From assembly GCF_022899355.1 (NCBI RefSeq), contig NZ_JALJCK010000001.1:62001-126000 (forward strand): a DNA stretch of 64,000 nucleotides. Direction: 5' to 3'. The position numbers and the translations under genes were made by a program. A model generated the notes under the pieces. The model saw only the letters and a list, made by a program, of their open reading frames with translations, had not been told where the DNA came from and ran no database searches. Positions 1 to 64,000 of this stretch are shown piece by piece (within the stretch, counting starts at the first letter, position 1; the number at the start of each line of letters is the position of its first letter). This stretch comes from Shinella yambaruensis. Lineage in GTDB: Bacteria; Pseudomonadota; Alphaproteobacteria; Rhizobiales; Rhizobiaceae.

Positions 1-311
<311 letters not shown>

Positions 312-342
312 GGAAATCTCCTGGGAAGTGTTGCAGTCCCCT

Positions 343-367
343 AACCTGAAATATCCCGCCTTGTTCC
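343..367 (-). promoter_or_regulatory. EcfG-type (general stress sigma factor) promoter of katE
   Basis: Read on the minus strand the site is GGAAC (367-363), a 17-base spacer and GTT (345-343). This matches the GGAAC-N16/17-GTT pattern recognised by EcfG/RpoE2-type sigma factors of alphaproteobacteria. It sits 32 bases upstream of the katE start codon. Catalases are established members of this regulon in rhizobia; control here is inferred from the motif. Confidence 0.72.
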
Positions 368-380
368 GGGGCAGCGGCAT

Positions 381-405
381 GGAACATCCGATCGTAGCGG
401 AAGTT
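381..405 (+). promoter_or_regulatory. EcfG-type promoter of the small-peptide / PhnA-like operon
   Basis: GGAAC (381-385), 17 bases, GTT (403-405) on the plus strand. The predicted transcript start is about 35-40 bases before the 25-codon gene at 453. Together with the site at 343-367 it forms a back-to-back pair of stress promoters whose -35 elements are only 13 bases apart. Confidence 0.68.
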
Positions 406-452
406 GTTGTTTCCACGCGCTCGACGCGTTCACGACATGAAGGAGATTTCAA

Positions 453-530
453 ATGGGTCGCGGTATTCTTCTCTGGCTCCTGGGCATTCCCCTGCCGATC
501 GTCATCCTGCTTGTCCTGTTCATGCGATAG
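453..530 (+). CDS. 25-residue single-pass membrane peptide
   Basis: A very short frame: ATG at 453, TAG at 528-530. It is preceded by a strong ribosome site (AAGGAGAT, about 6 bases upstream). The peptide is two basic residues followed by one hydrophobic helix with a central Pro-Leu-Pro and a C-terminal Met-Arg, so it would sit as a single membrane span. It lies downstream of an EcfG-type promoter and 9 bases before the PhnA-like gene, so the two are probably co-transcribed. No function is known to me. The good ribosome site and operon position are the reasons for believing it is translated. Confidence 0.6.
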
Positions 531-539
531 GGGGCGGCG

Positions 540-1439
540 ATGGCCAATTACACGACGGGCGTTTCCGACGTCGGCATCGAATCCAATGTTCCCGCCCTGG
601 CATGGGGCCCGGTCATCGGCGGCGCGACAGCGGCATGCGCGATGAGCCTCATTCTCCTTCTTCTCGGTTCCGGCGTCGGGCTCACCATGGTTTCGCCCTG
701 GTCGGGAGAGAGCGCCTCGTTCACGACGGTCAGCGTGACGGCCGCCATCTGGTTCGTCGTCGTACAGTGGCTGTCCTCGGCGCTGGGCGGCTATCTCACC
801 GGACGGCTTCGCACGAAATGGGCAGGCATCCATACCGACGAAGTGTTCTTCCGGGATACCGCGCATGGGCTCCTGAGTTGGGCGCTGGCGACCGTCGTCG
901 TCGCCGGGCTTGCCGGCTCGGCCTTCACTTCGCTGGTCGGAAGCGGTGTGCAGGCGGCATCGTCGGTTGCAACGACCGCGGCCGTCGGCGCCACGGCGAC
1001 GGCAGCTGGAAGCAATGATACTCCCGATCTTGCGACAGGGTATTTCACGGACCTGCTTCTTCGTCCCCAGGATGCGGCGGCCAGAGCGCAGTCGGACGAT
1101 GCGGCGGCAACCGCCGAGGTGTCGCGCATCCTGATGCAGGGTGCGGCAAACGGTGAGATTCCGGAAGCTGATCGCGCCTATGTCGCGACCATCGTCGCTG
1201 CCCGCGCCGGGATTCCCCAGGAAGAGGCCCGTGTGCGTGTCGACCAGGTGCTGCAGCAGGTTGAGGACGCGAAGAACGCAGCCCTTCAGGCCGCTGATGA
1301 GGCACGAAAGTCAGCCGCCACGGTGGCGTTGCTCGGTGCCCTGTCCTTGCTGGTCGGCGCCTTCGTCGCTTCCGCTGCCGCCGCCCTTGGCGGACGGCAA
1401 CGCGACGACGAAGAGGCGGCTCTGGTCGTGCGGGCTTAG
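540..1439 (+). CDS. PhnA-like integral membrane protein
   Basis: A 299-residue membrane protein of a family often labelled PhnA-like in rhizobial genomes; the label does not imply a phosphonate role. Visible features are hydrophobic segments near residues 20-50, 60-85 and 110-130, a long alanine-rich, probably helical soluble part (about 140-265) with an acidic, DUF-like middle, and a final hydrophobic segment at about 262-285. The ATG at 540 follows the upstream peptide by 9 bases with a GGGGGCGGCG lead. Transcription probably starts at the EcfG-type promoter 381-405, which suggests an envelope role in stress. Reaction and partners are unknown. Confidence 0.7.
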
Positions 1440-1480
1440 GCCCGGCCGGTAACCAAGGGCTTCTGCAACCTTTCTCAAGG

Positions 1481-1510
1481 AGCAACAGGCGCTGCATGGC
1501 GCCTGTTGCT
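1481..1510. terminator. Perfect hairpin between convergent genes
   Basis: AGCAACAGGCGC (1481-1492) pairs perfectly with GCGCCTGTTGCT (1499-1510) across a 6-base loop. It lies between the convergent ends of the PhnA-like gene and the first HWE kinase. There is no clear T-run on either side, so it may be a bidirectional transcript-end structure rather than a classical intrinsic terminator. Confidence 0.5.
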
Positions 1511-1579
1511 ATGGCGTCCCGAACTTGCCCGCAGGCATGTCTTAGCTCCCAATGGGGCATCGTTCTTGAAGGAACGTCG

Positions 1580-2704
1580 TCAGCGGTCTCCAGCGCCGGC
1601 GCCTGCGACCGACGGATCGTTCTGGGACGGGGCGCCGCCTATATGCCGCATCTCGGTTTGCAACTCGAACCGAATGCCGAGGGGATCGTGTGAAAGCACT
1701 GCCTTGCCGCCGAAATCGTGCGGCAATACCATTTGGATAATCCTTGAGCCGAACCCCCTGCGGGCTGGCGTGCGCACCGCCGGGCCACCCTCTTCAACCC
1801 AGCGGAACACAAACGTCTCATCAGTCTCGGGCCGGCCGCCGGTCCATTCGACGCGAACTTTTCCCGCTTCGTTTGAAAGGGCGCCATACTTCACGGCATT
1901 CGTCGCCAGTTCGTGCAGCGCCAGGCTGAGGCTCAGCGCCTGCCTGGACGACAGCATGATCGGCGGACCGCCGATGTGAAATCGTTCGTTGGTGGTCTCG
2001 AATGGCGCCATCGCCTGAAAGACGACATCGACCACGCTGGCCTCCGTGGCGCCGCCGCGCGTCAGCAGCGACTGAGCCTGCGCCATCGCCTGAATGCGCT
2101 CCAGCAGGCTTGATCGCGCCTCCGCATCGTTATCGTCGCCTCGCAATGTCTGGCTGACGATCGCCGCGACCACCGCAAGCGTGTTTTTTATGCGGTGTTC
2201 GAGTTCTGCGTTGAGCAGGTTCGCCTGCTGTCGGGCGTCGACCGTGGCCGTTGTCTCGATCACCGTGTCGATCATCCCCCGGACCACGCCGGTCTCGTCG
2301 CGGATCGGGCTGTAGCAAAAGGTGAAATGGGTCTTCTCGGGATAGCCATGCCGATTGATCACGAGCGGGAAATCCTCGATGAACGTCGCCTCGCCAGCGA
2401 ACGCCCGCTCCGCGACCGGTCCGATCTCGTCCCAAGCCTCATGCCACACCTCGCTGAACGGCCTGCCGAGCGCGGGCGGTTTCTCGCCAAGGATGGGAAG
2501 GAACGCGTCGTTATGGATGGTGATGAGGTCCGGCCCCCAGACGATGCATTTGGGAAACTTCGAATTCACCATCATGCCGACGGCGATCTTGAGAGAGGAA
2601 GGCCAGCGTTCGAGGGCGCCAAGGACGGTAGAAGACCAGTCGTATGCCCGGATGGCGTCGGCCATCCTTCCCCCGCCATCGAGGAAATGCGCGGACTCAC
2701 GCAA
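1580..2704 (-). CDS. PAS-domain HWE-family sensor histidine kinase
   Basis: A soluble 374-residue HWE-family histidine kinase, a family that autophosphorylates and feeds response regulators. Residues about 1-150 form a PAS-type sensor: the opening DWSSTVLGALERWP and IVWGPDLITIHNDAFLPILG are characteristic of PAS domains paired with HWE kinases. The phosphoacceptor is His170 in ELEHRIKNTLAVV. The HELATNAVKYGAL N-box is at 264-276 and the W-x-E signature is WVE at 302-304. No membrane helices are seen. The C-terminus has a short disordered tail. In alphaproteobacteria such kinases commonly act on PhyR or on single-domain regulators; the partner here is not adjacent. The gene converges on the PhnA-like gene. 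Confidence 0.88.
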   Translation of the reverse strand: MRESAHFLDGGGRMADAIRAYDWSSTVLGALERWPSSLKIAVGMMVNSKFPKCIVWGPDLITIHNDAFLPILGEKPPALGRPFSEVWHEAWDEIGPVAERAFAGEATFIEDFPLVINRHGYPEKTHFTFCYSPIRDETGVVRGMIDTVIETTATVDARQQANLLNAELEHRIKNTLAVVAAIVSQTLRGDDNDAEARSSLLERIQAMAQAQSLLTRGGATEASVVDVVFQAMAPFETTNERFHIGGPPIMLSSRQALSLSLALHELATNAVKYGALSNEAGKVRVEWTGGRPETDETFVFRWVEEGGPAVRTPARRGFGSRIIQMVLPHDFGGKAVLSHDPLGIRFELQTEMRHIGGAPSQNDPSVAGAGAGDR

Positions 2705-2851
2705 TTTGACACCCCTTTGCGGTTTTCACGGAGATCGATGCCAATCCGTGCTCCAGCCCTCGTTTCCGATGGTAACGAACATTCGATAACATGGTGTTTC
2801 CCAAGGCCTTTGCAACTTTGATCCTCCAATTGCAATGAACACGCAAGTGGT

Positions 2852-2872
2852 CAGCCGGTTGCGAACCGGCTG
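2852..2872. repeat. Inverted repeat in the kinase / YihY divergent spacer
   Basis: CAGCCGGTT-GCG-AACCGGCTG is a perfect 9-base dyad. The half-site AACCGGCTG recurs once more at about 2893-2901. The 250-base spacer between the two divergent genes holds no other recognisable element. The dyad could be an operator or an RNA hairpin in the leader of the YihY gene. Confidence 0.35.
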
Positions 2873-2954
2873 GCGCGGCGTCTTTCGCAAAACCGGCTGA
2901 ACTCCTTTCGCTTCCATGCATTGTTGCTGCGTGGCGACAAGAAGAGGGAGAGGC

Positions 2955-3920
2955 ATGGAGGGATTTTCTGCAACTTCGGATCCGAAGGGCCGGCGCGCGG
3001 ACTCGCCGGGCGAGATTCCGGCGCTCGGCCTGCGGGATGTGGCGTGGCGCCTCTATGACAGCCTGACCACCGATCGCATCCTGCTCATCGCGGCGGGCGT
3101 CACCTTCTATCTTCTCCTGTCGATCTTTCCCGCCATCAGCGTGTTCGTGTCGCTCTACGGGCTCGTCGCCGATCCATCCTCGGTCGTCGACCGTCTCGCC
3201 TTCTTCGGTTCGGCGATGCCGGAACAGGCATTCGAGCTGATCCTCGGCCAGCTACGCAGCCTCACATCCGCGCCGCAAGCGAGCCTTTCCGCCACACTGC
3301 TCGGCAGCCTGGCTATTGCGCTCTGGTCGGCCAATGCCGGCATGAAGGCGCTGTTCGAGGCGATGAACGTCGCCTATGGCGAGACCGAAAAGCGCGGTTT
3401 CATCCGGCTGAATCTGACCTCTCTTTCGTTCACCTTCGCCAGTCTGGTGCTGGTCGTGCTTATCATCACCCTGGCAGGGATCGTTCCGGCAATGCTGGAT
3501 TATCTCTGGCTCGGCCGCTGGACGGAGCTGATCATCCGCCTGGCGCGTTGGCCGCTGCTGCTGGCGCTGATCGCGGTGGCGATCATGTCGCTCTACCGGC
3601 TCGGACCAAGCCGGGAGCCGGCGAAGCTGCGCTGGCTCAGTTGGGGCGCGGTCTTCTCCACCGGTGCGTGGCTTGCCGCGGCGCTGGCGATCACCTTCTA
3701 TCTCGGTCACATCGCGGACTACAACGCGACCTACGGCGCGCTCGGCGCGTCGATCGGCTTCATGGTGTGGGTCTGGGTCTCCGTCATCATCGTCATCCTC
3801 GGCGCGGAACTGAACGCCGAGCTCGAACATCAGACGGCGCGCGACAGCACGACGGGACCACCGGAAGAGATGGGCCGCAGGGGAGCCTACATGGCCGACA
3901 CGATCGGTGCGGACGCGTGA
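2955..3920 (+). CDS. YihY/virulence factor BrkB family inner-membrane protein
   Basis: A polytopic membrane protein of about 321 residues in the YihY/BrkB family. The family hallmark follows the basic, Pro/Gly-rich N-tail: DRILLIAAGVTFYLLLSIFP in the first helix. Later come a GSLAIALWSANAGMKALFEA segment and a C-terminal helix IGFMVWVWVSVIIVILGAEL followed by NAELEHQ, all typical. About six helices can be counted. The function of the family is unresolved (it was once proposed to be ribonuclease BN, which is incorrect). An ATG at 2916 is in frame, but the ATG at 2955 is preferred because it has the purine-rich lead AGAAGAGGGAGAGGC. It is transcribed divergently from the HWE kinase. Confidence 0.85.
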   Translation: MEGFSATSDPKGRRADSPGEIPALGLRDVAWRLYDSLTTDRILLIAAGVTFYLLLSIFPAISVFVSLYGLVADPSSVVDRLAFFGSAMPEQAFELILGQLRSLTSAPQASLSATLLGSLAIALWSANAGMKALFEAMNVAYGETEKRGFIRLNLTSLSFTFASLVLVVLIITLAGIVPAMLDYLWLGRWTELIIRLARWPLLLALIAVAIMSLYRLGPSREPAKLRWLSWGAVFSTGAWLAAALAITFYLGHIADYNATYGALGASIGFMVWVWVSVIIVILGAELNAELEHQTARDSTTGPPEEMGRRGAYMADTIGADA

Positions 3921-3991
3921 CGTCCGCACCCGCGCATGGGCGATCGGTTGTGCTGCCACTGGCGCGGATGCGTGAAGGAAAGGTTTTGTCT

Positions 3992-4180
3992 GGAGGCGAC
4001 GAGGTCGCCGAGCGCCGGCCGTCCGTCAGGATACTTGCCGCATCCGGCCGGACGCTCCCGCAGCCCGCACAGCTGCCAGAGGACGCGGTATTCATCCGGA
4101 AGCCGCTCAGCGCGACGGTGGTTTACCAGCGCCTGCTGAACGTCCACGCCGATGGCGCGGCCATCCTGCGTTCTACGTAA
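3992..4180 (+). pseudogene. Remnant of a response-regulator receiver domain
   Basis: The frame reading GGDEVAERRPSVRILAASGR and then ELPEDAVFIRKPLS-like sequence (actual QLPEDAVFIRKPLSATVVYQ) matches the last third of a CheY-like receiver: the beta-4 strand with the conserved Ser/Thr region, then the Lys-Pro switch dipeptide and the final helix. No phosphoacceptor Asp, N-terminal strands or start codon is present upstream, where the frame runs into the end of the YihY gene. The 283 bases between 3921 and 4203 therefore appear to be a 5'-truncated regulator gene. It ends at TAA 4178-4180. Confidence 0.55.
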
Positions 4181-4203
4181 GCGCGTACCGCTCATAACGG
4201 AAC

Positions 4204-4228
4204 GGAACATTGCCGGGGCGGGGTCGTT
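4204..4228 (+). promoter_or_regulatory. EcfG-type promoter ahead of the small membrane protein and HWE kinase/regulator
   Basis: GGAAC (4204-4208), 17 bases, GTT (4226-4228), 27 bases before the ATG at 4255. It matches the alphaproteobacterial general-stress sigma pattern and is the third such site in 4 kb. Confidence 0.7.
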
Positions 4229-4254
4229 GATTATTTGAACCGGGAGATCGTCCA

Positions 4255-4467
4255 ATGCCAGCGCTCGTACACTACATTCTGAGCCGCCTTTGCATCGGCT
4301 TTGCACTCGGTGCCCTAAGCGCCGTGGCGGTTCTGCAACTCGAACCGCCCGCATTCGGTGCGTCGCCCGGTCCCCTGGAAGCTTTGCTCGTGATCTATGG
4401 CATCGGTTCTGCCTTTGCCCTCGGCTACCTCGCGACCGCGCTCGGCTGGGAGAATATGGAAGTGTAG
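4255..4467 (+). CDS. Small two-helix membrane protein
   Basis: A 70-residue protein with two hydrophobic segments (about 10-28 and 43-63) separated by a Pro/Gly turn, so probably a helical hairpin in the inner membrane. The ribosome site is CGGGAGAT, about 9 bases upstream. It is immediately downstream of an EcfG-type promoter and 72 bases before the HWE kinase, so the three genes 4255-5900 may form a stress operon. I do not recognise a named family. Rhizobial genomes carry many small stress-induced membrane proteins of this size. Confidence 0.62.
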   Translation: MPALVHYILSRLCIGFALGALSAVAVLQLEPPAFGASPGPLEALLVIYGIGSAFALGYLATALGWENMEV

Positions 4468-4539
4468 CCGTCGATATCTCCGCCCGGCCGTTCGTCCGTT
4501 CGGCGGTGTTCCCCTCAAACGGTCGCAGGAAGGCGAACG

Positions 4540-5517
4540 ATGATCCTTGAAGATTTATACCGCCTGCTCCGCGCCGGTCACGTTCAGGCGCAAGGGATCG
4601 TCGATACGCTGACACAGCCCCTCGTCGTGCTCGACCAGGTCTTTTGTGTCACCAATGCCAATAACGCCTTCATCGACGCGTTCAAGGTGGACCGGGACGA
4701 TATTCTCGGTCGCAGCCTGTTTTCGCTCGGCAACGGCGAGTGGGATATCGCGGATCTGCGAACGTTGATGGCGGAGATCATTCCGAAGACAGCAGCGGTC
4801 GTCGGCTATGAGGTCACGCACAATTTTCAAACCATCGGAAAGCGCACATTCCTTGTCGATGCCCGGCGTCTTGTCCATCCCGACAACAACAGCACCAGCA
4901 TTCTCGTCGTCTTCGAGGACGTCACCGAGAGCAATCGGGAGCGGGCGGAGAGCGATATCATTCTTGCCGAAACCCGCCATCGCATGAAGAACCTGTTTTC
5001 GGTGATCCGCGCACTCGCCATGCAGACGCAGACGGAGGGCTACACGGCGAAGGAGTATCGCGACGCCTTTCTGGGGCGTATCGACCTTGCCTTGCGCGCG
5101 CAGGAGATCGCGCCGGGAGAAGCGAGCGCGGATCTCTCCGCGCTTCTCGACGCTGCGGTCACCGCCACGGGCGGTAACCGTATCCACATCGAAGCGGGAC
5201 CCTCCACCACCCTTCCATCGTCGAAGGTCCTGCCAGTCAGCATGATGTTTCACGAGCTGACGACGAACGCGCTGAAATACGGCGCGCTCTCGGTTCCGGA
5301 GGGGCGGGTCCGGCTGTCGTGGCGGATCGAAGAGAGCGATGGCCTGACCATGCTGGTCTGCGAGTGGCGGGAGGAGCATGGGCCGACGGTTCGACCGCCT
5401 GTCCATCGCGGATACGGCACGGAGTTGATCACCGCGACCGCGAAACATCTCGGGGGATCGGCGGAACAAAGGTTCGATGCCCGCGGTTTGATCGCCAACA
5501 TCAAACTGCCGGTATAG
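4540..5517 (+). CDS. PAS-domain HWE-family sensor histidine kinase
   Basis: A soluble 325-residue sensor kinase. Residues about 15-130 form a PAS domain (TLTQPLVVLDQVFCVTNANN start and VVFEDVTESNRERAESDI at the exit helix). The phosphoacceptor is His147 in TRHRMKNLFSVI; HELTTNALKYGAL occupies 238-250 and the signature tryptophan motif is WRE at 276-278. These three motifs define the HWE family. The start ATG has an AGGAAGG ribosome site. The next gene, a single-domain response regulator, starts 2 bases after the stop, so the pair is almost certainly a cognate two-component system. Confidence 0.9.
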   Translation: MILEDLYRLLRAGHVQAQGIVDTLTQPLVVLDQVFCVTNANNAFIDAFKVDRDDILGRSLFSLGNGEWDIADLRTLMAEIIPKTAAVVGYEVTHNFQTIGKRTFLVDARRLVHPDNNSTSILVVFEDVTESNRERAESDIILAETRHRMKNLFSVIRALAMQTQTEGYTAKEYRDAFLGRIDLALRAQEIAPGEASADLSALLDAAVTATGGNRIHIEAGPSTTLPSSKVLPVSMMFHELTTNALKYGALSVPEGRVRLSWRIEESDGLTMLVCEWREEHGPTVRPPVHRGYGTELITATAKHLGGSAEQRFDARGLIANIKLPV

Positions 5518-5519
5518 GG

Positions 5520-5900
5520 ATGCGCATGTCTTCCGATGACGGACATAATCAGGCCGTAGCGCGCATCCTGGTCGTCGAGGATGAAATCTTCATCGCCATG
5601 GAGATCGAGCGAGCACTGACGAGCGGCGGTTTCGAGGTTCTGGGCCCTGTCGGAAGCATCGAGGATGCCTTGCAGCTCCTCCATCGCGAGCAGCCGGACG
5701 CCGCGGTCCTCGACGTCACCTTGAGGGACGGCAGGGTGACTGCCGTGGCTGCGCTGCTCAGGTCGCGAGGCGTGCCCTTCCTACTGGCGTCCGCCGAAGG
5801 ACGCCAGCTCACGGAATCCGGTTTTTTCCAGGGCGTTACCAATCTCGGCAAGCCGACCGACATGTCCCGGATGATTGGAGAGATCCGCCGCTTGCTCTAG
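5520..5900 (+). CDS. Single-domain response regulator (receiver only)
   Basis: A 126-residue stand-alone CheY-like receiver with no output domain. Acidic pocket residues are in ILVVEDEIF (20-22), the phosphoacceptor is Asp65 in AAVLDVTLRDG, and the conserved lysine is Lys111 in NLGKPTD. Starts at 5520 and 5526 are both in frame; 5520 is nearest the kinase stop. Translational coupling to the upstream HWE kinase (2-base gap) suggests it takes phosphate from it. In alphaproteobacteria such regulators act as phosphate sinks or modulators of PhyR; that role is an inference. It ends 11 bases from the convergent cold-shock gene. Confidence 0.9.
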   Translation: MRMSSDDGHNQAVARILVVEDEIFIAMEIERALTSGGFEVLGPVGSIEDALQLLHREQPDAAVLDVTLRDGRVTAVAALLRSRGVPFLLASAEGRQLTESGFFQGVTNLGKPTDMSRMIGEIRRLL

Positions 5901-5911
5901 ACGCTGCCCTA

Positions 5912-6115
5912 TCAGATGGCGCGAACGTCTTCCGCTTTCGACTTTCCGGTCTTGCGGTCCTGGCCGATCTCGTAACTGACCTTCGTGCCGTCCTTCAAAG
6001 GTCCACCCGACAGCACGGCAGAGACATGGACAAACACATCCTGCCCGCCATTGTCGGGCGTGATGAAACCAAAGCCCTTGTCCTGATTGAAAAACTTGAC
6101 CGTACCGGTTGCCAT
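5912..6115 (-). CDS. Cold-shock domain protein (CspA family)
   Basis: A 67-residue single cold-shock domain that binds single-stranded RNA/DNA. RNP1 is KGFGFITPD and RNP2 is DVFVHVSAV, both intact. The ATG at 6115 gives the standard [10 protein letters not shown] start. A frame extension to 6187 exists, but it lacks family similarity and a ribosome site. About 150 bases of GC-rich leader with a small hairpin (6136-6153) precede the gene; such leaders often control cold-shock mRNA stability, though nothing decisive is visible here. Confidence 0.93.
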
Positions 6116-6272
6116 GTCGACCTCGTGAACTACTGGGCGGCATAGGCGCCGCCGGCAGACCTTATTGATTGTCGGCGGTCCCCGCAACCATTCGTCCGCG
6201 CCGGCGCGGCTTCAGGGCAACAAACGTTGTGCACACGGGTTCCTCATCCCGACTGCAGCAAGGGATTTCCCG

Positions 6273-6366
6273 ATGAAGACGATCGTTTCCGTGCTGGCAG
6301 AACGCGAAGAGCTGGGAAAACTGGATCCGGTTCTTCAGCGAGCGCGGCTACGATTGCAAGGCGCCG
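6273..6366 (+). pseudogene. Remnant of an alpha/beta hydrolase 5' end
   Basis: From ATG 6273 the frame reads MKTIVSV. After a one-base frame change it continues WQNAKSWENWIRFFSERGYD-CKAP, which resembles the oxyanion-hole strand and first helix of small alpha/beta hydrolases that begin MKTIVFVHGAW. No catalytic serine region follows. The fragment ends where the promoter region of the next gene begins. It is read as a decayed gene start left by a deletion. Confidence 0.4.
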
Positions 6367-6431
6367 ATCAAGATGACCACGAGCCTGAGGGGAGGGCGCC
6401 TCTTCTTCGATTGGTCGGCCAGCCTTGTATT

Positions 6432-6446
6432 GTTCCCTTTTTGTTC
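6432..6446 (+). promoter_or_regulatory. LexA box (SOS operator), GTTC-N7-GTTC
   Basis: GTTC (6432-6435), CCTTTTT, GTTC (6443-6446) is an exact match to the alphaproteobacterial LexA operator GTTC-N7-GTTC. It ends 13 bases before the start codon of the glycosylase gene, a position where bound LexA would block the promoter. Confidence 0.78.
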
Positions 6447-6459
6447 CTATATTGACGGA

Positions 6460-7233
6460 ATGCAGATGGTATTCGATTTTGGCGCCATCGCGGACATGGC
6501 GTGGGTGCGGGAACAGCTGAGGTTCTTTTTCGGTCGCCCCGACCGGGTCTGCGCGCGAACGCCGATCGGCCAGCTTGTGAAATCGTCGATCAGCAACCGC
6601 ACGCTGGACGAAGTCTCTCTGGCCGCCTATCAGCGGCTCGTGGAGGCCTATCCGGAATGGCCCGCTCTCGCAGCGGCGTCGACCGGCGATGTCGAAGCCC
6701 TGATCGGTGATGTCGCCTTTCCCGATGTCAAGGCGCGGCATCTCGGCGATGCGCTTCGCGTCATAGGCGCCTGTTATCCGGATTTCGACCTGGACTTCCT
6801 CGGCCGCCTCGGCGTTGCCGAGGCGCTCGCGTGGCTGGAGCGCCTGCCCGGCGTCGGCCGCAAGGTCTCGGCCTCCACGCTCAACTTCAGCACGTTGGAC
6901 ATGCCGGCATTCGTCGTGGACACGCACGTCCTGCGCGTGTTGGGCCGGTACGGCTTCGTCCGGAACAAGGCCGACACGCGGACCGCTTATGACGCGGTGA
7001 TGGCGGCGGCGCCTCGATGGAGCGCGGCCGAACTGGCCGAGCTTCACATTCTGATGAAACGTCTTGGTCAGACCATCTGCCGGCACGGCCGTGCCCGCTG
7101 CCCCGATTGTCCGATCCGCCGGCGCTGCAAGGCGGCCGCAACCTCTGCCCGAAGGCCGGTGGGCTTGAGAGGGCGTAATATGGATCATCGGCAGGGACCT
7201 GCGCGGGAACAGCGTGGCGGCTGGAAGGAATGA
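6460..7233 (+). CDS. Endonuclease III-like DNA glycosylase (HhH-GPD, 4Fe-4S)
   Basis: A 257-residue base-excision repair glycosylase/AP lyase of the Nth superfamily. The helix-hairpin-helix motif is LERLPGVGRKVSAS with the catalytic lysine at about residue 135. The catalytic aspartate is Asp154 in FVVDTHVLRV. The C-terminal iron-sulphur loop has four cysteines at 207, 214, 217 and 223 (C-x6-C-x2-C-x5-C), exactly the Nth spacing. It differs from housekeeping Nth in its N-terminus and loose sequence, so it is a paralogue of unknown substrate. The start at 6460 is chosen because it follows a LexA box by 13 bases. It lies upstream of the EndoQ-UvrD fusion, which is likely its partner in repair. 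Confidence 0.85.
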   Translation: MQMVFDFGAIADMAWVREQLRFFFGRPDRVCARTPIGQLVKSSISNRTLDEVSLAAYQRLVEAYPEWPALAAASTGDVEALIGDVAFPDVKARHLGDALRVIGACYPDFDLDFLGRLGVAEALAWLERLPGVGRKVSASTLNFSTLDMPAFVVDTHVLRVLGRYGFVRNKADTRTAYDAVMAAAPRWSAAELAELHILMKRLGQTICRHGRARCPDCPIRRRCKAAATSARRPVGLRGRNMDHRQGPAREQRGGWKE

Positions 7234-7409
7234 ATCGGTACGATCCGGACCTGGAAACCGAAGGAAACGGGTCCGCCCATCGGCGACTTTCTTCCGCGTC
7301 GGCTGCATCACACAACATATCGGCTCGAATGCTGTGATTTGTGCCGTTTATCCGTGATCCGCCTTGTCTGCGCGTGCTATCAAGCAGTGCCGGATGTATG
7401 CCCCACAAG

Positions 7410-10400
7410 ATGAATGCGCCTGTCATGACGTTCCTTGCCGATCTGCACCTCCACTCGAAATATTCCCGGGCCACGAGCCGGGATCTCGATCTTGAGCGCC
7501 TGTTCTGGTGGGCGGCGCGCAAGGGGGTGCGGGTGGTCGGCACCGGCGACTGCGTGCATCCGGTGTGGCTCGCCGAGATCAAGGACAAGCTGGTGCCCGA
7601 GGGCAACGGGCTCTTTCGCCTGCGGCCCGAAATCGAGGCGGCGCTGTGGGAGACGCTTCCGCCGGCCTGCCGGCGGCCGGTCTCCTTCATGATCTGCACC
7701 GAGATTTCGACCATCTACAAGAAGGGCGACAAGACCCGGAAGATCCACCACCTGATCTATGCGGCCGATCTCGACGCCACCGACCGGCTGGCGGCGAGCC
7801 TTGCGCGCATCGGCAACATCGCCTCGGACGGCCGCCCGATCCTCGGCCTCGATTCGCGCGATCTGCTGGAGATCGCGCTGGAGTCCGGACCGGATTCCTA
7901 TCTCGTCCCCGCCCATATCTGGACGCCATGGTTCGCCGCGCTCGGCTCGCAGTCGGGCTTCGATTCCATCGAGGAATGCTACGGCGACCTTGCCGGGCAT
8001 ATCTTCGCGGTGGAGACGGGCCTGTCGTCCGACCCGGCCATGAACTGGCGCATCTCCTCACTCGACCGCTTCCGCCTCACCTCCAATTCCGACGCCCATT
8101 CGCCCGGCAAGCTCGGCCGCGAGGCGACGCGCTTTTCCTGCGAGCCGGACTATTTCGCCATCCGTCGCGCGCTCGAAACCGGCGACGGCTATGTCGGCAC
8201 GGTCGAGTTCTTCCCGGAGGAAGGCAAATATCACATGGACGGGCACCGCGCCTGCGGCGTGCGGCTCGACCCCAAAGAGACGATCGAACTCGGCGGCCGC
8301 TGCCCGGTCTGCGGACGGCCCGTCACCGTCGGTGTGGCGCATCGCGTCGAGGCGCTCGCCGACCGCAAGGAGGGCGCGGCGGTTCCTGCGACGGCGGGAA
8401 AGGTCACAAGCCTCGTGCCCCTGCCGGAAATCCTCTCGGAGATCGTCGGCAGCGGCGTCGCCTCGAAAGCCGTGACCCACACCTATGACCGCGCCATTGC
8501 CGCGCTCGGGCCGGAGCTTGCCGTGCTGGAGGAAATGCCGGCCGAGGATATCGCCAGGGTCGACCCGCTGCTCGGCGAGGCCGTGACGCGCCTGCGCTCC
8601 GGAGAGGTCATCCGGCAGGCGGGTTATGACGGGGAATACGGCGTCATCCGGCTGTTTCAGGACGGGGAGCTGGACCGTCTTGCCGGAAACCAGCTGCTGT
8701 TCGACGCGCCGTTGTCCAGCCGCGCGCGCCGGGCAAAACCGGCAGCGAAAGACACGGCATCGGGCGATGCCCCGGCATTTCCTGAAGCCGCGCCGGCGAT
8801 GCAGCCGTCGGGCCGCAGCGGCGTCCTGGCCGGGCTCGACCCCGATCAGGCGCGCGCTGCCGAGGTTGTCGACGGACCGCTGATGGTGATCGCCGGGCCC
8901 GGCTCCGGCAAGACGCGTATGCTCACCCACCGCATCGCCCATCTGGTGCTGGAATGCGGCGTGCCGGCCGGCTCGTGCCTCGCCGTCACCTTCACGCGCA
9001 AGGCGACGGAGGAGCTGCGCACCCGCCTCACGGGGCTTCTCGGCAGGAAGGCGGATGCCGTGGCGGTGCACAGCTTCCATTCGCTGGGCCTGGCGATCCT
9101 GCACGCGCATGCCGGCCGGGCCGGTCTCGCGGAGGACTTCCGCATCGCCCGCGAGGCGGAGCGCAAGGCGGCGCTGGCCGAAGCGCTCGGCGTCAGCGAT
9201 ACGCGCGCCGCCCGCCTCGTCAAGGCGGTCTCGGTGCTCAAGCGCAGCGGCGGGAAGGGTGCGGGTGAGGAAGCGGAGGCCCGCATCGTCCTCGACCGGA
9301 TCGGACGCGCGCAGGGCTGGGTCGATTTCGACGATCTGGTTCTTCTGTCGGCCGATCTTCTCGATAAGGACGCGGAGATCGCCGCCGCGTGGCGCACGCG
9401 CTTCCCGCACATCGTCGCCGACGAGTTTCAGGACGTGGACGAGCAGCAATATCGCCTGCTGCGGCTGTTGGCCGGGGACAACGGCAACCTCTGCGTCATC
9501 GGCGATCCCGATCAGGCAATCTACGGCTTTCGCGGGGCGGACGCCGCCTGCTTCGCGCGTTTCGGCCGGGACTTCCCCGCAGCCAGGACCCTTCGGCTTC
9601 AACGCAACTATCGCTCGACCGGCACCATCGTGAAAGCGGCGTCTGGCTTCATCGGTGCGCCTTCGTCAGGCCTGACACGCCCGATGGGCGAGCCGATCAT
9701 TGCCCATGCGGCAGCGAGCGAGGCAGCGGAAGCGGAGTTCGTCGCGGCGACCATCGAAAGCCTGCTCGGCGGCCATGACCTGCTCGCGGCCAATCGCGCG
9801 GGTGGCGTGACGTCATCCGGCCGGCCGCTCGGCTTTGCCGATTGCGCCGTGCTCTACCGCACCGACGCGCAGGCAGCGGCGCTGCGGACCGCCTTCGACC
9901 GCGCCGGCATTCCGTTCATGAAAAGCTCGCCGGCTCCCATCGCCGGCCATCCCGGCGTGACCGCGATCCTCGACGGGCTGGACGGGGCGGAGGGGCAGGA
10001 CCTTGCCGCGCGCATCGGGCAGGCGGCGGAAGACGCCCGCAGGGCGCGGAGGGCCGACGCCGCCGCGCTCGCAGAGGCGAGAGGCTGGCTCACCGCGCTC
10101 TCCGGCTCGGTTCAGGTGGCCGGCGATCCCGTCCTGCTTGGCGAAGCGGTGGCGCTTTCCTCCGAGGCCGATTTCCGCGATGAGCGTGCCGCGCGCGTCA
10201 CGCTCATGACCATGCACGCGGCCAAGGGTCTGGAATTTCCAGTCGTATTCGTGGTGGGTATGGAAGCCGGACTGGTGCCGTTTTCATGGGGGACGGCGAC
10301 GCCGGATGAGGAGGCGACGCAGGACGAGGAGCGGCGGCTGTTCTATGTCTCCATGACCCGCGCCAAGGACAGGCTGTTCCTGATCCGCGCCAAGGAGCGG

Positions 10401-10529
10401 TTCTGGCGCGGTGCAGTGCGCGCGCTACCGGCTTCGCCTTTCCTCGGACAGATCGCCGCGGACCTGATCGTCAGCGAGAGTGCCAGCGGACGAAAAAGCA
10501 GGCAGTCACAGCAGCTCAACCTTTTTTGA
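7410..10529 (+). CDS. EndoQ-like PHP nuclease fused to UvrD/Rep-type helicase
   Basis: A 1039-residue two-part protein. The first 420 or so residues match endonuclease Q, which cuts beside deaminated bases: a PHP metal site begins ADLHLHSKYS and continues through VVGTGDCVHP, SNSDAHSP and the zinc-finger-like CPVCGRP, ending with an EndoQ-type RSGEVIRQAGYDGEYGVI. A Pro/Ala linker leads to a superfamily 1A helicase: Walker A AGPGSGKT (about 495-502), IVADEFQDVDEQQYR (II), VIGDPDQAIYGFRG (III), LQRNYRST (IV), MTMHAAKGLEFPVVF (V) and RRLFYVSMTRAKDR (VI), so ATPase and unwinding should be active. The exact start (7341, 7398, 7410 or 7425) is uncertain; the PHP fold needs only residues from MTFLADLH. 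It lies 176 bases downstream of the SOS-linked glycosylase. Confidence 0.88.
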   Translation: MNAPVMTFLADLHLHSKYSRATSRDLDLERLFWWAARKGVRVVGTGDCVHPVWLAEIKDKLVPEGNGLFRLRPEIEAALWETLPPACRRPVSFMICTEISTIYKKGDKTRKIHHLIYAADLDATDRLAASLARIGNIASDGRPILGLDSRDLLEIALESGPDSYLVPAHIWTPWFAALGSQSGFDSIEECYGDLAGHIFAVETGLSSDPAMNWRISSLDRFRLTSNSDAHSPGKLGREATRFSCEPDYFAIRRALETGDGYVGTVEFFPEEGKYHMDGHRACGVRLDPKETIELGGRCPVCGRPVTVGVAHRVEALADRKEGAAVPATAGKVTSLVPLPEILSEIVGSGVASKAVTHTYDRAIAALGPELAVLEEMPAEDIARVDPLLGEAVTRLRSGEVIRQAGYDGEYGVIRLFQDGELDRLAGNQLLFDAPLSSRARRAKPAAKDTASGDAPAFPEAAPAMQPSGRSGVLAGLDPDQARAAEVVDGPLMVIAGPGSGKTRMLTHRIAHLVLECGVPAGSCLAVTFTRKATEELRTRLTGLLGRKADAVAVHSFHSLGLAILHAHAGRAGLAEDFRIAREAERKAALAEALGVSDTRAARLVKAVSVLKRSGGKGAGEEAEARIVLDRIGRAQGWVDFDDLVLLSADLLDKDAEIAAAWRTRFPHIVADEFQDVDEQQYRLLRLLAGDNGNLCVIGDPDQAIYGFRGADAACFARFGRDFPAARTLRLQRNYRSTGTIVKAASGFIGAPSSGLTRPMGEPIIAHAAASEAAEAEFVAATIESLLGGHDLLAANRAGGVTSSGRPLGFADCAVLYRTDAQAAALRTAFDRAGIPFMKSSPAPIAGHPGVTAILDGLDGAEGQDLAARIGQAAEDARRARRADAAALAEARGWLTALSGSVQVAGDPVLLGEAVALSSEADFRDERAARVTLMTMHAAKGLEFPVVFVVGMEAGLVPFSWGTATPDEEATQDEERRLFYVSMTRAKDRLFLIRAKERFWRGAVRALPASPFLGQIAADLIVSESASGRKSRQSQQLNLF

Positions 10530-10666
10530 AACTCCGCGCCAGACCAGCGCCACAGACCGTTTCCACTCGCCGGGGAAGGTGCCGGCTGCTTTGGCGCCTC
10601 GATAATACTTAGCAAGTTGGCGAAGTTTCTCTTGCGTGCCGGGCGCATCGCATGATAGTTAGCATT

Positions 10667-11008
10667 ATGACTAAGCATGATCCCGACCTCTCGCTGCTTT
10701 TCCACGCTCTGGCCGATCCGACCCGTCGATCGATCCTGACACGTCTGGCGGAGGGGCCGGCGGGGGTTACGGATTTGTCCGAACCCACGGGGCTGCGTCT
10801 GCCCACGGTGATGCGGCACCTTTCCGTGCTGGAGGAGGCAGGGCTGATCGTCACGTCCAAGGACGGGCGGATACGCACCTGCGCCATCGTGCCGGCGGCA
10901 CTGGAGCCGGTTCGCACATGGCTCGATGAACAGCGGGCCATATGGGAAGCCCGGCTGGATAGGCTGGAAGCCTTCGCGACGAGGGCGATCAAGGAGCGCA
11001 AGCAATGA
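10667..11008 (+). CDS. ArsR-family winged-helix repressor
   Basis: A 113-residue ArsR/SmtB-type regulator: LFHALADPTRRSILTRLAEG opens the fold, and the recognition helix is TGLRLPTVMRHLSVLEEAGL followed by the wing. No cysteine metal site is seen, so it is unlikely to sense metals. Regulators of this subfamily are typically co-transcribed with SRPBCC (AHSA1) proteins, as here: the ATG of the next gene overlaps this stop by four bases. A dyad TTAG-N8-CTAA (10659-10674) spans the start codon and may be its own operator. An upstream ATG at 10652 is in frame but lies within the promoter-like region. Confidence 0.86.
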   Translation: MTKHDPDLSLLFHALADPTRRSILTRLAEGPAGVTDLSEPTGLRLPTVMRHLSVLEEAGLIVTSKDGRIRTCAIVPAALEPVRTWLDEQRAIWEARLDRLEAFATRAIKERKQ

Positions 11009-11928
11009 TATCGAAACGCAACCCCGAGCGCATGTCTGCGGCACCCGATCCTGCGGACGACCGCTTTGCGACGCTGACCTTCGAGCGGACCGTGGCCGTG
11101 CCCTTACCGGTGCTGTGGCAGGCATGGGCGGCTCCGGCCGCGCGGGCGGTCTGGTCTGCCCCGACGCCCTCCGTCACCGTGGAGTTCCTGGAGGCCGACA
11201 CCCGGGTGGGCGGGCGCGAAATCTCGCTTTGCAAGGTCGAGGGCCAGCCGGACATTCGTTGCGAGTGTGGTTGGCTCGAATTGCAGCCGGGGCTGCGCAG
11301 CGTGAACTACGAGACGGTCTCCTGCGGGGGCGTGACGCAGTCGGCGGCTCTGGTGACGGCGGATTTCTCCGGCACGGACGAAGGCAGCCGAGTGATCGTG
11401 ACGGTGCAGCTTTCCTCGCTTGCCGAAAACATGGAGGCCGGCTACCGGCAGGGCTTCAATGCCGGGCTGGACAATCTCTCCGCGACGGCCAGGCGAACCA
11501 TGGTCCTGCAACGGGTGATCCAGGCCCCGCGAAGCATCGTCTGGGACAACTGGATGAATGCCGAGACGCTGCCGCAATGGTGGGGGCCCGACGGGTTTTC
11601 CTGCCGCACGAAGCGGATTGATCTCAGAGCGGGCGGCGAATGGGTCTTCGACATGATCGCGCCGGATGGCAAGATCTTCCCGAACCACCACCTCTATACC
11701 ACGGTTCAACCCGAGGAGAGGATCGCCTATACGCTGCTATGGGGCGAGAACGGCCCGAAGCATGCTGACGCCTGGGCATCGTTCGAGGATCAGGGCGAGG
11801 GAACAAGGGTGACGCTGGGCATGGTGTTCAGCACGGAGGCCGAGTTCCAGGCGGCGAAGGGCTTCGGCGCAGTCGAACTGGGCCTGCAGACGCTGGGCAA
11901 GCTGGAAGTCTTTATCAAATCACGATGA
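11005..11928 (+). CDS. Tandem SRPBCC (AHSA1-like) domain protein
   Basis: A 307-residue fusion of two SRPBCC (START-like) domains. The first (about 20-160) begins ATLTFERTVAVPLPVLWQAW; the second (about 165-305) is a canonical AHSA1 domain beginning VLQRVIQAPRSIVWDNWMNA with LPQWWGPDGFSC. Each fold forms a hydrophobic ligand pocket; the ligand is unknown. Most relatives are single-domain proteins. The start codon overlaps the ArsR stop (ATGA), which implies translational coupling. The pair is a common regulator/effector operon in rhizobia with no defined pathway. Confidence 0.82.
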   Translation: MISKRNPERMSAAPDPADDRFATLTFERTVAVPLPVLWQAWAAPAARAVWSAPTPSVTVEFLEADTRVGGREISLCKVEGQPDIRCECGWLELQPGLRSVNYETVSCGGVTQSAALVTADFSGTDEGSRVIVTVQLSSLAENMEAGYRQGFNAGLDNLSATARRTMVLQRVIQAPRSIVWDNWMNAETLPQWWGPDGFSCRTKRIDLRAGGEWVFDMIAPDGKIFPNHHLYTTVQPEERIAYTLLWGENGPKHADAWASFEDQGEGTRVTLGMVFSTEAEFQAAKGFGAVELGLQTLGKLEVFIKSR

Positions 11929-12041
11929 GATGCCGCGGCTCGGCAGCCGGTTTCAAGGATCGTTTTGAAGGGGTTTTCGGCCTGTGGCGCAGCCTTCAAG
12001 CGCATTCAAACCGAAGATTTTTGCTAGTCTACTGCAGCGAA

Positions 12042-12065
12042 AAGGGCAGCCGAATGGCTGCCCTT
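12042..12065 (-). terminator. Hairpin terminator of the BA14K gene
   Basis: AAGGGCAGCC-GAAT-GGCTGCCCTT is a perfect 10-base stem. On the minus strand it is followed by TTTC, fitting a terminator for the BA14K gene that ends at 12088. It may also stop readthrough from the SRPBCC gene, which ends at 11928 on the opposite strand. Confidence 0.65.
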
Positions 12066-12087
12066 CCTTGCTTCTACGCCATACGCA

Positions 12088-12528
12088 TCACGAATAGGGC
12101 GATACGCACTGCTGGCGCGGGCCGTTATAGGGCTGGAACGTGTTGTCATACGCCCGATACGAGCGATAACGGTTGGCACACCAGCTCTGGTGCGATCCGC
12201 TGCCGGCCTGCGGCTGGTTGGCGATAGCGCCGCCGATTGCGGCACCGAGGCCGAAGGCGGCAAGCGGATACCACCAGCCATCCGAATGGCGGCGATAACC
12301 CGGGCGATAGTCGCGGTAGCCGCGATGGCCGTGCCAGCGGCGCTCGGCGCGCCGGTCGTAGCGATCGCGACGGTCGCGGCGATCGTAACGATACTGCACC
12401 TTCTCGACGGCGGAGGCTTCCGGCACGGGCACCCTTGCAAAGGTCACGGCCTGGGCCGGGATGACGGAGGTCAGAGCCAGGGCAAGGGAGAGCGCTCCCG
12501 CGGCAAGACCAGTCTTGAGATTCAACAT
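12088..12528 (-). CDS. BA14K-family exported protein
   Basis: A 146-residue exported protein. Residues 1-27 form a signal peptide ([16 protein letters not shown]). The middle is extremely Arg/Tyr/Asp-rich ([14 protein letters not shown]). A Gly/Ala-rich hydrophobic segment ([14 protein letters not shown]) follows. The C-terminus has the BA14K signature: [20 protein letters not shown] and GPRQQC, with its two cysteines. BA14K proteins are immunoreactive, lectin-like envelope proteins found in Rhizobiales. The start at 12528 is chosen because it begins the signal peptide. The gene lies 100 bases downstream of an orphan terminator (12629-12672), which may be an attenuator. Confidence 0.85.
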
Positions 12529-12628
12529 GGCAAAAACCTTTCCTGCTTTTTTCGAGAATGAAACGCGGGACGGCCCCGGGTGGTTCCCGTTGTCTTCGAT
12601 GACGGCCGCAATCCCGCGGGAAAAGGTC

Positions 12629-12672
12629 AAAAAAAAACGGGTTGGTCCGCCTTGTCGGCTCGCCAACCCGTT
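12629..12672 (-). terminator. Strong minus-strand intrinsic terminator with no annotated gene upstream
   Basis: On the minus strand AACGGGTTGG (12672-12663) pairs with CCAACCCGTT (12645-12636) and runs into nine consecutive U (12637-12629). This is the most canonical terminator in the window. The only sequence upstream on that strand is the roughly 150-base spacer before the divergent GlxA-type gene. It therefore ends a short RNA or acts as a leader attenuator for the BA14K gene, which begins at 12528. A short frame MQPDCGESPC precedes it. Confidence 0.72.
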
Positions 12673-12816
12673 CCGGTAAAATGCGGATCAGGGTATTCGG
12701 GGTACAGGGGCTCTCACCACAATCCGGCTGCATCTCCAGATCTCCTGTGCGGCCGATCATGCCCGAACGCGATTTTCTCGATTGACATAATGCGCATATT
12801 TTTTGACGATTTCCAC

Positions 12817-13791
12817 ATGAGCAAAAAAGCGCCGCGGCAGGGGCCGCTCGACATCACGATCGTCCTTCTGCCCGAGTCGTCGATCATGTCGCTCGCCTCG
12901 GCACTCGACCCGATGCGCGCGGCAAACCGCGTCGTGCCGGAGCCGGTGTTCCGCTGGACGATCCTGTCGCCGCTCGGCAAGCCGGTGCTCCTGACCTGCG
13001 GCGTGGAGATCCGCGTGGACGGCGCCTTTGCCGACGTGACGAGCGGCGACGCGCTGCTCGTCATCGCGGGCTTCAACCAGGAGCGCCATGCCGACCGGTC
13101 CTTCGTGTCGCGGCTGAAGAAGGTGGCGCGGCGGTTCGATGTGGTGGCCGGCATCGAATCGGGTTGCTGGCTGTTGGCGCGCTCCGGCCTGCTCGACGGG
13201 CGCGATGCGACGGCGCATTGGGAGGAGCTCGAGGATTTCGCGGCCGCCTTTCCGGCGCTCAACGTGCGGGCCGACCGTTTCGTCACCGATGGGCCGCTCT
13301 GGACCTCGGGCGGTGCCTCGCCGACCTTCGACATGATGCTGCATCTGGTGCGCGCGCGGTTCGGCTCGGCGGTGGCGCTCGATGTGGCGAGCGTCTTCGT
13401 CTATGACGAGACCCATGCCGCGACGGATGCGCAGCCGCTCGTCTCGCTCGGCCGGCTGGGTGAGCATCAGCCGGACCTGGCCGCGGCGATCCGCCTCATG
13501 GAGCGCACCATCGACAGGCCGCTGACCATTGCCGCGCTCGCCCGGCGGCTCGGCTTTTCCACGCGCAAGCTGGAGACGCTGTTTGCCGCCGGCCTCGGCA
13601 TCGGGCCGGGAAAATATTACCTGCGCCTGCGGCTGACGGCCGCCCAGCGGCTGGTGCGCGATACGTCGCTTTCGATCCAGGACGTGGCGTTGCGCAGCGG
13701 CTTCGACAGCCTTTCCGCCTTTTCACGCGCCTTTCGCAATCACTTCGGCGCAAGCCCGCTCAAACTTCGGGCCGAGCAGCGGGCCAAATAG
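12817..13791 (+). CDS. GlxA-family AraC-type transcriptional regulator
   Basis: A 324-residue regulator. Residues about 12-180 form a DJ-1/PfpI-like (class I amidotransferase-like) domain: DITIVLLPESSIMSLASALD, then the nucleophile-elbow region VVAGIESGCWLLARSGLLDG, and a conserved TAHWEELEDF. Residues about 225-320 are an AraC double helix-turn-helix, with RPLTIAALARRLGFSTRKLE and a second motif SIQDVALRSGFDSLSAFSRA. Such regulators control amine, betaine or carnitine catabolism, among others; the target cannot be read here. An in-frame ATG at 12790 is possible. TTGACA at 12782-12787 could be its -35 only if the later start is used. Confidence 0.87.
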   Translation: MSKKAPRQGPLDITIVLLPESSIMSLASALDPMRAANRVVPEPVFRWTILSPLGKPVLLTCGVEIRVDGAFADVTSGDALLVIAGFNQERHADRSFVSRLKKVARRFDVVAGIESGCWLLARSGLLDGRDATAHWEELEDFAAAFPALNVRADRFVTDGPLWTSGGASPTFDMMLHLVRARFGSAVALDVASVFVYDETHAATDAQPLVSLGRLGEHQPDLAAAIRLMERTIDRPLTIAALARRLGFSTRKLETLFAAGLGIGPGKYYLRLRLTAAQRLVRDTSLSIQDVALRSGFDSLSAFSRAFRNHFGASPLKLRAEQRAK

Positions 13792-13794
13792 AGC

Positions 13795-13897
13795 GCGGCC
13801 GGTTCCGGGACAGCAGAACCGGCCGCAGGGCCATGGTCGGGGACGGGGATTGGGGGACTGACCGGGCCCTTTCTCGCGCCCGGCGGTTTCGCCGGGC
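13795..13897. terminator. Two hairpins between convergent genes
   Basis: Two stable hairpins fill the 140-base space between the GlxA-type gene and the convergent protease gene. GCGGCCGGTTC pairs with GAACCGGCCGC (13795-13805 with 13816-13826) and GCCCGGCG pairs with CGCCGGGC (13878-13885 with 13890-13897). Neither has a T-run. They probably protect or end the two converging transcripts. Confidence 0.45.
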
Positions 13898-13932
13898 AGT
13901 CTCGTCATGCGGCGCCTTGCGGCGGCCGGATG

Positions 13933-14532
13933 TTACTTGACGCTACCGACGGCGTCGGCACGACCGTCCTGAAGCTTCACCCACTTGCCGGCATTCACCG
14001 AGGACTGGCGCTTCAGGTAGCGGTATTCGGTCTGCGACCAGAGCAGGACCTTGTTGCGCATGTTGTCGAGCACGAAGTCGCCGCGGTCGGTGCGCACGGT
14101 CAGCACGGCATGGCCTTCGCCGTTCGGCTGCAGCACGACGGTGATCAGCAGGTTGGAGGGCGAGATGCCGGCCTCCATCAGGCGCTTGCGCTTGATGAGC
14201 ACGTAGTCCTCGCAGTCCGCCGCGGTGTCGGGATAGGTCCACTGTTCCTCGACGCCGTAGATTTCCATATCCGTCAGCGGCATGAACTCGGTGTTGGCGG
14301 TGTAGTTGACCTTGAGGATCGTCTTCCAGTTTTCCTGCGTCAGCTTGAGCGGGCCGGTGTCCTTGCCGGTCGGACCGCACTCGTCGCTGTACTGCTTGCA
14401 GAATTCATAGTGCCCGATGGGCTGGTTTGTCGCGCCGGCCAGCGGAATGTTGGCGGGCAGGGCCATCGCAGCGCCTGCGGCGGCGAGAGAGAAGAGGAAT
14501 GCGAACGTCCCTGTCTTGATCGTTTTTGTCAT
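13933..14532 (-). CDS. Exported transglutaminase-like cysteine peptidase
   Basis: A 199-residue bacterial transglutaminase-like cysteine proteinase (BTLCP family). The first 25 residues are a signal peptide (FAFLFSLAAAGAAMALPAN). The papain-like triad is visible: Cys in TAADCEDYVLIKRK, His in NGEGHAVLTVRT and Asp in GDFVLDNMRN. Two further cysteines (FCKQYSDECG) may form a disulphide in the periplasm. In other bacteria LapG-type members cut surface adhesins; members in rhizobia are mostly unassigned. No adhesin or LapD-like partner is adjacent. An unusual array of phased repeats lies 115-170 bases upstream. Confidence 0.88.
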   Translation of the reverse strand: MTKTIKTGTFAFLFSLAAAGAAMALPANIPLAGATNQPIGHYEFCKQYSDECGPTGKDTGPLKLTQENWKTILKVNYTANTEFMPLTDMEIYGVEEQWTYPDTAADCEDYVLIKRKRLMEAGISPSNLLITVVLQPNGEGHAVLTVRTDRGDFVLDNMRNKVLLWSQTEYRYLKRQSSVNAGKWVKLQDGRADAVGSVK

Positions 14533-14647
14533 TGTGTCTGTCCCCGTTTGATGGGGTCACAATGGCAGCTATGTTTTGATCTTGCGCGAAAAACGGAAGT
14601 ATAACTTAGTTCAAATCAAGACAGCATAAGAATAAAACAAGAATAGA

Positions 14648-14702
14648 ATTTGACGTTGTTTTGATCTGTATTTGAAGCGTATTTGATTAAAATTTGAACG
14701 AA
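14648..14702. repeat. Five helically phased 11-bp direct repeats, ATTTGA-N5
   Basis: Copies start at 14648, 14659, 14670, 14681 and 14692, each reading (A/T)TTTGA followed by five variable bases. The exact 11-base register places every copy on the same DNA face. The array lies in an AT-rich island (14580-14760) within the 485-base spacer upstream of the protease gene. The rest of the spacer is GC-rich and I see no gene in it. Confidence 0.6.
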
Positions 14703-14963
14703 ATCCTGCCTGCGCCAAGATCGCCGCAGATGGCGTAATTCGCTGATTATAAAAGGGATATTTCGTTGAGCGCCACGCTCTTCGGGAGGCGGCTGGCGAG
14801 CTGGGCGCGCCGGCGGGGAACGCAAGCCGCGCGCCGCGGCACCGGACGGGCGGCCGGAATGCCGAGGAAGCCGCCAGAAGGGACGGCAAAACGCCTTGGC
14901 GGGCCGAAAATTTTTTTGCGTTTATTTTCGCGAAGAGCAGCCTGTGCCGTCCTGAAACAGCAA

Positions 14964-14982
14964 AGGGCCCCGCAGGGGCCCT
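14964..14982 (-). terminator. Hairpin terminator of the PilZ gene
   Basis: AGGGCCCC-TGC-GGGGCCCT on the minus strand, an 8-base stem followed by TTTG, 35 bases after the PilZ stop. Confidence 0.6.
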
Positions 14983-15017
14983 CTTGGAACAGGTCGGCGC
15001 CTTGCCGTCCCGGAATG

Positions 15018-15629
15018 TTACAGGAAAGCGGTCAGGGCTTCCTTCGACTGCACGGAGGAGAACTCGATGGCGACGCCCTCCTGGAAATGGCGCACGACGC
15101 GGCCCTTCATGTTGCCGAGCTGTATGGGCGTGCCGAGGGCCGGCCGCACCTCGATATCCACGGCCGCGCCGGAGAGCGACAGGTCGATGATGCGGCAGGG
15201 ATAGCGCCGTCCGTCGTCGAGTGTCAGCTCGGTGCGGGTGTTGCGCGGCGCCAGGCGGTTGTGGCGGCGGTCTTCCGGCAGACCGAGTTCATGCTTGTTG
15301 GCGATCCAGGTCAGCTGCGCGGCGAGCTTCTCGCGCTTGCGGTCCGTGGCGGTCAGGAGGATGGCGAAGCCGTTGTCGTTGAGGACGGCGACGCTGCCTT
15401 CGATGCGGCCGAGATGGTCCACATAGGCGATGATGCGCTCGCCCATGCGCGGGCGGGCGGCGCAGACGAAGCTGGCGTCGCCGGGCGACATGTCGAGCAC
15501 GGTGCACTCGTATTCGTCGTGGTTGGGCAGCATCAGCCGGCCCGGCAGGTTCACCGAGACGCGCTGGAAGCTGCGCTGCTCGGGCTGCGGCTTGCGGGCG
15601 GCGGGCGATGCTTGCTGGAATGAGTACAT
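15018..15629 (-). CDS. Tandem PilZ-domain protein (cyclic-di-GMP effector)
   Basis: A 203-residue cytoplasmic protein with two PilZ domains. The C-terminal one (about 115-200) has both parts of the cyclic-di-GMP site: DRRHNR (RxxxR) and DLSLSGAAVD (DxSxxG). The N-terminal one (about 18-100) has RSFQR, but its second motif is DMSPGDASF, where the glycine is replaced by Asp, so it may bind weakly or act only in dimerisation. The overall form resembles the DgrA/PlzA-type motility effectors of alphaproteobacteria. It stands alone with its own promoter region (15630-15774) and terminator. Confidence 0.87.
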   Translation of the reverse strand: MYSFQQASPAARKPQPEQRSFQRVSVNLPGRLMLPNHDEYECTVLDMSPGDASFVCAARPRMGERIIAYVDHLGRIEGSVAVLNDNGFAILLTATDRKREKLAAQLTWIANKHELGLPEDRRHNRLAPRNTRTELTLDDGRRYPCRIIDLSLSGAAVDIEVRPALGTPIQLGNMKGRVVRHFQEGVAIEFSSVQSKEALTAFL

Positions 15630-15774
15630 GTGCGCGCGGGCCTGATGATCCTATCTCTTTCCAACTCTTAATCTTTCGAGGTTAACAGAAGGTTTGCCAA
15701 CCCGTTGAAAAGCGATCACGGTCGCGTGTTTTGACAACTCAGGGGCGTTTTCGGTTGTGGCTGCGCCTTCGACC

Positions 15775-16416
15775 TCACGCATCGTCAGCCGGACGGCCGC
15801 CTTCGAAGATGCGAAGGTGCAGCACGCGGCTCACCGTCTGGCCGAGGCCGGCCGGCCGCATGGCCATGATGGAGGTGGGCATGGGGATGGCCGGCCGGTT
15901 GCCCTCGAGGCTGCGCGCGCGGCTCGGGTCGATGACCGAGAGCGCGCCGAGCGTCGCATAGCGAAAGGCGCACAGCGGCGGCTGCTGGCCGGGCAGGGGG
16001 GCGAAGGCGCCGATGATGCGATCCGCCGCCTTGCCCTTGCTGGCAAGCGGCAGCAGCACGATCTCGGCCTCCGTGGTCTCCAGTCGGCCGTCGACGAGCG
16101 CGACCTGCAGGATGGCGGGCGCCGCATGGGCCATCACATTCTCCGTGATCCGCGCGATGCGGGTGCGCTGGTCGGGGGCAAAGAGCGCGTCGAATGCCGT
16201 TCCCTTCAATTCACGGCCGAACTGCGCGCAGAGGCGCGTGCCCGCCAGGCGGAAGCGCGGATCGTGCAGCCGGCCGTGCTCCAGGATGAAGACGTCGGGC
16301 AGGATCGGCGCGATGTCGGCGGGCTCGATGGCGCTCCGCAACGGAACACGGCGCTCGCCGCGCTGGCGCGTCCAGTAGTCGTAAAGGGCCGTGATGGCCT
16401 TCGTCTGCATGCTCAT
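15775..16416 (-). CDS. PAS-domain protein (PAS_5 type)
   Basis: A 213-residue soluble protein. Residues about 8-150 match the PAS_5 family common in Rhizobiales: ALYDYWTRQRGERRVPLRSA, IEPADIAPILPDVFILE, then FRLAGTRLCAQFGRELKGTA, which is a PAS core. No kinase, cyclase or DNA-binding output is attached, so it is likely a signalling adaptor; the ligand is unknown. The ATG at 16416 (ATGAGCATG) begins the conserved N-terminus. Longer in-frame starts up to 16572 have no family support. It is divergent from the rhomboid gene. Confidence 0.78.
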   Translation of the reverse strand: MSMQTKAITALYDYWTRQRGERRVPLRSAIEPADIAPILPDVFILEHGRLHDPRFRLAGTRLCAQFGRELKGTAFDALFAPDQRTRIARITENVMAHAAPAILQVALVDGRLETTEAEIVLLPLASKGKAADRIIGAFAPLPGQQPPLCAFRYATLGALSVIDPSRARSLEGNRPAIPMPTSIMAMRPAGLGQTVSRVLHLRIFEGGRPADDA

Positions 16417-16702
16417 TCCAATCGATTCTGTTCCGTTTCGGCACGAAAGGCCGGGCATCCGGTGGTCTTGCCGGGGAAGGAGCGAGTTTCGTGCCAGCGC
16501 GGCGTTAAGGTTAATATTTGGTTTCGATTGCGCTGCCGGCCGGCTTGGGGGAACATCCGGGCATCCCTCCATGAGGGACTGGTTTACTGCACAACGATTT
16601 CAGCCCCGGGGATTGGGGGCGCCGGCCGTCAGCGAAAGCTGCACGGCCTTTCTTTTCTCTGTATAAGCGCGATTCGTATTTTATGAGTTTGGTGGATCGG
16701 TC

Positions 16703-17443
16703 ATGAGTAACGACGGCGTTGACGTGCAGGGTGGCAGTGCGGATATCCGCAAGCGGGAGCCGGCCTTCAACCTGCCGGGCAGCCTCGTCGCGGTCCTGGC
16801 GCTCCTGACCGCCATCCACGTGATCCGCACCTATCTTCTCTCGGCTTCGGCGGACGAGTTCGTGCTCCTGCATTTCGCCTTCATTCCCGGCCGTTATGCC
16901 ATTCCCTTCGCCGAGCAGGATCTTGGCTGGCTCTGGGGGCCGGTCACCTATTCGCTGCTGCACGGCAGCTGGGAGCACTTGATCTTCAATGCCTTCTGGA
17001 TGGTCGCCTTCGGAGCGCCGGTGGTGCGCCGCATCGGCCTTGCGCGCTTCTTCCTGTTCTGGTGCCTTTCTGCCGTTGCCGCGGTCGCCTTTCACACCGC
17101 GCTGCACTGGGGGGCGATGATCCTCGTCGTCGGCGCCTCCGGCGTCGTCTCGGGCCTGATGGGGGCCGCGGCCCGCTTCGTCTTCTCGCCGAGCGGGCGC
17201 ATCAGCCGGCAGTTCGCCCATCTCAATCGCCGCCTGACGATACCGGAAGCGCTGTCCAACCGCTCCGTGCTGGTCTTTTCCGGCATCTGGTTCCTGACGA
17301 ACTTCCTGATCGGCTTCGGCCAGATCTTCGGCTCGGATGCAGGCGGGGTGATCGCCTGGGAGGCCCATATCGGCGGCTTCCTGTTCGGCTTCCTCTTCTT
17401 CCCGCTCTTCGACGTCGGGTCGCCGGAAAGCCGCCGGGATTAA
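16703..17443 (+). CDS. Rhomboid-family intramembrane serine protease
   Basis: A 246-residue polytopic membrane protein with six predicted helices. The rhomboid catalytic elements are present: Asn96 in HLIFNAFW (oxyanion side), the nucleophile Ser146 in VVGASGVVSGL, and His222 in EAHIGGFLFGFL. It cleaves transmembrane segments of client proteins; clients are unknown. A charged cytoplasmic N-tail of 25 residues precedes the first helix. The start at 16703 follows GGTGGATCGG. The convergence of conserved residues makes an active enzyme likely. Confidence 0.9.
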   Translation: MSNDGVDVQGGSADIRKREPAFNLPGSLVAVLALLTAIHVIRTYLLSASADEFVLLHFAFIPGRYAIPFAEQDLGWLWGPVTYSLLHGSWEHLIFNAFWMVAFGAPVVRRIGLARFFLFWCLSAVAAVAFHTALHWGAMILVVGASGVVSGLMGAAARFVFSPSGRISRQFAHLNRRLTIPEALSNRSVLVFSGIWFLTNFLIGFGQIFGSDAGGVIAWEAHIGGFLFGFLFFPLFDVGSPESRRD

Positions 17444-17497
17444 CGATAGTCCATTAGCGGTCTTGCAATCGCCTCTTTCGTGGCGCACCATGGATGT

Positions 17498-17525
17498 GTT
17501 CCGGTTCGCACATGCACACCGGAAC
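17498..17525. repeat. Inverted repeat in the rhomboid-CBS spacer
   Basis: GTTCCGGT (17498-17505) and ACCGGAAC (17518-17525) form an 8-base dyad around a 12-base centre. It lies 55 bases after the rhomboid stop and 105 bases before the CBS gene, so it may be a weak terminator or an operator. The rest of the 186-base spacer shows nothing else. Confidence 0.35.
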
Positions 17526-17629
17526 GGGAGCGGCATGTCGCGGGAGGAAGCGGATGCCGCCGGTACTGGCAGGGCAATCCCAATCGGGTGTCCCGCCTCT
17601 CTGCGTCATGATGCACACGGGAGGTACGC

Positions 17630-18058
17630 ATGTATGTGAAGTCGATACTGGACGAGAAGGGCCGCAACGTCGTTACCGGCGGCCCGCAGCTCACCGTCAG
17701 GCAGGCTGCCGTCTATCTGCATGAAAACCACATCGGCGCCATCGTCATCCTCGACCGCAACGACCGCATCGCCGGCATTGCGACCGAGCGCGACATCGTT
17801 GCCGCCGTCGCCCGCAACGGGGCCGAATGCCTGGACAAGCCCATTTCCTCCATCATGTGGGGCAATGTCCATCGTTGCGGCGAGAACCAGACCGTCGACG
17901 AGCTCATGGAAATGATGAGCACGCTGCGCGCCCGCCATATCCCTGTGGAGAAGGACGGCCGGCTCGTCGGTATCATCTCGATCGGCGACGTGGTGAAATC
18001 CCATATCCGGGCGATCCAGCACGAGGCGGATGCCATCAAGGCCTATATCGCCAGCTGA
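17630..18058 (+). CDS. Two-CBS-domain protein
   Basis: A 142-residue stand-alone pair of CBS domains (Bateman module). The first is about residues 8-65 (LTVRQAAVYLHENHIGAIVI then RIAGIATERDIVAAV) and the second about 75-130 (VHRCGENQTVDELMEMM then RLVGIISIGDVVKSHI). Such modules bind adenine nucleotides such as AMP, ATP or NADH and regulate partners. No fused enzyme is present. The GGGAGGT ribosome site precedes the ATG. It converges on the patatin gene. Confidence 0.9.
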   Translation: MYVKSILDEKGRNVVTGGPQLTVRQAAVYLHENHIGAIVILDRNDRIAGIATERDIVAAVARNGAECLDKPISSIMWGNVHRCGENQTVDELMEMMSTLRARHIPVEKDGRLVGIISIGDVVKSHIRAIQHEADAIKAYIAS

Positions 18059-18080
18059 CCTCCGGTCCCCCGAACGGTTT

Positions 18081-18110
18081 CGGGCGGAGCGACAATCCTC
18101 GCTCCGCCCG
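18081..18110. terminator. Bidirectional hairpin between CBS and patatin genes
   Basis: CGGGCGGAGCG (18081-18091) pairs perfectly with CGCTCCGCCCG (18100-18110) across an 8-base loop. It lies in the 80-base gap between two convergent genes. The T-run is poor on both sides. Confidence 0.55.
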
Positions 18111-18138
18111 CTCCGGCATCTGCAATGCAGTCTCTTCA

Positions 18139-19101
18139 TCAGCGCATCAGCACGACTTCCTGCATGCGCTTGATCTCGGTGATGCGGGTCTTGGCTTCGA
18201 GATAACCGCGATCGATCGCTTCGCCGGCGCGGTGGAACTCCGACAGGCCGATATCCGAAAGCTTGGGATGCAGCGCGAGATCTGGCGGGTCGCCGGCAAG
18301 GCGCGCGCGGGAAATGCGGTCCTGGATGATGTTGAAGGATTGCACCATCACGCTCGTCAGGCCGAGCCGCGCGGCGCTGTCCTCCTGCCTCGGCTCGTCG
18401 ATCTTCTGTTCGCTGGCGCTGTGCTTGATCACCGCCGAGCGGCCATAGAGGTCGTAGTTGAGGTTGACGGCGACGACCAGCGGCTCCTCATGGGCGCGGC
18501 AGACCGAGACCGGCACCGGATTGACCAGCGCCCCGTCGACCAGCGTGCGATTGTTGCACTTGATCGGCTCGAAGATGCCGGGCAGCGCGTAGGAGGCGCG
18601 GATGGCGGTGATCAGCGCGCCGCTGTTGATCCAGACCTCGTGGCCGCTGTTGACCTCCGTGGCGACGGCGACGAAGGGACGGTCGAGGCTCTCGATCGAG
18701 AGGTTTTCCAGATGCTCCTGCATGCGCTTGGTCAGCCGCATGCCGCCGAAAAGGCCGGAACCGCGAATGGTGAAGTCGAGCAGGCTCGCGATGCGCCGCA
18801 TGGTGAGCGAGCGGGCGAAGGCTTCCAGCTCGTCCAGCTTGCCGGCGAGGTAACAGCCGCCGACCAGGGCGCCGATGGAGGTGCCGGCGATCATCGAGAC
18901 CTCGATGCCCTCCTCGTCCAGCGCCCTCAGCACGCCGATATGGGCCCAGCCACGGGCGGCACCGCCGCCGAGCGCCAGAGCGATCTTCGATTTGCGCGGC
19001 GGGGCCGGCGCGGGAATATGGGACATGTCGTTCATGGAAGGACCGCCGGGGTCGGATGCATCGGCTGTTACAAGACTACGATTGAAACTCCAGTTCAACA
19101 T
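18139..19101 (-). CDS. Patatin-like phospholipase
   Basis: A 320-residue RssA/YchK-type patatin. The oxyanion loop is ALALGGGAARGWAHIGVL, the nucleophile is Ser75 in IAGTSIGALVGG, and the Asp of the dyad is in TLVDGALVNPVP. No signal peptide or transmembrane helix is evident, so it should act on membrane lipids from the cytoplasm. A basic C-terminal region follows. The ATG at 19101 has the ribosome site GGAGG, eight bases upstream, so it is preferred over the in-frame ATG at 19035. Substrate is not deducible. Confidence 0.88.
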   Translation of the reverse strand: MLNWSFNRSLVTADASDPGGPSMNDMSHIPAPAPPRKSKIALALGGGAARGWAHIGVLRALDEEGIEVSMIAGTSIGALVGGCYLAGKLDELEAFARSLTMRRIASLLDFTIRGSGLFGGMRLTKRMQEHLENLSIESLDRPFVAVATEVNSGHEVWINSGALITAIRASYALPGIFEPIKCNNRTLVDGALVNPVPVSVCRAHEEPLVVAVNLNYDLYGRSAVIKHSASEQKIDEPRQEDSAARLGLTSVMVQSFNIIQDRISRARLAGDPPDLALHPKLSDIGLSEFHRAGEAIDRGYLEAKTRITEIKRMQEVVLMR

Positions 19102-19462
19102 TCCCGACCTCCGTTACCAAGAGGAATTCGCAGCGAAGCAATCGGTTCCGGCATCGCGGCATCCTCGGCAACACAATAGATGACAGGATAGATGCATTCT
19201 GTGACGCGGGGAACTTTGCGGGCGAAAACCTGCCGGGCTGTCCCGTGTGCGTCCTGTTTCGGCTGGAGGAGGGCGCGTGCCCGCAGGATCGTCGCCCCGG
19301 TGGGGGTGGCCTTGGAAACCTGTCGTGACGCACGAGAGCGATGGGGTTCCATGTCCTGATCCGCATGGCGGGGATAAAAGCCGCCATGCAGGACATTAAG
19401 CGTCGGGATCGGTTGCCAATTGGTGAATCCGTGCCGAAACCGGACGGAATTCGCCGGGATGC
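19102..19462. other. 360-base intergenic region with one bulged hairpin
   Basis: The space between hisI and the patatin gene (both minus strand) holds no convincing gene. The one structure seen is a hairpin at 19353-19394: GTCCTG plus GCATGGCGG on the left pairs with CCGCCATGCAGGAC on the right, with a five-base bulge. It may be the end structure of the folE-hisI transcript. Confidence 0.4.
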
Positions 19463-19915
19463 TTAATTTTTGCCGTAGATCGCCGCCGGGTCGAACTGCG
19501 GCGCGCCGCCCGTGATGGTCAGCACGGCGCCATCGGGACCGTTCGAGACCGTGCGGTAGAAGCAGGATCTGCGGCCGGTGTGGCAGGTCGCATCATGGCC
19601 GGCGACCGCGACCTTCAGCCACACCGCGTCCTGGTCGCAATCCGTCCGCAGCTCCACGACGGTCTGCAGGTTGCCGGAGGTCTCGCCCTTCTTCCACAGC
19701 GCCTTGCGCGAGCGGCTCCAGTAATGCGCGATGCCGGTCTCGATGGTCAGCGCCAGCGACTCGGCGTTCATGTGGGCGACCATCAGCAACTCGCCGTCCT
19801 TCGCATCCGTCACCACGGCCGTCACCAGGCCGTGCTCGTCGAAGCGCGGCGTGAAGGCCGGGCCCGTTTCGAGCTCGGCCTTGTCCTTGGGCGGGGTCTC
19901 GAAGGTGATCGGCAT
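19463..19915 (-). CDS. hisI: Phosphoribosyl-AMP cyclohydrolase (histidine biosynthesis)
   Basis: A 150-residue HisI that opens the adenine ring of phosphoribosyl-AMP, the third step of histidine synthesis. Diagnostic motifs: [20 protein letters not shown], the [17 protein letters not shown] loop, the metal-binding [11 protein letters not shown], and [11 protein letters not shown]. It is the monofunctional form without the HisE pyrophosphatase, as usual in alphaproteobacteria. The start at 19915 gives the conserved N-terminus; in-frame starts at 19933 and 19975 fall in or next to a palindromic repeat. It is probably co-transcribed with folE, whose stop lies 76 bases upstream. Confidence 0.94.
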
Positions 19916-19938
19916 CGCGGTCGATTGCTCCATCTTTC

Positions 19939-19994
19939 TGTTTGACGCAATCCCGGACGCAAAACCGCTGCGCACTTTTGCTGGAAATGCTCTA
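19939..19994. repeat. Palindromic repeat family A, copy 1 (partial)
   Basis: GACGCAAAACCGCTGCGCAC followed by TTTTGCTGGAAATGCTCTAG. The same half-element recurs at 24369-24470, 34932-35033 and 38832-38920. The terminal CTCTAG supplies the folE stop codon on the minus strand. Confidence 0.7.
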
Positions 19995-20603
19995 GCTCCG
20001 GATCATCGTCATGAACCGGACCTGCTCGGCCGGTTCGGTCTTGAAGGCACCGGTAAAGGTGGTGGTGAGCGTTGTCGAGCCCTGCTTCTGGATGCCGCGC
20101 ATCGCCATGCACATATGCTCGGCCTCGATCATCACGGCGACGCCGCGCGGGTTCAGCGTCTCGTCGATCGATCTGGCGATCTGCGCCGTCATCGTCTCCT
20201 GCGTCTGCAGGCGGCGGCCGTAGATCTCCACCACGCGGGCGATCTTGGAGAGGCCCAGCACGCGGCCGTTCGGCAGATAGGCGACATGCGCCTTGCCGAT
20301 GATCGGCACCATGTGATGCTCGCAATGCGAGAAGAACGGGATGTCCTTCACCAGCACCATGTCGTCGTAGCCGGCCACTTCCTCGAAGGTGCGGCCGAGC
20401 ACGTCCTCGGCGGCGAGGTCATAACCCGAGAAGAGCTCGCGATAGGCTTTCGCAACGCGCGCCGGGGTGTCGAGCAGCCCTTCGCGCTCCGGATCGTCGC
20501 CCGCCCAGCGGAGCAGGACGCGAACGGCATCCTCCGCCTCTTTTTGCGAAGGACGGCCGGACGGATCGTCGACACGCGGGAAATTGGTGACTATGGCGTC
20601 CAT
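19992..20603 (-). CDS. folE: GTP cyclohydrolase I
   Basis: A 203-residue GTP cyclohydrolase I, which makes dihydroneopterin triphosphate for folate and queuosine precursors. Zinc ligands are in [20 protein letters not shown] and in the later [11 protein letters not shown]. The substrate loop [11 protein letters not shown] and the terminal [13 protein letters not shown] are intact. Length is normal for the bacterial enzyme. The stop codon lies inside a repeat-family-A element. The gene is divergent from the IscU-like gene across 394 bases. Confidence 0.96.
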
Positions 20604-20754
20604 GGACCCATTGACCTTTCTGCAGGTTACCTGACGTGTTTATCGGACTCGCCACTGGCCATTCGCCTAACCCTGCAGGCTTGGGTTCCGTTGGCGGGCT
20701 CCGGGGCTTTCGGGTCTTCGCTTCTCAGTGCGCATGACCGTCCGGCACGGTTTC

Positions 20755-20850
20755 CCAAACAACAGGTGAACGACTTGCTCCTTGCCTTCGCAGTTCCGGA
20801 CGGAAAGCCGTTTCGCACGTTTCCGGGAATTGCTCCAGCGTCTTGCAAAA
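20755..20850. repeat. Palindromic repeat family A, copy 2 (degenerate)
   Basis: Sequence around TTCCGGACGGAAAGCCGTTT and CGCACGTTTCCGGGAATTGC resembles the family A element at 34932-35033 with many substitutions. It occupies part of the 394-base spacer between folE and the IscU-like gene. I see no gene in that spacer. Confidence 0.5.
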
Positions 20851-20997
20851 CGCTCACCCCAATACGAGTTATCATATAGTATCGGGCGAGGCCTGCGAAA
20901 GAGGCTTGAGACGACACGCCGTGCTTTTTTACCGACGAGGCCGGAATAATCTCCTCGGATCATTGAAGATTCCGCAAAAAATGCGGAAAACGGGACC

Positions 20998-21444
20998 ATG
21001 ATGGACGATATCTACAACAGCCGTATCCTCGAATTTGCCGGCAACATCCCGCGCATCGGCACGCTTGCCGATGCGGACGGCGAGGCCGGCGCCCATTCCA
21101 AGCTGTGCGGCTCGCGCGTCAAGGTCTACCTGAAGCTCGACGGCGACCGGGTCACGGATTTCGCCCATGAGGTGAAGGCCTGCGCGCTCGGCCAGGCCTC
21201 GTCCTCGATCATGGCGCGCCACGTCATCGGCGCGACGACGGCGGAAATCCGCGACGCGCGCGACAAGATGCTGGCCATGCTCAAGGCCGACGGCGAGGGG
21301 CCGGACGGTCGTTTCGAGGACATGCGGTTCCTGCGGCCGGTCAAGGACTACAAGGCCCGCCACGCCTCCACCATGCTGACCTTCGACGCCGTGGTGGACG
21401 CCATCGGCCAGATCGAGGCGAAGCGGCTGGAAAAGGCCGGGTGA
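20998..21444 (+). CDS. IscU/NifU-like iron-sulphur scaffold protein (divergent)
   Basis: A 148-residue member of the IscU-like scaffold family on which iron-sulphur clusters are built. Two of the three classical cysteines are present: Cys37 in SKLCGSRVKVYL and Cys62 in VKACALGQASSS. At the third position the motif reads KARHASTMLTFDAV, where canonical IscU has His-Cys-Ser. This Cys-less form is typical of the rhizobial paralogue near folE/yidD, so cluster binding must differ. ATG codons at 20998 and 21001 are both possible. It is followed after 6 bases by yidD. Confidence 0.85.
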   Translation: MMDDIYNSRILEFAGNIPRIGTLADADGEAGAHSKLCGSRVKVYLKLDGDRVTDFAHEVKACALGQASSSIMARHVIGATTAEIRDARDKMLAMLKADGEGPDGRFEDMRFLRPVKDYKARHASTMLTFDAVVDAIGQIEAKRLEKAG

Positions 21445-21450
21445 GGGGCG

Positions 21451-21816
21451 ATGTGCGATGCGCCCGACTGCCGGCATGCCGGTGCGCGGCCTGCCCATAG
21501 GGGGCGCAACTGGCAGGGGCCGTTCCGCCGGACGCTGGGCCGCCTCCTCGGCATGGGCCTCATCCGGCTCTACCAGCTGACGCTTTCCGGCTTCGTCGGC
21601 AACGGTTGCCGCCACCTGCCGACGTGTTCGGAATATGGCTACGAGGCCGTCGCCCGCCACGGTCTGTGGCGGGGCGGCTTCCTGGCGCTGTTCCGTGTCG
21701 CCCGCTGCGGCCCCGGCGGTACCCATGGCTTCGATCCCGTGCCGGAGGCGCTGGCGCCGCGCTTTCACTGGTGGGCGCCCTGGCGGCTGTGGCGCGTTGC
21801 GGAAAAGAGGCGGTGA
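21451..21816 (+). CDS. yidD: Membrane protein insertion efficiency factor
   Basis: A 121-residue YidD, a small peripheral inner-membrane protein that helps YidC insert proteins. The hallmark CRHLPTCSEYGYEAVARHG and the second cysteine segment RVARCGPGGTHGFDPVPE are intact. The core starts at about residue 35 after a basic leader. It sits in a tight plus-strand operon: 6 bases after the IscU-like gene and 4 bases before the DUF2267 gene. Confidence 0.95.
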   Translation: MCDAPDCRHAGARPAHRGRNWQGPFRRTLGRLLGMGLIRLYQLTLSGFVGNGCRHLPTCSEYGYEAVARHGLWRGGFLALFRVARCGPGGTHGFDPVPEALAPRFHWWAPWRLWRVAEKRR

Positions 21817-21820
21817 CGCC

Positions 21821-22240
21821 ATGACCGTGCCGATGGAATACCGCCAGGCCTCGCGCGATTTCGACGCCTTCCTCATCGATGCCCGCGACACGGCCATGCT
21901 GCAGACCACCAACCAGGCTTTCACCATGGCGGAGGCCGTGCTGACGGTGTTCCGCCGCCGGCTTTCGGTGGCGGAGGCGCTTGCCTTCGCCGCGGTCCTG
22001 CCGCCGGTATTGCGCGCGCTCTTCGTGTCGGGCTGGGATATCGCCGAACCGATCCGGCCCTTTGCGGAATGGGACGTGCTGATCCGCGAGGTGCAGGCGT
22101 TTCGCGGCGACCACAATGTCTCGCCGCAGACGGCCATCGCCGATGTTGCCGCCGCCCTCGGCCGGCATGTCGATCCGGCGGCCTTCGCGCGCGTCCTCGA
22201 CCGGCTGCCGCCCGCCGCACGGGCGTTCTGGCGCCCATGA
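21821..22240 (+). CDS. DUF2267-family protein
   Basis: A 139-residue soluble protein matching DUF2267: a helical repeat fold with AEAVLTVFRRRLSVAEALAF, AVLPPVLRALFVSGWDI, and a second half FRGDHNVSPQTAIADVAAAL. No catalytic motif is seen and the function of the family is unknown. The ATG at 21821 lies 4 bases after yidD; its stop overlaps the next start (ATGA). The position in the yidD operon suggests only co-expression. Confidence 0.8.
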   Translation: MTVPMEYRQASRDFDAFLIDARDTAMLQTTNQAFTMAEAVLTVFRRRLSVAEALAFAAVLPPVLRALFVSGWDIAEPIRPFAEWDVLIREVQAFRGDHNVSPQTAIADVAAALGRHVDPAAFARVLDRLPPAARAFWRP

Positions 22241-22764
22241 CGGTCTATGTCGCTCTTCTGCATTCCATCGTGCTCGGCCCCGGACGGCGGCTCGTGATGG
22301 CCGACCTCAGGGCCATGGCCGAAGGCCTCGGCTTTCGCGGCACGCGCACCCTGGTCGCCACCGGCAACCTGATCTTCGAGGGAGAGGACGAACCGCTTTG
22401 CGCCATCGAGGACCGGCTGGAAGCGGCGTTTCGCGCGCGCTTCGAAAAGCATGTCGACATCATCCTGCGCACGGCGGAGGCCTGGCGGCGGCTTGCGGCC
22501 GGCAATCCTTTTCCGGGTGGCAACGGCGCGGATGTGGGTATCCGCGTCATGCGGACGCCGCTGGGGCCGGAGGTTCTGCCGAGGCTCGAAAGGATCGCCA
22601 CGCCCGGCATCCGCCTCGCTGTCGTCGACGGCGATCTCTGGGTGGATTTCTCGCAGAAGCCGAGCGAGACCAGGCTCCTGTCGCACCTGACGACGAAGAA
22701 GCTCGGCATCGGCACCCTGCGTAACGCCAACACCGTCAACGGCCTTGCGACCATGCTCGGCTGA
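22237..22764 (+). CDS. DUF1697-family protein
   Basis: A 175-residue DUF1697 protein: YVALLHSIVLGPGRRLVMAD, then LRAMAEGLGFRGTRTLVATG-NLIFEG, as in the family. A typical DUF1697 start reads YVALLRGINVGG, so the first strand is somewhat diverged. It ends with the conserved ITTKKLG-like pattern LTTKKLGIGTLRNANTVNGL. Function unknown. The start codon overlaps the DUF2267 stop by four bases. The gene converges on the methyltransferase-like gene. Confidence 0.85.
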   Translation: MTVYVALLHSIVLGPGRRLVMADLRAMAEGLGFRGTRTLVATGNLIFEGEDEPLCAIEDRLEAAFRARFEKHVDIILRTAEAWRRLAAGNPFPGGNGADVGIRVMRTPLGPEVLPRLERIATPGIRLAVVDGDLWVDFSQKPSETRLLSHLTTKKLGIGTLRNANTVNGLATMLG

Positions 22765-22766
22765 GC

Positions 22767-23351
22767 TCACAGCCACCGGGGCACCCGCTGCCGGTAGGCG
22801 CGATAGGCCGCGCCGAGATCCTGGACCAGCACCGCCTCCTCCACCCGAACCTGCAGCCGGACCGCGAGCACGAGCGCGGCCGTGAGTGCGAGCTGGACCG
22901 CATCCGGCCGCGCGACGAGAAGGCCGGCGAAGAGCGCGACCTGCCCGACGAAGACCGGATTGCGCGAGAGACGAAACGGTCCCGTTTCGACGATGGCGCC
23001 GGAATGCCCCGCCGCCGAGCCGATGCGCCAGGACAGGCCCATGCAGCGCTGGGCATGGATGGCGAAGAGGCCGCCGGAAAGCGCCAGCAGCAGGCCGGCG
23101 ATACGGACCGGCGGGGGCGGATCGAGGAACGCCGGCGCCGGCTCGACGCCGGTGGCGAGAAGCACGGGATAGAGCAGGCCGCCGGCAAAGCTCAGGCGGA
23201 AGAGCAGGGCGGGCAGGCCCTGCCGGCCGCCGAGGCCGAACAGCCAGGCCGGCCGTCCCGCCGCCCGCGCCGAAAGCACCGTCAGGACGAGGAAGGCGGC
23301 GAGATAGGCGCCCATGAGGGCTGCGGAAAGAACGGGCAGGGACGGCATCAT
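22767..23351 (-). CDS. Isoprenylcysteine carboxyl methyltransferase-family membrane protein
   Basis: A 194-residue polytopic membrane protein of the ICMT/PEMT (NnrU-like) superfamily. Five hydrophobic segments are visible, and the SAM-pocket motif is GAIVETGPFRLSRNPVFVGQ followed by a C-terminal VEEAVLVQDLGAAYRAYRQR-VPRWL, as expected. Bacterial members do not act on prenylated proteins; substrates are unknown and some sit in metal-response loci. Its promoter carries a MerR-family operator (23377-23407), so induction by metal or redox stress is likely. It begins ATG ATG at 23351. Confidence 0.85.
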   Translation of the reverse strand: MMPSLPVLSAALMGAYLAAFLVLTVLSARAAGRPAWLFGLGGRQGLPALLFRLSFAGGLLYPVLLATGVEPAPAFLDPPPPVRIAGLLLALSGGLFAIHAQRCMGLSWRIGSAAGHSGAIVETGPFRLSRNPVFVGQVALFAGLLVARPDAVQLALTAALVLAVRLQVRVEEAVLVQDLGAAYRAYRQRVPRWL

Positions 23352-23376
23352 CGGGTCTCCGATCTTGGTCGCGGCC

Positions 23377-23407
23377 AGTCTGCAACCTCCAGTGACTGGA
23401 GAGTCAA
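23377..23407 (-). promoter_or_regulatory. MerR-family-type promoter with 19-bp spacer dyad
   Basis: On the minus strand: -35 TTGACT (23407-23402), then the perfect dyad CTCCAGT-C-ACTGGAG (23401-23387), then a -10-like CAGACT (23382-23377). The 19-base spacing with a centred dyad is the hallmark of promoters activated by MerR-family regulators such as CueR, ZntR or PbrR. It lies 26 bases upstream of the methyltransferase-like gene. No MerR gene is in the window. Confidence 0.65.
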
Positions 23408-23471
23408 GGCCCGCGCCGTGCGACCCAGTATGCGGCCGGCCGGCGGCGCGGGGAAAATGCTGTCGCGGTGC

Positions 23472-24299
23472 TCAGCGGCGGACGAGCCGGCGAAGCGTCT
23501 TGACTTCCGCCTCCGTCAGCGGGCGGACGGCGCCCTTTTCGAGATCCCCAAGCACGAGATCGCCGATGGCGACGCGCACGAGGCGAAGGCACGCGATATC
23601 GAGCGCTTCCAGCATACGGCGGATCTGGCGGTTGCGGCCCTCGTCGAGCACGATCTCGAGCCAGGAATTCCGTTCGCCGTCGCGCAGCCTGCCTGCGGAC
23701 CTTGCGCGCAGGAATTCGCCGTCGTGGTGGACGCCCTTCTCCAGCGCATCGAGGACCGGCCGGTCGGCGATGCGGTCGATCTGGACATGATAGGTCTTGG
23801 CGACATGGGTCTTCGGATCGAGCAGGGCGTTGGCGAATTCCGTGTCGTTGGAGAAGAGGAGCAGGCCCTCGCTCGCCTTGTCGAGCCGGCCGACGGGGGA
23901 GAGATGCGCGGGATCGAGGTGCTTCAGGCATTCGAACACCGTCGGCCGGCCCTCCGGGTCGTGCCGGGTGGTGACGAGCCCGCGGGGCTTGTTGAGCATG
24001 AGGTAGACGGGTTTTTCCGCGACGACCGCCGCGCCGTCCACCGTGATGCGCGCGTCGGCAAGGTCGATCCAGGTCTCGGGATCGGTGACGATACGGCCGA
24101 CGACGGCGACGCGGCCGGCCGAAATCAGCGCTTCCGCCTCCGTGCGGGAGCAGAAGCCGAGCTTGGAGAGGGCGCGGGGCAGGGTGGCGCGCTTGCCGGC
24201 GTTGGCGGCCTCGGGCCGCGCGGCGGCGCGGGCCTTCGGGGCGGCCGCTGCCCTGCGGGCAGGCGCCGGTTTTTGCCGTTTGCCTCTGTCTTTCGCCAT
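23472..24299 (-). CDS. RsuA/RluB-family pseudouridine synthase
   Basis: A 275-residue pseudouridine synthase of the RsuA/RluB/RluE group that modifies ribosomal RNA. A basic Ala/Arg/Lys-rich tail (about 1-45) is followed by an S4 RNA-binding domain (RALSKLGFCSRTEAEALISA). The catalytic domain begins YLMLNKPRGLVTTRHDPEGR; the catalytic Asp is in SPVGRLDKASEGLLLFS. KTYHVQI and EGRNRQIRRMLEA complete the family motifs. RluB (23S U2605) is the likeliest assignment but not certain. The ATG at 24299 is the first plausible start. Confidence 0.88.
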   Translation of the reverse strand: MAKDRGKRQKPAPARRAAAAPKARAAARPEAANAGKRATLPRALSKLGFCSRTEAEALISAGRVAVVGRIVTDPETWIDLADARITVDGAAVVAEKPVYLMLNKPRGLVTTRHDPEGRPTVFECLKHLDPAHLSPVGRLDKASEGLLLFSNDTEFANALLDPKTHVAKTYHVQIDRIADRPVLDALEKGVHHDGEFLRARSAGRLRDGERNSWLEIVLDEGRNRQIRRMLEALDIACLRLVRVAIGDLVLGDLEKGAVRPLTEAEVKTLRRLVRR

Positions 24300-24368
24300 G
24301 CTGCCCGTAAAACCCCTGATCGCCGCGGTTGACCGGCCAGCCCATGCCATTCTAAAGCCGGGTCCGTC

Positions 24369-24470
24369 CAGAGCCTTTCCGCTCGCCTGCGGCTGGTGGA
24401 AAGGCCCTGTTTGTCTTTTGCGCAATTCCCGACGCAAGACCGCTGCACGGTTCTGCCGGAATTGCGCCCG
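24369..24470. repeat. Palindromic repeat family A, copy 3
   Basis: Begins CAGAGCCTTTCCGCTCGCCT and ends near GCACGGTTCTGCCGGAATTG, a diverged full-length copy of the 102-base element at 34932-35033. It fills the divergent spacer between the pseudouridine synthase and prmB. An ATG inside it (24396) is in frame with prmB but is not the likely start. Confidence 0.55.
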
Positions 24471-24497
24471 TCCACTATAGCCGAAGCGAGGCCGCCG

Positions 24498-25415
24498 TTG
24501 ACCCAGGACGACATCACAACCGAACTCGTCACGCTGCGCGACTACTGGCGCTATGCGATCTCCCGCTTCAACGCGGCCGACCTCAGCTATGGCCACGGCA
24601 CGACGACGGCCGGCGACGATGCGGCCTTCCTGCTGCTCGACACGCTCGACCTGCCGATCGACACGCTCGATCCCTTCCTCGACGCCCGCCTGCTGCCGGC
24701 CGAGCGGCAGCTGCTCGCGGCACGCATCGAGGCGCGCGTCACGACGCGAAAACCCTCGGCTTACCTCACCGGCCGGTCCTATATCCAGGGCGTGCGCTTT
24801 TTTGTCGACGAGCGGGTGATCGTGCCGCGCTCGCATATCGGCGAGATCCTGTTCTCCGAATATCTCGGCGAGCACGGCTCGTCCTTCCTGCCCGATCCGA
24901 TGCTGGTGGAAAGCGCCGTCGACATCTGCACGGGCTCGGGCTGCCTTGCGGTGCTGGCGGCAAAGTTCTTCCAGCAGGCGAGCGTGGACGCGGTGGACCT
25001 GTCGGCCGACGCACTGGAGGTCGCCAGGCTCAACCTTGCCGAACACGACGTGGAGGACCAGGTGACGCTCCTTCAGGGCGATCTCTTCGCCCCGCTTGCC
25101 GGCCGCACCTACGACCTCATCATCACCAATCCGCCCTATGTCGACCATGCGGCGCTCGCAGGCTACCCGCCGGAATTCCGTGCCGAGCCGGAAATGGCGC
25201 ATGACGGCGGGGAAGACGGGCTCGACCTCGTTCGAAAAATCCTCGCAGAGGCGGCCGATCACCTCAATCCGGGCGGCGGCATGATCTGCGAGATCGGCTC
25301 GGGCCGCGAGATTTTGGAGGAGGAATTCCCGCATCTGGAGTTCGTCTGGCTGGAAACGGCCGAATCGCAGGACGCGGTGTTCTGGATTTCGGCGGAGGCG
25401 CTCGGCGTGGAATGA
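24498..25415 (+). CDS. prmB: Ribosomal protein L3 glutamine N5-methyltransferase
   Basis: A 305-residue PrmB-type methyltransferase that methylates a glutamine of ribosomal protein L3. The N-terminal helical domain begins LTQDDITTELVTLRDYWRYA. The SAM-binding region is AVDICTGSGCLAVLAAKFF and the catalytic NPPY is in DLIITNPPYVDHAAL. RSYIQGVRFFVDERVIVPRS matches PrmB better than release-factor enzyme PrmC. The start is taken as TTG at 24498 with GCGAGG upstream; the in-frame ATG at 24396 lies in a repeat element. Confidence 0.9.
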   Translation: MTQDDITTELVTLRDYWRYAISRFNAADLSYGHGTTTAGDDAAFLLLDTLDLPIDTLDPFLDARLLPAERQLLAARIEARVTTRKPSAYLTGRSYIQGVRFFVDERVIVPRSHIGEILFSEYLGEHGSSFLPDPMLVESAVDICTGSGCLAVLAAKFFQQASVDAVDLSADALEVARLNLAEHDVEDQVTLLQGDLFAPLAGRTYDLIITNPPYVDHAALAGYPPEFRAEPEMAHDGGEDGLDLVRKILAEAADHLNPGGGMICEIGSGREILEEEFPHLEFVWLETAESQDAVFWISAEALGVE

Positions 25416-27470
25416 GCGCCCCGCCGCGTTGTCCGGTAAGCTAGAACAGTTCGGGTGAGGCAGAAATCAAAAGCGCCTCCTCCTGCCGCATAGACATGTT
25501 AAGTGTTCCGCCTAGTGGCGGAAGGAGGGACAAGATAAAGCGGATTTTGGAGATAGGGAGAATGAGGAGTGTGAACCCTCCAGTACAGAAAAGGTGAGGC
25601 GCAACCAACGCCTGAAAAAATGGCAGGAATTAACAAACCTCGATTGCAAACTTCGAGCGCTATTGCGATGGTATGGGAGAGAATCGGGAGAATATTATGC
25701 ATCGTATTGTTCACGCCCACCTGAAGAGTTTTTCTGAGAATTTTGGATATATCTCTGTTGCTGAATCAATTCAGTTTGAAAAGTTTTGTACTTTTAGTGT
25801 TTTATCTTCTCGGTATTCCGCTGATTTTGACCTTGATGAGGTGACCACTGGTGACGTGGACGATGGAATTGATGGTGTTGCTGTAGTCATTGATGAAACA
25901 CCGTGCCCGTCACCTGAGGAAGCAGAAGGCATATTTAAGGAGCCAAGAAGGAATCACGATGTTGAGGTCGTTTTTGTTCAAGCAAAGGGCGGTGAACGCT
26001 TTGATTTAGGTGATTTTTTGAAGTTCAAAGACGGAATCTTGAGATTTGTCACCGCCGAGGTTTATTCTTTAAGTGATGATGTTTTGAATGACGCTAAAGC
26101 TGCATTCGATGTGGTGATATCCAATGTGCCAAAAGTTCGAAATGGAAGACCATCTGTTTTCGCGTATTATATCACGACAGGAATTTATCAAAACCCCGCA
26201 GAGCTGGAGCGCGCCCGAATAGAATTTGAAGAACAGCTTTTAGAGTTAGGGTACTTTAATGAGGTTGAGGTTCGGTTTCTTGGGCGTGATGAGCTTACGA
26301 AACTATGGGTTGGAACATATTCCGGTACGCAGGCTAGCTTGACTGCATTGAGTAATGCGGCTCTTCCAGAGATTTCTGGAATTGATGAGGCTTATCTTGC
26401 CGTAGTGAAAGCCGCTGACTTAGTTGATCGCCTTCTCATTACGGAGGATGGAAATCTTAGGGGGCAGGTCTTTGAGGAAAATGTGCGGGCTTATTTAGGG
26501 GATGACAATCCAGTAAATAAATCGATATCTGAGACTATAAAGTCTAATTCTGCTTCCAGGTTTCCTGTTTTAAATAACGGAATTACTATTGTAAGCCCTG
26601 ATGTAAAACTTCAGGGTAGCGTTTTCCACCTAAAAAATTATCAGATAGTCAACGGCTGCCAGACCTCAAACGTGCTTTTTGAGAACCGTGCACATCTGGC
26701 GGAAATTATGGTGAATGTGAAAATCGTGGAAACTCAGGACGAGGATGTTTTTGCTGATTTGGTTAGAGCCACAAATAGCCAGTCCAGAGTTGATGATGCA
26801 CAATTTTTATCTTTAAAGCCAGTAGTTAGGAGGGTGGAGCAATATTTTAACTCAGTCGATTCCGAAGATAAAGAGAAAAAATTGTATCTAGAGCGTCGAG
26901 ATAGGCAATACGTTGGGCAGGATATATCTGCTATTCGTGTTTACTCTCTGCATAATGCTGCTAAGTGTGTTGCGTCTATGTATTGTGCAAGACCTGAGCT
27001 CGCTTTTAGGTATCCGAAGCAGATGTATGAGGAACTTGGCGGCTTCATTTTTGCTGACGATGTGAGGGAAATAGTATTTTATTCTGCGTGTTTAACGATG
27101 CATAGATTTAATCTTTTGGTTTCTAATAGTGTTATACCTCAGAATATGAAAAAATTTAAATGGCACATTCTTGCTGTTGTTAAGGCAATTATATGCGGAA
27201 AGACAAATAATAAACTTGGTAGTCGTGAAGTGGAAAAGGAGGCGGCAAAAATAGTATCATCTATGGAAAAGCATGGTCCGGAGGCCACATCTATATTTGA
27301 AAGAGCGACACGCGTATGTGTGAGTCTTGGTGAGGTTACAAATGATCGGTTGAAGAGACAGGCAATTCTCACTGAGATGTTGGAAAGTATTTAATTTACG
27401 ACCATTTCGCATAGCTAGGTCGAGAATCTATAGCAATCAAAAACGAACGCTTAATCATTTATTTTCGACG
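25416..27470. other. AT-rich inserted segment carrying an AIPR gene
   Basis: From about 25,440 to 27,470 the base composition drops visibly compared with the flanking prmB and thrS genes, and codon usage changes (AAA, GAT, TTT and ATT replace GC-ending codons). The left spacer (25416-25696) holds a small hairpin TCCGCC-TAGT-GGCGGA near 25506-25522 but no gene. I found no integrase, tRNA or convincing flanking direct repeat. Confidence 0.65.
25697..27394 (+). CDS. AIPR-family protein (abortive-infection phage resistance type)
   Basis: A 565-residue soluble protein. The AIPR hallmark is the pair RFPVLNNGITIV (about residues 288-299) and KNYQIVNGCQTSNVLFEN (about 313-330), followed by DLVRATNSQSRV. 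The N-terminal third contains VEVVFVQAKGGERFDLGDFL, whose V-Q-A-K-G resembles the QxK end of a PD-(D/E)xK nuclease-like fold. AIPR proteins are associated with phage defence; mechanisms are mostly unresolved. ATG 25697 has GGGAG upstream. Strongly AT-rich, hence probably transferred. It has no partner gene, and no restriction or methylase gene is nearby. Confidence 0.83.
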   Translation: MHRIVHAHLKSFSENFGYISVAESIQFEKFCTFSVLSSRYSADFDLDEVTTGDVDDGIDGVAVVIDETPCPSPEEAEGIFKEPRRNHDVEVVFVQAKGGERFDLGDFLKFKDGILRFVTAEVYSLSDDVLNDAKAAFDVVISNVPKVRNGRPSVFAYYITTGIYQNPAELERARIEFEEQLLELGYFNEVEVRFLGRDELTKLWVGTYSGTQASLTALSNAALPEISGIDEAYLAVVKAADLVDRLLITEDGNLRGQVFEENVRAYLGDDNPVNKSISETIKSNSASRFPVLNNGITIVSPDVKLQGSVFHLKNYQIVNGCQTSNVLFENRAHLAEIMVNVKIVETQDEDVFADLVRATNSQSRVDDAQFLSLKPVVRRVEQYFNSVDSEDKEKKLYLERRDRQYVGQDISAIRVYSLHNAAKCVASMYCARPELAFRYPKQMYEELGGFIFADDVREIVFYSACLTMHRFNLLVSNSVIPQNMKKFKWHILAVVKAIICGKTNNKLGSREVEKEAAKIVSSMEKHGPEATSIFERATRVCVSLGEVTNDRLKRQAILTEMLESI

Positions 27471-27491
27471 AGAGCCGGAATGTCTCGAAGG

Positions 27492-27513
27492 GAAGCCAGC
27501 GAGCGCTGGCTTC
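27492..27513 (+). terminator. Hairpin between the AIPR gene and thrS
   Basis: GAAGCCAGC-GAGC-GCTGGCTTC, a perfect 9-base stem followed by TCCCCCTTCC. It lies about 100 bases after the AIPR stop and 120 before thrS, at the point where GC content recovers. It may terminate the inserted gene or be part of the thrS leader. Confidence 0.45.
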
Positions 27514-27631
27514 TCCCCCTTCCAATCCCCCCCAAATCCCCGTATACCGCCCACCGCAACGCGCCGGCGCATCCGGCCATTCCCCCGCATACCACCCGCA
27601 TTCGTTGGCGGGACTGGATAGGAGATTTTCG

Positions 27632-29602
27632 ATGTCTGCACCTGTTTCCCTGACTTTTCCCGATGGCTCCGTCCGCGATTATCCCGCGGGCTCGACGGGG
27701 CGTGACGTGGCCGAGGCGATTTCCAAGTCGCTGGCCAAGAAGGCGGTCGCGATTGCGCTCGATGGCGAGCTGCGCGATCTCTCCGATACCGTTTCGAACG
27801 GGCGGATCGAGATCGTCACGCGCGACGACGACCGGGCGCTGGAGCTGATCCGGCACGATGCCGCGCATGTGATGGCGGAGGCGGTGCAGGAGCTCTGGCC
27901 GGGGACGCAGGTGACCATCGGGCCGGTCATCGACAACGGTTTTTACTACGATTTCGCCAAGGACGAGCCTTTCACGCCGGACGATCTGCCGAAGATCGAA
28001 AAGCGCATGAAGGAGATCATCCAGCGCAACAAGCCCTTCACCAGGGAAGTGTGGTCGCGCGACAAGGCGAAGGAGATCTTTGCCGGGAAGGGCGAGACGT
28101 ACAAGGTCGAGCTGGTCGATGCGATCCCCGAGGGGCAGGACCTCAAGATCTACTACCAGGGCGACTGGTTCGACCTGTGTCGCGGGCCGCACATGGCCGC
28201 GACCGGCCAGATCGGCACGGCCTTCAAGCTGATGAAGGTCGCGGGCGCCTATTGGCGCGGCGATTCGAACAATCCGATGCTGACACGCATCTACGGCACC
28301 GCCTGGCGCACGCAGGAGGAGCTCGACACCTATCTCAACATCCTCGCCGAGGCCGAAAAGCGCGACCATCGCCGGCTCGGGCGCGAAATGGACCTGTTCC
28401 ATTTCCAGGAGGAAGGGCCGGGCGTCGTCTTCTGGCACGGCAAGGGCTGGCGCATGTTCCAGACGCTCGTCGCCTATATGCGCCGTCGTCTCGCGGGCAC
28501 CTATGAGGAGGTGAACGCGCCGCAGGTGCTCGACAAGTCGCTGTGGGAAACCTCCGGCCACTGGGGCTGGTATCGCGACAACATGTTCAAGGTGACCGTC
28601 GCCGGCGACGAGACCGACGACGAGCGCGTCTTCGCGCTGAAGCCGATGAACTGCCCGGGGCATGTGCAGATCTTCAAGCATGGCCTGAAATCCTATCGCG
28701 AACTGCCTGTGCGGCTTGCGGAATTCGGCAATGTGCATCGCTACGAGCCTTCCGGCGCGCTGCACGGCTTGATGCGCGTGCGCGGCTTCACGCAGGACGA
28801 TGCGCATGTCTTCTGCACCGACGAGCAGATGGCGGCCGAATGCCTGCGCATCAACGACCTCATCCTCTCGGTCTACAAGGATTTCGGCTTCGAGGAGATC
28901 ACCATCAAGCTTTCCACCCGGCCGGACAAGCGCGTCGGCTCGGACGAGCTGTGGGATCGCGCCGAGAACGTGATGACGCAGGTGCTCGAGACGATCCAGC
29001 GGCAGTCGAACAACATCAAGACCGGCATCCTGCCGGGCGAGGGCGCGTTCTACGGGCCGAAGTTCGAATATACGCTGAAGGACGCCATCGGCCGCGAATG
29101 GCAGTGCGGCACCACGCAGGTCGACTTCAACCTGCCGGAACGGTTCGGCGCGTTCTATATCGACCAGGCGTCGGAAAAGCGCCAGCCGGTGATGATCCAC
29201 CGCGCCATCTGCGGCTCGATGGAGCGCTTCCTCGGCATCCTCATCGAGAACTTCGCCGGGCACATGCCGCTGTGGATCGCACCACAGCAGGTGGTGGTCG
29301 CGACCATCACCTCCGAGGCGGACGATTATGCCCGCGAGGTGGCGGAGAAGCTGCGCGATGCCGGCCTGACCGTCGAGACCGATCTTCGCAACGAGAAGAT
29401 CAACTACAAGGTCCGCGAGCATTCGGTGACCAAGGTTCCGGTCATCATCGTCTGCGGCCGGCGCGAGGCGGAGGAACGCTCCGTCAACATCCGCCGGCTG
29501 GGCTCGCAGAACCAGACGGCGATGTCGCTTGACGAGGCGATCGAGACGCTGTCGCTGGAGGCGATGCCGCCGGACCTGAAGCGCAAGCTCGGCAAGGCGT
29601 GA
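27632..29602 (+). CDS. thrS: Threonyl-tRNA synthetase
   Basis: A 656-residue class II synthetase charging tRNA-Thr. Domains in order: TGS (about 1-65, [20 protein letters not shown]), the editing domain with [11 protein letters not shown], the catalytic core with zinc-site cysteine in [16 protein letters not shown] and motif-2 [18 protein letters not shown], and the C-terminal anticodon domain ([15 protein letters not shown] onward). Length is normal. ATG 27632 has an ATAGGAG ribosome site; the longer frame from 27605 has none. It ends with its own strong terminator. Confidence 0.97.
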
Positions 29603-29631
29603 GCCTTCGCCGCAACTGTCGGAAAATTGCA

Positions 29632-29667
29632 ATAATCCCGTGCTAGCCAGTGCGGGATTATCTTTTT
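29632..29667 (+). terminator. Intrinsic terminator of thrS
   Basis: ATAATCCCG (29632-29640) pairs with CGGGATTAT (29653-29661), followed by CTTTTT. It lies 30 bases after the thrS stop. Confidence 0.8.
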
Positions 29668-29673
29668 GCCCAC

Positions 29674-29718
29674 CCTCCTCCGTCATCCTCGGGCTTGACC
29701 CGAGGATGACGGAGGAGG
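29674..29718. repeat. Palindromic repeat family D, copy 1
   Basis: A perfect 20-base inverted repeat around CTTGA: the left arm contains CGTCATCCTCGGG and the right arm CCCGAGGATGACG. The same core occurs at 44639-44660 and 44749-44778. It lies just upstream of the acyltransferase gene, and an ATG inside it (29706) is in frame with that gene. Confidence 0.8.
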
Positions 29719-29741
29719 GGGCGGGGTTTTTGGGGAACACC

Positions 29742-30578
29742 GTGCGGTTCAAGGAACTGTCCTACGCCAACGAGAACGATCCGCGCCTCAAACGATGGTT
29801 CATCCGCTCCATGGAAGGCCTTGCCGGCCGTAACCGCTACGCCCGGCTCTACCATGTCTGGCGCAGCTCCGTCGTCGGGCGGAGCGCGCGGGTCTTCGGC
29901 GACATGCTCGATCTCATCGATGTCGGGCTGCGCGTCGAGGGCGCCTGGCCGCCGCCGGACCTGCCCGAGGGGCCGGTCGTCATCGTCGCCAACCATCCCT
30001 TCGGCATCGGCGACGGCATCGCGGTGCTGGCGCTCGCCGAGCAGCTCGGCCGGCCGTTCAGGGTGATGATCCACAACGACCTGCTGAAAGTGCCGGAAAT
30101 GCAGCCCTATGCGCTGCCGGTCTCCTTCGAGGAGACGAAGGAGGCGCTGGCGCTCAACATGAAGACGCGGGCGGAGGCGGTGCGGCTTCTGAAAGAGGGC
30201 ACGACGGTGATCGTGTTTCCGGCGGGGGGCGTCGCGACGGCGAGGAAGGTGTTCGGCCGGGCGGAGGACCTGCCGTGGAAGATGTTCCCGGCAAAGCTCA
30301 TCCAGTCGGCCAAGGCGAATGTCATCCCCGTCTATTTCGAGGGGCAGAACGGCCGGCTCTTCCATCTCGCCAGCAAGGTCTCGCTGACGCTGCGCCTGTC
30401 GCTGCTGATCCGCGAGTTCCGCAAGCTCTCGGGCGCGACGATCGCCGCGCGCATCGGCGGCGTCATTGCCTGGGCGGAGCTGGATGCGGGCGACCGCCGG
30501 AACATCACGGCGCGGCTCCACGAGGCCGTCTTCGCGATGGCGCCCCGGCCGCGGTCGTTTCTGCGGCGCGCCGGCTGA
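29742..30578 (+). CDS. Lysophospholipid acyltransferase-family protein
   Basis: A 278-residue PlsC-superfamily acyltransferase. The catalytic HxxxxD-like box is VIVANHPFGIGDGIAV (His and Asp in NHPFGIGD). The phosphate-binding block is TTVIVFPAGGVATARKVFGR, where classical enzymes have FPEG. C-terminal hydrophobic segments suggest membrane association. Close relatives in rhizobia include ornithine-lipid type acyltransferases, but the acceptor is not deducible. The start is taken as GTG 29742 (GGGG six bases upstream), because upstream in-frame ATGs fall in a palindromic repeat. Confidence 0.82.
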   Translation: MRFKELSYANENDPRLKRWFIRSMEGLAGRNRYARLYHVWRSSVVGRSARVFGDMLDLIDVGLRVEGAWPPPDLPEGPVVIVANHPFGIGDGIAVLALAEQLGRPFRVMIHNDLLKVPEMQPYALPVSFEETKEALALNMKTRAEAVRLLKEGTTVIVFPAGGVATARKVFGRAEDLPWKMFPAKLIQSAKANVIPVYFEGQNGRLFHLASKVSLTLRLSLLIREFRKLSGATIAARIGGVIAWAELDAGDRRNITARLHEAVFAMAPRPRSFLRRAG

Positions 30579-30658
30579 GGGCCGGGCGGCACGGACGCTG
30601 TATCTGTTTGAATCCGGAGCTTTTCCCGCCTTCAGGCGATCGCGCCTGGATGCGGCTT

Positions 30659-31651
30659 TCAGTCCACCACGTCCTCGGCGCCGGCCTTCTCCCCGTTGGC
30701 GTTCTCGTCGAGCAGCACCTCGACATCGGTGTTGACGCCGGCCTTCACGGTGAAGTCGCGCTGGTAGATCTTGTTCTTGTTGCGGGCGACGGCGATATAG
30801 CTGCCCTCGGCCAGCACCAGCGTCGGGAAGGCGCCGACGCTTTCGCTGACCGTGTCGCCCGAGGAGGTGAGGATCGACCAGGCCGTATCGGCGATCGCCT
30901 CGCCGCCGGGCTCGGAGACGAGCTTCAGCGTGAGCTTTGCGGCGCGGTGCTGGATCGTCGCGCGCGTCAGCTTGCCGGCCTCGACCTGGATGTCGGCGCG
31001 GATGACGGCGTTGACCGTGCCGTAATCGGAGACGACGTGGTAGGTGCCGGCATTGAGGCGCACGACGGAGTTCGGCTTGACGTCGTCGACGACGAGGTTG
31101 CGCTCGCCGTCCTCGCGCACGTCGGCGGCGAAGATCGAGAAGGAGAGCTCCTTCGGGGGAATGCGCACGTCCGAGCCGGAGACGGCGTTCAGCATGATGC
31201 CGCCGGCATCGAGCACCATGACCTGCTTGTCGACATCGCCGGTATCGGGAACGACCAGCTTCTTGGTGGCGCCCGCGCGGCCGAAGGCGACGTTGACGAA
31301 ATATTCGCCGGGCACAAGCTGGAAGGCGGCGGAGCCGCCCTCGGAGGAGGCCAGCAGCGGCAGCTTGCCGTCGGCGCCCGGAATGGGCGAGAAGACGCGC
31401 CAGGTCAGCCCGTGCTGCATGGGGCTGCCGTCCTTCGTCAGGAGCGCCTCGCAGGTCACGTCCCTGAGGTTCGCCGGCGTCGCCTCGCCCGTCACGATCG
31501 GGTTGAACGAGGTGAGCTTGCTGCCCTTCAGCGGCGTGGTGATCTGGGAGAAACTGTCCAGCGCCTCCTGCGCGCGGGCCGGGACGGGCGACGCGACGAG
31601 GCTCGCCACGGCAAGGCTCATGGCAACGGCGGGAGGGATGGGCATGCGCAT
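30659..31651 (-). CDS. Exported protein of unknown function with beta-sandwich repeats
   Basis: A 330-residue protein I cannot assign. Residues 1-28 look like a signal peptide (AVAMSLAVASLVASPVPARA). The rest is rich in beta strands and Gly/Val/Asp turns, and similar units recur: KLVVPDTGDVDKQVMVLDAG, RNLVVDDVKPNSVVRLNAGT and RDFTVKAGVNTDVEVLLDEN, each of the type 'value plus nonvariant GTY/GEY', which recalls carboxypeptidase-regulatory or bacterial Ig-like folds. There is no cysteine pair or lipobox. The C-terminus is acidic (NGEKAGAEDVVD). It is divergent from the nitroreductase gene. Probably periplasmic or surface-exposed. Confidence 0.65.
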   Translation of the reverse strand: MRMPIPPAVAMSLAVASLVASPVPARAQEALDSFSQITTPLKGSKLTSFNPIVTGEATPANLRDVTCEALLTKDGSPMQHGLTWRVFSPIPGADGKLPLLASSEGGSAAFQLVPGEYFVNVAFGRAGATKKLVVPDTGDVDKQVMVLDAGGIMLNAVSGSDVRIPPKELSFSIFAADVREDGERNLVVDDVKPNSVVRLNAGTYHVVSDYGTVNAVIRADIQVEAGKLTRATIQHRAAKLTLKLVSEPGGEAIADTAWSILTSSGDTVSESVGAFPTLVLAEGSYIAVARNKNKIYQRDFTVKAGVNTDVEVLLDENANGEKAGAEDVVD

Positions 31652-31752
31652 GGGGGCGGTTGACTTCCTGACTGTAAGGCTCCACTTGAAGACCCGGCTA
31701 ATGGCATTTTCAAGGCCGCGTCCGCGCGCCAAGGTATTGGAACTCCCGCCCG

Positions 31753-32337
31753 ATGAAAACCGAAATCAAGCTGATCGACTATCTTTCGACCCGCCGGTCG
31801 ATCCCCGCCTTCCAGATGAGCGAACCCGGCCCCTCGAAGGGCGAGGTGGAGGAGATGCTGACGCTCGCCTCGCGCGTGCCCGACCACGGCAAGCTCGCGC
31901 CCTGGCGCTTCATCGTCTATCGCGGCGAGGAGCGCCAGCGGATCAGCGAGGCGCTGGCCGCCATCGCCATGGGCGACAAGCCGGACCTTTCGGACGAGAT
32001 GGTCAAGGTGGAGAACACCCGGCTCACCCGCGCGCCCGTGGTGATCGCCGTCGTCAGCCGCGCGGCGCCGCATTTCAAGATCCCGGAATGGGAGCAGGTG
32101 ATGTCGGCGGGCGCCGTGTGCCTCAACCTGGCGATGGCCGCCAATGCGCACGGTTTTGCCTCGAACTGGCTGACCGAATGGTACGCCTTCGACGAACGCG
32201 CCTATCCGATCCTCGGCGTGAAGCCGGGCGAGCGGATCGCCGGCTTCATCCATATCGGCACGCCCACCGTGCCGCCGACCGAGCGGCCGCGGCCGGAGCT
32301 CGCCGAGATCGTCACATGGGTCGGCGATGAGGCCTGA
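31753..32337 (+). CDS. Nitroreductase-family FMN oxidoreductase (YdjA-like)
   Basis: A 194-residue single-domain nitroreductase of the YdjA type. The FMN-binding start is [20 protein letters not shown], followed by [20 protein letters not shown] and the segment [23 protein letters not shown], which lines the flavin site. It should use NAD(P)H to reduce quinone- or nitro-type compounds. Its last 11 bases overlap the next gene, a flavin reductase, so both are probably translated together. Confidence 0.9.
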
Positions 32338-32950
32338 CGCGCTGTTCTACGAGACGGCGGAGAACGCCCACGGCCTGAGGCACGATCCGTTCAAGGCGAT
32401 CGTCGCGCCGCGGCCGATCGGCTGGATCGGCACGAAGGCGGCGGACGGGCGGCACAACCTTGCGCCCTATTCGTTCTTCAACGCGGTGAGCGACAGGCCG
32501 AAGCTGGTGATGTTCTCCTCGAGCGGCCACAAGGACAGCGTGACCAATATCGAGGAAACCGGCGTCTTCACCTGCTCGCTGGCCGGCCGGCATCTCGCCG
32601 AGGCGATGAATGCCAGCTCCGCCGCCGTGCCGCGCTGCGTCGACGAGTTCGCGCTCGCCGGCCTCACGCCGGTCGCCGGCCGTCTCGTCGATGCGCCCTA
32701 TGTGGGTGAGGCCCATGCGGTGCTGGAATGCCGGATGACGCAGGCCTTCCGCCCGGTCGACATCAACGGGCGGGAATCGGACAACTGGGTGGTCTTCGGC
32801 CAGGTGGTCGGCATCCATATCAGCCCGGAGATCCTGCGCGACGGCATGATCGACATGGGCGTCGCACGCCCGCTGGGGCGCATGGGCTACATGGACTACT
32901 GCGACGGCGGGGCGGAGGTTTTCGCCATGATGCGGCCGAAGGCGGGGTGA
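32327..32950 (+). CDS. Flavin reductase-like (split-barrel FMN) protein
   Basis: A 207-residue FMN-binding split-barrel protein. Motifs: [40 protein letters not shown] and [19 protein letters not shown], which place the flavin phosphate and isoalloxazine ring. Members reduce flavin or act on small esters/quinones. It overlaps the nitroreductase gene by 11 bases in a different frame. The joint physiological role is not visible. Confidence 0.88.
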
Positions 32951-32988
32951 GGACGCGGGCGGTCATCGCCCGGGCCGATTCTCTCCGG

Positions 32989-33633
32989 TCAGTCGCCTTC
33001 CCAGACGGTTCGGATCGGCTTTATCTGCGCCGCATGCGCGGCAAGGCCGCCGAAGAAGCCGTCGCCCCGCGAGCGTTCGCACGCCGTTACCAAGGCCGCT
33101 CCCGTCACGTCCGGCAACGAATCATAGGCCGGTATGCCGGCTGCGGCGGCGGCAAGGAGGGTCGCGCTGCGGGCTGCGGCGAAGGCGGCGGTCCATTCGC
33201 CGGTTTGCGTGAGCGTGCGGCTTGCGCCGAGGGTCTGCTTCAAGAGCCCCTGATTCCATATGAGGCCGGCAAGTCGTCCGGACTTGCCGGCAAGGCCCTG
33301 CGGCGAGAGGGGGGCGGGCAGGATGCCGTCCGTGATCGCGAGGATCCCCGTGCCGCCGTCTTCCCGGCCTTCCTCGGCCTCGGCGACGGACAGGAGGGTG
33401 GCGAGGCGCTGGAGGTCCGCGCCGGTGCGCCAGCCGGACAGGGCAATTCCCGCGGCGCCGCCGCCAATGGCGCGGCGGAGGGTTTCGGCCTCGACCGCCC
33501 CGTCGACGATGACAAAGCTGCCTTTCACCCGTGCGTCGCCGGCGGTGCCGGCGCGTACCAGCACGCCGCAACCCTGGGGAAGGGCGGGGGCGATGTCGGT
33601 CGCTTCGAAAAGGGCGCGGGGCAGCGGGTTCAT
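32989..33633 (-). CDS. CitE/HpcH-like protein, reduced and probably not a lyase
   Basis: A 214-residue protein whose C-terminal half follows the CitE/HpcH aldolase pattern: an ARSATLLAAAAAGIPAYDSL helix-strand, then GFFGGLAAHAAQIKPIRTVW, where active relatives have GF-G-K-x-IHP-Q-I. The N-terminal half lacks the metal-binding Glu/Asp and catalytic Arg expected of citryl- or malyl-CoA lyases, and the protein is about 70 residues short. It is probably a diverged paralogue. AGGGG precedes the ATG at 33633. It ends 38 bases from the convergent flavin reductase. Confidence 0.6.
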   Translation of the reverse strand: MNPLPRALFEATDIAPALPQGCGVLVRAGTAGDARVKGSFVIVDGAVEAETLRRAIGGGAAGIALSGWRTGADLQRLATLLSVAEAEEGREDGGTGILAITDGILPAPLSPQGLAGKSGRLAGLIWNQGLLKQTLGASRTLTQTGEWTAAFAAARSATLLAAAAAGIPAYDSLPDVTGAALVTACERSRGDGFFGGLAAHAAQIKPIRTVWEGD

Positions 33634-33762
33634 GGCCCCTTCATAGGCGCAGGCCCGCGGGAATGGCAATGACGATCCGGTTAACGGATATGGTGAACCA
33701 ATCTTAAACACTTTGGCGCTAACGTGTTTCCAGTAGCGTTTTGCAGGCGTTTGGGGCGTCCA

Positions 33763-34890
33763 TTGATCGTTCATGCTTTTCTTCGTTGGGTCGAGACCGC
33801 GCGGGCAGCGGACCGGGCGAAGGCGGCCAGTGTGTTGGCGCGGGCTTACGCACGGGCGCGCATTTCGGCCGTCGACCGCCGCGCCGCGGAAATGGCGATG
33901 ATCTTCCTGCTCGACGATCCGGCGCCGCAGGTGCGGCTGGCGCTCGCCGAAGCGCTCGCCGATTGCGAGGATGCGCCGCGCGCCGTCATCCTGCCGCTGG
34001 CGGAAGACCAGCCGGAAATCGCCGCCCACATCATCCTGCGTTCGTCGCTGCTGACGGATGGCGACCTCGTCGATCTCGCCGCCAAAGGCAGCGCGACGAC
34101 GCGCATGCTGATCGCCCATCGCGCCTTCGTCTCGCGCCCGGTTTCGGCGGCGCTGGCGGAGATCGGCGACGTGGCGGACGTGTCGGCATTGCTGGGGAAC
34201 GAAGGCGCCGTCCTTTCCCGGCGCAGCCTGTCGCGCATTGCCGACCGGCTCGGCGACGATGCGGAAATCCGCGCATTGCTGCTCGACCGCGACGACCTGC
34301 CGAGCGATGCGCGCCATGCGCTGGTGGAGAAGATCGGCATGGCGCTGGCCGGCTACGGGCTGATCCAGGCGGCGGTGGGCGCGAACCGCGTCGAACGCAT
34401 CACGCGCGAAGCCTGCGATGTCGCGACGATCGGCATGGTGGGGGAGGTTTGCGCCGCCGAAATGCCCGCGCTCGTCGAGCACCTGCGGCTGACCGGCCGG
34501 CTGACGCCGGTCTTCCTCATGCATGCGCTGTGCACCGGCCGGGTCGAGTTCTTTGCGGCCGCCATCACCGATCTCTCCGGCCAGGCGGAGCGGCGTGTCC
34601 GTTCCATCCTTTCCGACGGGCGCGAGGCGGCGGTGCGCGCGCTCTACGAGGCCGCCGGCCTCGGCCGGGACATCAGCGCGCTCTTTGCCGAGGCGACGAT
34701 GCTCTGGCGGCAGGAGGCGAAGGCCGGGGACGACGGGTTCTCGGTCTCCGAGCGCCTGCTTTCCCGGGCCCGTGCGGCCGGCGATGCCTCCTGCCAGTCC
34801 ATGCTGGAACTCGTCGAGCGGCTGGCTATCGCCGAACAGCGCCAGACGGCGCGCAGCTACGCCCTCATCGCCGCGCGCGATGCGGCGTGA
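33763..34890 (+). CDS. DUF2336-family protein
   Basis: A 375-residue all-helical protein matching DUF2336, widespread in alphaproteobacteria. The start region IVHAFLRWVETARAADRAKA and the HEAT-like units LLDDPAPQVRLALAEALADC and LPLAEDQPEIAAHIILRSSL are recognisable. No enzymatic motif is seen. The likely start is TTG 33763 with GGGG upstream; a GTG at 33724 is in frame. In Caulobacter and relatives some DUF2336 proteins link to chemotaxis or cell-cycle signalling; a role here is unknown. Confidence 0.8.
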   Translation: MIVHAFLRWVETARAADRAKAASVLARAYARARISAVDRRAAEMAMIFLLDDPAPQVRLALAEALADCEDAPRAVILPLAEDQPEIAAHIILRSSLLTDGDLVDLAAKGSATTRMLIAHRAFVSRPVSAALAEIGDVADVSALLGNEGAVLSRRSLSRIADRLGDDAEIRALLLDRDDLPSDARHALVEKIGMALAGYGLIQAAVGANRVERITREACDVATIGMVGEVCAAEMPALVEHLRLTGRLTPVFLMHALCTGRVEFFAAAITDLSGQAERRVRSILSDGREAAVRALYEAAGLGRDISALFAEATMLWRQEAKAGDDGFSVSERLLSRARAAGDASCQSMLELVERLAIAEQRQTARSYALIAARDAA

Positions 34891-34931
34891 GACCGGGCGT
34901 ATCGATCCCGTAAGGTTTTTCAGGCGCTCTT

Positions 34932-35033
34932 AGAGCATTTCCGCTTTTCTCCGAATCGCGAAAACGCTCCAACCCTTTGTTTTGCCGCATTTCCGGACGC
35001 AAAACCGCTTCGCACTTTTGCTGGAAATGCTCT
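34932..35033. repeat. Palindromic repeat family A, copy 4 (best full-length copy)
   Basis: A 102-base imperfect palindrome whose ends are AGAGCATTTCC and GGAAATGCTCT, with inner blocks GAATCGCGAAAACGCTCCAA and GACGCAAAACCGCTTCGCAC. Its last bases overlap the stop codon of the minus-strand gene ending at 35032. Diverged copies are at 19939, 20755, 24369 and 38832. Confidence 0.8.
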
Positions 35034-35457
35034 AATCGGCGAAGCGCTTGACCACCCAGGAATAACCGTCCTCGGCATAGCGCACCGGCGTGGTGACGGC
35101 GGCCTTCAGGGCGGCCTTGTCGGGGATGGCCTTCTTCACGAAATTCAGCGCACGGGTCGCAAGGCCCTGCCGGGCCTCGGCGGTCTCGGCCGGCACCGGG
35201 ACTTCGGCCTTGGTCCCGGTCGGCATCTCCTCGGGGGTCGGCTTGGCTATGTCGGCGGTGATGCGGTCGCCGGCGCTCTCGCAGACCGCCACGATGACCG
35301 GGTAGTTCTTGTCCTGATGGCGGTTGATGTAGGTCTCGGCCTGTGCATCGCACAGCGCGACGGTCTGCCAGCTCCTGCCGACCGTATCGATATAGTGGCA
35401 CTGGGTTGCGCTGTCGTCGCAGCCCATGATCGTCATGACGATGAGCGCAGCTTTCAT
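35032..35457 (-). CDS. Small probable lipoprotein or exported protein, unknown
   Basis: A 141-residue protein with a short hydrophobic N-terminus (MKAALIVMTIMGCDDSATQC) in which Met-Gly-Cys could be a minimal lipobox. The mature part carries NYPVIVAVCESAGDRITADI, a proline/glutamate-rich linker, and a C-terminal basic helix ending YSWVVKRFAD. AAAGGA precedes ATG 35457. It is not a family I recognise; similar genes occur in rhizobia as hypothetical proteins. Confidence 0.6.
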   Translation of the reverse strand: MKAALIVMTIMGCDDSATQCHYIDTVGRSWQTVALCDAQAETYINRHQDKNYPVIVAVCESAGDRITADIAKPTPEEMPTGTKAEVPVPAETAEARQGLATRALNFVKKAIPDKAALKAAVTTPVRYAEDGYSWVVKRFAD

Positions 35458-35485
35458 GGCCGTCCTTTCCGCCGTTTGGAAAATG

Positions 35486-35555
35486 CCCCTCATCCGCCTG
35501 CCGCCATCTTCTCCCCACCGGGGAGAAGGGGACCCGGAGGGCGGGATGACGGGGG
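35486..35555. repeat. Palindromic repeat family C, copy 1
   Basis: CCCCTCATCCGCCTGCCGCC, then TCTTCTCCCCACCGGGGAGAA and a diverged right arm GGACCCGGAGGGCGGGATGA. Other copies are at 42080, 48131 and 63539. Confidence 0.75.
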
Positions 35556-35610
35556 AATACCTTGCGCCGGTTAGAGGCCGGGATTGCCACGAAAATAAGG
35601 CGGGAAGACC

Positions 35611-37668
35611 TCAGATATCAAGGTTGTCGGCGAAGACGGCGCGCTCCTGGATGAAGCGGAAGCGGGCTTCCGGCTTGGTGCCCATCAGGTCGTCGACCGC
35701 CGTGCGCGTGCCCTCGAAGTCGACGTCGTCGATCGCCACCTTGAGGAGCGTGCGCTTCTTCGGATCCATCGTCGTTTCCTTGAGCTGCGCCGGCAGCATC
35801 TCGCCAAGGCCCTTGAAGCGGCCGATCTCGACCTTGCCGCGGCCGTTGAACTCGGTGCGCATCAGCTCCTCGCGGTGCGGGTCGTCGCGCGCATAGAGCG
35901 TCTTGCCGCCCTGGCTGATGCGGTAGAGCGGCGGCACGGCGAGATAGAGGTGGCCGCCGCGGATGAGGTCGGGCATCTCCTGGTAGAAGAAGGTGATGAG
36001 CAGCGAGGCGATGTGGGCACCGTCGACGTCGGCATCGGTCATGACGATGACGCGCTCGTAGCGCAGGTCGTCCTCGCGGTATTTCGAGCGCGTGCCGCAG
36101 CCGAGCGCCTGCACGAGATCGGAGATCTGCTGGTTGGCACCGAGCTTTTCCCGGCCGGCGCTGGCGACGTTGAGGATCTTTCCGCGGAGCGGCAGGATGG
36201 CCTGGTTGGCGCGGTTGCGCGCCTGCTTGGCCGAACCGCCGGCCGAATCGCCCTCGACGATGAAGAGCTCGGCGCCCTCGGCGGAATTCTGCGCGCAGTC
36301 GGCCAGCTTGCCGGGCAGGCGCAGCTTGCGCACGGCGGTCTTGCGGCTGACTTCCTTTTCCTTGCGGCGGCGCAGGCGCTCCTCGGCGCGCTCGATCACC
36401 CAGTCGAGCAGCTTGGCGGCTTCGCCCGGATTGTCGGCGAGATAGTGGTCGAACGGGTCGCGCAGCGCGTTCTCGACGATGCGCTGGGCCTCGACGGTGG
36501 CGAGCTTGTCCTTCGTCTGGCCGACGAATTCCGGCTCGCGGATGAAGACGGAGAGCATGCCGACGGCCGAGATCATCACGTCGTCGGTGGTGATGGCGGC
36601 GGCGCGCTTGTTCTGCGTCAGCTCGGCATAGTTCTTCAGGCCCTTGGTCAGCGCGATGCGCAGGCCCGCCTCATGCGTGCCGCCGTCGGCCGTCGGGATG
36701 GTGTTGCAATAGGAGTGGATCAGCGAATCGCCGCCATACCAGGTGACGGCCCATTCCAGCGAGCCGTGCCCGCCGGATTTCTCGCTCTTGCCGGCGAAGA
36801 TCTCGCGGGTGACGGTGTGCTCCTTGCCGAGCGTCGCCTGGAGGTAGTCCTTGAGGCCGCCCGGGAAGTGGAAGACGGCCTTTTCCGGCGTTTCGGAGCC
36901 TTCCGGCAGCAGCGCGGGGTCGCAGCTCCAGCGGATCTCGACGCCGCCGAAGAGATAGGCCTTCGAGCGGGCCATGCGGAAGACGCGTCCCGGATCGAAA
37001 TGCGCGTGCGCGCCGAAAATCTCCGGGTCCGGATGGAAGCGCACCTTCGTGCCGCGCCGGTTGTGCACGTCGCCGAGCTCTTCGAGCGGGCCGAGCGGCT
37101 TGCCGCGGGAAAAGCGCTGGCGGTAGAGCTTCTTGTTGCGCGCGACCTCCACTTCGAGAAGGTCGGAGAGGGCGTTGACGACCGAGACGCCGACGCCGTG
37201 CAGGCCGCCCGAGGTCTCGTAGGCCTTGCCGTCGAACTTGCCGCCGGCGTGCAGCACGGTGAGGATGACCTCCAGCGTGGATTTTCCCGGCATCTGCGGA
37301 TGGTTTTCCACCGGAATGCCGCGGCCGTTGTCGGTGACGGTCAGAAAGCCCTCGGCATCGAGATTGACCTCGATGAAATTGGCGTGGCCGGCGACGGCCT
37401 CGTCCATCGAGTTGTCGATGACTTCGGCGAAGAGGTGGTGCAGCGCCTTCTCGTCCGTGCCGCCGATATACATGCCGGGGCGCATGCGGACCGGTTCGAG
37501 GCCTTCCAGCACGCGGATCGCCGAGGCGTCATAGCCGCCGGTGCCTTCGCTCGGCGGGGCGGGGCGTGCCTCGCGGGCAGGGGCGGCCGCCGCGACCGGC
37601 TTTTCGACCGGCGGCGCTGCGGGCTGGGAGGGCATGTTGGCGAAGAGGTCGTTGCTGTCGTCTTGCAT
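35611..37668 (-). CDS. parE: DNA topoisomerase IV subunit B
   Basis: A 685-residue ATPase subunit of topoisomerase IV, which decatenates chromosomes with ParC. A low-complexity Pro/Ala tail (about 1-45) precedes the GHKL ATPase: EVIDNSMDEAVAGHANFIEV, TDNGRGIPVENHP and GGLHGVGVSVVNAL. The TOPRIM domain has ELFIVEGDSAGGSAKQARNR and VIVMTDADVDGAHIASLLIT. The KALHHLFAEVIDNSMDEA wording and length mark ParE rather than GyrB, which has an extra insert and is longer. ATG 37668 is chosen; the frame extension to 37737 is not conserved. Confidence 0.94.
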   Translation of the reverse strand: MQDDSNDLFANMPSQPAAPPVEKPVAAAAPAREARPAPPSEGTGGYDASAIRVLEGLEPVRMRPGMYIGGTDEKALHHLFAEVIDNSMDEAVAGHANFIEVNLDAEGFLTVTDNGRGIPVENHPQMPGKSTLEVILTVLHAGGKFDGKAYETSGGLHGVGVSVVNALSDLLEVEVARNKKLYRQRFSRGKPLGPLEELGDVHNRRGTKVRFHPDPEIFGAHAHFDPGRVFRMARSKAYLFGGVEIRWSCDPALLPEGSETPEKAVFHFPGGLKDYLQATLGKEHTVTREIFAGKSEKSGGHGSLEWAVTWYGGDSLIHSYCNTIPTADGGTHEAGLRIALTKGLKNYAELTQNKRAAAITTDDVMISAVGMLSVFIREPEFVGQTKDKLATVEAQRIVENALRDPFDHYLADNPGEAAKLLDWVIERAEERLRRRKEKEVSRKTAVRKLRLPGKLADCAQNSAEGAELFIVEGDSAGGSAKQARNRANQAILPLRGKILNVASAGREKLGANQQISDLVQALGCGTRSKYREDDLRYERVIVMTDADVDGAHIASLLITFFYQEMPDLIRGGHLYLAVPPLYRISQGGKTLYARDDPHREELMRTEFNGRGKVEIGRFKGLGEMLPAQLKETTMDPKKRTLLKVAIDDVDFEGTRTAVDDLMGTKPEARFRFIQERAVFADNLDI

Positions 37669-37946
37669 GGGCCGTTCAGATTTTGTTCCGTTTGCCAGCT
37701 TTCCCGCCGGTCCATGGCGGACCGGGGTCTGGCGCAAAAGAGGTCATTGCGCGAATCACCTGCGACTCTGCCAGATTCCGCGGGCTTTCGCGATGCCGGG
37801 GCGGCGTGCCGTCCCGTCCGTCGCGTGCGCCGCGGGGTGGCGTCACCCGGCCTGCAGGATGCGCCAAGCCGCGCCAACCGCCGGCGGAGGATTGCGTTGC
37901 GGGCGGGCGGATGGCAAGTATCGCTGCCTTCAGGGAGCCACAGTTC

Positions 37947-38831
37947 ATGCGTCAGTCCACAGTTCATTGCCTTTCCCGGCTGGTTTTGGCCGCCTTGTTC
38001 GCCGGTTCCCTTGCCGGCGAGGCGGCGGCGCTGAGCCTGAAACCCTGGAAGGACGACCTGTTCGGCTACGGCACGGTGGTGGAGACGGGCGACGACGGCG
38101 CGCTGAGGGTCGTCGACTACCAGGAACTGCGCGACATCAACGGCCGCGACCAGGTGCCGGAGCGCCGGGTGAAGGCGGCCTATGTCTCGACGGCGGTGAA
38201 GAAGGCGCAGAAGAACGCGACGATCGCCACGCCCGCCGGGCCGATCGATGTCGCGATGACCGGCAAGGCGGAGGGCGCGGCCTTTACCGTCATCTTCATC
38301 CACGGCCGCGGCGGCGACCGGCGGCTCGGCAACAACGACTGGAATTTCGGCGGCAACTTCAACCGGCTGAAGAACCTCGCCGCGCAGAACGGCGGGGTCT
38401 ACTACGCGCCGAGCGTGCCCTCCTTCGACGACAAGGGCGCGGCGCGGGTCTCCGGCCTCATCCTGACGGCCAAGGCGCTGTCGCCGCAGGCGCCGGTCAT
38501 CCTCGCCTGCGCCTCGATGGGCAGCTTCATCTGCGCCCGCGTGGCGCGCGATCCGGCGGCGGTGAAGAGCCTTGCCGGCATGGTGCTGATGGGCGGGGCG
38601 GCCGATGGCGACTACGGCAGGACGCCGGCCTTCAAGGCGAAGCTGCCGGTCTTCTTCACCCATGGCGACAGCGACAGCGTCTATGCGGCCAACGACCAGA
38701 TCGCGGTGTTCCGCACGCTGCGCAAGGCCGGCGTGCCGACGCGCTTCGTGCTGTTCCAGACCGGCGGCCACGGCACGCCCGTGCGCATGACCGACTGGCG
38801 CGAGACGCTGAACTGGCTGTTTTCGCAATAG
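37947..38831 (+). CDS. Exported alpha/beta-hydrolase
   Basis: A 294-residue protein with a signal peptide (LVLAALFAGSLAGEAAA, about 11-27) and an alpha/beta-hydrolase fold. TVIFIHGRGGDRRLGNND is the oxyanion-hole strand, ILACASMGSFICARVA holds the nucleophile serine in A-S-M-G-S, and HGDSDSVYAAND and TGGHGTPVRM carry the acid and the histidine. An N-terminal 70-residue extension (KPWKDDLFGYGTVVETGDDG) precedes the fold. Substrate unknown; a periplasmic esterase or thioesterase is plausible. It is divergent from parE. Confidence 0.82.
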   Translation: MRQSTVHCLSRLVLAALFAGSLAGEAAALSLKPWKDDLFGYGTVVETGDDGALRVVDYQELRDINGRDQVPERRVKAAYVSTAVKKAQKNATIATPAGPIDVAMTGKAEGAAFTVIFIHGRGGDRRLGNNDWNFGGNFNRLKNLAAQNGGVYYAPSVPSFDDKGAARVSGLILTAKALSPQAPVILACASMGSFICARVARDPAAVKSLAGMVLMGGAADGDYGRTPAFKAKLPVFFTHGDSDSVYAANDQIAVFRTLRKAGVPTRFVLFQTGGHGTPVRMTDWRETLNWLFSQ

Positions 38832-38920
38832 GGCATTTCCGCCTTTCGCCGAACCGCGAGATGCCCGATCCTCTTGTAGAGCCGCAAAACCGCTGTGCAC
38901 TTTTGCTGGAATTTCTCTGG
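38832..38920. repeat. Palindromic repeat family A, copy 5
   Basis: GGGCATTTCCGCCTTTCGCC at the left and CGCAAAACCGCTGTGCACTT with TTGCTGGAATTTCTCTGG at the right. It separates the hydrolase gene from the convergent exported-protein gene. Confidence 0.7.
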
Positions 38921-38924
38921 AAAT

Positions 38925-39521
38925 TCAGGCCGAGCGCAGCAGGACCTTGGTCGAGCCGACGGCGGCGGCGATCTTCTGGTAGTGGGCGGAGCGCTTTTCC
39001 GAATTCTCGCCGGCGCGCAGCAGTTGCGTCGCGGCTTCCTCGATGACGCGGCTCGCCTGCTGCATCGCCTGGTTCAGCTTCTCCCGCTTTATGGCGGTAT
39101 AGACCTTGGCCTCGCGCAGCCGGGGATTGCGCCGCGAACGCTGCTTCGGCACGCGGGTGTCGGCATTGGCGGACTGGATGCTGCCCAGCCGGCTCGCCGC
39201 GCGGCCGACGATCTGCCGCGCCTGCCCATAGGCCGGGCCTTCGGGAATGCGGCGAGAGATGTCGAGCAGCCGATGGCGCAGACAGTCGACGCGGTAGATC
39301 CGGTCGTAGCTGCCGCATTCGGACCGCGCGGCGGCGAGATTGGCGAGAATGGCGTTGGTGATGAAATCGCTGGGCGTTGCCGCCCCCTCGGCCTGCGAAT
39401 TGCTCGATCCCCGGGGCGAAGGGTCGGTGGACTGGCCGTAGCCGTCGGAAACGCCGGTCACGGCGAGCGCGGCGGTGAGCACCGCGGCGTAAAGGGGATG
39501 CAGTCGTCCGCTCGAAACCAT
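38925..39521 (-). CDS. Exported helical protein, partner of the caspase-like gene
   Basis: A 198-residue protein with a signal peptide (LYAAVLTAALAVTGVSDGYG), a Ser/Gly/Asn-rich linker, then a helical domain with one cysteine pair (SECGSYDRIYRVDCLRHRLL) and a basic C-terminal half (KREKLNQAMQQASRVIEEAA). It is not a family I recognise. The start has the strong ribosome site GGAGGAGG. It begins 25 bases after the stop of the caspase-SEL1 gene on the same strand, so the two are probably one operon and may act together in the periplasm. Confidence 0.62.
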   Translation of the reverse strand: MVSSGRLHPLYAAVLTAALAVTGVSDGYGQSTDPSPRGSSNSQAEGAATPSDFITNAILANLAAARSECGSYDRIYRVDCLRHRLLDISRRIPEGPAYGQARQIVGRAASRLGSIQSANADTRVPKQRSRRNPRLREAKVYTAIKREKLNQAMQQASRVIEEAATQLLRAGENSEKRSAHYQKIAAAVGSTKVLLRSA

Positions 39522-39546
39522 GAAACCCTCCTCCTGTTTCGTCCGG

Positions 39547-41133
39547 CTATTCCGTCTGGCCGAAGGCGATGCGCATGCTGCGCTGCGTGCCCGCGCCGAT
39601 GGCCCCGTCGATGGCGCCGGCATAGAACCGGTTGCGCTGCAGCTCCGCCTGGAGCGCGCGCCGCGTCGCCGGCTTGAACATGGTCGGGCGGGTGGTGAGC
39701 TGCTCCAGCACGTCGTTCACGCCGGAGCGCAGCGCGCTGTAGAGATAGGCGGCGGCATCCTCCGGCGTCCTGCCCGGCACCAGCCCGTCGTCGATCAGCG
39801 CCGCGACGTTGAACATGGCCTGCGGGTGGCGCAGGTCCGCCGCGCGGATGAAGAGCTCCACCGCCTTCTTCGGATCGCGCGCCAGCCCGTCCGCGCCCTG
39901 ATAGTAGAGGAAGCCGAGATCGTTGATGGCATCGGCGAAGCCGAGATCGGCGGCGCGCCGGTAGAGCCTGATCGCCTCGGGCACGTTCTGCGCGGTGCCG
40001 ATGCCCTTCTCGTGGAGTTTCGCCAGCTCGAACATCGCTTCGGCATCGCCCGCCTCGGCCGCCCTGCTGAAAAGGCCGAACGCCTTTTCCGGCTGGAACT
40101 TCTGCGTGTCCGGCGTCAGCGCCATGTAGCCGAGGCCGATCATGGCGCGGGTGTCGCCTTCGCCGGCGAGCGCCGCGAGCTGCTGCTCCTGGTCCGGCTT
40201 GAGCGCCTGCCACTGCGCGGCCTTGTCGGCAAGGCCGGCGACGGCGGCGTCCTCGCCGGCGAGGAAATAGGGCGCGCCCGAGAGCGAGCCGTAGAAATGC
40301 GGCTGCTGGCGGTTGGCGGTGAGCGCCATCACCCGGTCGCGGACCTGGCGGAAGACGAGGCCGATCTCGACATTCTGCCGCGGCAGGCTTTCGAGGATGG
40401 CGGTGGCGAAGGGGCTGTGCGCGCCGTCGCCATCGAGCGCCACCTTGCCGCCCTCCGCGGCGTAGACGACCATCATGCCCTGGGCGGGATCGGGCGCCGA
40501 TAGGCCGGCGCCGCCGAGCGTCACCCCGCTTGCCGCCGCCGCGCCGACGAGCGTCGGGAACGGGTTGTTGCGGCAGGAATCGAGGATGACGATGCGCAGT
40601 TTGCGCGCGCTTTCCACGCTGGCGAGGACGGAGGCGAGGCTGACGGCCTGCTGCGGGATCGTCGCCGGGTCGTCGACCTTGACGTCGACGGGCACGAGAT
40701 AGTTCTCTCCCGCCGCCTCGACGCCGTGGCCGGCATAGTAGACGAGGGCGACTTCCGCGGTCTCGGTCTTGCGCGCGAAGGCGACGATGGTGTCCTGCAT
40801 GCGGGCGAGGGGGGCATCGACCACGAGATCGACGGAGAAGTCGAGCCGTTGCAGCATGTCGGCAACGGCCTGCGCGTCGGCCCCGGTGTTGCGCAGCGGC
40901 GATATGGCCGTGTAGGCCGACATGCCGATGACCAGCGCGACGCGTCTTGCCGCGACGGCGGGGACGGCCTGCGCCGCCTCGGCGGTCGTGCCGGCCTCGA
41001 CCCTGGTCTTGATGCCCATCAGGCCGCGCGTCTTCTCCTCGGCGGTCGGAGCCTGCGCGACCGCGCCGCCGGCAAGGAAAAGCCCCGCCAGCAGCACGAG
41101 GAAAAAGCCCGTCGAGGAACCTGTGCGCCGCAT
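39547..41133 (-). CDS. Exported caspase-like (peptidase C14) protein with SEL1 repeats
   Basis: A 528-residue exported protein. Signal peptide at about 8-27 ([19 protein letters not shown]). The caspase/metacaspase domain (about 62-260) has the catalytic dyad His136 in [12 protein letters not shown] and Cys187 in [13 protein letters not shown], with the family start [20 protein letters not shown]. Three or four SEL1-like repeats follow (about 330-460), for example [20 protein letters not shown]. The C-terminus ([20 protein letters not shown]) looks like a peptidoglycan-binding motif. It should cut after basic residues, but this is inference. It is upstream of the exported partner at 38925. 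Confidence 0.88.
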
Positions 41134-41283
41134 CTTCGCCTTCCCCTCGGCGCCCGCTGCGCCTTGGATGTTACGTCCGACGGGGGCGGCCTATTCGCCT
41201 TCACCCGGAACTATCCGGCTTTCCTTGCGGCCTTCGATTTGCTACGCCGCAAGCCACGCGAATTTCAAGAACAGGGAGGCCCC

Positions 41284-42054
41284 ATGACACCGGATGTAAC
41301 CCCGCTCGTTGCCGGGAACTGGAAGATGAACGGCACGCGCGCATCGCTCGACCAGATCAAGGCGATGGCCGAAGGCGTGAAGGGGCCGCTTTCCGACAAG
41401 GTCGAGACGCTGATCTGCCCGCCGGCGACGCTGCTCTATGTCGCCACCGCGCTCTGCGACGACAGCCCGCTGATGATCGGCGCGCAGGACTGCCACGAGA
41501 AGGCCTCCGGCGCCCATACCGGCGACGTCTCGGCGGAAATGATCGCCGACTGCTTCGGCACCCATGTCATCGTCGGCCATTCCGAGCGCCGCACGGACCA
41601 CAAGGAAAGCGACGCGCTGGTGCGCGCCAAGGCGGAGATCGCCCATGCGAACGACCTCGTCGCGATCATCTGCATCGGCGAGACCGGCGACGAGCGCAAG
41701 GCGGGCAAGACGCTCGACGTGCTGAAGGCGCAGCTTGCGGCCTCCGTGCCGGACGGCGCGACGGCGGAAAACACCGTCATCGCCTACGAGCCCGTCTGGG
41801 CGATCGGCACGGGGCTTACGCCGACGGCGGCCGATGTCGAGGAGGCGCACGCCTTCATGCGCGCGGAGCTGACCGGCCGCCTTGCCGGCGAGGGCGCGAA
41901 GATGCGCATCCTCTACGGCGGCTCGGTGAAGCCGGGCAATGCGCAGGAGCTGATGGGCGTCGCCAATGTCGACGGCGCGCTGATCGGCGGGGCGAGCTTG
42001 AAATCGGACGACTTCCTTGCCATCTACCGCGCATACGAAGCGCTGACCGCCTGA
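41284..42054 (+). CDS. tpiA: Triosephosphate isomerase
   Basis: A 256-residue glycolytic TIM barrel interconverting dihydroxyacetone phosphate and glyceraldehyde 3-phosphate. The active site is visible: [10 protein letters not shown] (Lys13 region), [14 protein letters not shown] (His), and [16 protein letters not shown] (Glu and flexible loop), with GGSVKPGNA as the phosphate loop. The ribosome site is AGGGAGG. It is divergent from the caspase gene. A family C palindrome follows. Confidence 0.97.
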
Positions 42055-42079
42055 CTTTCATAATGCCCGTTTCGGGTCG

Positions 42080-42197
42080 CCCCCTCATCCGCCTGCCGGC
42101 ACCTTCTCCCCGCGGGAGAGAAGGGGAGAGCCGCAAGCGCCCCGTTTCCTTCTCCCCCGCGGGGAGAAGGTGGCCCGAAGGGCCGGATGAGGGGGGG
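42080..42197. repeat. Palindromic repeat family C, copy 2 (double)
   Basis: Two inverted half-elements, each carrying CCTTCTCCCC/GGGGAGAAGG arms, joined by about 25 bases. The outer ends are CCCCTCATCCGCCTGCCGGC and GGCCGGATGAGGGGG. It occupies the middle of the 265-base tpiA-secG spacer; nothing else is seen there. Confidence 0.78.
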
Positions 42198-42319
42198 ACC
42201 CTGACCCGCTTCGGCCAAAAGGGCGGGCGGATCGACAGCTAGGGCTTGGAATGGTGCGCGGCTTGGTATATTGAGCCGCAAACCTGACATTTGGGCCATC
42301 TGGCCGGGATACCGAAAAC

Positions 42320-42802
42320 ATGCAGACCATCTTGCTCGTCATCTATCTCATGGTCGTCGTCGCGCTGATCGGCGTCGTGCTGATCCAGCGGTCTGAAGGC
42401 GGCGGCCTCGGCATCGGTGGCGGCTCCGGCTTCATGTCGGCGCGCGGCACGGCCAATGCCCTGACGCGCACCACGGCGATTCTCGCCACGCTGTTCTTCG
42501 TGCTGGCGCTCGGCATGGGCATCCTCGCCCGCTACGAGACGCAGCCGACCGACATCCTCGACCGTATCCCCGGCACGACCGGCACCGGCGGCGTGCTCGA
42601 CGCGCTCGGCGGCGCATCGCAGGGCGAAGGCACCCAGAACAACAACAACACGACCAACCAGACGCCCGCGACGACCGGCACCGACGCCGTTCCGACCGAT
42701 GGCGGCACGGCGACCGGCACCGGCGACACGCCCGCGACGGGCACCGGCACGGGCGCTGCAACGGGCACGGAGCAGAACTCCGGCGTCCCGAGCGGCCAGT
42801 AA
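42320..42802 (+). CDS. secG: Preprotein translocase subunit SecG
   Basis: A 160-residue SecG, the small membrane subunit of the SecYEG channel. Two transmembrane helices are at about 2-22 and 49-72, with the SecG-typical SEGGGLGIGGGSGFMSARGT loop between them. The C-terminal half is a low-complexity Thr/Gly/Asn-rich tail (NNNNTTNQTPATTGTDAVPT) much longer than in the roughly 110-residue E. coli protein; extended tails are common in Rhizobiales. A terminator lies 24 bases after the stop. Confidence 0.93.
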   Translation: MQTILLVIYLMVVVALIGVVLIQRSEGGGLGIGGGSGFMSARGTANALTRTTAILATLFFVLALGMGILARYETQPTDILDRIPGTTGTGGVLDALGGASQGEGTQNNNNTTNQTPATTGTDAVPTDGGTATGTGDTPATGTGTGAATGTEQNSGVPSGQ

Positions 42803-42825
42803 GCCGCAAGGACCGAAAACGAACC

Positions 42826-42858
42826 GGCCGGTTGGCGAAATCCAACCGGCCTTCTTCT
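42826..42858 (+). terminator. Intrinsic terminator of secG
   Basis: GGCCGGTTGG (42826-42835) and CCAACCGGCC (42842-42851) form a perfect 10-base stem, followed by TTCTTCTT. Confidence 0.75.
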
Positions 42859-42865
42859 TGTGTAA

Positions 42866-44578
<1,713 letters not shown>

Positions 44579-44638
44579 GGAAAGCCTCCTTCGCGTCTGT
44601 CGGGCCAGACCCGACCGGCCTCGCCGCGGGTGCGGCGG

Positions 44639-44660
44639 TGGATCCTCGGGTCAAGCCCGA
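44639..44660. repeat. Palindromic repeat family D, copy 2
   Basis: GGATCCTCGGG-TCAAG-CCCGAGGAT, inverted relative to copy 3 at 44749-44778. The two copies bracket the pyrG terminator. Confidence 0.75.
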
Positions 44661-44700
44661 GGATGACGGCAGAGGGCTGGGAGAGGCTTGTCAAAGAATC

Positions 44701-44732
44701 GAGCCCGGTGGCGACACCGGGCTCTTGCTTTT
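44701..44732 (+). terminator. Intrinsic terminator downstream of pyrG
   Basis: GAGCCCGGTG-GCGA-CACCGGGCTC is a perfect 10-base stem followed by TTGCTTTT. It lies between two inverted copies of repeat D. Confidence 0.75.
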
Positions 44733-44748
44733 GGAAGGACCACCTTTC

Positions 44749-44778
44749 CGTCATCCTCGGGCTTGACCCGAGGATCCA
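44749..44778. repeat. Palindromic repeat family D, copy 3
   Basis: CGTCATCCTCGGG-CTTGA-CCCGAGGATCC, the mirror image of copy 2. Confidence 0.75.
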
Positions 44779-44824
44779 CACGCACCCGTGGTTCGGAGAG
44801 GTTGATTGCCTTGGCGATGGAAGG

Positions 44825-44846
44825 AGCCCGGCATTTCTGCCGGGCT
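44825..44846 (-). terminator. Hairpin terminator of the MFS gene
   Basis: AGCCCGGCA-GAAA-TGCCGGGCT on the minus strand, 12 bases after the MFS stop and followed by CCTTCC. The weak T content makes this a probable rather than certain terminator. Confidence 0.5.
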
Positions 44847-44857
44847 TCCTGCTTTCG

Positions 44858-46081
44858 TCATTCGGCCGCCTGGGCGAGGGCGCCGATCCCCTCGTCGGGA
44901 TCCTGGCCGGCGAGGACCCGCTGGCCGATGCCGATGGTGAGCGCCGCGCCGAGGCCGGCGGCGACGGAGACCCAGAAGCCGTTCTGGGCGCCGAAATTGT
45001 CCACCGCCCAGCCGGCGACGAAGGCGCCCAGCGCCATGCCGATGCCGATGCCGGTCGTCACCCAGGTGACGCCTTCCGTCAGCATGGCGGACGGCACGCG
45101 GCGTTCGACGAGGCCGAAGGCGGTGATGAAGGTGGGCGAGATGGCGATGCCGCTGACGAAGACGGCGAAGGCCAGCAGCGGCACCGTGCCGGCGAAGGGC
45201 AGCGGCAGGGCGGTGAGCGCCAGCACGGCGACGGCGATCATCAGCTGCTTCTGCAGCGCCATCCTCGGGTTCAGCGCGCCGAGGACGAGGCCGACGACGA
45301 AGGAGCCGATGGCATAGACGCCGATGACGAGGCTGGCGGCATTCGGCTGGCCGAGGTCCTTGGTGATCGCCACGGCCGAGACCTCGGCGGTCGCGAAGGT
45401 GGCGCCGACGAAGACGAGGGCGAGCGTGATGATCTGGACGGGGCGCAGGCGGATCGCCGATTTCTGCGGCGCGCTGCCGGCGACATGCTGCACGGCCGGC
45501 TCCGTCGCGCGCTGCAGCACGAAGGCGAGCGTGCCGACGGCGAGGAAGGCGGTGCTGACCAGCATGCCGGCCTCCGGGAAAAGCGCGACGGCAAGGCCGA
45601 CCGAGAGCGAGGCGCCGGCGATGTAGACCAGCTCGTCGGCGGCCGATTCGAAGGCGAAGGCCGTGTTGAGCTCGGGCCGGTCGCGAAAAATCTCCGTCCA
45701 GCGGGCGCGCAGCATGGCGGGCATCGAGGGCATGGCGGCGGCGAGGAAGGCGGCGGCGAAGAGCGTCCAGGCCGGCCAGCCCTGGTGGGTGGCGGTTATC
45801 AGCGCCAGGAAGGCGAGGACGGAGACGATCGTGGCGGGCGTCAGCACCGCGGCCTGGCCGAAGCGGTCGACGAGGCGGGAGACCTGCGGGGCGATGAGCG
45901 CATTGGTGAGCGCGAAGGTGGCGGAGACCGCGCCGGCGAGCCAGTATTCGCCATGGGTCTGCGAGAGCATGGCGACGATGCCGATCGGCGCCATGGCGAT
46001 GGGAAGGCGGGCGAGGAAGCCGGCGGCGGAGAACGACTTCGTTCCCGGCACGCTGAAAATTTCCTTGTAGGGGTTGGACAT
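44858..46081 (-). CDS. MFS transporter, probable efflux pump
   Basis: A 407-residue major facilitator with twelve predicted helices. The first cytoplasmic loop carries the MFS motif A variant APQVSRLVDRFGQAAVLTPA, and the hydrophobic GIAISPTFITAFGLVERRVP loop is seen in actinobacterial-type and rhizobial drug-efflux relatives. ATG 46081 has CCAGGAG upstream. It is divergent from a TetR gene and shares three identical-type operators with it (46116-46185), so the substrate or an analogue probably relieves TetR repression. The substrate is unknown. Confidence 0.87.
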   Translation of the reverse strand: MSNPYKEIFSVPGTKSFSAAGFLARLPIAMAPIGIVAMLSQTHGEYWLAGAVSATFALTNALIAPQVSRLVDRFGQAAVLTPATIVSVLAFLALITATHQGWPAWTLFAAAFLAAAMPSMPAMLRARWTEIFRDRPELNTAFAFESAADELVYIAGASLSVGLAVALFPEAGMLVSTAFLAVGTLAFVLQRATEPAVQHVAGSAPQKSAIRLRPVQIITLALVFVGATFATAEVSAVAITKDLGQPNAASLVIGVYAIGSFVVGLVLGALNPRMALQKQLMIAVAVLALTALPLPFAGTVPLLAFAVFVSGIAISPTFITAFGLVERRVPSAMLTEGVTWVTTGIGIGMALGAFVAGWAVDNFGAQNGFWVSVAAGLGAALTIGIGQRVLAGQDPDEGIGALAQAAE

Positions 46082-46115
46082 GGCCTGCTCCTGGAAAGGG
46101 ACGGGTTCGATAATT

Positions 46116-46185
46116 ACATACGCGGCGTATGTTGAAGAGATAGTTGCATACGTGGCGTATGTCAAATAAAATACGCGGCGTATGT
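46116..46185. promoter_or_regulatory. Three near-identical TetR operators in the divergent MFS-tetR promoter
   Basis: Palindromes at 46116-46132 (ACATACGCGGCGTATGT), 46146-46162 (GCATACGTGGCGTATGT) and 46169-46185 (AAATACGCGGCGTATGT). The core CATACGCGGCGTATG is a perfect dyad. Centres are 30 and 23 bases apart. This arrangement in a TetR/efflux divergent spacer is typical of an autoregulated repressor. Confidence 0.85.
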
Positions 46186-46200
46186 GAATGAGGAGACGCC

Positions 46201-46791
46201 ATGCGCAAGCCGCGTGAGGAAATGATCGCCGAAACACGGGCCAAGCTGATCGCCGCCGGACGGCAGGCCTTCGGCACGGTGGGCTATGCCGCCGCCTCGA
46301 TGGACGATTTCACCGCCGGGGCCGGGCTGACGCGCGGCGCGCTCTACCACCATTTCGGCGACAAGAAGGGGCTGCTCCAGGCGGTGATCCAGCAGATTGA
46401 CGCGGAAATGACCTTGCGGCTCAACCGGATCTCGGCCGCGGCGCCCGACCGCTGGCAGGGTTTTGTCGCGGAATGCGTCGCCTATATCGAGATGGCGCTG
46501 GAGCCGGAGATCCAGCGCATCATGTTCCGCGACGGGCCGGCCGTGCTCGGCGACGTCTCGCAATGGCCGACCAACAATGGCTGCATCGCCGCCCTCAGCC
46601 GCAGCATCGAGCAGCTGAAGGCCGATGGCGTGATGGGGGATATCGACACGGAGGCGGCCGCCCGGCTGATCAACGGGGCGAGCAGCCATGCGGCGCTGTG
46701 GATCGCCAAGTCCGACGATCCGGAGGAGACCTCCAGGCGGGCGGTCAAGGGGTTCCGGACGCTGCTGGAGGGGTTGCGCGTCAAGGGCTGA
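46201..46791 (+). CDS. TetR/AcrR-family transcriptional repressor
   Basis: A 196-residue repressor. The N-terminal helix-turn-helix is AGRQAFGTVGYAAASMDDFT followed by AGLTRGALYHHFGDKKGLL, with the standard TetR recognition helix. The C-terminal ligand domain is all helical. ATG 46201 has GAGGAG upstream. It is divergent from the MFS pump and its operators occupy the shared spacer. It converges on the glycosyltransferase gene, with a 7-base gap. Confidence 0.93.
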   Translation: MRKPREEMIAETRAKLIAAGRQAFGTVGYAAASMDDFTAGAGLTRGALYHHFGDKKGLLQAVIQQIDAEMTLRLNRISAAAPDRWQGFVAECVAYIEMALEPEIQRIMFRDGPAVLGDVSQWPTNNGCIAALSRSIEQLKADGVMGDIDTEAAARLINGASSHAALWIAKSDDPEETSRRAVKGFRTLLEGLRVKG

Positions 46792-46798
46792 CGGCCGC

Positions 46799-47950
46799 CT
46801 ACGGCCCCGCCGGCGCTTCCTTCAATTCGCAGGCATTCGTGCTTATCGTCATCGTGTTGCCGCGCCAGTCGATGGCGCCGCCGATCCAGGCGCGCAGCCA
46901 GATGGCCGGCATCATGGCGTCCCGCACCATCATCGCCGGCACGGACCACAGGGAAAGCCGCCAGCCCTTGGCAAGCGCAAGGACGGCTTCCGGCAGGTAG
47001 AGGCCGGCGAGCACCAGCAGCACGGCGGGCAGGACCGGCGCATCGCCGAGGAGCACCGCGGCGAGCGCGAGAAGCAGCGGCGGGACGGCGCCGAGCAGGA
47101 TTTCCGGGCTGAAGAAGGCGGGGAAGGTGACGCGGCGCAGGCGCGACCAGCGGCACTGGCGCGACCAGACCTCCTGCCCGGTGCGCCGCCCCAGCGGCTG
47201 CTCGAAGGGCGAGGAGACGAGGTGCACCTTGAGGCCGAGCCGGCTGACGAGCTTGGTGGAGGCGGCGTCCTCGGCGATCTCGGCGTTCAGCGCCTGGATG
47301 CCGCCATTGGCATCGAGCATCGGCTTGTACCAGAGCATGCTCTTGCCCTGCGCGAAACCGAGGCCGAGCGCCTCGCCGGCATATTGCCAGCGGGCCTGCT
47401 GGGTGTTGAGGAACATGCATTCCACCTCCGCCCAGAAGCCGTCCGGCCGCGAGCCGAGCGGCGTCGAGCAGACGAGGCCCGAATCGCTGCGCCAGCCGCC
47501 CATCAGGTGCCGGATGTAGTCGGGCGGCATCAGGACGTTCGAATCGGCAAGGATCACCCAGTCGTGCCGCGCCGCCTGCCAGCCCTTGACGCAATTGTTG
47601 AGCTTCGGATTGGCGCTGATGCGATCATCGCCGACAAGGATGCGCGCGGCGACATGCGGATGGGCGGCGGCGGCCGTCTCGATCAGTGGCACGATGGGAT
47701 CGCCCGCATGGGCGACGCAGAAGAGCAGCTCGTAGTCCGGCCAGGTGAGGCGGAAGGCGCGCTCCAGCGTCTCCGCGGAGAAATTCTCGATGCCGCGCAC
47801 GGGGATGACGATGGAGACGGGCGGTCTTTCCTCGATCTCGGGCGGCGCCGCGCCCGTCGGCTTCAGCCGCTTACCGGCGATGAGGATGCTGAGGAGATTG
47901 GTGGCGACGAGGGCGCCCGAGGCAAGGGCCAGGGCCTGAGCCGTATCCAT
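46799..47950 (-). CDS. GT21-like membrane glycosyltransferase (ceramide/hopanoid-type)
   Basis: A 383-residue membrane glycosyltransferase of the GT-A/GT21 type. An N-terminal membrane helix (about 8-26) precedes the catalytic domain, which starts PPVSIVIPVRGIENFSAETL. Conserved aspartates are in VGDDRISANPKLNNC and WVILADSNVLMPPDYIRHLM, and the processive-type (Q/R)xxRW motif is RQCRW. Two C-terminal helices (about 290-345) anchor it. Relatives make glucosylceramide-like lipids in Agrobacterium or hopanoid intermediates (HpnI). No lipid-pathway gene is adjacent. Confidence 0.82.
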   Translation of the reverse strand: MDTAQALALASGALVATNLLSILIAGKRLKPTGAAPPEIEERPPVSIVIPVRGIENFSAETLERAFRLTWPDYELLFCVAHAGDPIVPLIETAAAAHPHVAARILVGDDRISANPKLNNCVKGWQAARHDWVILADSNVLMPPDYIRHLMGGWRSDSGLVCSTPLGSRPDGFWAEVECMFLNTQQARWQYAGEALGLGFAQGKSMLWYKPMLDANGGIQALNAEIAEDAASTKLVSRLGLKVHLVSSPFEQPLGRRTGQEVWSRQCRWSRLRRVTFPAFFSPEILLGAVPPLLLALAAVLLGDAPVLPAVLLVLAGLYLPEAVLALAKGWRLSLWSVPAMMVRDAMMPAIWLRAWIGGAIDWRGNTMTISTNACELKEAPAGP

Positions 47951-48130
47951 TCACGCGTACTCCGCTGGGCGCCGGATCACGATGCGGCCGCCGGGGTGCA
48001 TTCACGCGCGAAGAGACACCATCGTCCCATGACAGGGGAATGACGGGCGGCGCGACGGGCTTTGGTAGGGGGTGTCCGCGGCTCCACAGACCGCGCCTGC
48101 CGGGGCCGGGCCATATGCGGCATCGTCTTC

Positions 48131-48266
48131 TTCCCTTCTCCCCCTGGGGAGAAGGTGGCCCGAAGGGTCGGATGAGGGGGCGATACGGACGAATCCTTTG
48201 CTTTTCTTGCCTTCGCCATCCCCCTCATCCGCCTGCCGGCACCTTCTCCCCGCGGGGGAGAAGGGG
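48131..48266. repeat. Palindromic repeat family C, copy 3 (double)
   Basis: Left half TTCCCTTCTCCCCCTGGGGA with CGAAGGGTCGGATGAGGGGG; right half CCCCTCATCCGCCTGCCGGC with CCGCGGGGGAGAAGGGG. They are inverted around about 45 bases. It lies in the 384-base spacer between the glycosyltransferase start and the isochorismatase stop. No gene is seen in that spacer. Confidence 0.78.
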
Positions 48267-48334
48267 ATGTGGCGACGGTTTCCTTGCCTGTGCGATAGCC
48301 CTTGCGCCCGGGGCAGGGACGGCGGTTGCGGGGA

Positions 48335-48880
48335 CTACGACAGGAAATCGGCGGTCGTGGTGACCTTGCCGTAGCCGAATTCCAGCGCCGACATGATGGT
48401 GGCGTGGACCTGGGCGGCCGGGACGAGCGAATCACCGAAGGCCTTGTCGCGCGTGGCGCAGGCGTCGTGCACGACGGTGAGGTTGTAGCCGAGGTCGGCG
48501 GCGGCGCGCGCCGTCGCGTCGATGCAGACGTCGCTCATCGCGCCGACGACCACCACGTCCTCGATGCCGCCGTCCCGCAGCGTCTCGTCGAGCGCCGTCC
48601 CGCGGAAGGAGTTCGGATAGTTCTTGACGATGACCGTGTCGTCTTCGCGCGGCGTGACGGCCGGGATCGGCTCGATGCCCTCCGTGCCCGGGGCGAAGAG
48701 CGGCGAGGCGGCTTCCTTCGCGATGTGGTGGACATGGATGATCCGGTCGCCCCTGCCGCGCCCGGCCTCGACGATACGCGCGGCATTGGCGGCGGCGGCA
48801 TCGATGCCCGCCAGCGCGAAGCTGCCGGAGGAAAGATAGTCCTTCTGGAGGTCGACGATGATGATGGCGCGCTTGCTCAT
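48335..48880 (-). CDS. Isochorismatase-family cysteine hydrolase
   Basis: A 181-residue isochorismatase-fold hydrolase. The triad is Asp in RAIIIVDLQKDYL, Lys in TVIVKNYPNSFRGT and Cys in GAMSDVCIDATARAA. The fold acts on amide or ester bonds of small molecules, for example nicotinamide, N-carbamoyl compounds or isochorismate; the metal-binding residues of nicotinamidases (D-x-H) are not evident, so nicotinamidase activity is not favoured. It is divergent from a GlxA-type regulator, a common gene pair. The start at 48880 has AAGAAGGAAC upstream. Confidence 0.88.
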   Translation of the reverse strand: MSKRAIIIVDLQKDYLSSGSFALAGIDAAAANAARIVEAGRGRGDRIIHVHHIAKEAASPLFAPGTEGIEPIPAVTPREDDTVIVKNYPNSFRGTALDETLRDGGIEDVVVVGAMSDVCIDATARAAADLGYNLTVVHDACATRDKAFGDSLVPAAQVHATIMSALEFGYGKVTTTADFLS

Positions 48881-48929
48881 GGCGGTTCCTTCTTGCAGGC
48901 GATGGACGATGTGGACATTCTGCCCCCGG

Positions 48930-48954
48930 CCTGCCATCCCTCGCCATTGGCAGG
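48930..48954. promoter_or_regulatory. Candidate operator in the isochorismatase-GlxA spacer
   Basis: CCTGCC (48930-48935) and GGCAGG (48949-48954) form a spaced dyad in the 101-base divergent promoter region. It is a candidate binding site for the AraC-type regulator encoded next to it. Confidence 0.35.
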
Positions 48955-48981
48955 ACCGACATAATCCGGGGTGAAAGTGAC

Positions 48982-49935
48982 ATGGCGCGTGCAGCCGAGA
49001 TCGGACTGGTTCTCTATCCCGGCGTGCAGATGGCCGCCGTGCTCGGCATGACCGATCTCTTCCGGTCGGCGATGGAACTCGGCCGGAAGAAGGGGCGCGC
49101 AGGGCCTCTCCTCACCGTCAGCCACTGGCGGCTGGAGGACGGCGTGCCGGTGCGGGTGGACGCGGAGGGCGACGCGGCGTCGCGTCCCTGCGTGCTCGTC
49201 CTGCCGCCGGCGCTCGGCGATCCGATCCGGCGCGTGGAGGCGGCGCCCTTTGCCGCCTGGCTGCGCGAATGCCATGCGGGCGGCATCCAGCTCGCCTCGA
49301 TCTGCGCCGGCGCCTTCCTCCTGGGCGAGACGGGGCTTCTCGCCGGCCGCACGATCACCACCAACTGGGTGATCGCCGAGACGTTCGAACGGCGGTTTCC
49401 CGACGTCACCGTCGATACCGACCGGCTGCTCGCCGACGACGGCGACATCGTGACGGCCGGCGGCGTGATGGCCTGGGTCGATCTCGGGCTGAAGCTCATC
49501 GACCGCTTCCTCGGGCCGACGATCATGCTGGAGATCGCCCGGCAGTTCGTCATCGATCCGCCGGGCCGCGAGCAGCGCTATTACAGCACCTTCTCGCCGC
49601 GCCTCCTGCATGGCGATGCGGCGATCCTGAAGGTGCAGCATTTCCTGCAGGCGAGCGAGGCGCGCGAGATCGGCCTCGACCTGCTCGCCGCGCAGGCCGG
49701 GCTGGAGGAACGCACCTTCCTCAGACGCTTCCGCAAGGCGACGGGGCTGACGACGACGGACTATTGCCAGCGCCTGAGGGTGGCGAAGGCCCAGGAGCAC
49801 CTGCAGTTCACCACGCGCTCCGTCGACCGCGTGGCGCTCGATGTCGGCTACAACGATCCCGGCGCCTTCCGGAAAGTCTTCGCCCGCATCGTCGGGCTGA
49901 CGCCGGGCGAGTATCGCAAGCGGTTCCGTTCGTGA
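48982..49935 (+). CDS. GlxA-family AraC-type transcriptional regulator
   Basis: A 317-residue regulator with an N-terminal DJ-1/PfpI-like domain (about 5-190: AEIGLVLYPGVQMAAVLGMT; ASICAGAFLLGETGLLAGRT holds the nucleophile-position Cys) and a C-terminal AraC double helix-turn-helix (about 225-315: EIGLDLLAAQAGLEERTFLR and VDRVALDVGYNDPGAFRKVF). It is divergent from the isochorismatase gene and likely activates it. The second such regulator in the window, at 12817, is only a distant paralogue. Confidence 0.9.
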   Translation: MARAAEIGLVLYPGVQMAAVLGMTDLFRSAMELGRKKGRAGPLLTVSHWRLEDGVPVRVDAEGDAASRPCVLVLPPALGDPIRRVEAAPFAAWLRECHAGGIQLASICAGAFLLGETGLLAGRTITTNWVIAETFERRFPDVTVDTDRLLADDGDIVTAGGVMAWVDLGLKLIDRFLGPTIMLEIARQFVIDPPGREQRYYSTFSPRLLHGDAAILKVQHFLQASEAREIGLDLLAAQAGLEERTFLRRFRKATGLTTTDYCQRLRVAKAQEHLQFTTRSVDRVALDVGYNDPGAFRKVFARIVGLTPGEYRKRFRS

Positions 49936-49954
49936 GCGCGCGGTTGACGAGGTG

Positions 49955-50106
49955 CCCCCTCTGGTCTGCCGGCCATCTCCCCCTCAAGGGGGGAGATTGG
50001 CAAGACGTGCAAACCTAGCTTGACCAGCACCGTTGAAGAGAGGCGAAACGCTGCTCCATCCGATCTCCCCCCTTGAGGGGGAGATGGCCGGCAGGCCAGT
50101 GGGGGG
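49955..50106. repeat. Long palindromic repeat family B, copy 1
   Basis: Arms CTGCCGGCCATCTCCCCCTC and GAGGGGGAGATGGCCGGCAG surround a unique 80-base centre. Copy 2 at 57033-57186 is the reverse complement, with only a few differences including the centre. The pair brackets about 7 kb. Confidence 0.82.
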
Positions 50107-50154
50107 ATTGCGGCACGCTCCACCCCACACTCGCGACTGCCGCTCCTTAGGGGC

Positions 50155-51576
50155 TTACCCTGTATCCGGCGCCCCTCCCGGCCGCGGGCGGTTGCGCACC
50201 ACGGTGACGGTGCAGGGGGCGTGGGCGGCGACCTCGCCGGAGACGCTGCCGAGCATGGAGCGCATCGCCGATTCGGCGCGCGCGCCCATCACGATGTGGT
50301 CGACATAGTTTTCCCGGGCATAATCGAGGATGGCGTCGGCCGGCGAGACGGCCTCCAGCACATGGAAGGTGATGCCGCCGCCGGGGACGGCAAGGCCCGT
50401 CGACCAGGTGCGCAGCTCGACCAGGCGCAGCACATGCTTGTTGCGGCCTTCCTCGTCCAGTGAGGTGTCGATGGCGATGCGGTTGATCTTCAGGACGTTG
50501 ATGCAGGCGATGCGGGCGTCCGGCGTGTTCTCGATGATGCGGGCGACGGTCCTGTGCATGGCGTCGGCAAGGTCCGGCGTGCTGGCGGCAAGGTCGATCG
50601 CCACGGCGACGATCGGTGCATTGGCGAGCTGGGCCTCGGCGGTCTGCGGCTTGACGGTCTCGATAGGCACCGGGTTGAAGCGGCGGCGCAGCACCATGCC
50701 GAGCGGGTCCCGCTTCATCTTCTCCGCCCGTGCCGTCAGCTTGACGGCGGAAAGGTCCTGCAGGTCGAGGGCGAGCTGGGCGGCGCTCGGATAGCGCCAG
50801 GCGGGGTTGACCTCCAGGCAGCGCAGGATGACCTCCTGCAGGGCGGGCGGGATGGCGGCGTTGCGGGCGCGCGGCGGCAGCGGATCGCGCCACAGGCGGC
50901 GCTTCAGGCCCTTCAGGCGCTGCGGATCGCCGAAAGGACGCTCGCCGGTCGCGAAGAAGTACAGGAGGACGCCGAGGGCGAAGAGATCGCTGCGGAAATC
51001 GCTGCGCGTGCCGAGAACCTGTTCCGGCGCCATGTAGGGCGCGGTGCCGTAGGGCAGGCGGAACTGCTCGTCCATCAGGTCGGGCAGGTGGATGTGGCGG
51101 GCAAGGCCGTAGTCGATCAGCACGGCCTCGCCGCTTTCGCGGAACATGACGTTGGAGGGCTTCAGGTCGAGATGCACGACATGCTGGCGGTGCAGCGAAT
51201 CGAGCGCGACGGCGATCTTCGCGCCGAGCGCGGCGACCTCCTCCGGCGGCAACGGAAGGCGCTCCAGCAGCGGATAGAGCGAGGTGCCGGGCAGGCGCTC
51301 CATGACGATATAGGGCAGCGTCGCGAAATCGCCGTTGGCGACGAAGCGCGGCACATGCGGGCCGGACAGGCGCGGCAGGATCATCTGCTCCATCTCGAAG
51401 CCGACGATGGCGGCCGGATCGTCGCCCTCGCCGATGACCGGCACCTTCATCAGGATCGGGAAATCGATGTCGGGCCGCGACACGGCCCAGATGCGCGCCA
51501 TGCCGCCATTGTGCGCGATGGCCTCGATGAGGAAGCCGTCGATGAGATCGCCGGGTTTCAGCCGAGCCTTGACCAT
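50155..51576 (-). CDS. Serine/threonine protein kinase fused to a universal stress (Usp) domain
   Basis: A 473-residue cytoplasmic protein. Residues about 10-290 form a Hanks-type kinase: the ATP lysine is Lys44 (DFPILMKVPVIG), the catalytic loop is HLDLKPSNV with Asp137, the DFG equivalent is DYG (155-157), and GTAPYMAPEQVLGTRSDFRS is the activation/APE segment. The glycine loop AHNGGMARIWAV is unusual but keeps two glycines. Residues about 325-470 form a Usp domain (NAPIVAVAIDLAAS; DHIVMGARAESAMRSMLGSV; APCTVTVVR). The start codon overlaps the stop of the metallophosphoesterase by one base. It probably couples stress-nucleotide sensing to phosphorylation. Confidence 0.88.
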   Translation of the reverse strand: MVKARLKPGDLIDGFLIEAIAHNGGMARIWAVSRPDIDFPILMKVPVIGEGDDPAAIVGFEMEQMILPRLSGPHVPRFVANGDFATLPYIVMERLPGTSLYPLLERLPLPPEEVAALGAKIAVALDSLHRQHVVHLDLKPSNVMFRESGEAVLIDYGLARHIHLPDLMDEQFRLPYGTAPYMAPEQVLGTRSDFRSDLFALGVLLYFFATGERPFGDPQRLKGLKRRLWRDPLPPRARNAAIPPALQEVILRCLEVNPAWRYPSAAQLALDLQDLSAVKLTARAEKMKRDPLGMVLRRRFNPVPIETVKPQTAEAQLANAPIVAVAIDLAASTPDLADAMHRTVARIIENTPDARIACINVLKINRIAIDTSLDEEGRNKHVLRLVELRTWSTGLAVPGGGITFHVLEAVSPADAILDYARENYVDHIVMGARAESAMRSMLGSVSGEVAAHAPCTVTVVRNRPRPGGAPDTG

Positions 51577-52316
51577 CAGCGCCCCCGCAAGAGCCGGTCG
51601 GCGAGCGAGGCCGGCAACCCGGCCGCGCGGATCTTCCCGGCCGCGCGCTCCACGTCATAGGCGGCGCGCTGGAAGCGGAGCTCGGCGCTCTGCGTGTCGT
51701 AGAGCGCGTAAGCGGCCGCGGGATCGCCGTCGCGCGGCTGGCCGACGGAGCCCATGACAGCGAGCCAGCGGCGCTGCGGCAGGAGCGGCACGGGGGTGGC
51801 GGCGACGGGGCGGAAATGCGTGACCCTGCCGCCCGGCGCCGTCGAATAGAGCGCCGGCTTGTGCACATGGCCGCAGAAGCTGACGCGCGCCGCGCAGGCC
51901 GCAAGATGCCGGCCGGCATCGCTGGCGTCGAGCACATAGTTCCAGGCGGGCGGCGCGCTGGCATCGGCATGCACGAAGAGGCAGTCGCCCTCGCGCGCCT
52001 CGAAGGGCAGGGCGGCGAGGAAGGCGCGGGTCTGGCTGCCGAGCTGGCGGCGCGTCCATTCGAGGGCGAAGGTCGCGGTCGGGTTCATCGAGACGGCGGG
52101 ATTGCCGACCGCCTCGTCATGGTTGCCGCGCAGCACGACGGCGCCGCCTGCGGCAAGCGCCATCGCCCGTTCCGCGCACCATTCCGGATCCGCCCCGTAG
52201 CCGACGATGTCGCCGAGCAGCACGAGGCGGTCGGCCCCGGCGCCTTCGACGGCGGCAAGCACGGCCTCGAAGGCTTCGCGGTTGGCGTGGATATCGGAGA
52301 GGATGGCAAGCAGCAT
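51576..52316 (-). CDS. Calcineurin-like metallophosphoesterase
   Basis: A 246-residue phosphoesterase of the YfcE/MJ0936-like type. All metal-binding motifs are visible: LAILSDIHANREAF, VLLGDIVGYGADP, VVLRGNHDEAV, FVHADAS and VSFCGHVHKPAL. It should hydrolyse phosphomono- or diesters. Its stop overlaps the start of the kinase-Usp gene (TGATG), so the two are translationally coupled: a phosphatase and a kinase in one operon. ATG 52316 is preferred to 52349 because it begins the beta strand of the fold. Confidence 0.9.
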   Translation of the reverse strand: MLLAILSDIHANREAFEAVLAAVEGAGADRLVLLGDIVGYGADPEWCAERAMALAAGGAVVLRGNHDEAVGNPAVSMNPTATFALEWTRRQLGSQTRAFLAALPFEAREGDCLFVHADASAPPAWNYVLDASDAGRHLAACAARVSFCGHVHKPALYSTAPGGRVTHFRPVAATPVPLLPQRRWLAVMGSVGQPRDGDPAAAYALYDTQSAELRFQRAAYDVERAAGKIRAAGLPASLADRLLRGR

Positions 52317-52415
52317 GGCAGTCCGGCTTCGTCGATGTCGGGCGAGCATAACCCGGCTTTGCGCCCGCAGCCATTCAACGGAAGGGGAATATCGGCCGGC
52401 CGGGCCTTCCCTTCG

Positions 52416-53747
52416 TCAAGTCTGGCGGCTGGGGAAGGCGAAGAGGTCGGCATCCGCATCGGCATGGCCGGCGATCCCGGCCGCGACGATCTCGGCGGCG
52501 ATCTGGCTGAAGGTGATGCCGTTGCCGCCGAAGCCCATGACGGCGAAGACATTTTCGAGGCCCGGCACGCGGCCGATCAGCGGCAGGCCGGTGCGGGTGA
52601 TGCCGAAGGGGGCCGCCCAGACGTGGTCGGGCTCCGGCAGGGCAAGGCCGAGCAGGGTTTCGGCCTTGCGGCGGATGGTCGCCGCCTTCTGCCGCAGCTT
52701 CCTTGCGGACGCATAGGCCTCGGCGCTGTCCTCGTCTTCGCCGCCGACGATCAGCCGTCCGTCGCGCGTGCGGCGGAGATAGAGATAGGGGTCGGCGCCC
52801 TCCCAGACGATGCACGTCTTCAGCCAGTCCGGCAGCGGTGTGCCGGGCGGGGTGGCGAGGGCCCAGGTGGAGACGATGGCATGCTCCTTGTCGGCGACGG
52901 CCTCCAGGAACTCATAGCCGGAGCAGAAGGCGGCGTGGCCGGCCGACAGGATCCGTCCTTCCGCCGTCGCCAGGAACACCCGGCCCGCGGCGCTGCGCAG
53001 GTCGGTGATCTCCAGCGGGCTGACGAGCTCCACGCCGCGCGCCACCGCCGCGCGCAGGATGCCGGCGGCCATCTGCGCCGGATTGGCCGCGGCGGAGATG
53101 TCGCTGAGGATGGCGCCGGTGCGCGTGATCGAAAAGCGTTCGGCAAGGGTGGCGGCGTCAAGATATTCGGCCGCGATGCCGGCGGCGCGGCGCGCCTCGG
53201 CCTCCTCCCGCAGGGCCCGGCGGCCATAGGCCTCGCCGGCGAGGAACAGGGTCTGCTTGCGCTCGAAGCCGCAGGTGAGGCCGAGATCGGCGACGATGCC
53301 CGACAGGCGCTCGACGGCGCGGGCGGAGCGCTGCCAGGCACGGCGGGCCTTCGGCGCGCCGATCATGTCCGAGAGCCTCGAGAGGGGGATGTCGATCTCG
53401 TGCTGGATCATCGCGGTGCTGGCAAGCGTGCTGCCATGCACGGGCAGGCGCCGGTCGACGACGAGCACCGAGCGCGTGCCGTCCGCCAGCGCATGGGCCA
53501 TCAGCGCCCCGGAAATGCCGGCGCCGACGATGATGACGTCATAGTCGGTACGCGACGGCCTTGGCCGCGCGCGAAGCGAAAGGCGCGGCGAACCAGCCCA
53601 GAGGGGGCGGGATTCGTGGAGGTCGCGCTGGCGGGTGATGTCGCGGGATCTGGGAATGGGCGGGCTCCGGTGCGGGGACGCTGCGGGAAATGATCGGGTG
53701 GCGGAAAAGTTCCCGCAGGGCGGGGCGGGCCGTGCTGGCGCTTGCAT
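52416..53747 (-). CDS. DadA-family FAD-dependent oxidoreductase
   Basis: A roughly 443-residue D-amino-acid-dehydrogenase/glycine-oxidase-like flavoenzyme. The dinucleotide fold is DYDVIIVGAGISGALMAHAL, the second FAD contact is RSVLVVDRRLPVHGSTLAST, and FGITRTGLPLIGRVPGLENV with GFGGNGITFSQIAAEIV closes the FAD site. It should oxidise an amine or hydroxy-acid. The frame start at 53747 gives a 65-residue Pro/Arg-rich lead that may not be translated, but no closer ATG exists before the FAD motif. It is divergent from the VOC gene. Confidence 0.82.
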   Translation of the reverse strand: MQAPARPAPPCGNFSATRSFPAASPHRSPPIPRSRDITRQRDLHESRPLWAGSPRLSLRARPRPSRTDYDVIIVGAGISGALMAHALADGTRSVLVVDRRLPVHGSTLASTAMIQHEIDIPLSRLSDMIGAPKARRAWQRSARAVERLSGIVADLGLTCGFERKQTLFLAGEAYGRRALREEAEARRAAGIAAEYLDAATLAERFSITRTGAILSDISAAANPAQMAAGILRAAVARGVELVSPLEITDLRSAAGRVFLATAEGRILSAGHAAFCSGYEFLEAVADKEHAIVSTWALATPPGTPLPDWLKTCIVWEGADPYLYLRRTRDGRLIVGGEDEDSAEAYASARKLRQKAATIRRKAETLLGLALPEPDHVWAAPFGITRTGLPLIGRVPGLENVFAVMGFGGNGITFSQIAAEIVAAGIAGHADADADLFAFPSRQT

Positions 53748-53803
53748 TGCGCGCCGAAAGCGGGCAAAGCACGGGGCGCCTGAAACACGCCGGATTTTTC
53801 GCC

Positions 53804-54697
53804 ATGACCGTGAGTTCGAGAACGCCCCGCCCGATCGACCATCTGGTGCTGCCGGTGTCCGACCTCGGGGTGGCCCGCGCGCGCCTGACCGCGCTCGGCT
53901 TCACCGTTGCCAGCGACGCCCGCCACCCGTTCGGCACGGAGAACTGTTGCGTCTTCCTTGCGGACGGTTCCTATCTCGAACCGCTCGGCATCGCCAATCG
54001 CGAGGAATGCGAGGAAGCGGCGCGCGGCGGCAATGTGTTCGTGGCGCGCGACCAGGCCTTCCGCTTCCGCCGCGGCCTCGAGGGCTTTTCCGCCATCGCC
54101 ATGGCGAGCGGCGATGCCTGGGAGGACGACCAGCGCTATACCAATGCCGGCCTTTCCGGCGGCGAGGTGCTGGAATTTTCCCGCGACATGCTGCTGCCCG
54201 ACGGGACCAGCGCGACCGGCAGCTTCCGCCTTGCCTTCGCCGCCGACCTGCGCAGCCCCGATTTCTTCTTCTTCGCCTCGCAGCGCATCCTGCCGCTGCC
54301 GGCCGACCGCGCGTCGCTGGAAACGCACGCGAACGGCGTCACCGCCCTGTCGGAGGTCGTCCTGTCGGAACAGAACCCGACGGATTTCCAGTATCTCGTG
54401 CAGGAGGCGGCCGACGAGCGCGCGGTCGAGGCCCTGTCCTTCGGCATGTCCGTCGATACGCCGCGCGGGCGCATCACCGTGCTCAACGATGCGGGCCTGG
54501 AGGGGTTTTACGGGATCGCGCCGGTCGCCGGCACGGATCGCGGCCTGAAAGGGCGCGCGGTCGTCTTCAAGGTTGAAAATACAGCGGAATGCGAGCGCCT
54601 CCTGACGGAACGCGGCGTCGCCTTCCATAAACGGGACAACCGCCTCCTCGTGCCGCCGGCACCCGGGCAGGGCGTCCTCCTTGTCTTCGGAGAATGA
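53804..54697 (+). CDS. VOC-superfamily (glyoxalase-like) protein
   Basis: A 297-residue protein of the vicinal-oxygen-chelate fold. The start [20 protein letters not shown], with its conserved His, is the first betaalphabetabetabeta unit; AALGFTV-type strand and [19 protein letters not shown] follow. The second half has [14 protein letters not shown]-like units (actual [19 protein letters not shown]) without clear metal ligands. Such proteins bind or transform small oxidised compounds. The ATG at 53804 is favoured. Its stop is one base before the kdsA start codon. Confidence 0.82.
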
Positions 54698-54698
54698 G

Positions 54699-55538
54699 AT
54701 GAACACCAATTCCACCGTCGTCGTCGGCGAAGGCGCCAAGAAGGTCACCTTCGCCCAGGACAAGCGCTTCTCGCTGATCGCCGGCCCCTGCCAGATGGAG
54801 AGCCGCGACCATGCCTACATGATGGCCGGGGCGCTGGTCGAGATGACCGACAAGCTCGGCATCGGCCTCGTCTACAAATCCTCCTTCGACAAGGCCAACC
54901 GCACCTCGCTCTCCGGCAAGCGCGGCATCGGCCTTGAAAAGGCGCTGGAGGTCTTCGCCGACCTCAAGAAGGATTTCGGCTTCCCGGTTCTCACCGACAT
55001 CCACACGGAAGAGCAGTGCGCCGTCGTCGCCGAGACGGTCGACATTCTGCAGATCCCGGCCTTCCTGTCGCGCCAGACGGACCTGCTCGTCGCCGCCGCC
55101 AGGACCGGCCGCGCGATCAACGTCAAGAAGGGCCAGTTCCTGGCGCCCTGGGACATGAAGAACGTGCTGGCGAAATTCACCGAGAGCGGCAACCCCAACG
55201 TCATGCTGTGCGAGCGCGGCGCCTCCTTCGGCTACAACACGCTCGTCTCCGACATGCGCTCGCTGCCGATCATGGCCTCGCTCGGCGCGCCCGTCGTCTT
55301 CGACGCGACGCACTCGGTGCAGCAGCCGGGCGGGCAGGGCGGCTCGACCGGCGGCGACCGCCGGTTCGTCGAGACCCTGGCACGCGCGGCCATCGCCATC
55401 GGCATCGCGGGCCTCTTCGTGGAGACCCACGAGGACCCGGACAACGCGCCCTCCGACGGCCCGAACATGGTGCACCTGAAGGACATGCCGCGGCTTCTGG
55501 AAAAGCTCGTCGCCTTCGACGACATCGCCAAGGCCTGA
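54699..55538 (+). CDS. kdsA: 3-deoxy-8-phosphooctulonate synthase
   Basis: A 279-residue KDO-8-phosphate synthase that condenses phosphoenolpyruvate with arabinose 5-phosphate for lipopolysaccharide KDO. The PEP site is [19 protein letters not shown], followed by [20 protein letters not shown] and [20 protein letters not shown], and the C-terminus has [17 protein letters not shown] and [16 protein letters not shown]. The Cys in the LIAGPCQ segment is conserved. ATG 54699 lies one base after the VOC stop with GGAG upstream. A terminator follows. The neighbouring eno makes its PEP substrate. Confidence 0.96.
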
Positions 55539-55546
55539 CATTTCAA

Positions 55547-55578
55547 ACGGATGACATGGAGACATGCCATCCGTTTTT
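55547..55578 (+). terminator. Intrinsic terminator of kdsA
   Basis: ACGGATG-A-CATG pairs with CATG-C-CATCCGT (one mismatch, GAGA loop), followed by TTTTT. Confidence 0.78.
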
Positions 55579-55614
55579 CCCAGGGCGACGCACGCCATTG
55601 TAATTTCTGCATCC

Positions 55615-56943
<1,329 letters not shown>

Positions 56944-56961
56944 TCGGCTGCACGGCATCTT

Positions 56962-57000
56962 CCGGCGGCAGCGTGCAAGCGCTGCCGCCGGTTTCTTTTT
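56962..57000 (+). terminator. Intrinsic terminator of eno
   Basis: CCGGCGGCAGCG (56962-56973) pairs perfectly with CGCTGCCGCCGG (56980-56991), followed by TTTCTTTTT. Confidence 0.88.
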
Positions 57001-57032
57001 GTGGAGGGCAGGGCTGCGGCATGTGGCAAAGC

Positions 57033-57186
57033 ACCCCCCTCTGGCCTGCCGGCCATCTCCCCCTCAAGGGGGGAGATCGGATGGAGCAGCGCCTCGCCTC
57101 TCTCCAACGGTGCTGATCAAGCCAGGTTTGCACGTCTTGCCAATCTCCCCCCTTGAGGGGGAGATGGCCGGCAGGCCAGAGGGGGG
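57033..57186. repeat. Long palindromic repeat family B, copy 2
   Basis: The reverse complement of the 152-base element at 49955-50106, with arms CTGCCGGCCATCTCCCCCTC and GAGGGGGAGATGGCCGGCAG and a near-identical centre (for example TTTGCACGTCTTGCCAATCT). It lies between the eno terminator and psuG. Confidence 0.82.
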
Positions 57187-57258
57187 TGACGCAAAGCGCA
57201 ACCTGCCTACCCTTGTGCAATCGCCTCACACAAGGGCATGGCACCCCCGACCGGCGGC

Positions 57259-58185
57259 TCAGTCCGCCAGTGCCACGGCGATTTCCGCCGCCAGCCGCGC
57301 ATTGTTCTCGACGAGTGCGATGTTGGTCTTGAGGCTCCTCCCGTCCGTCAGGCGGAACAGGCTGTCGAGCAGGTAGGGCGTCACGGCCTTGCCGGCGATC
57401 TCGTCGCGTTCGGCATTGTCGAGCGCGCGGGCGATGTAGATCTCCATCTCCTCGCGTTCGATCTCGTCGGCCTCCGGCACCGGATTGGCGATCAGCATGC
57501 CGCCGTCGACGCCGAGCTGGTCGCGCACCTTCTGGAAATTGGCGATGGCCGCCGGGCTGTTCAGCGTCAGCGGGCTCTTCAGGCCCGAATCGCGCGACCA
57601 GAAGGCCGGGAAGACCGGGCTGTCATAGGTGACGACGGGCACGCCGCGCGTCTCCAGCACTTCCAGGGTCTTCGGGATGTCGAGGATCGCCTTGGCCCCC
57701 GCGCAGACGACGATCACGCCGGTGCGCGACAGTTCGTCGAGGTCGGCGGAGATGTCGAAGGTCTCCTCCGCCTTGCGGTGCACGCCGCCGATGCCGCCGG
57801 TCGCGAAGACCCTGATGCCGGCGCGCGCCGCGCCGATCATCGTCGCCGCCACGGTCGTCGCGCCCGTGCGGCGCTCGGCGATCGCGAAGGCGAGGTCGGC
57901 GCGCGACAGCTTCATCGCGCCCTCGGTCTGCGCCAGCGCTTCCAGCCGCGCATTGTCGAGGCCGACATGCAGCACGCCGTCGATGACGGCGATGGTCGCC
58001 GGCACGGCGCCTTCCTCACGGATGATGCGCTCGACGCTGCGGGCCATGTCGAGGTTGCCCGGATAGGGCATGCCGTGGGTGATGATCGTCGATTCGAGCG
58101 CGACGATCGGTGCGCCGCGGCTCTTGGCGGCGGCGACTTCGTCCGAATACTGCATCGGCAGGAGGGTGGAAACGGGTCTGGTCAT
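57259..58185 (-). CDS. psuG: Pseudouridine-5'-phosphate glycosidase
   Basis: A 308-residue PsuG that splits pseudouridine 5'-phosphate to uracil and ribose 5-phosphate. Family blocks: PIVALESTIITHGMPYPGNL, ATIAVIDGVLHVGL, FATGGIGGVHRKAEETFDIS and VVCAGAKAILDIPKTLE. The C-terminal NIALVENNARLAAEIAVAL is typical. ATG 58185 has AAGGAC upstream. It lies 34 bases after psuK on the same strand, forming the standard psuK-psuG salvage operon. Confidence 0.95.
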   Translation of the reverse strand: MTRPVSTLLPMQYSDEVAAAKSRGAPIVALESTIITHGMPYPGNLDMARSVERIIREEGAVPATIAVIDGVLHVGLDNARLEALAQTEGAMKLSRADLAFAIAERRTGATTVAATMIGAARAGIRVFATGGIGGVHRKAEETFDISADLDELSRTGVIVVCAGAKAILDIPKTLEVLETRGVPVVTYDSPVFPAFWSRDSGLKSPLTLNSPAAIANFQKVRDQLGVDGGMLIANPVPEADEIEREEMEIYIARALDNAERDEIAGKAVTPYLLDSLFRLTDGRSLKTNIALVENNARLAAEIAVALAD

Positions 58186-58219
58186 GCGGTGTCCTTGCAG
58201 GAATTTCGGCAAAAAAGTC

Positions 58220-59167
58220 TCATGCCATCCCTTCGGCCTCCGGCACAAGGGAAAGTGCGGCCTGAAGCGCCGCCTGCGACATTTCTTCGGCGACGGCCAG
58301 CGGCGAACGCACGGTGATCGCCGCGGCGGCGACCCCGCGGCGCAGCGCCTCGCCGATATCGTGGCCGGCTATCCAGGCATCGAGGAAGCCGGCGGCGAGC
58401 GAATCGCCCGCCCCGGTGACGTCGCCGAGCGCGGGCGCCTCCGGCGGCGTGACGAGAACCGCCTTTTCCGCATCGAAGGCGACGACGCCCCGGCCGCCGC
58501 GCGTCACGACGCCGGCGCAAAGGCCGGCCGCGCGCAGCGCCTTCGGCCAGCCGGCCGGGTCCTCCGGCGCCGCGCCCGCCAGCGTGCGTGCCTCCGCCTC
58601 GTTCATGAACAGGAAGGCGAGGGCGGGAAGGCTCGCCGCAAAGCGCGGCACCTTGGCCGGCGAGATGGCGATGCCGGCGATATGCACGCCCGCGGCGCCC
58701 GCCGCCGTCGTCATCGCCGCCAGCGTCTCGGCCGGCAGGTTGGCATCGGTGAGGATCAGCCCCGCCGCCGCGACCGCCTCGCGCATCGCCCGCTGCTGCA
58801 GGCGGCGCGGCGAGAACAGGCGGTAGAGCTCCATGTCCGCCAGCGCGATGACGAGGTTGCCGTCGCGCTCGATGATCGCCGTGTAGCTCGGCGTCGCCCG
58901 GTCGAGGAAGGTGAAGGGCGTATCCTCGACGCCCGCCGCCTCCGCCGCCGCCGCGACGATGGCGCCGTCCGCATCGCCCCCGCGCGGCGAGACGAGCCGC
59001 ACCGTGCGGCCGAGCCGGGCAAGGTTGCGCGCCGCATTGAAGGCGCCGCCGCCCGCTTCCACGAACCAGGCGCCGGGATTGCTCGCCCCCGGCGCCGTCT
59101 CGCCGGCGATGCGTCCGCGCCTGTCCACATGGGCGCCGCCCATCACCAGTATCGTCTTTCCCGTCAT
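58220..59167 (-). CDS. psuK: Pseudouridine kinase (PfkB family)
   Basis: A 315-residue PfkB-family sugar kinase. The N-terminal [20 protein letters not shown] with the substrate-lid [15 protein letters not shown], and the C-terminal catalytic signature [20 protein letters not shown] with the base Asp, are intact. Its position directly upstream of psuG identifies it as pseudouridine kinase, which feeds pseudouridine 5'-phosphate to PsuG. It is divergent from recA across about 240 bases. Confidence 0.9.
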
Positions 59168-59320
59168 CGTCTTCCTTCATTCCCGCGGGGGGCGCGATTC
59201 GCCGGCAAAAGCGAGGCGCCCGCGCGGGTACATCCTTGTTCCGCCACGGGTTTCAACAGCCGTAAACGAAAAGAGAACACACGCTCGATTTACGAAATCA
59301 TTCAAATGGATGAATGGACC

Positions 59321-59346
59321 TTGCAAAAAGAGAACAAAATGTGTAC
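59321..59346 (+). promoter_or_regulatory. recA: Candidate recA operator (LexA), TTG-N11-CAA / GAAC-N7-GTAC
   Basis: TTG (59321-59323), 11 bases, CAA (59335-59337), overlapping GAAC (59332-59335)-N7-GTAC (59343-59346). TTG-N11-CAA is the arrangement I recall from work on the Rhizobium etli recA operator; the second half differs by one base from GAAC-N7-GAAC. It is 60-85 bases before the recA start codon. Confidence 0.6.
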
Positions 59347-59405
59347 ATAGCTTTCATCGACGGCTTCGTTGCCTGTCTTGCTTCAATAACCTAAAGGTGG
59401 ACCAA

Positions 59406-60494
<1,089 letters not shown>

Positions 60495-60527
60495 TCGCCG
60501 CGCAACGGTTCCGCAAAAATGGGAAAG

Positions 60528-60560
60528 ACCGGCCTCTTCTTCGCGAAAGGCCGGTTTTTT
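60528..60560 (+). terminator. Intrinsic terminator of recA
   Basis: ACCGGCCT (60528-60535) pairs with AGGCCGGT (60548-60555), followed by TTTTTT. The rest of the 313-base recA-alaS spacer shows only a short hairpin CGCCGG-TCTT-CCGGCG at 60765-60780, upstream of alaS. Confidence 0.82.
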
Positions 60561-60807
60561 GGTGTCTGGACAGGGGCCGAGGCGGGCGATAAAAGCCTTC
60601 AGTTCTCGCGCGCGCCAAGGTTTTCGGCCTTTCCGCATCCAAGCGGCAGGCGCGGGCGGTTTCGACGGAATTCGCGAAAGGGCGGCCTTGTGGGGTCTTC
60701 CGGGCGGGCACTCCGGCCGGCGAGGCGGTTTTACCGTCGTTGCAGTGACATTGGGTGGGTGATGCGCCGGTCTTCCGGCGTGAATGGGCAGAGATGAAGG
60801 ACGCGAT

Positions 60808-63468
60808 ATGAGCGGCGTGAATGAGATCCGGTCGACTTTCCTCGACTATTTCCGAAAGAACGGCCACGAGATCGTGCCGTCCAGCCCGCTCGTGCCGCGC
60901 AACGACCCGACGCTGATGTTCACCAATGCCGGCATGGTGCAGTTCAAGAACGTCTTCACCGGGCTGGAATCGCGCTCCTATTCCACCGCGACGACCGCTC
61001 AGAAGGTCGTGCGTGCCGGCGGCAAGCACAACGACCTCGACAATGTCGGCTATACCGCGCGGCACCTGACCTTCTTCGAGATGCTCGGCAACTTCTCGTT
61101 CGGCGACTACTTCAAGGAGCGCGCCATCGAGCTTGCCTGGACGCTGGTGACCAAGGGCTTCGACCTGCCGAAGGACCGGCTGCTCGTCACCGTCTATTCC
61201 GAGGACGAGGAGGCGGCGGTCCTCTGGAGGAAGATCGCCGGCCTGTCCGACGACCGGATCATCCGCATCCCGACCTCCGACAATTTCTGGCAGATGGGGG
61301 ACACCGGCCCCTGCGGACCCTGTTCGGAAATCTTCATCGACCAGGGCGAGCATGTCTGGGGCGGCCCGCCCGGCTCGCCCGAGGAGGACGGCGACCGGTT
61401 CCTCGAATTCTGGAACCTCGTCTTCATGCAGTTCGACCAGACGGCGCCCGGCGAGCGCAGCCTTTTGCCGCGCCCGTCGATCGACACCGGCATGGGCCTC
61501 GAGCGCATGGCCTGCATCCTGCAGGGCGTCCAGAGCGTCTTCGAGACCGACCTTTTCCGCACGCTGATCTCGGCCGTCGAGGAGACCGTCGGCATCAAGG
61601 CGGAAGGCGAGGCGGCCGCAAGCTGCCGGGTCATCGCCGACCATCTCCGCTCCTCCGCCTTCCTGATCGCCGACGGCGTGTTGCCGTCGAATGAAGGCCG
61701 CGGCTACGTGCTGCGCCGCATCATGCGCCGCGCCATGCGCCACATGCAGCTGCTCGGCGCCCGCGAGCCGCTGATGTGGTCGCTGCTGCCGGCGCTGGTC
61801 GGCGAGATGGGCCGCGCCTATCCCGAGCTCGTGCGGGCCGAAGCCCTGATCTCCGAGACGCTGAAGCTGGAGGAAACCCGGTTCCGCAAGACGCTGGAGC
61901 GCGGCCTGTCGCTGCTATCGGATGCCACCGTAACGCTCAAGAAGGGCGACATGCTGGACGGCGAGACCGCGTTCAAGCTCTACGACACCTACGGCTTCCC
62001 GCTCGACCTCACCCAGGACGCGCTGCGCGCCCGCGACATCAATGTCGACCTTTCCGGTTTCAACGATGCGATGCAGCGCCAGAAGGCGGAAGCGCGGGCG
62101 AACTGGTCCGGCTCCGGCGACAAGGCGACGGAAGCGGTCTGGTTCGAGCTGAAGGAAAAACACGGCGCGACCGAGTTCCTCGGATACGACACCGAGGCGG
62201 CCGAGGGCGTGGTGCAGGCGATCGTCAGGGACGGCAGGACGATCGACGGCGCCAGTGCCGGCGACACTGTGCAGATCGTCGTCAACCAGACGCCGTTCTA
62301 CGGCGAATCGGGCGGCCAGATGGGCGATACGGGCGTGATCGCCAGCGACCATGCGCGCCTTTTGGTGACCGACACGCAGAAGAAGGGCGAGGGCGTCTTC
62401 GTCCACAGCGCCGTCGTCGAGAGCGGCAAGCTTGCCGTCGGCGATGCCGTGGCGCTGACGGTGGACCATGCCCGCCGCGCGCGCCTTCGCGCCAACCACT
62501 CCGCCACTCACCTGCTGCACGAGGCGCTGCGCGAGGTGCTCGGCACCCACGTTGCCCAGAAGGGCTCGCTGGTCGCGCCGGAGCGCCTGCGCTTCGACGT
62601 CTCGCATCCCAAGCCCATGTCGGCGGAGGAGCTGCGCGTCATCGAGGACATGGCGAACGAGATCATCGTGCAGAACGCCCCGGTCACCACCCGCCTGATG
62701 ACGGTGGACGATGCGATCGCGGAAGGCGCCATGGCACTCTTCGGCGAGAAATACGGCGACGAGGTGCGCGTGGTCTCCATGGGCACCGGCCTGCACGGCG
62801 CCAAGGCGAACCGGCCCTATTCGGTCGAGCTCTGCGGCGGCACGCATGTGTCGGCGACCGGCGAGATCGGCCTCGTGCGCATCCTTTCGGAGAGCGCCGT
62901 CGGCTCCGGCGTGCGCCGTCTGGAAGCGCTGACGGGCGAGGCGGCCCGCGCCTACCTTGCCGAGCAGGACGAGCGCGTGAAGGCGCTCGCCACGACGCTG
63001 AAGGCGCAGCCGGGCGACGTGCTCGCCCGCGTCGAGGCGCTGGTCGAGGAGCGCCGCAAGCTGGAGCGCGAACTGACCGAGGCGAAGAAGAAGCTGGCGC
63101 TGTCGGGCGGCACCGCCGGCGGCGACGAGGGCGTGCGCGAGGTCGCGGGCGTGAAATATCTCGGCAAGGTCGTCACAGGTGTCGAGCCGAAGGACCTGAA
63201 GAGCCTTGCCGACGACGGCAAGAAGAGCCTCGGATCCGGCATCGTCACGTTCGTCGGCGTCTCGGCGGACGGCAAGGCGAGCGCCGTGGTCGCCGTCACC
63301 GACGACCTCACCGGCCGCTACAGCGCCGTCGATCTCGTGCGCCGCGCCTCCGAAGCGCTCGGCGGCAAGGGCGGCGGCGGGCGTCCCGATATGGCGCAGG
63401 CCGGCGGCCCGGACGGCGCCAGGGCAGGCGCGGCGATCGAGGCGGTTGCCGGCGCCATCGCCGGCTGA
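60808..63468 (+). CDS. alaS: Alanyl-tRNA synthetase
   Basis: An 886-residue class II synthetase. Domains in order: aminoacylation core (about 1-250, [20 protein letters not shown]; motif 2 [20 protein letters not shown]), tRNA-recognition, editing domain with zinc motif [20 protein letters not shown] and [20 protein letters not shown], and the C-terminal oligomerisation/DHHA1 domain with the glycine-rich end. Length is standard. ATG 60808 has AAGGAC upstream; the ATG at 60784 is also in frame but is not conserved. Confidence 0.97.
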
Positions 63469-63538
63469 ACCTTCCCGCGGCCGCGCGATCGCCTGTGCCT
63501 CCACAAGGGTAGGCGATCATATATCGAGTTCGACCCTG

Positions 63539-63674
63539 CCCCATTCCCTTCTCCCCCGCGGGGAGAAGGTGGCCCGAAGGGATGAGGGGGTGGCTCTGAC
63601 AGAGCCTTCGCGCTTTGGACATCCCCTCATCCGCCTACCGGCACCTTCTTGCCGCGGGGGAGAAGGGAATGGGG
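63539..63674. repeat. Palindromic repeat family C, copy 4 (double)
   Basis: The left half CCCCATTCCCTTCTCCCCCG and the right half CGGGGGAGAAGGGAATGGGG mirror each other around the inner arms CGAAGGGATGAGGGGGTGG and ATCCCCTCATCCGCCTACCG. It fills most of the spacer after alaS. Confidence 0.8.
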
Positions 63675-63724
63675 TGGCGTTTCATTCCCCATGCGACGAC
63701 CCTGCACGCAAGGAACGGATCACG

Positions 63725-63754
63725 GCGGCGGGCTTCGGCCCGCCGCTTTTGTTT
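63725..63754 (+). terminator. Intrinsic terminator downstream of alaS
   Basis: GCGGCGGGC-TTCG-GCCCGCCGC, a 9-base stem with a UUCG tetraloop, followed by TTTTGTTT. It lies beyond the repeat element. Confidence 0.82.
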
Positions 63755-63797
63755 GCGAAGTCTTCAAGGTTTGCCCCTAGCATCCTGCGCGTGCGGA

Positions 63798-64000
63798 GTG
63801 CGTATTTTGATTGAAGACATCATCAGCATCTCAACCTTGATGATCTGTACGTTCCTGGCGACGACCGCCGTCGGGATTTTCATGCTGCAGGTGTGGCTGA
63901 CCGACCGGCGGCACAGGGCGGCCGGCTACTGGTGCCTGTCCATGTGGGTCGGCTCGCTCTGCACGCTGCTGTTCGCGCTGCGCTCCGTCGGCCCGCCGCT
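63798..64000 (+). CDS. N-terminus of a membrane protein, probably a diguanylate-cyclase-type sensor (cut by window edge)
   Basis: The frame reads IEDIISISTLMICTFLATTA then VGIFMLQVWLTDRRHRAAGY and WCLSMWVGSLCTLLFALRSV, running open to the window end. This is two hydrophobic spans joined by a basic loop with the R-x-x-x-G-Y-W spacing often found at the start of rhizobial GGDEF membrane proteins. The GGDEF itself is outside the window. No ATG is at the start: GTG 63798, TTG 63807 and ATG 63840 are all in frame, so the start is uncertain. Confidence 0.5.
   Translation, partial: MRILIEDIISISTLMICTFLATTAVGIFMLQVWLTDRRHRAAGYWCLSMWVGSLCTLLFALRSVGPP

Follow-up and report, generated by a model that had tools for sequence, protein, structure and literature searches.

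The window, by which we mean the whole stretch of 64,000 nucleotides that was analysed, contains two neighbouring genes on the plus strand, the strand of every feature described below: one for an EndoIII-like DNA glycosylase and, downstream of it, one in which an endonuclease Q (EndoQ)-like nuclease is joined to a UvrD-type helicase. The earlier note had proposed that the two genes form a novel SOS-linked repair module, in which a nick made by the nuclease could be the entry point of its own helicase. The locus raises the question of whether the pair is a dedicated repair system or whether the fusion works in its own right.

Architecture of the EndoQ-UvrD fusion

The fusion gene (7425..10529) probably starts at 7425, giving a protein of 1034 aa; residues are numbered here from the start used earlier, 7410, which gives 1039 aa. 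The protein comprises an EndoQ domain (7425..8690, residues 6-427), an interdomain linker (8691..8810, residues 428-467) and an SF1A (UvrD/PcrA/Rep-like) helicase (8811..10499, residues 468-1030). The linker is predicted to be mainly disordered (pLDDT below 50 at 427-462), and its length, from F416 to L476, varies between 49 and 157 residues in 68 fusions. As read from sequence and structural model, both domains lie in a single frame with active site and motifs intact and conserved, and the joining of EndoQ and SF1A helicase in one protein, claimed in the earlier note, proved to be real. An assembly join was ruled out because 73 of the 80 named relatives and four other genomes of the class show the same architecture, and a contaminant is unlikely because the gene shares a 777,776-base contig with lexA (the assembly is rated 4.42% contaminated).

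The N-terminal domain has the EndoQ fold. By alignment, the essential zinc ligands of PfuEndoQ, E76, H84 and H139 (the last also a pocket wall), correspond to E98 (7701..7703), H113 (7746..7748) and H169 (7914..7916), and the pocket residues G169 and S171, which exclude T and A, correspond to G204 and S206 (8019..8027). All five are conserved in 68/68 fusions; the roles of the zinc-ligand and base-pocket residues in PfuEndoQ are those given in the available part of PMC8307549. The first His of the HxH motif is Q in 2 of the 68. The zinc ribbon (8244..8312) follows the pattern H279-X2-C282 ... C298-X2-C301, in which His replaces one Cys of the archaeal ribbon; its three Cys positions are kept in 68/68 fusions, and residue 279 is His in 67 and Cys in one. 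With 157.3 bits the fusion scores below the curated TIGR00375 cut-off of 326.6, a value reached in none of ten other genomes that carry fused or stand-alone relatives, and we therefore speak of an EndoQ-like domain, not of a TIGR00375 equivalog.

The helicase carries the SF1A motifs I to VI, including the Walker A motif GPGSGKT (8895..8915, residues 496-502; K and T in 68/68 fusions) and motif II, DEFQD (9420..9434, residues 671-675; D, E, Q and D in 68/68). Its 2B region (9918..10184, residues 837-925) is shortened and falls short of a full subdomain, its length of about 88 residues comparing with about 172 in PcrA (alignment to 1pjr); the span from P835 to H936, 102 residues in this protein, ranges from 86 to 144 in the 68 fusions. 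Since its NCBIfam scores lie under the curated cut-offs for PcrA (345 vs 911.2 bits), UvrD (290 vs 1144) and Rep (288 vs 951), we regard it as an SF1A helicase domain that is the equivalog of none of the three. Beyond these scores and a 2B region of about half length, the fusion differs from UvrD, PcrA and Rep in its additional N-terminal EndoQ and in a C-terminal QLxLF tail.

This tail, overlooked in the earlier note, carries the clamp-type motif QLNLF (10512..10526, residues 1035-1039) at the extreme end of a stretch predicted to be disordered (pLDDT below 50 at 1026-1039). It fits the beta-clamp-binding consensus Q-phi-x-[LM]-[FL], which the available text of PMC11139829 gives together with the QLNLF of Pol V, and the fusion is predicted from this motif to bind DnaN. 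A tail of the form QLxL[FLIMV] was found in 57 of the 68 fusions but in just three of 800 ORFs from the neighbourhood; of these three, two are split-off helicase halves. In the other 11 fusions it is absent from the last 10 residues; some of them have variants such as QMSLF, and in two it lies further in. The C-terminal ends of 11 stand-alone relatives, inspected by eye, were without a clamp motif; one is reported in other bacterial homologues in the available portion of PMC4858679.

A candidate nick-and-unwind mechanism

We consider it fairly probable that the fusion is a clamp-targeted enzyme that by itself nicks and unwinds DNA at deaminated bases. We infer this activity, and likewise its substrate, the order in which the steps occur, the direction of unwinding and the clamp binding. 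The EndoQ domain would recognise a deaminated base (uracil, hypoxanthine or xanthine) or an abasic site and nick the strand 5' of the lesion, which leaves a 3'-OH. The SF1A helicase tethered to it would then track along the intact strand in the 3' to 5' direction and displace the strand starting with the lesion, and the QLNLF tail would dock the fusion on the beta clamp, allowing a polymerase to extend the 3'-OH. The order of nicking and then unwinding suggested in the earlier note remains the best mechanism for this protein.

The order could also be the reverse, with a clamp-tethered helicase exposing single strands and EndoQ cutting deaminated bases at or behind replication forks. The clamp tail and the long flexible linker would suit such a patrol, as would the fact that EndoQ also cleaves single-stranded DNA at uracil and hypoxanthine (available part of PMC11354406). 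However, a cut in a single-stranded template would break the fork, a risk that the nick-first order avoids, and we regard a helicase-first enzyme as unlikely. The fusion is not the sole uracil route, since UDG is present in 12 of 14 fusion-bearing genomes. Whether the fusion replaces EndoV was also considered: a match to EndoV was found in 2 of the 14, the comparison covering fusion-bearing genomes only, and none was found in the genome analysed here.

The glycosylase and its pairing with the fusion

The upstream gene (6460..7233) encodes an EndoIII-like HhH-GPD DNA glycosylase of 257 aa. It has the catalytic Lys and Asp and the four Cys of EndoIII: K135 (6862..6864) at the place of the lyase lysine, D154 (6919..6921) at that of the catalytic aspartate, which we take to be K120 and D138 of E. 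coli EndoIII, and an iron-sulphur motif C-X6-C-X2-C-X5-C (7078..7128; C207, C214, C217, C223), all identical in 6/6 aligned sequences. Because it scores under the nth cut-off (TIGR01083, 53.9 vs 211.7 bits), we call it EndoIII-like and not Nth itself. The best solved structure match was of the Deinococcus EndoIII-1 / NF053634 type (E 2.6e-32), with which it has in common the HhH-GPD domain, the catalytic Lys and Asp and the iron-sulphur motif; it differs from these enzymes in the LexA operator that precedes it and in scoring under the NF053634 cut-off (118 vs 400 bits) as well as that of nth.

This operator, GTTC-N7-GTTC (6432..6446), is of the host's LexA type and lies 28 bases 5' of the glycosylase start. 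The same operator occurs at -27 in L106, L107, L108 and L111, and the copy in L026 has one base altered. Near glycosylase orthologues retain the box without having the fusion; among six more distant relatives it is present in one (L111) and absent from five. In the host genome it is found beside lexA, uvrA/ssb, DNA polymerase IV, uvrC and recQ (NCBIfam names), which accounts for five of the six sites compared with NCBIfam, out of 12 LexA-like sites picked by eye among the matches listed, of 141 sites in this genome; UvrA and one RecQ score under their NCBIfam cut-offs because the stretches were cut. Conserved in orthologues and found also beside SOS genes of the same genome, the operator makes LexA control of the glycosylase, as the earlier note had supposed, very probable. 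Separately, a sixth site (L155) was seen by eye to flank an ImuA-like gene that has no NCBIfam match, and three further LexA-like sites of the genome (C1:181007, C2:10068 and C15:29708) are AT-rich.

That glycosylase and fusion together form one dedicated, SOS-induced two-gene repair system is suggested by their common strand and by the short gap between the glycosylase stop and the probable fusion start (7234..7424), in which a consensus scan found no terminator and no promoter; in this genome the fusion may be co-transcribed with the glycosylase, whose LexA box is well supported. Moreover, blastn (E 1e-10) of locus L026 (13,964 bases) against the window gave a single match, 83.4% identical over 4156 columns, which takes in operator, glycosylase and fusion (6420..10540) and nothing outside them; the two genes moved once as a precise unit of 4.1 kb. 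Against such a system, L026, with its altered box, was the only locus with a close glycosylase homologue near the fusion among the 80 named relatives, the best of at least 588 confirmed loci, in a search of the DNA around the fusion (73 of the 80 loci include at least 2 kb upstream). In L042, L061 and L088, matches only 26-29% identical lie several kb from the fusion and presumably represent ordinary EndoIII or MutY; four further genomes of the class, covered over 13-19 kb each, gave no close glycosylase homologue. Conversely, the glycosylase or a relative was found (E 1e-30) in 10 of 199 genomes of the family, including the one studied here, which alone has the fusion.

The operator tells the same way. 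GTTC-N7-GTTC was found within 250 bases upstream of the fusion in 0 of 85 stretches (0.36 expected), of which about a dozen are alphaproteobacterial; these alone test an operator of this type fairly. The 85 include two duplicates (L021 = L032, L024 = L062) and two stretches shorter than 250 bases. Other LexA operators appeared in the same stretches once for GAAC-N4-GTTC (0.2 expected), twice for GAAC-N4-GTTY (0.38) and twice for RAAC-N4-GTTC (0.68), so that a few non-alphaproteobacterial fusions could still be SOS-controlled. The earlier note had named the occurrence of the fusion without the glycosylase in most relatives as evidence against a two-gene system, and this is what we found: the fusion is widespread and the pairing, put forward as a candidate novel module, is rare. 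We consider a dedicated system quite improbable and reject it as a general arrangement, given the rare adjacency, the fusions without GTTC-N7-GTTC and the glycosylases without the fusion. The glycosylase is a BER enzyme in its own right under SOS control, a local companion of the fusion and no part of a general system.

In two genomes of the same genus (G075 and G157) both genes are absent at the limits used. From about 12039 onward the downstream flank aligns with these genomes at about 80%, but upstream of the block just a few short, dispersed segments match, and this uneven match indicates that the glycosylase-fusion block occupies a variable stretch. A mobile element carrying the block was considered and rejected: none of 50,697 phage and 72,556 plasmid records matched the EndoQ part at E 1e-5, and ten ORFs surrounding it include no integrase or transposase. 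The glycosylase gave three matches in the plasmid records, at 36-42% identity.

Distribution of the fusion and comparison with known systems

A helicase in frame with EndoQ was found in 73 of the 80 named relatives, the best of at least 588 confirmed loci and a sample from many phyla that is biased toward close relatives; the count comes from a UvrD query with a displaced start, and the motif counts given above used the correct sequence. Carriers that can be cultured include Plastoroseomonas hellenica (L031) and a Micromonospora. The history that we propose is probably a single ancient fusion with later horizontal spread and, sometimes, reversion to stand-alone EndoQ. The tree, built by a quick method, has several long stand-alone branches. 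No conserved partner gene was found: among recurring neighbours, no cluster covers more than 8 of these 80 loci, and the top clusters resemble, by eye, close-kin synteny or antisense or spurious frames.

Gabija, too, combines a nuclease and a UvrD-like helicase, and PADLOC GajB models match the helicase part of the fusion with up to 239 bits, although it is only this generic helicase that matches GajB; ten neighbouring ORFs, a subset of the neighbours, gave no nuclease match in Pfam that could be a GajA-type partner, and no defence nuclease is known to us to depend on a clamp motif. Despite the scattered distribution, the horizontal movement and a mention of an antiviral role for bacterial EndoQ in the available part of PMC8307549, the small neighbour clusters and the lack of phage and plasmid matches to the EndoQ part make it very improbable that the protein is an anti-phage defence destroying phage DNA with uracil or other odd bases.

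Nick-and-unwind repair of deaminated bases remains our preferred reading, and no description of the fusion was found in the literature searched. We hold with about equal belief and doubt the broader claim that it represents a bacteria-wide, undescribed one-protein excision pathway with the history proposed above, in which a clamp-tethered EndoQ nick combined with built-in UvrD-type unwinding would do the work of MutL, clamp and UvrD in mismatch repair. To our knowledge, the steps that follow the EndoQ nick are not settled; the fusion, occurring across many phyla, points to a helicase and the replication clamp as the likely next players. Its occurrence also suggests that bacteria use alternative excision repair of deaminated bases more commonly than is assumed in the EndoQ papers, whose available parts describe the enzyme as mainly archaeal and present in some bacteria only.

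Compared with the known Endonuclease Q of Pyrococcus furiosus, Thermococcus kodakarensis and Bacillus pumilus (TIGR00375, COG1379), the protein studied here is joined to a helicase, has 7 additional residues between the ligands E98 and H113, scores under the TIGR00375 cut-off and bears its clamp motif, of the bacterial beta-clamp type, at the helicase end. It is like the clamp-contacting MutL endonuclease and UvrD of methyl-independent mismatch repair (available part of PMC8744996) in that an endonuclease would nick and a UvrD-type helicase unwind, but here both belong to one polypeptide, the nuclease is unrelated and a lesion would be recognised instead of a mismatch, making the likeness one of analogy, not homology.

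An EndoQ-helicase fusion and its relatives

The plus-strand gene at 7410-10529 had been described in the earlier note as encoding a 1039-residue fusion of an EndoQ-like nuclease and a helicase, and this was confirmed: numbering from the start used there (7410), the PfuEndoQ match spans residues 10-417 (E 4e-47), and from residue 472 on the matches are to PcrA, UvrD and Rep. Translation probably starts at 7425, giving 1034 residues, since the relatives begin at the methionine encoded there and in L026, the locus of the closest relative, the ATG equivalent to 7410 is out of frame. Directly 3' of the fusion lie an ArsR-type regulator and then an AHSA1/SRPBCC protein (10652-11928).

An EndoQ match was present in 1/199 genomes of the family (the window's own only), 6/385 of the class and 19/299 of the phylum (own counted in both; 10 of the 19 in frames of more than 1000 residues), draws that overlap and are weighted toward the window's family. 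Across 84,980 species genomes the search pattern was matched at least 590 times; 588 of the matches were confirmed, and the best 80 (L026-L105) were kept. The fused architecture, which the earlier note had proposed to look for in other genomes, was common there: 73 of these 80 loci carry the helicase in frame with EndoQ, of which 67 are complete, one has an interrupted frame and five are cut off by the contig end. L060 and L065 have EndoQ and helicase as adjacent ORFs, L028, L036, L048 and L083 have no helicase in the locus DNA, and L037 is too short to score. The helicase-bearing loci in our tree come from Pseudomonadota, Actinomycetota, Myxococcota, Planctomycetota, Verrucomicrobiota, Acidobacteriota, Elusimicrobiota, Melainabacteria, Binatota and Poribacteria.

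Some loci deserve mention. L060 (10001-12930) and L065 (10001-12929) are Gastranaerophilales, and their separate helicase half retains a QLSLF/QLTLF tail. In Devosia nitrariae (L028, 10001-11332) a stand-alone EndoQ is 79% identical to the window's EndoQ domain, with no helicase match across 21 kb of locus DNA; this is a natural helicase loss that can be compared with the fusion. Two alphaproteobacterial fusions, L021 and L023, have Gln in place of the first His of the PHP HxH motif (DVQIHS), the other ligands being kept.

In a quick midpoint-rooted tree of 90 EndoQ domains the stand-alone forms were basal, four single helicase-less rows were placed among the fusions, and at least five changes between fused and alone were required. 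This topology fits one fusion followed by losses, on a midpoint root that is unproven and with several long stand-alone branches. The component families are all known already. The EndoQ literature, in the portions available, deals with stand-alone enzymes, archaeal ones and a few from bacteria, and no paper describing an EndoQ-UvrD fusion was found in the literature searched, which covered few subscription papers.

The upstream glycosylase gene and its LexA-type box

The gene upstream of the fusion (6460-7233, plus strand) encodes a 257-residue HhH-GPD protein (Pfam HhH-GPD, 36.2 bits), whose K135, D154 and four iron-sulphur cysteines are kept in all six aligned glycosylases (window, L026, L106, L107, L108 and L111). 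Ahead of it stands GTTC-N7-GTTC (6432-6446), unremarkable if taken alone. The box recurs at -27 from the start in the three nearest glycosylases of the family genomes (L106, L107 and L108; 69%, 51% and 50% identity). L026 has it with one base changed; among six more distant family relatives (36-41% identity) it is found at -27 in L111 (36%) and is missing in the other five. Of 12 own-genome sites with AT-rich spacers, chosen by eye among the matches listed of 141, five lie next to lexA, uvrA and ssb, the DNA polymerase IV gene, uvrC and recQ. Because the box is present in the nearest orthologues and beside these SOS genes, LexA control of the glycosylase, as earlier proposed, is well supported at the sequence level. 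The window's second GTTC-N7-GTTC (37674-37688) lies 5 bases ahead of the ATG (37668) that probably starts a minus-strand gene of gyrase-B type (parE-like, 685 aa), and this gene is probably a further LexA target.

The proposal that glycosylase and fusion form a two-gene system was not borne out. When the neighbour was sought elsewhere, the fusion mostly occurred without it: among the best 80 loci, 7 of which have less than 2 kb of upstream DNA, a close homologue adjoins the fusion-family gene in L026 alone (85.6% identity). Three of the 80 have 26-29% identity matches several kb away, and no homologue lies in four additional loci from the class, each 13-19 kb long. The box was found within 250 bases upstream of 0/85 fusions, a fair test for the dozen-odd alphaproteobacterial loci only. 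The glycosylase or a relative (E 1e-30) is present in 10/199 family genomes, own counted, and none of the others has the fusion. The likeness between the window and L026 is confined precisely to 6420-10540, so the two genes have travelled together once. We read them as a recent hitch-hiking pair, in which a self-sufficient fusion gene may have inserted downstream of an SOS promoter, or vice versa. The genes are indeed close and on the same strand, as had been noted, but with the probable start their gap is 191 bases, not 176; they may be transcribed jointly.

Elsewhere in the window, an AIPR-family gene (25673-27394; Pfam PF10592, 148 bits) is likely a recent arrival, since its stretch is 47% GC amid surroundings of 61-71%. 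Its tie to phage resistance is through the family name only.

The helicase, its tail and a possible mechanism

SF1A motors move 3' to 5', and in Rep and UvrD the 2B domain holds the monomer in check. The 2B region of the fusion is about half that of PcrA (approximately 88 versus 172 residues), and the span between two fixed points is 86-144 residues in 68 fusions. Given that restraint, the shortened 2B might leave the tethered motor active by itself.

The fusion ends in QLNLF. According to the available text of PMC11139829, the beta-clamp consensus is QL(S/D)LF, natural motifs follow Q-phi-x-[LM]-[FL] or a six-residue form, and QLNLF is the Pol V motif. QLxL[FLIMV] was found in the last 10 residues of 57/68 fusions, which share ancestry and are not independent though many phyla are represented, versus 3/800 other ORFs (150 residues or longer) from the same loci, two of these three being the split-off helicases of L060 and L065. 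Under the narrower definition from the literature, applied to the last 12 residues, the motif was present in 49/68 and 4/800; of the 19 misses, 10 have I, M or V after QLxL. By eye, none of the 11 stand-alone relatives examined ends in a clamp motif. A sliding-clamp partnership is already known for EndoQ, since a C-terminal PIP box lets the archaeal enzyme bind PCNA, which stimulates it, and some bacterial homologues end in clamp-type motifs (PMC4858679, available portion). In the archaeal case the PIP box ends the EndoQ protein, whereas here the clamp-type motif ends the fused helicase, an arrangement with no description in the available portions of the EndoQ literature searched.

EndoQ nicks 5' of the lesion, leaving a 3'-OH and a 5'-phosphate (PMC4357722, available portion). 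The domains of the fusion are intact, and from them we infer a pathway in which its EndoQ domain would make such a nick, and the SF1A motor would load there on the intact strand, travel along the duplex downstream and strip off the strand whose first base is the damaged one. This would leave the 3'-OH available to a polymerase on the clamp bound by the fusion's tail. Methyl-independent mismatch repair follows a nick-clamp-unwind logic (PMC8744996, in the text available), and the fusion may hold a like logic within one chain.
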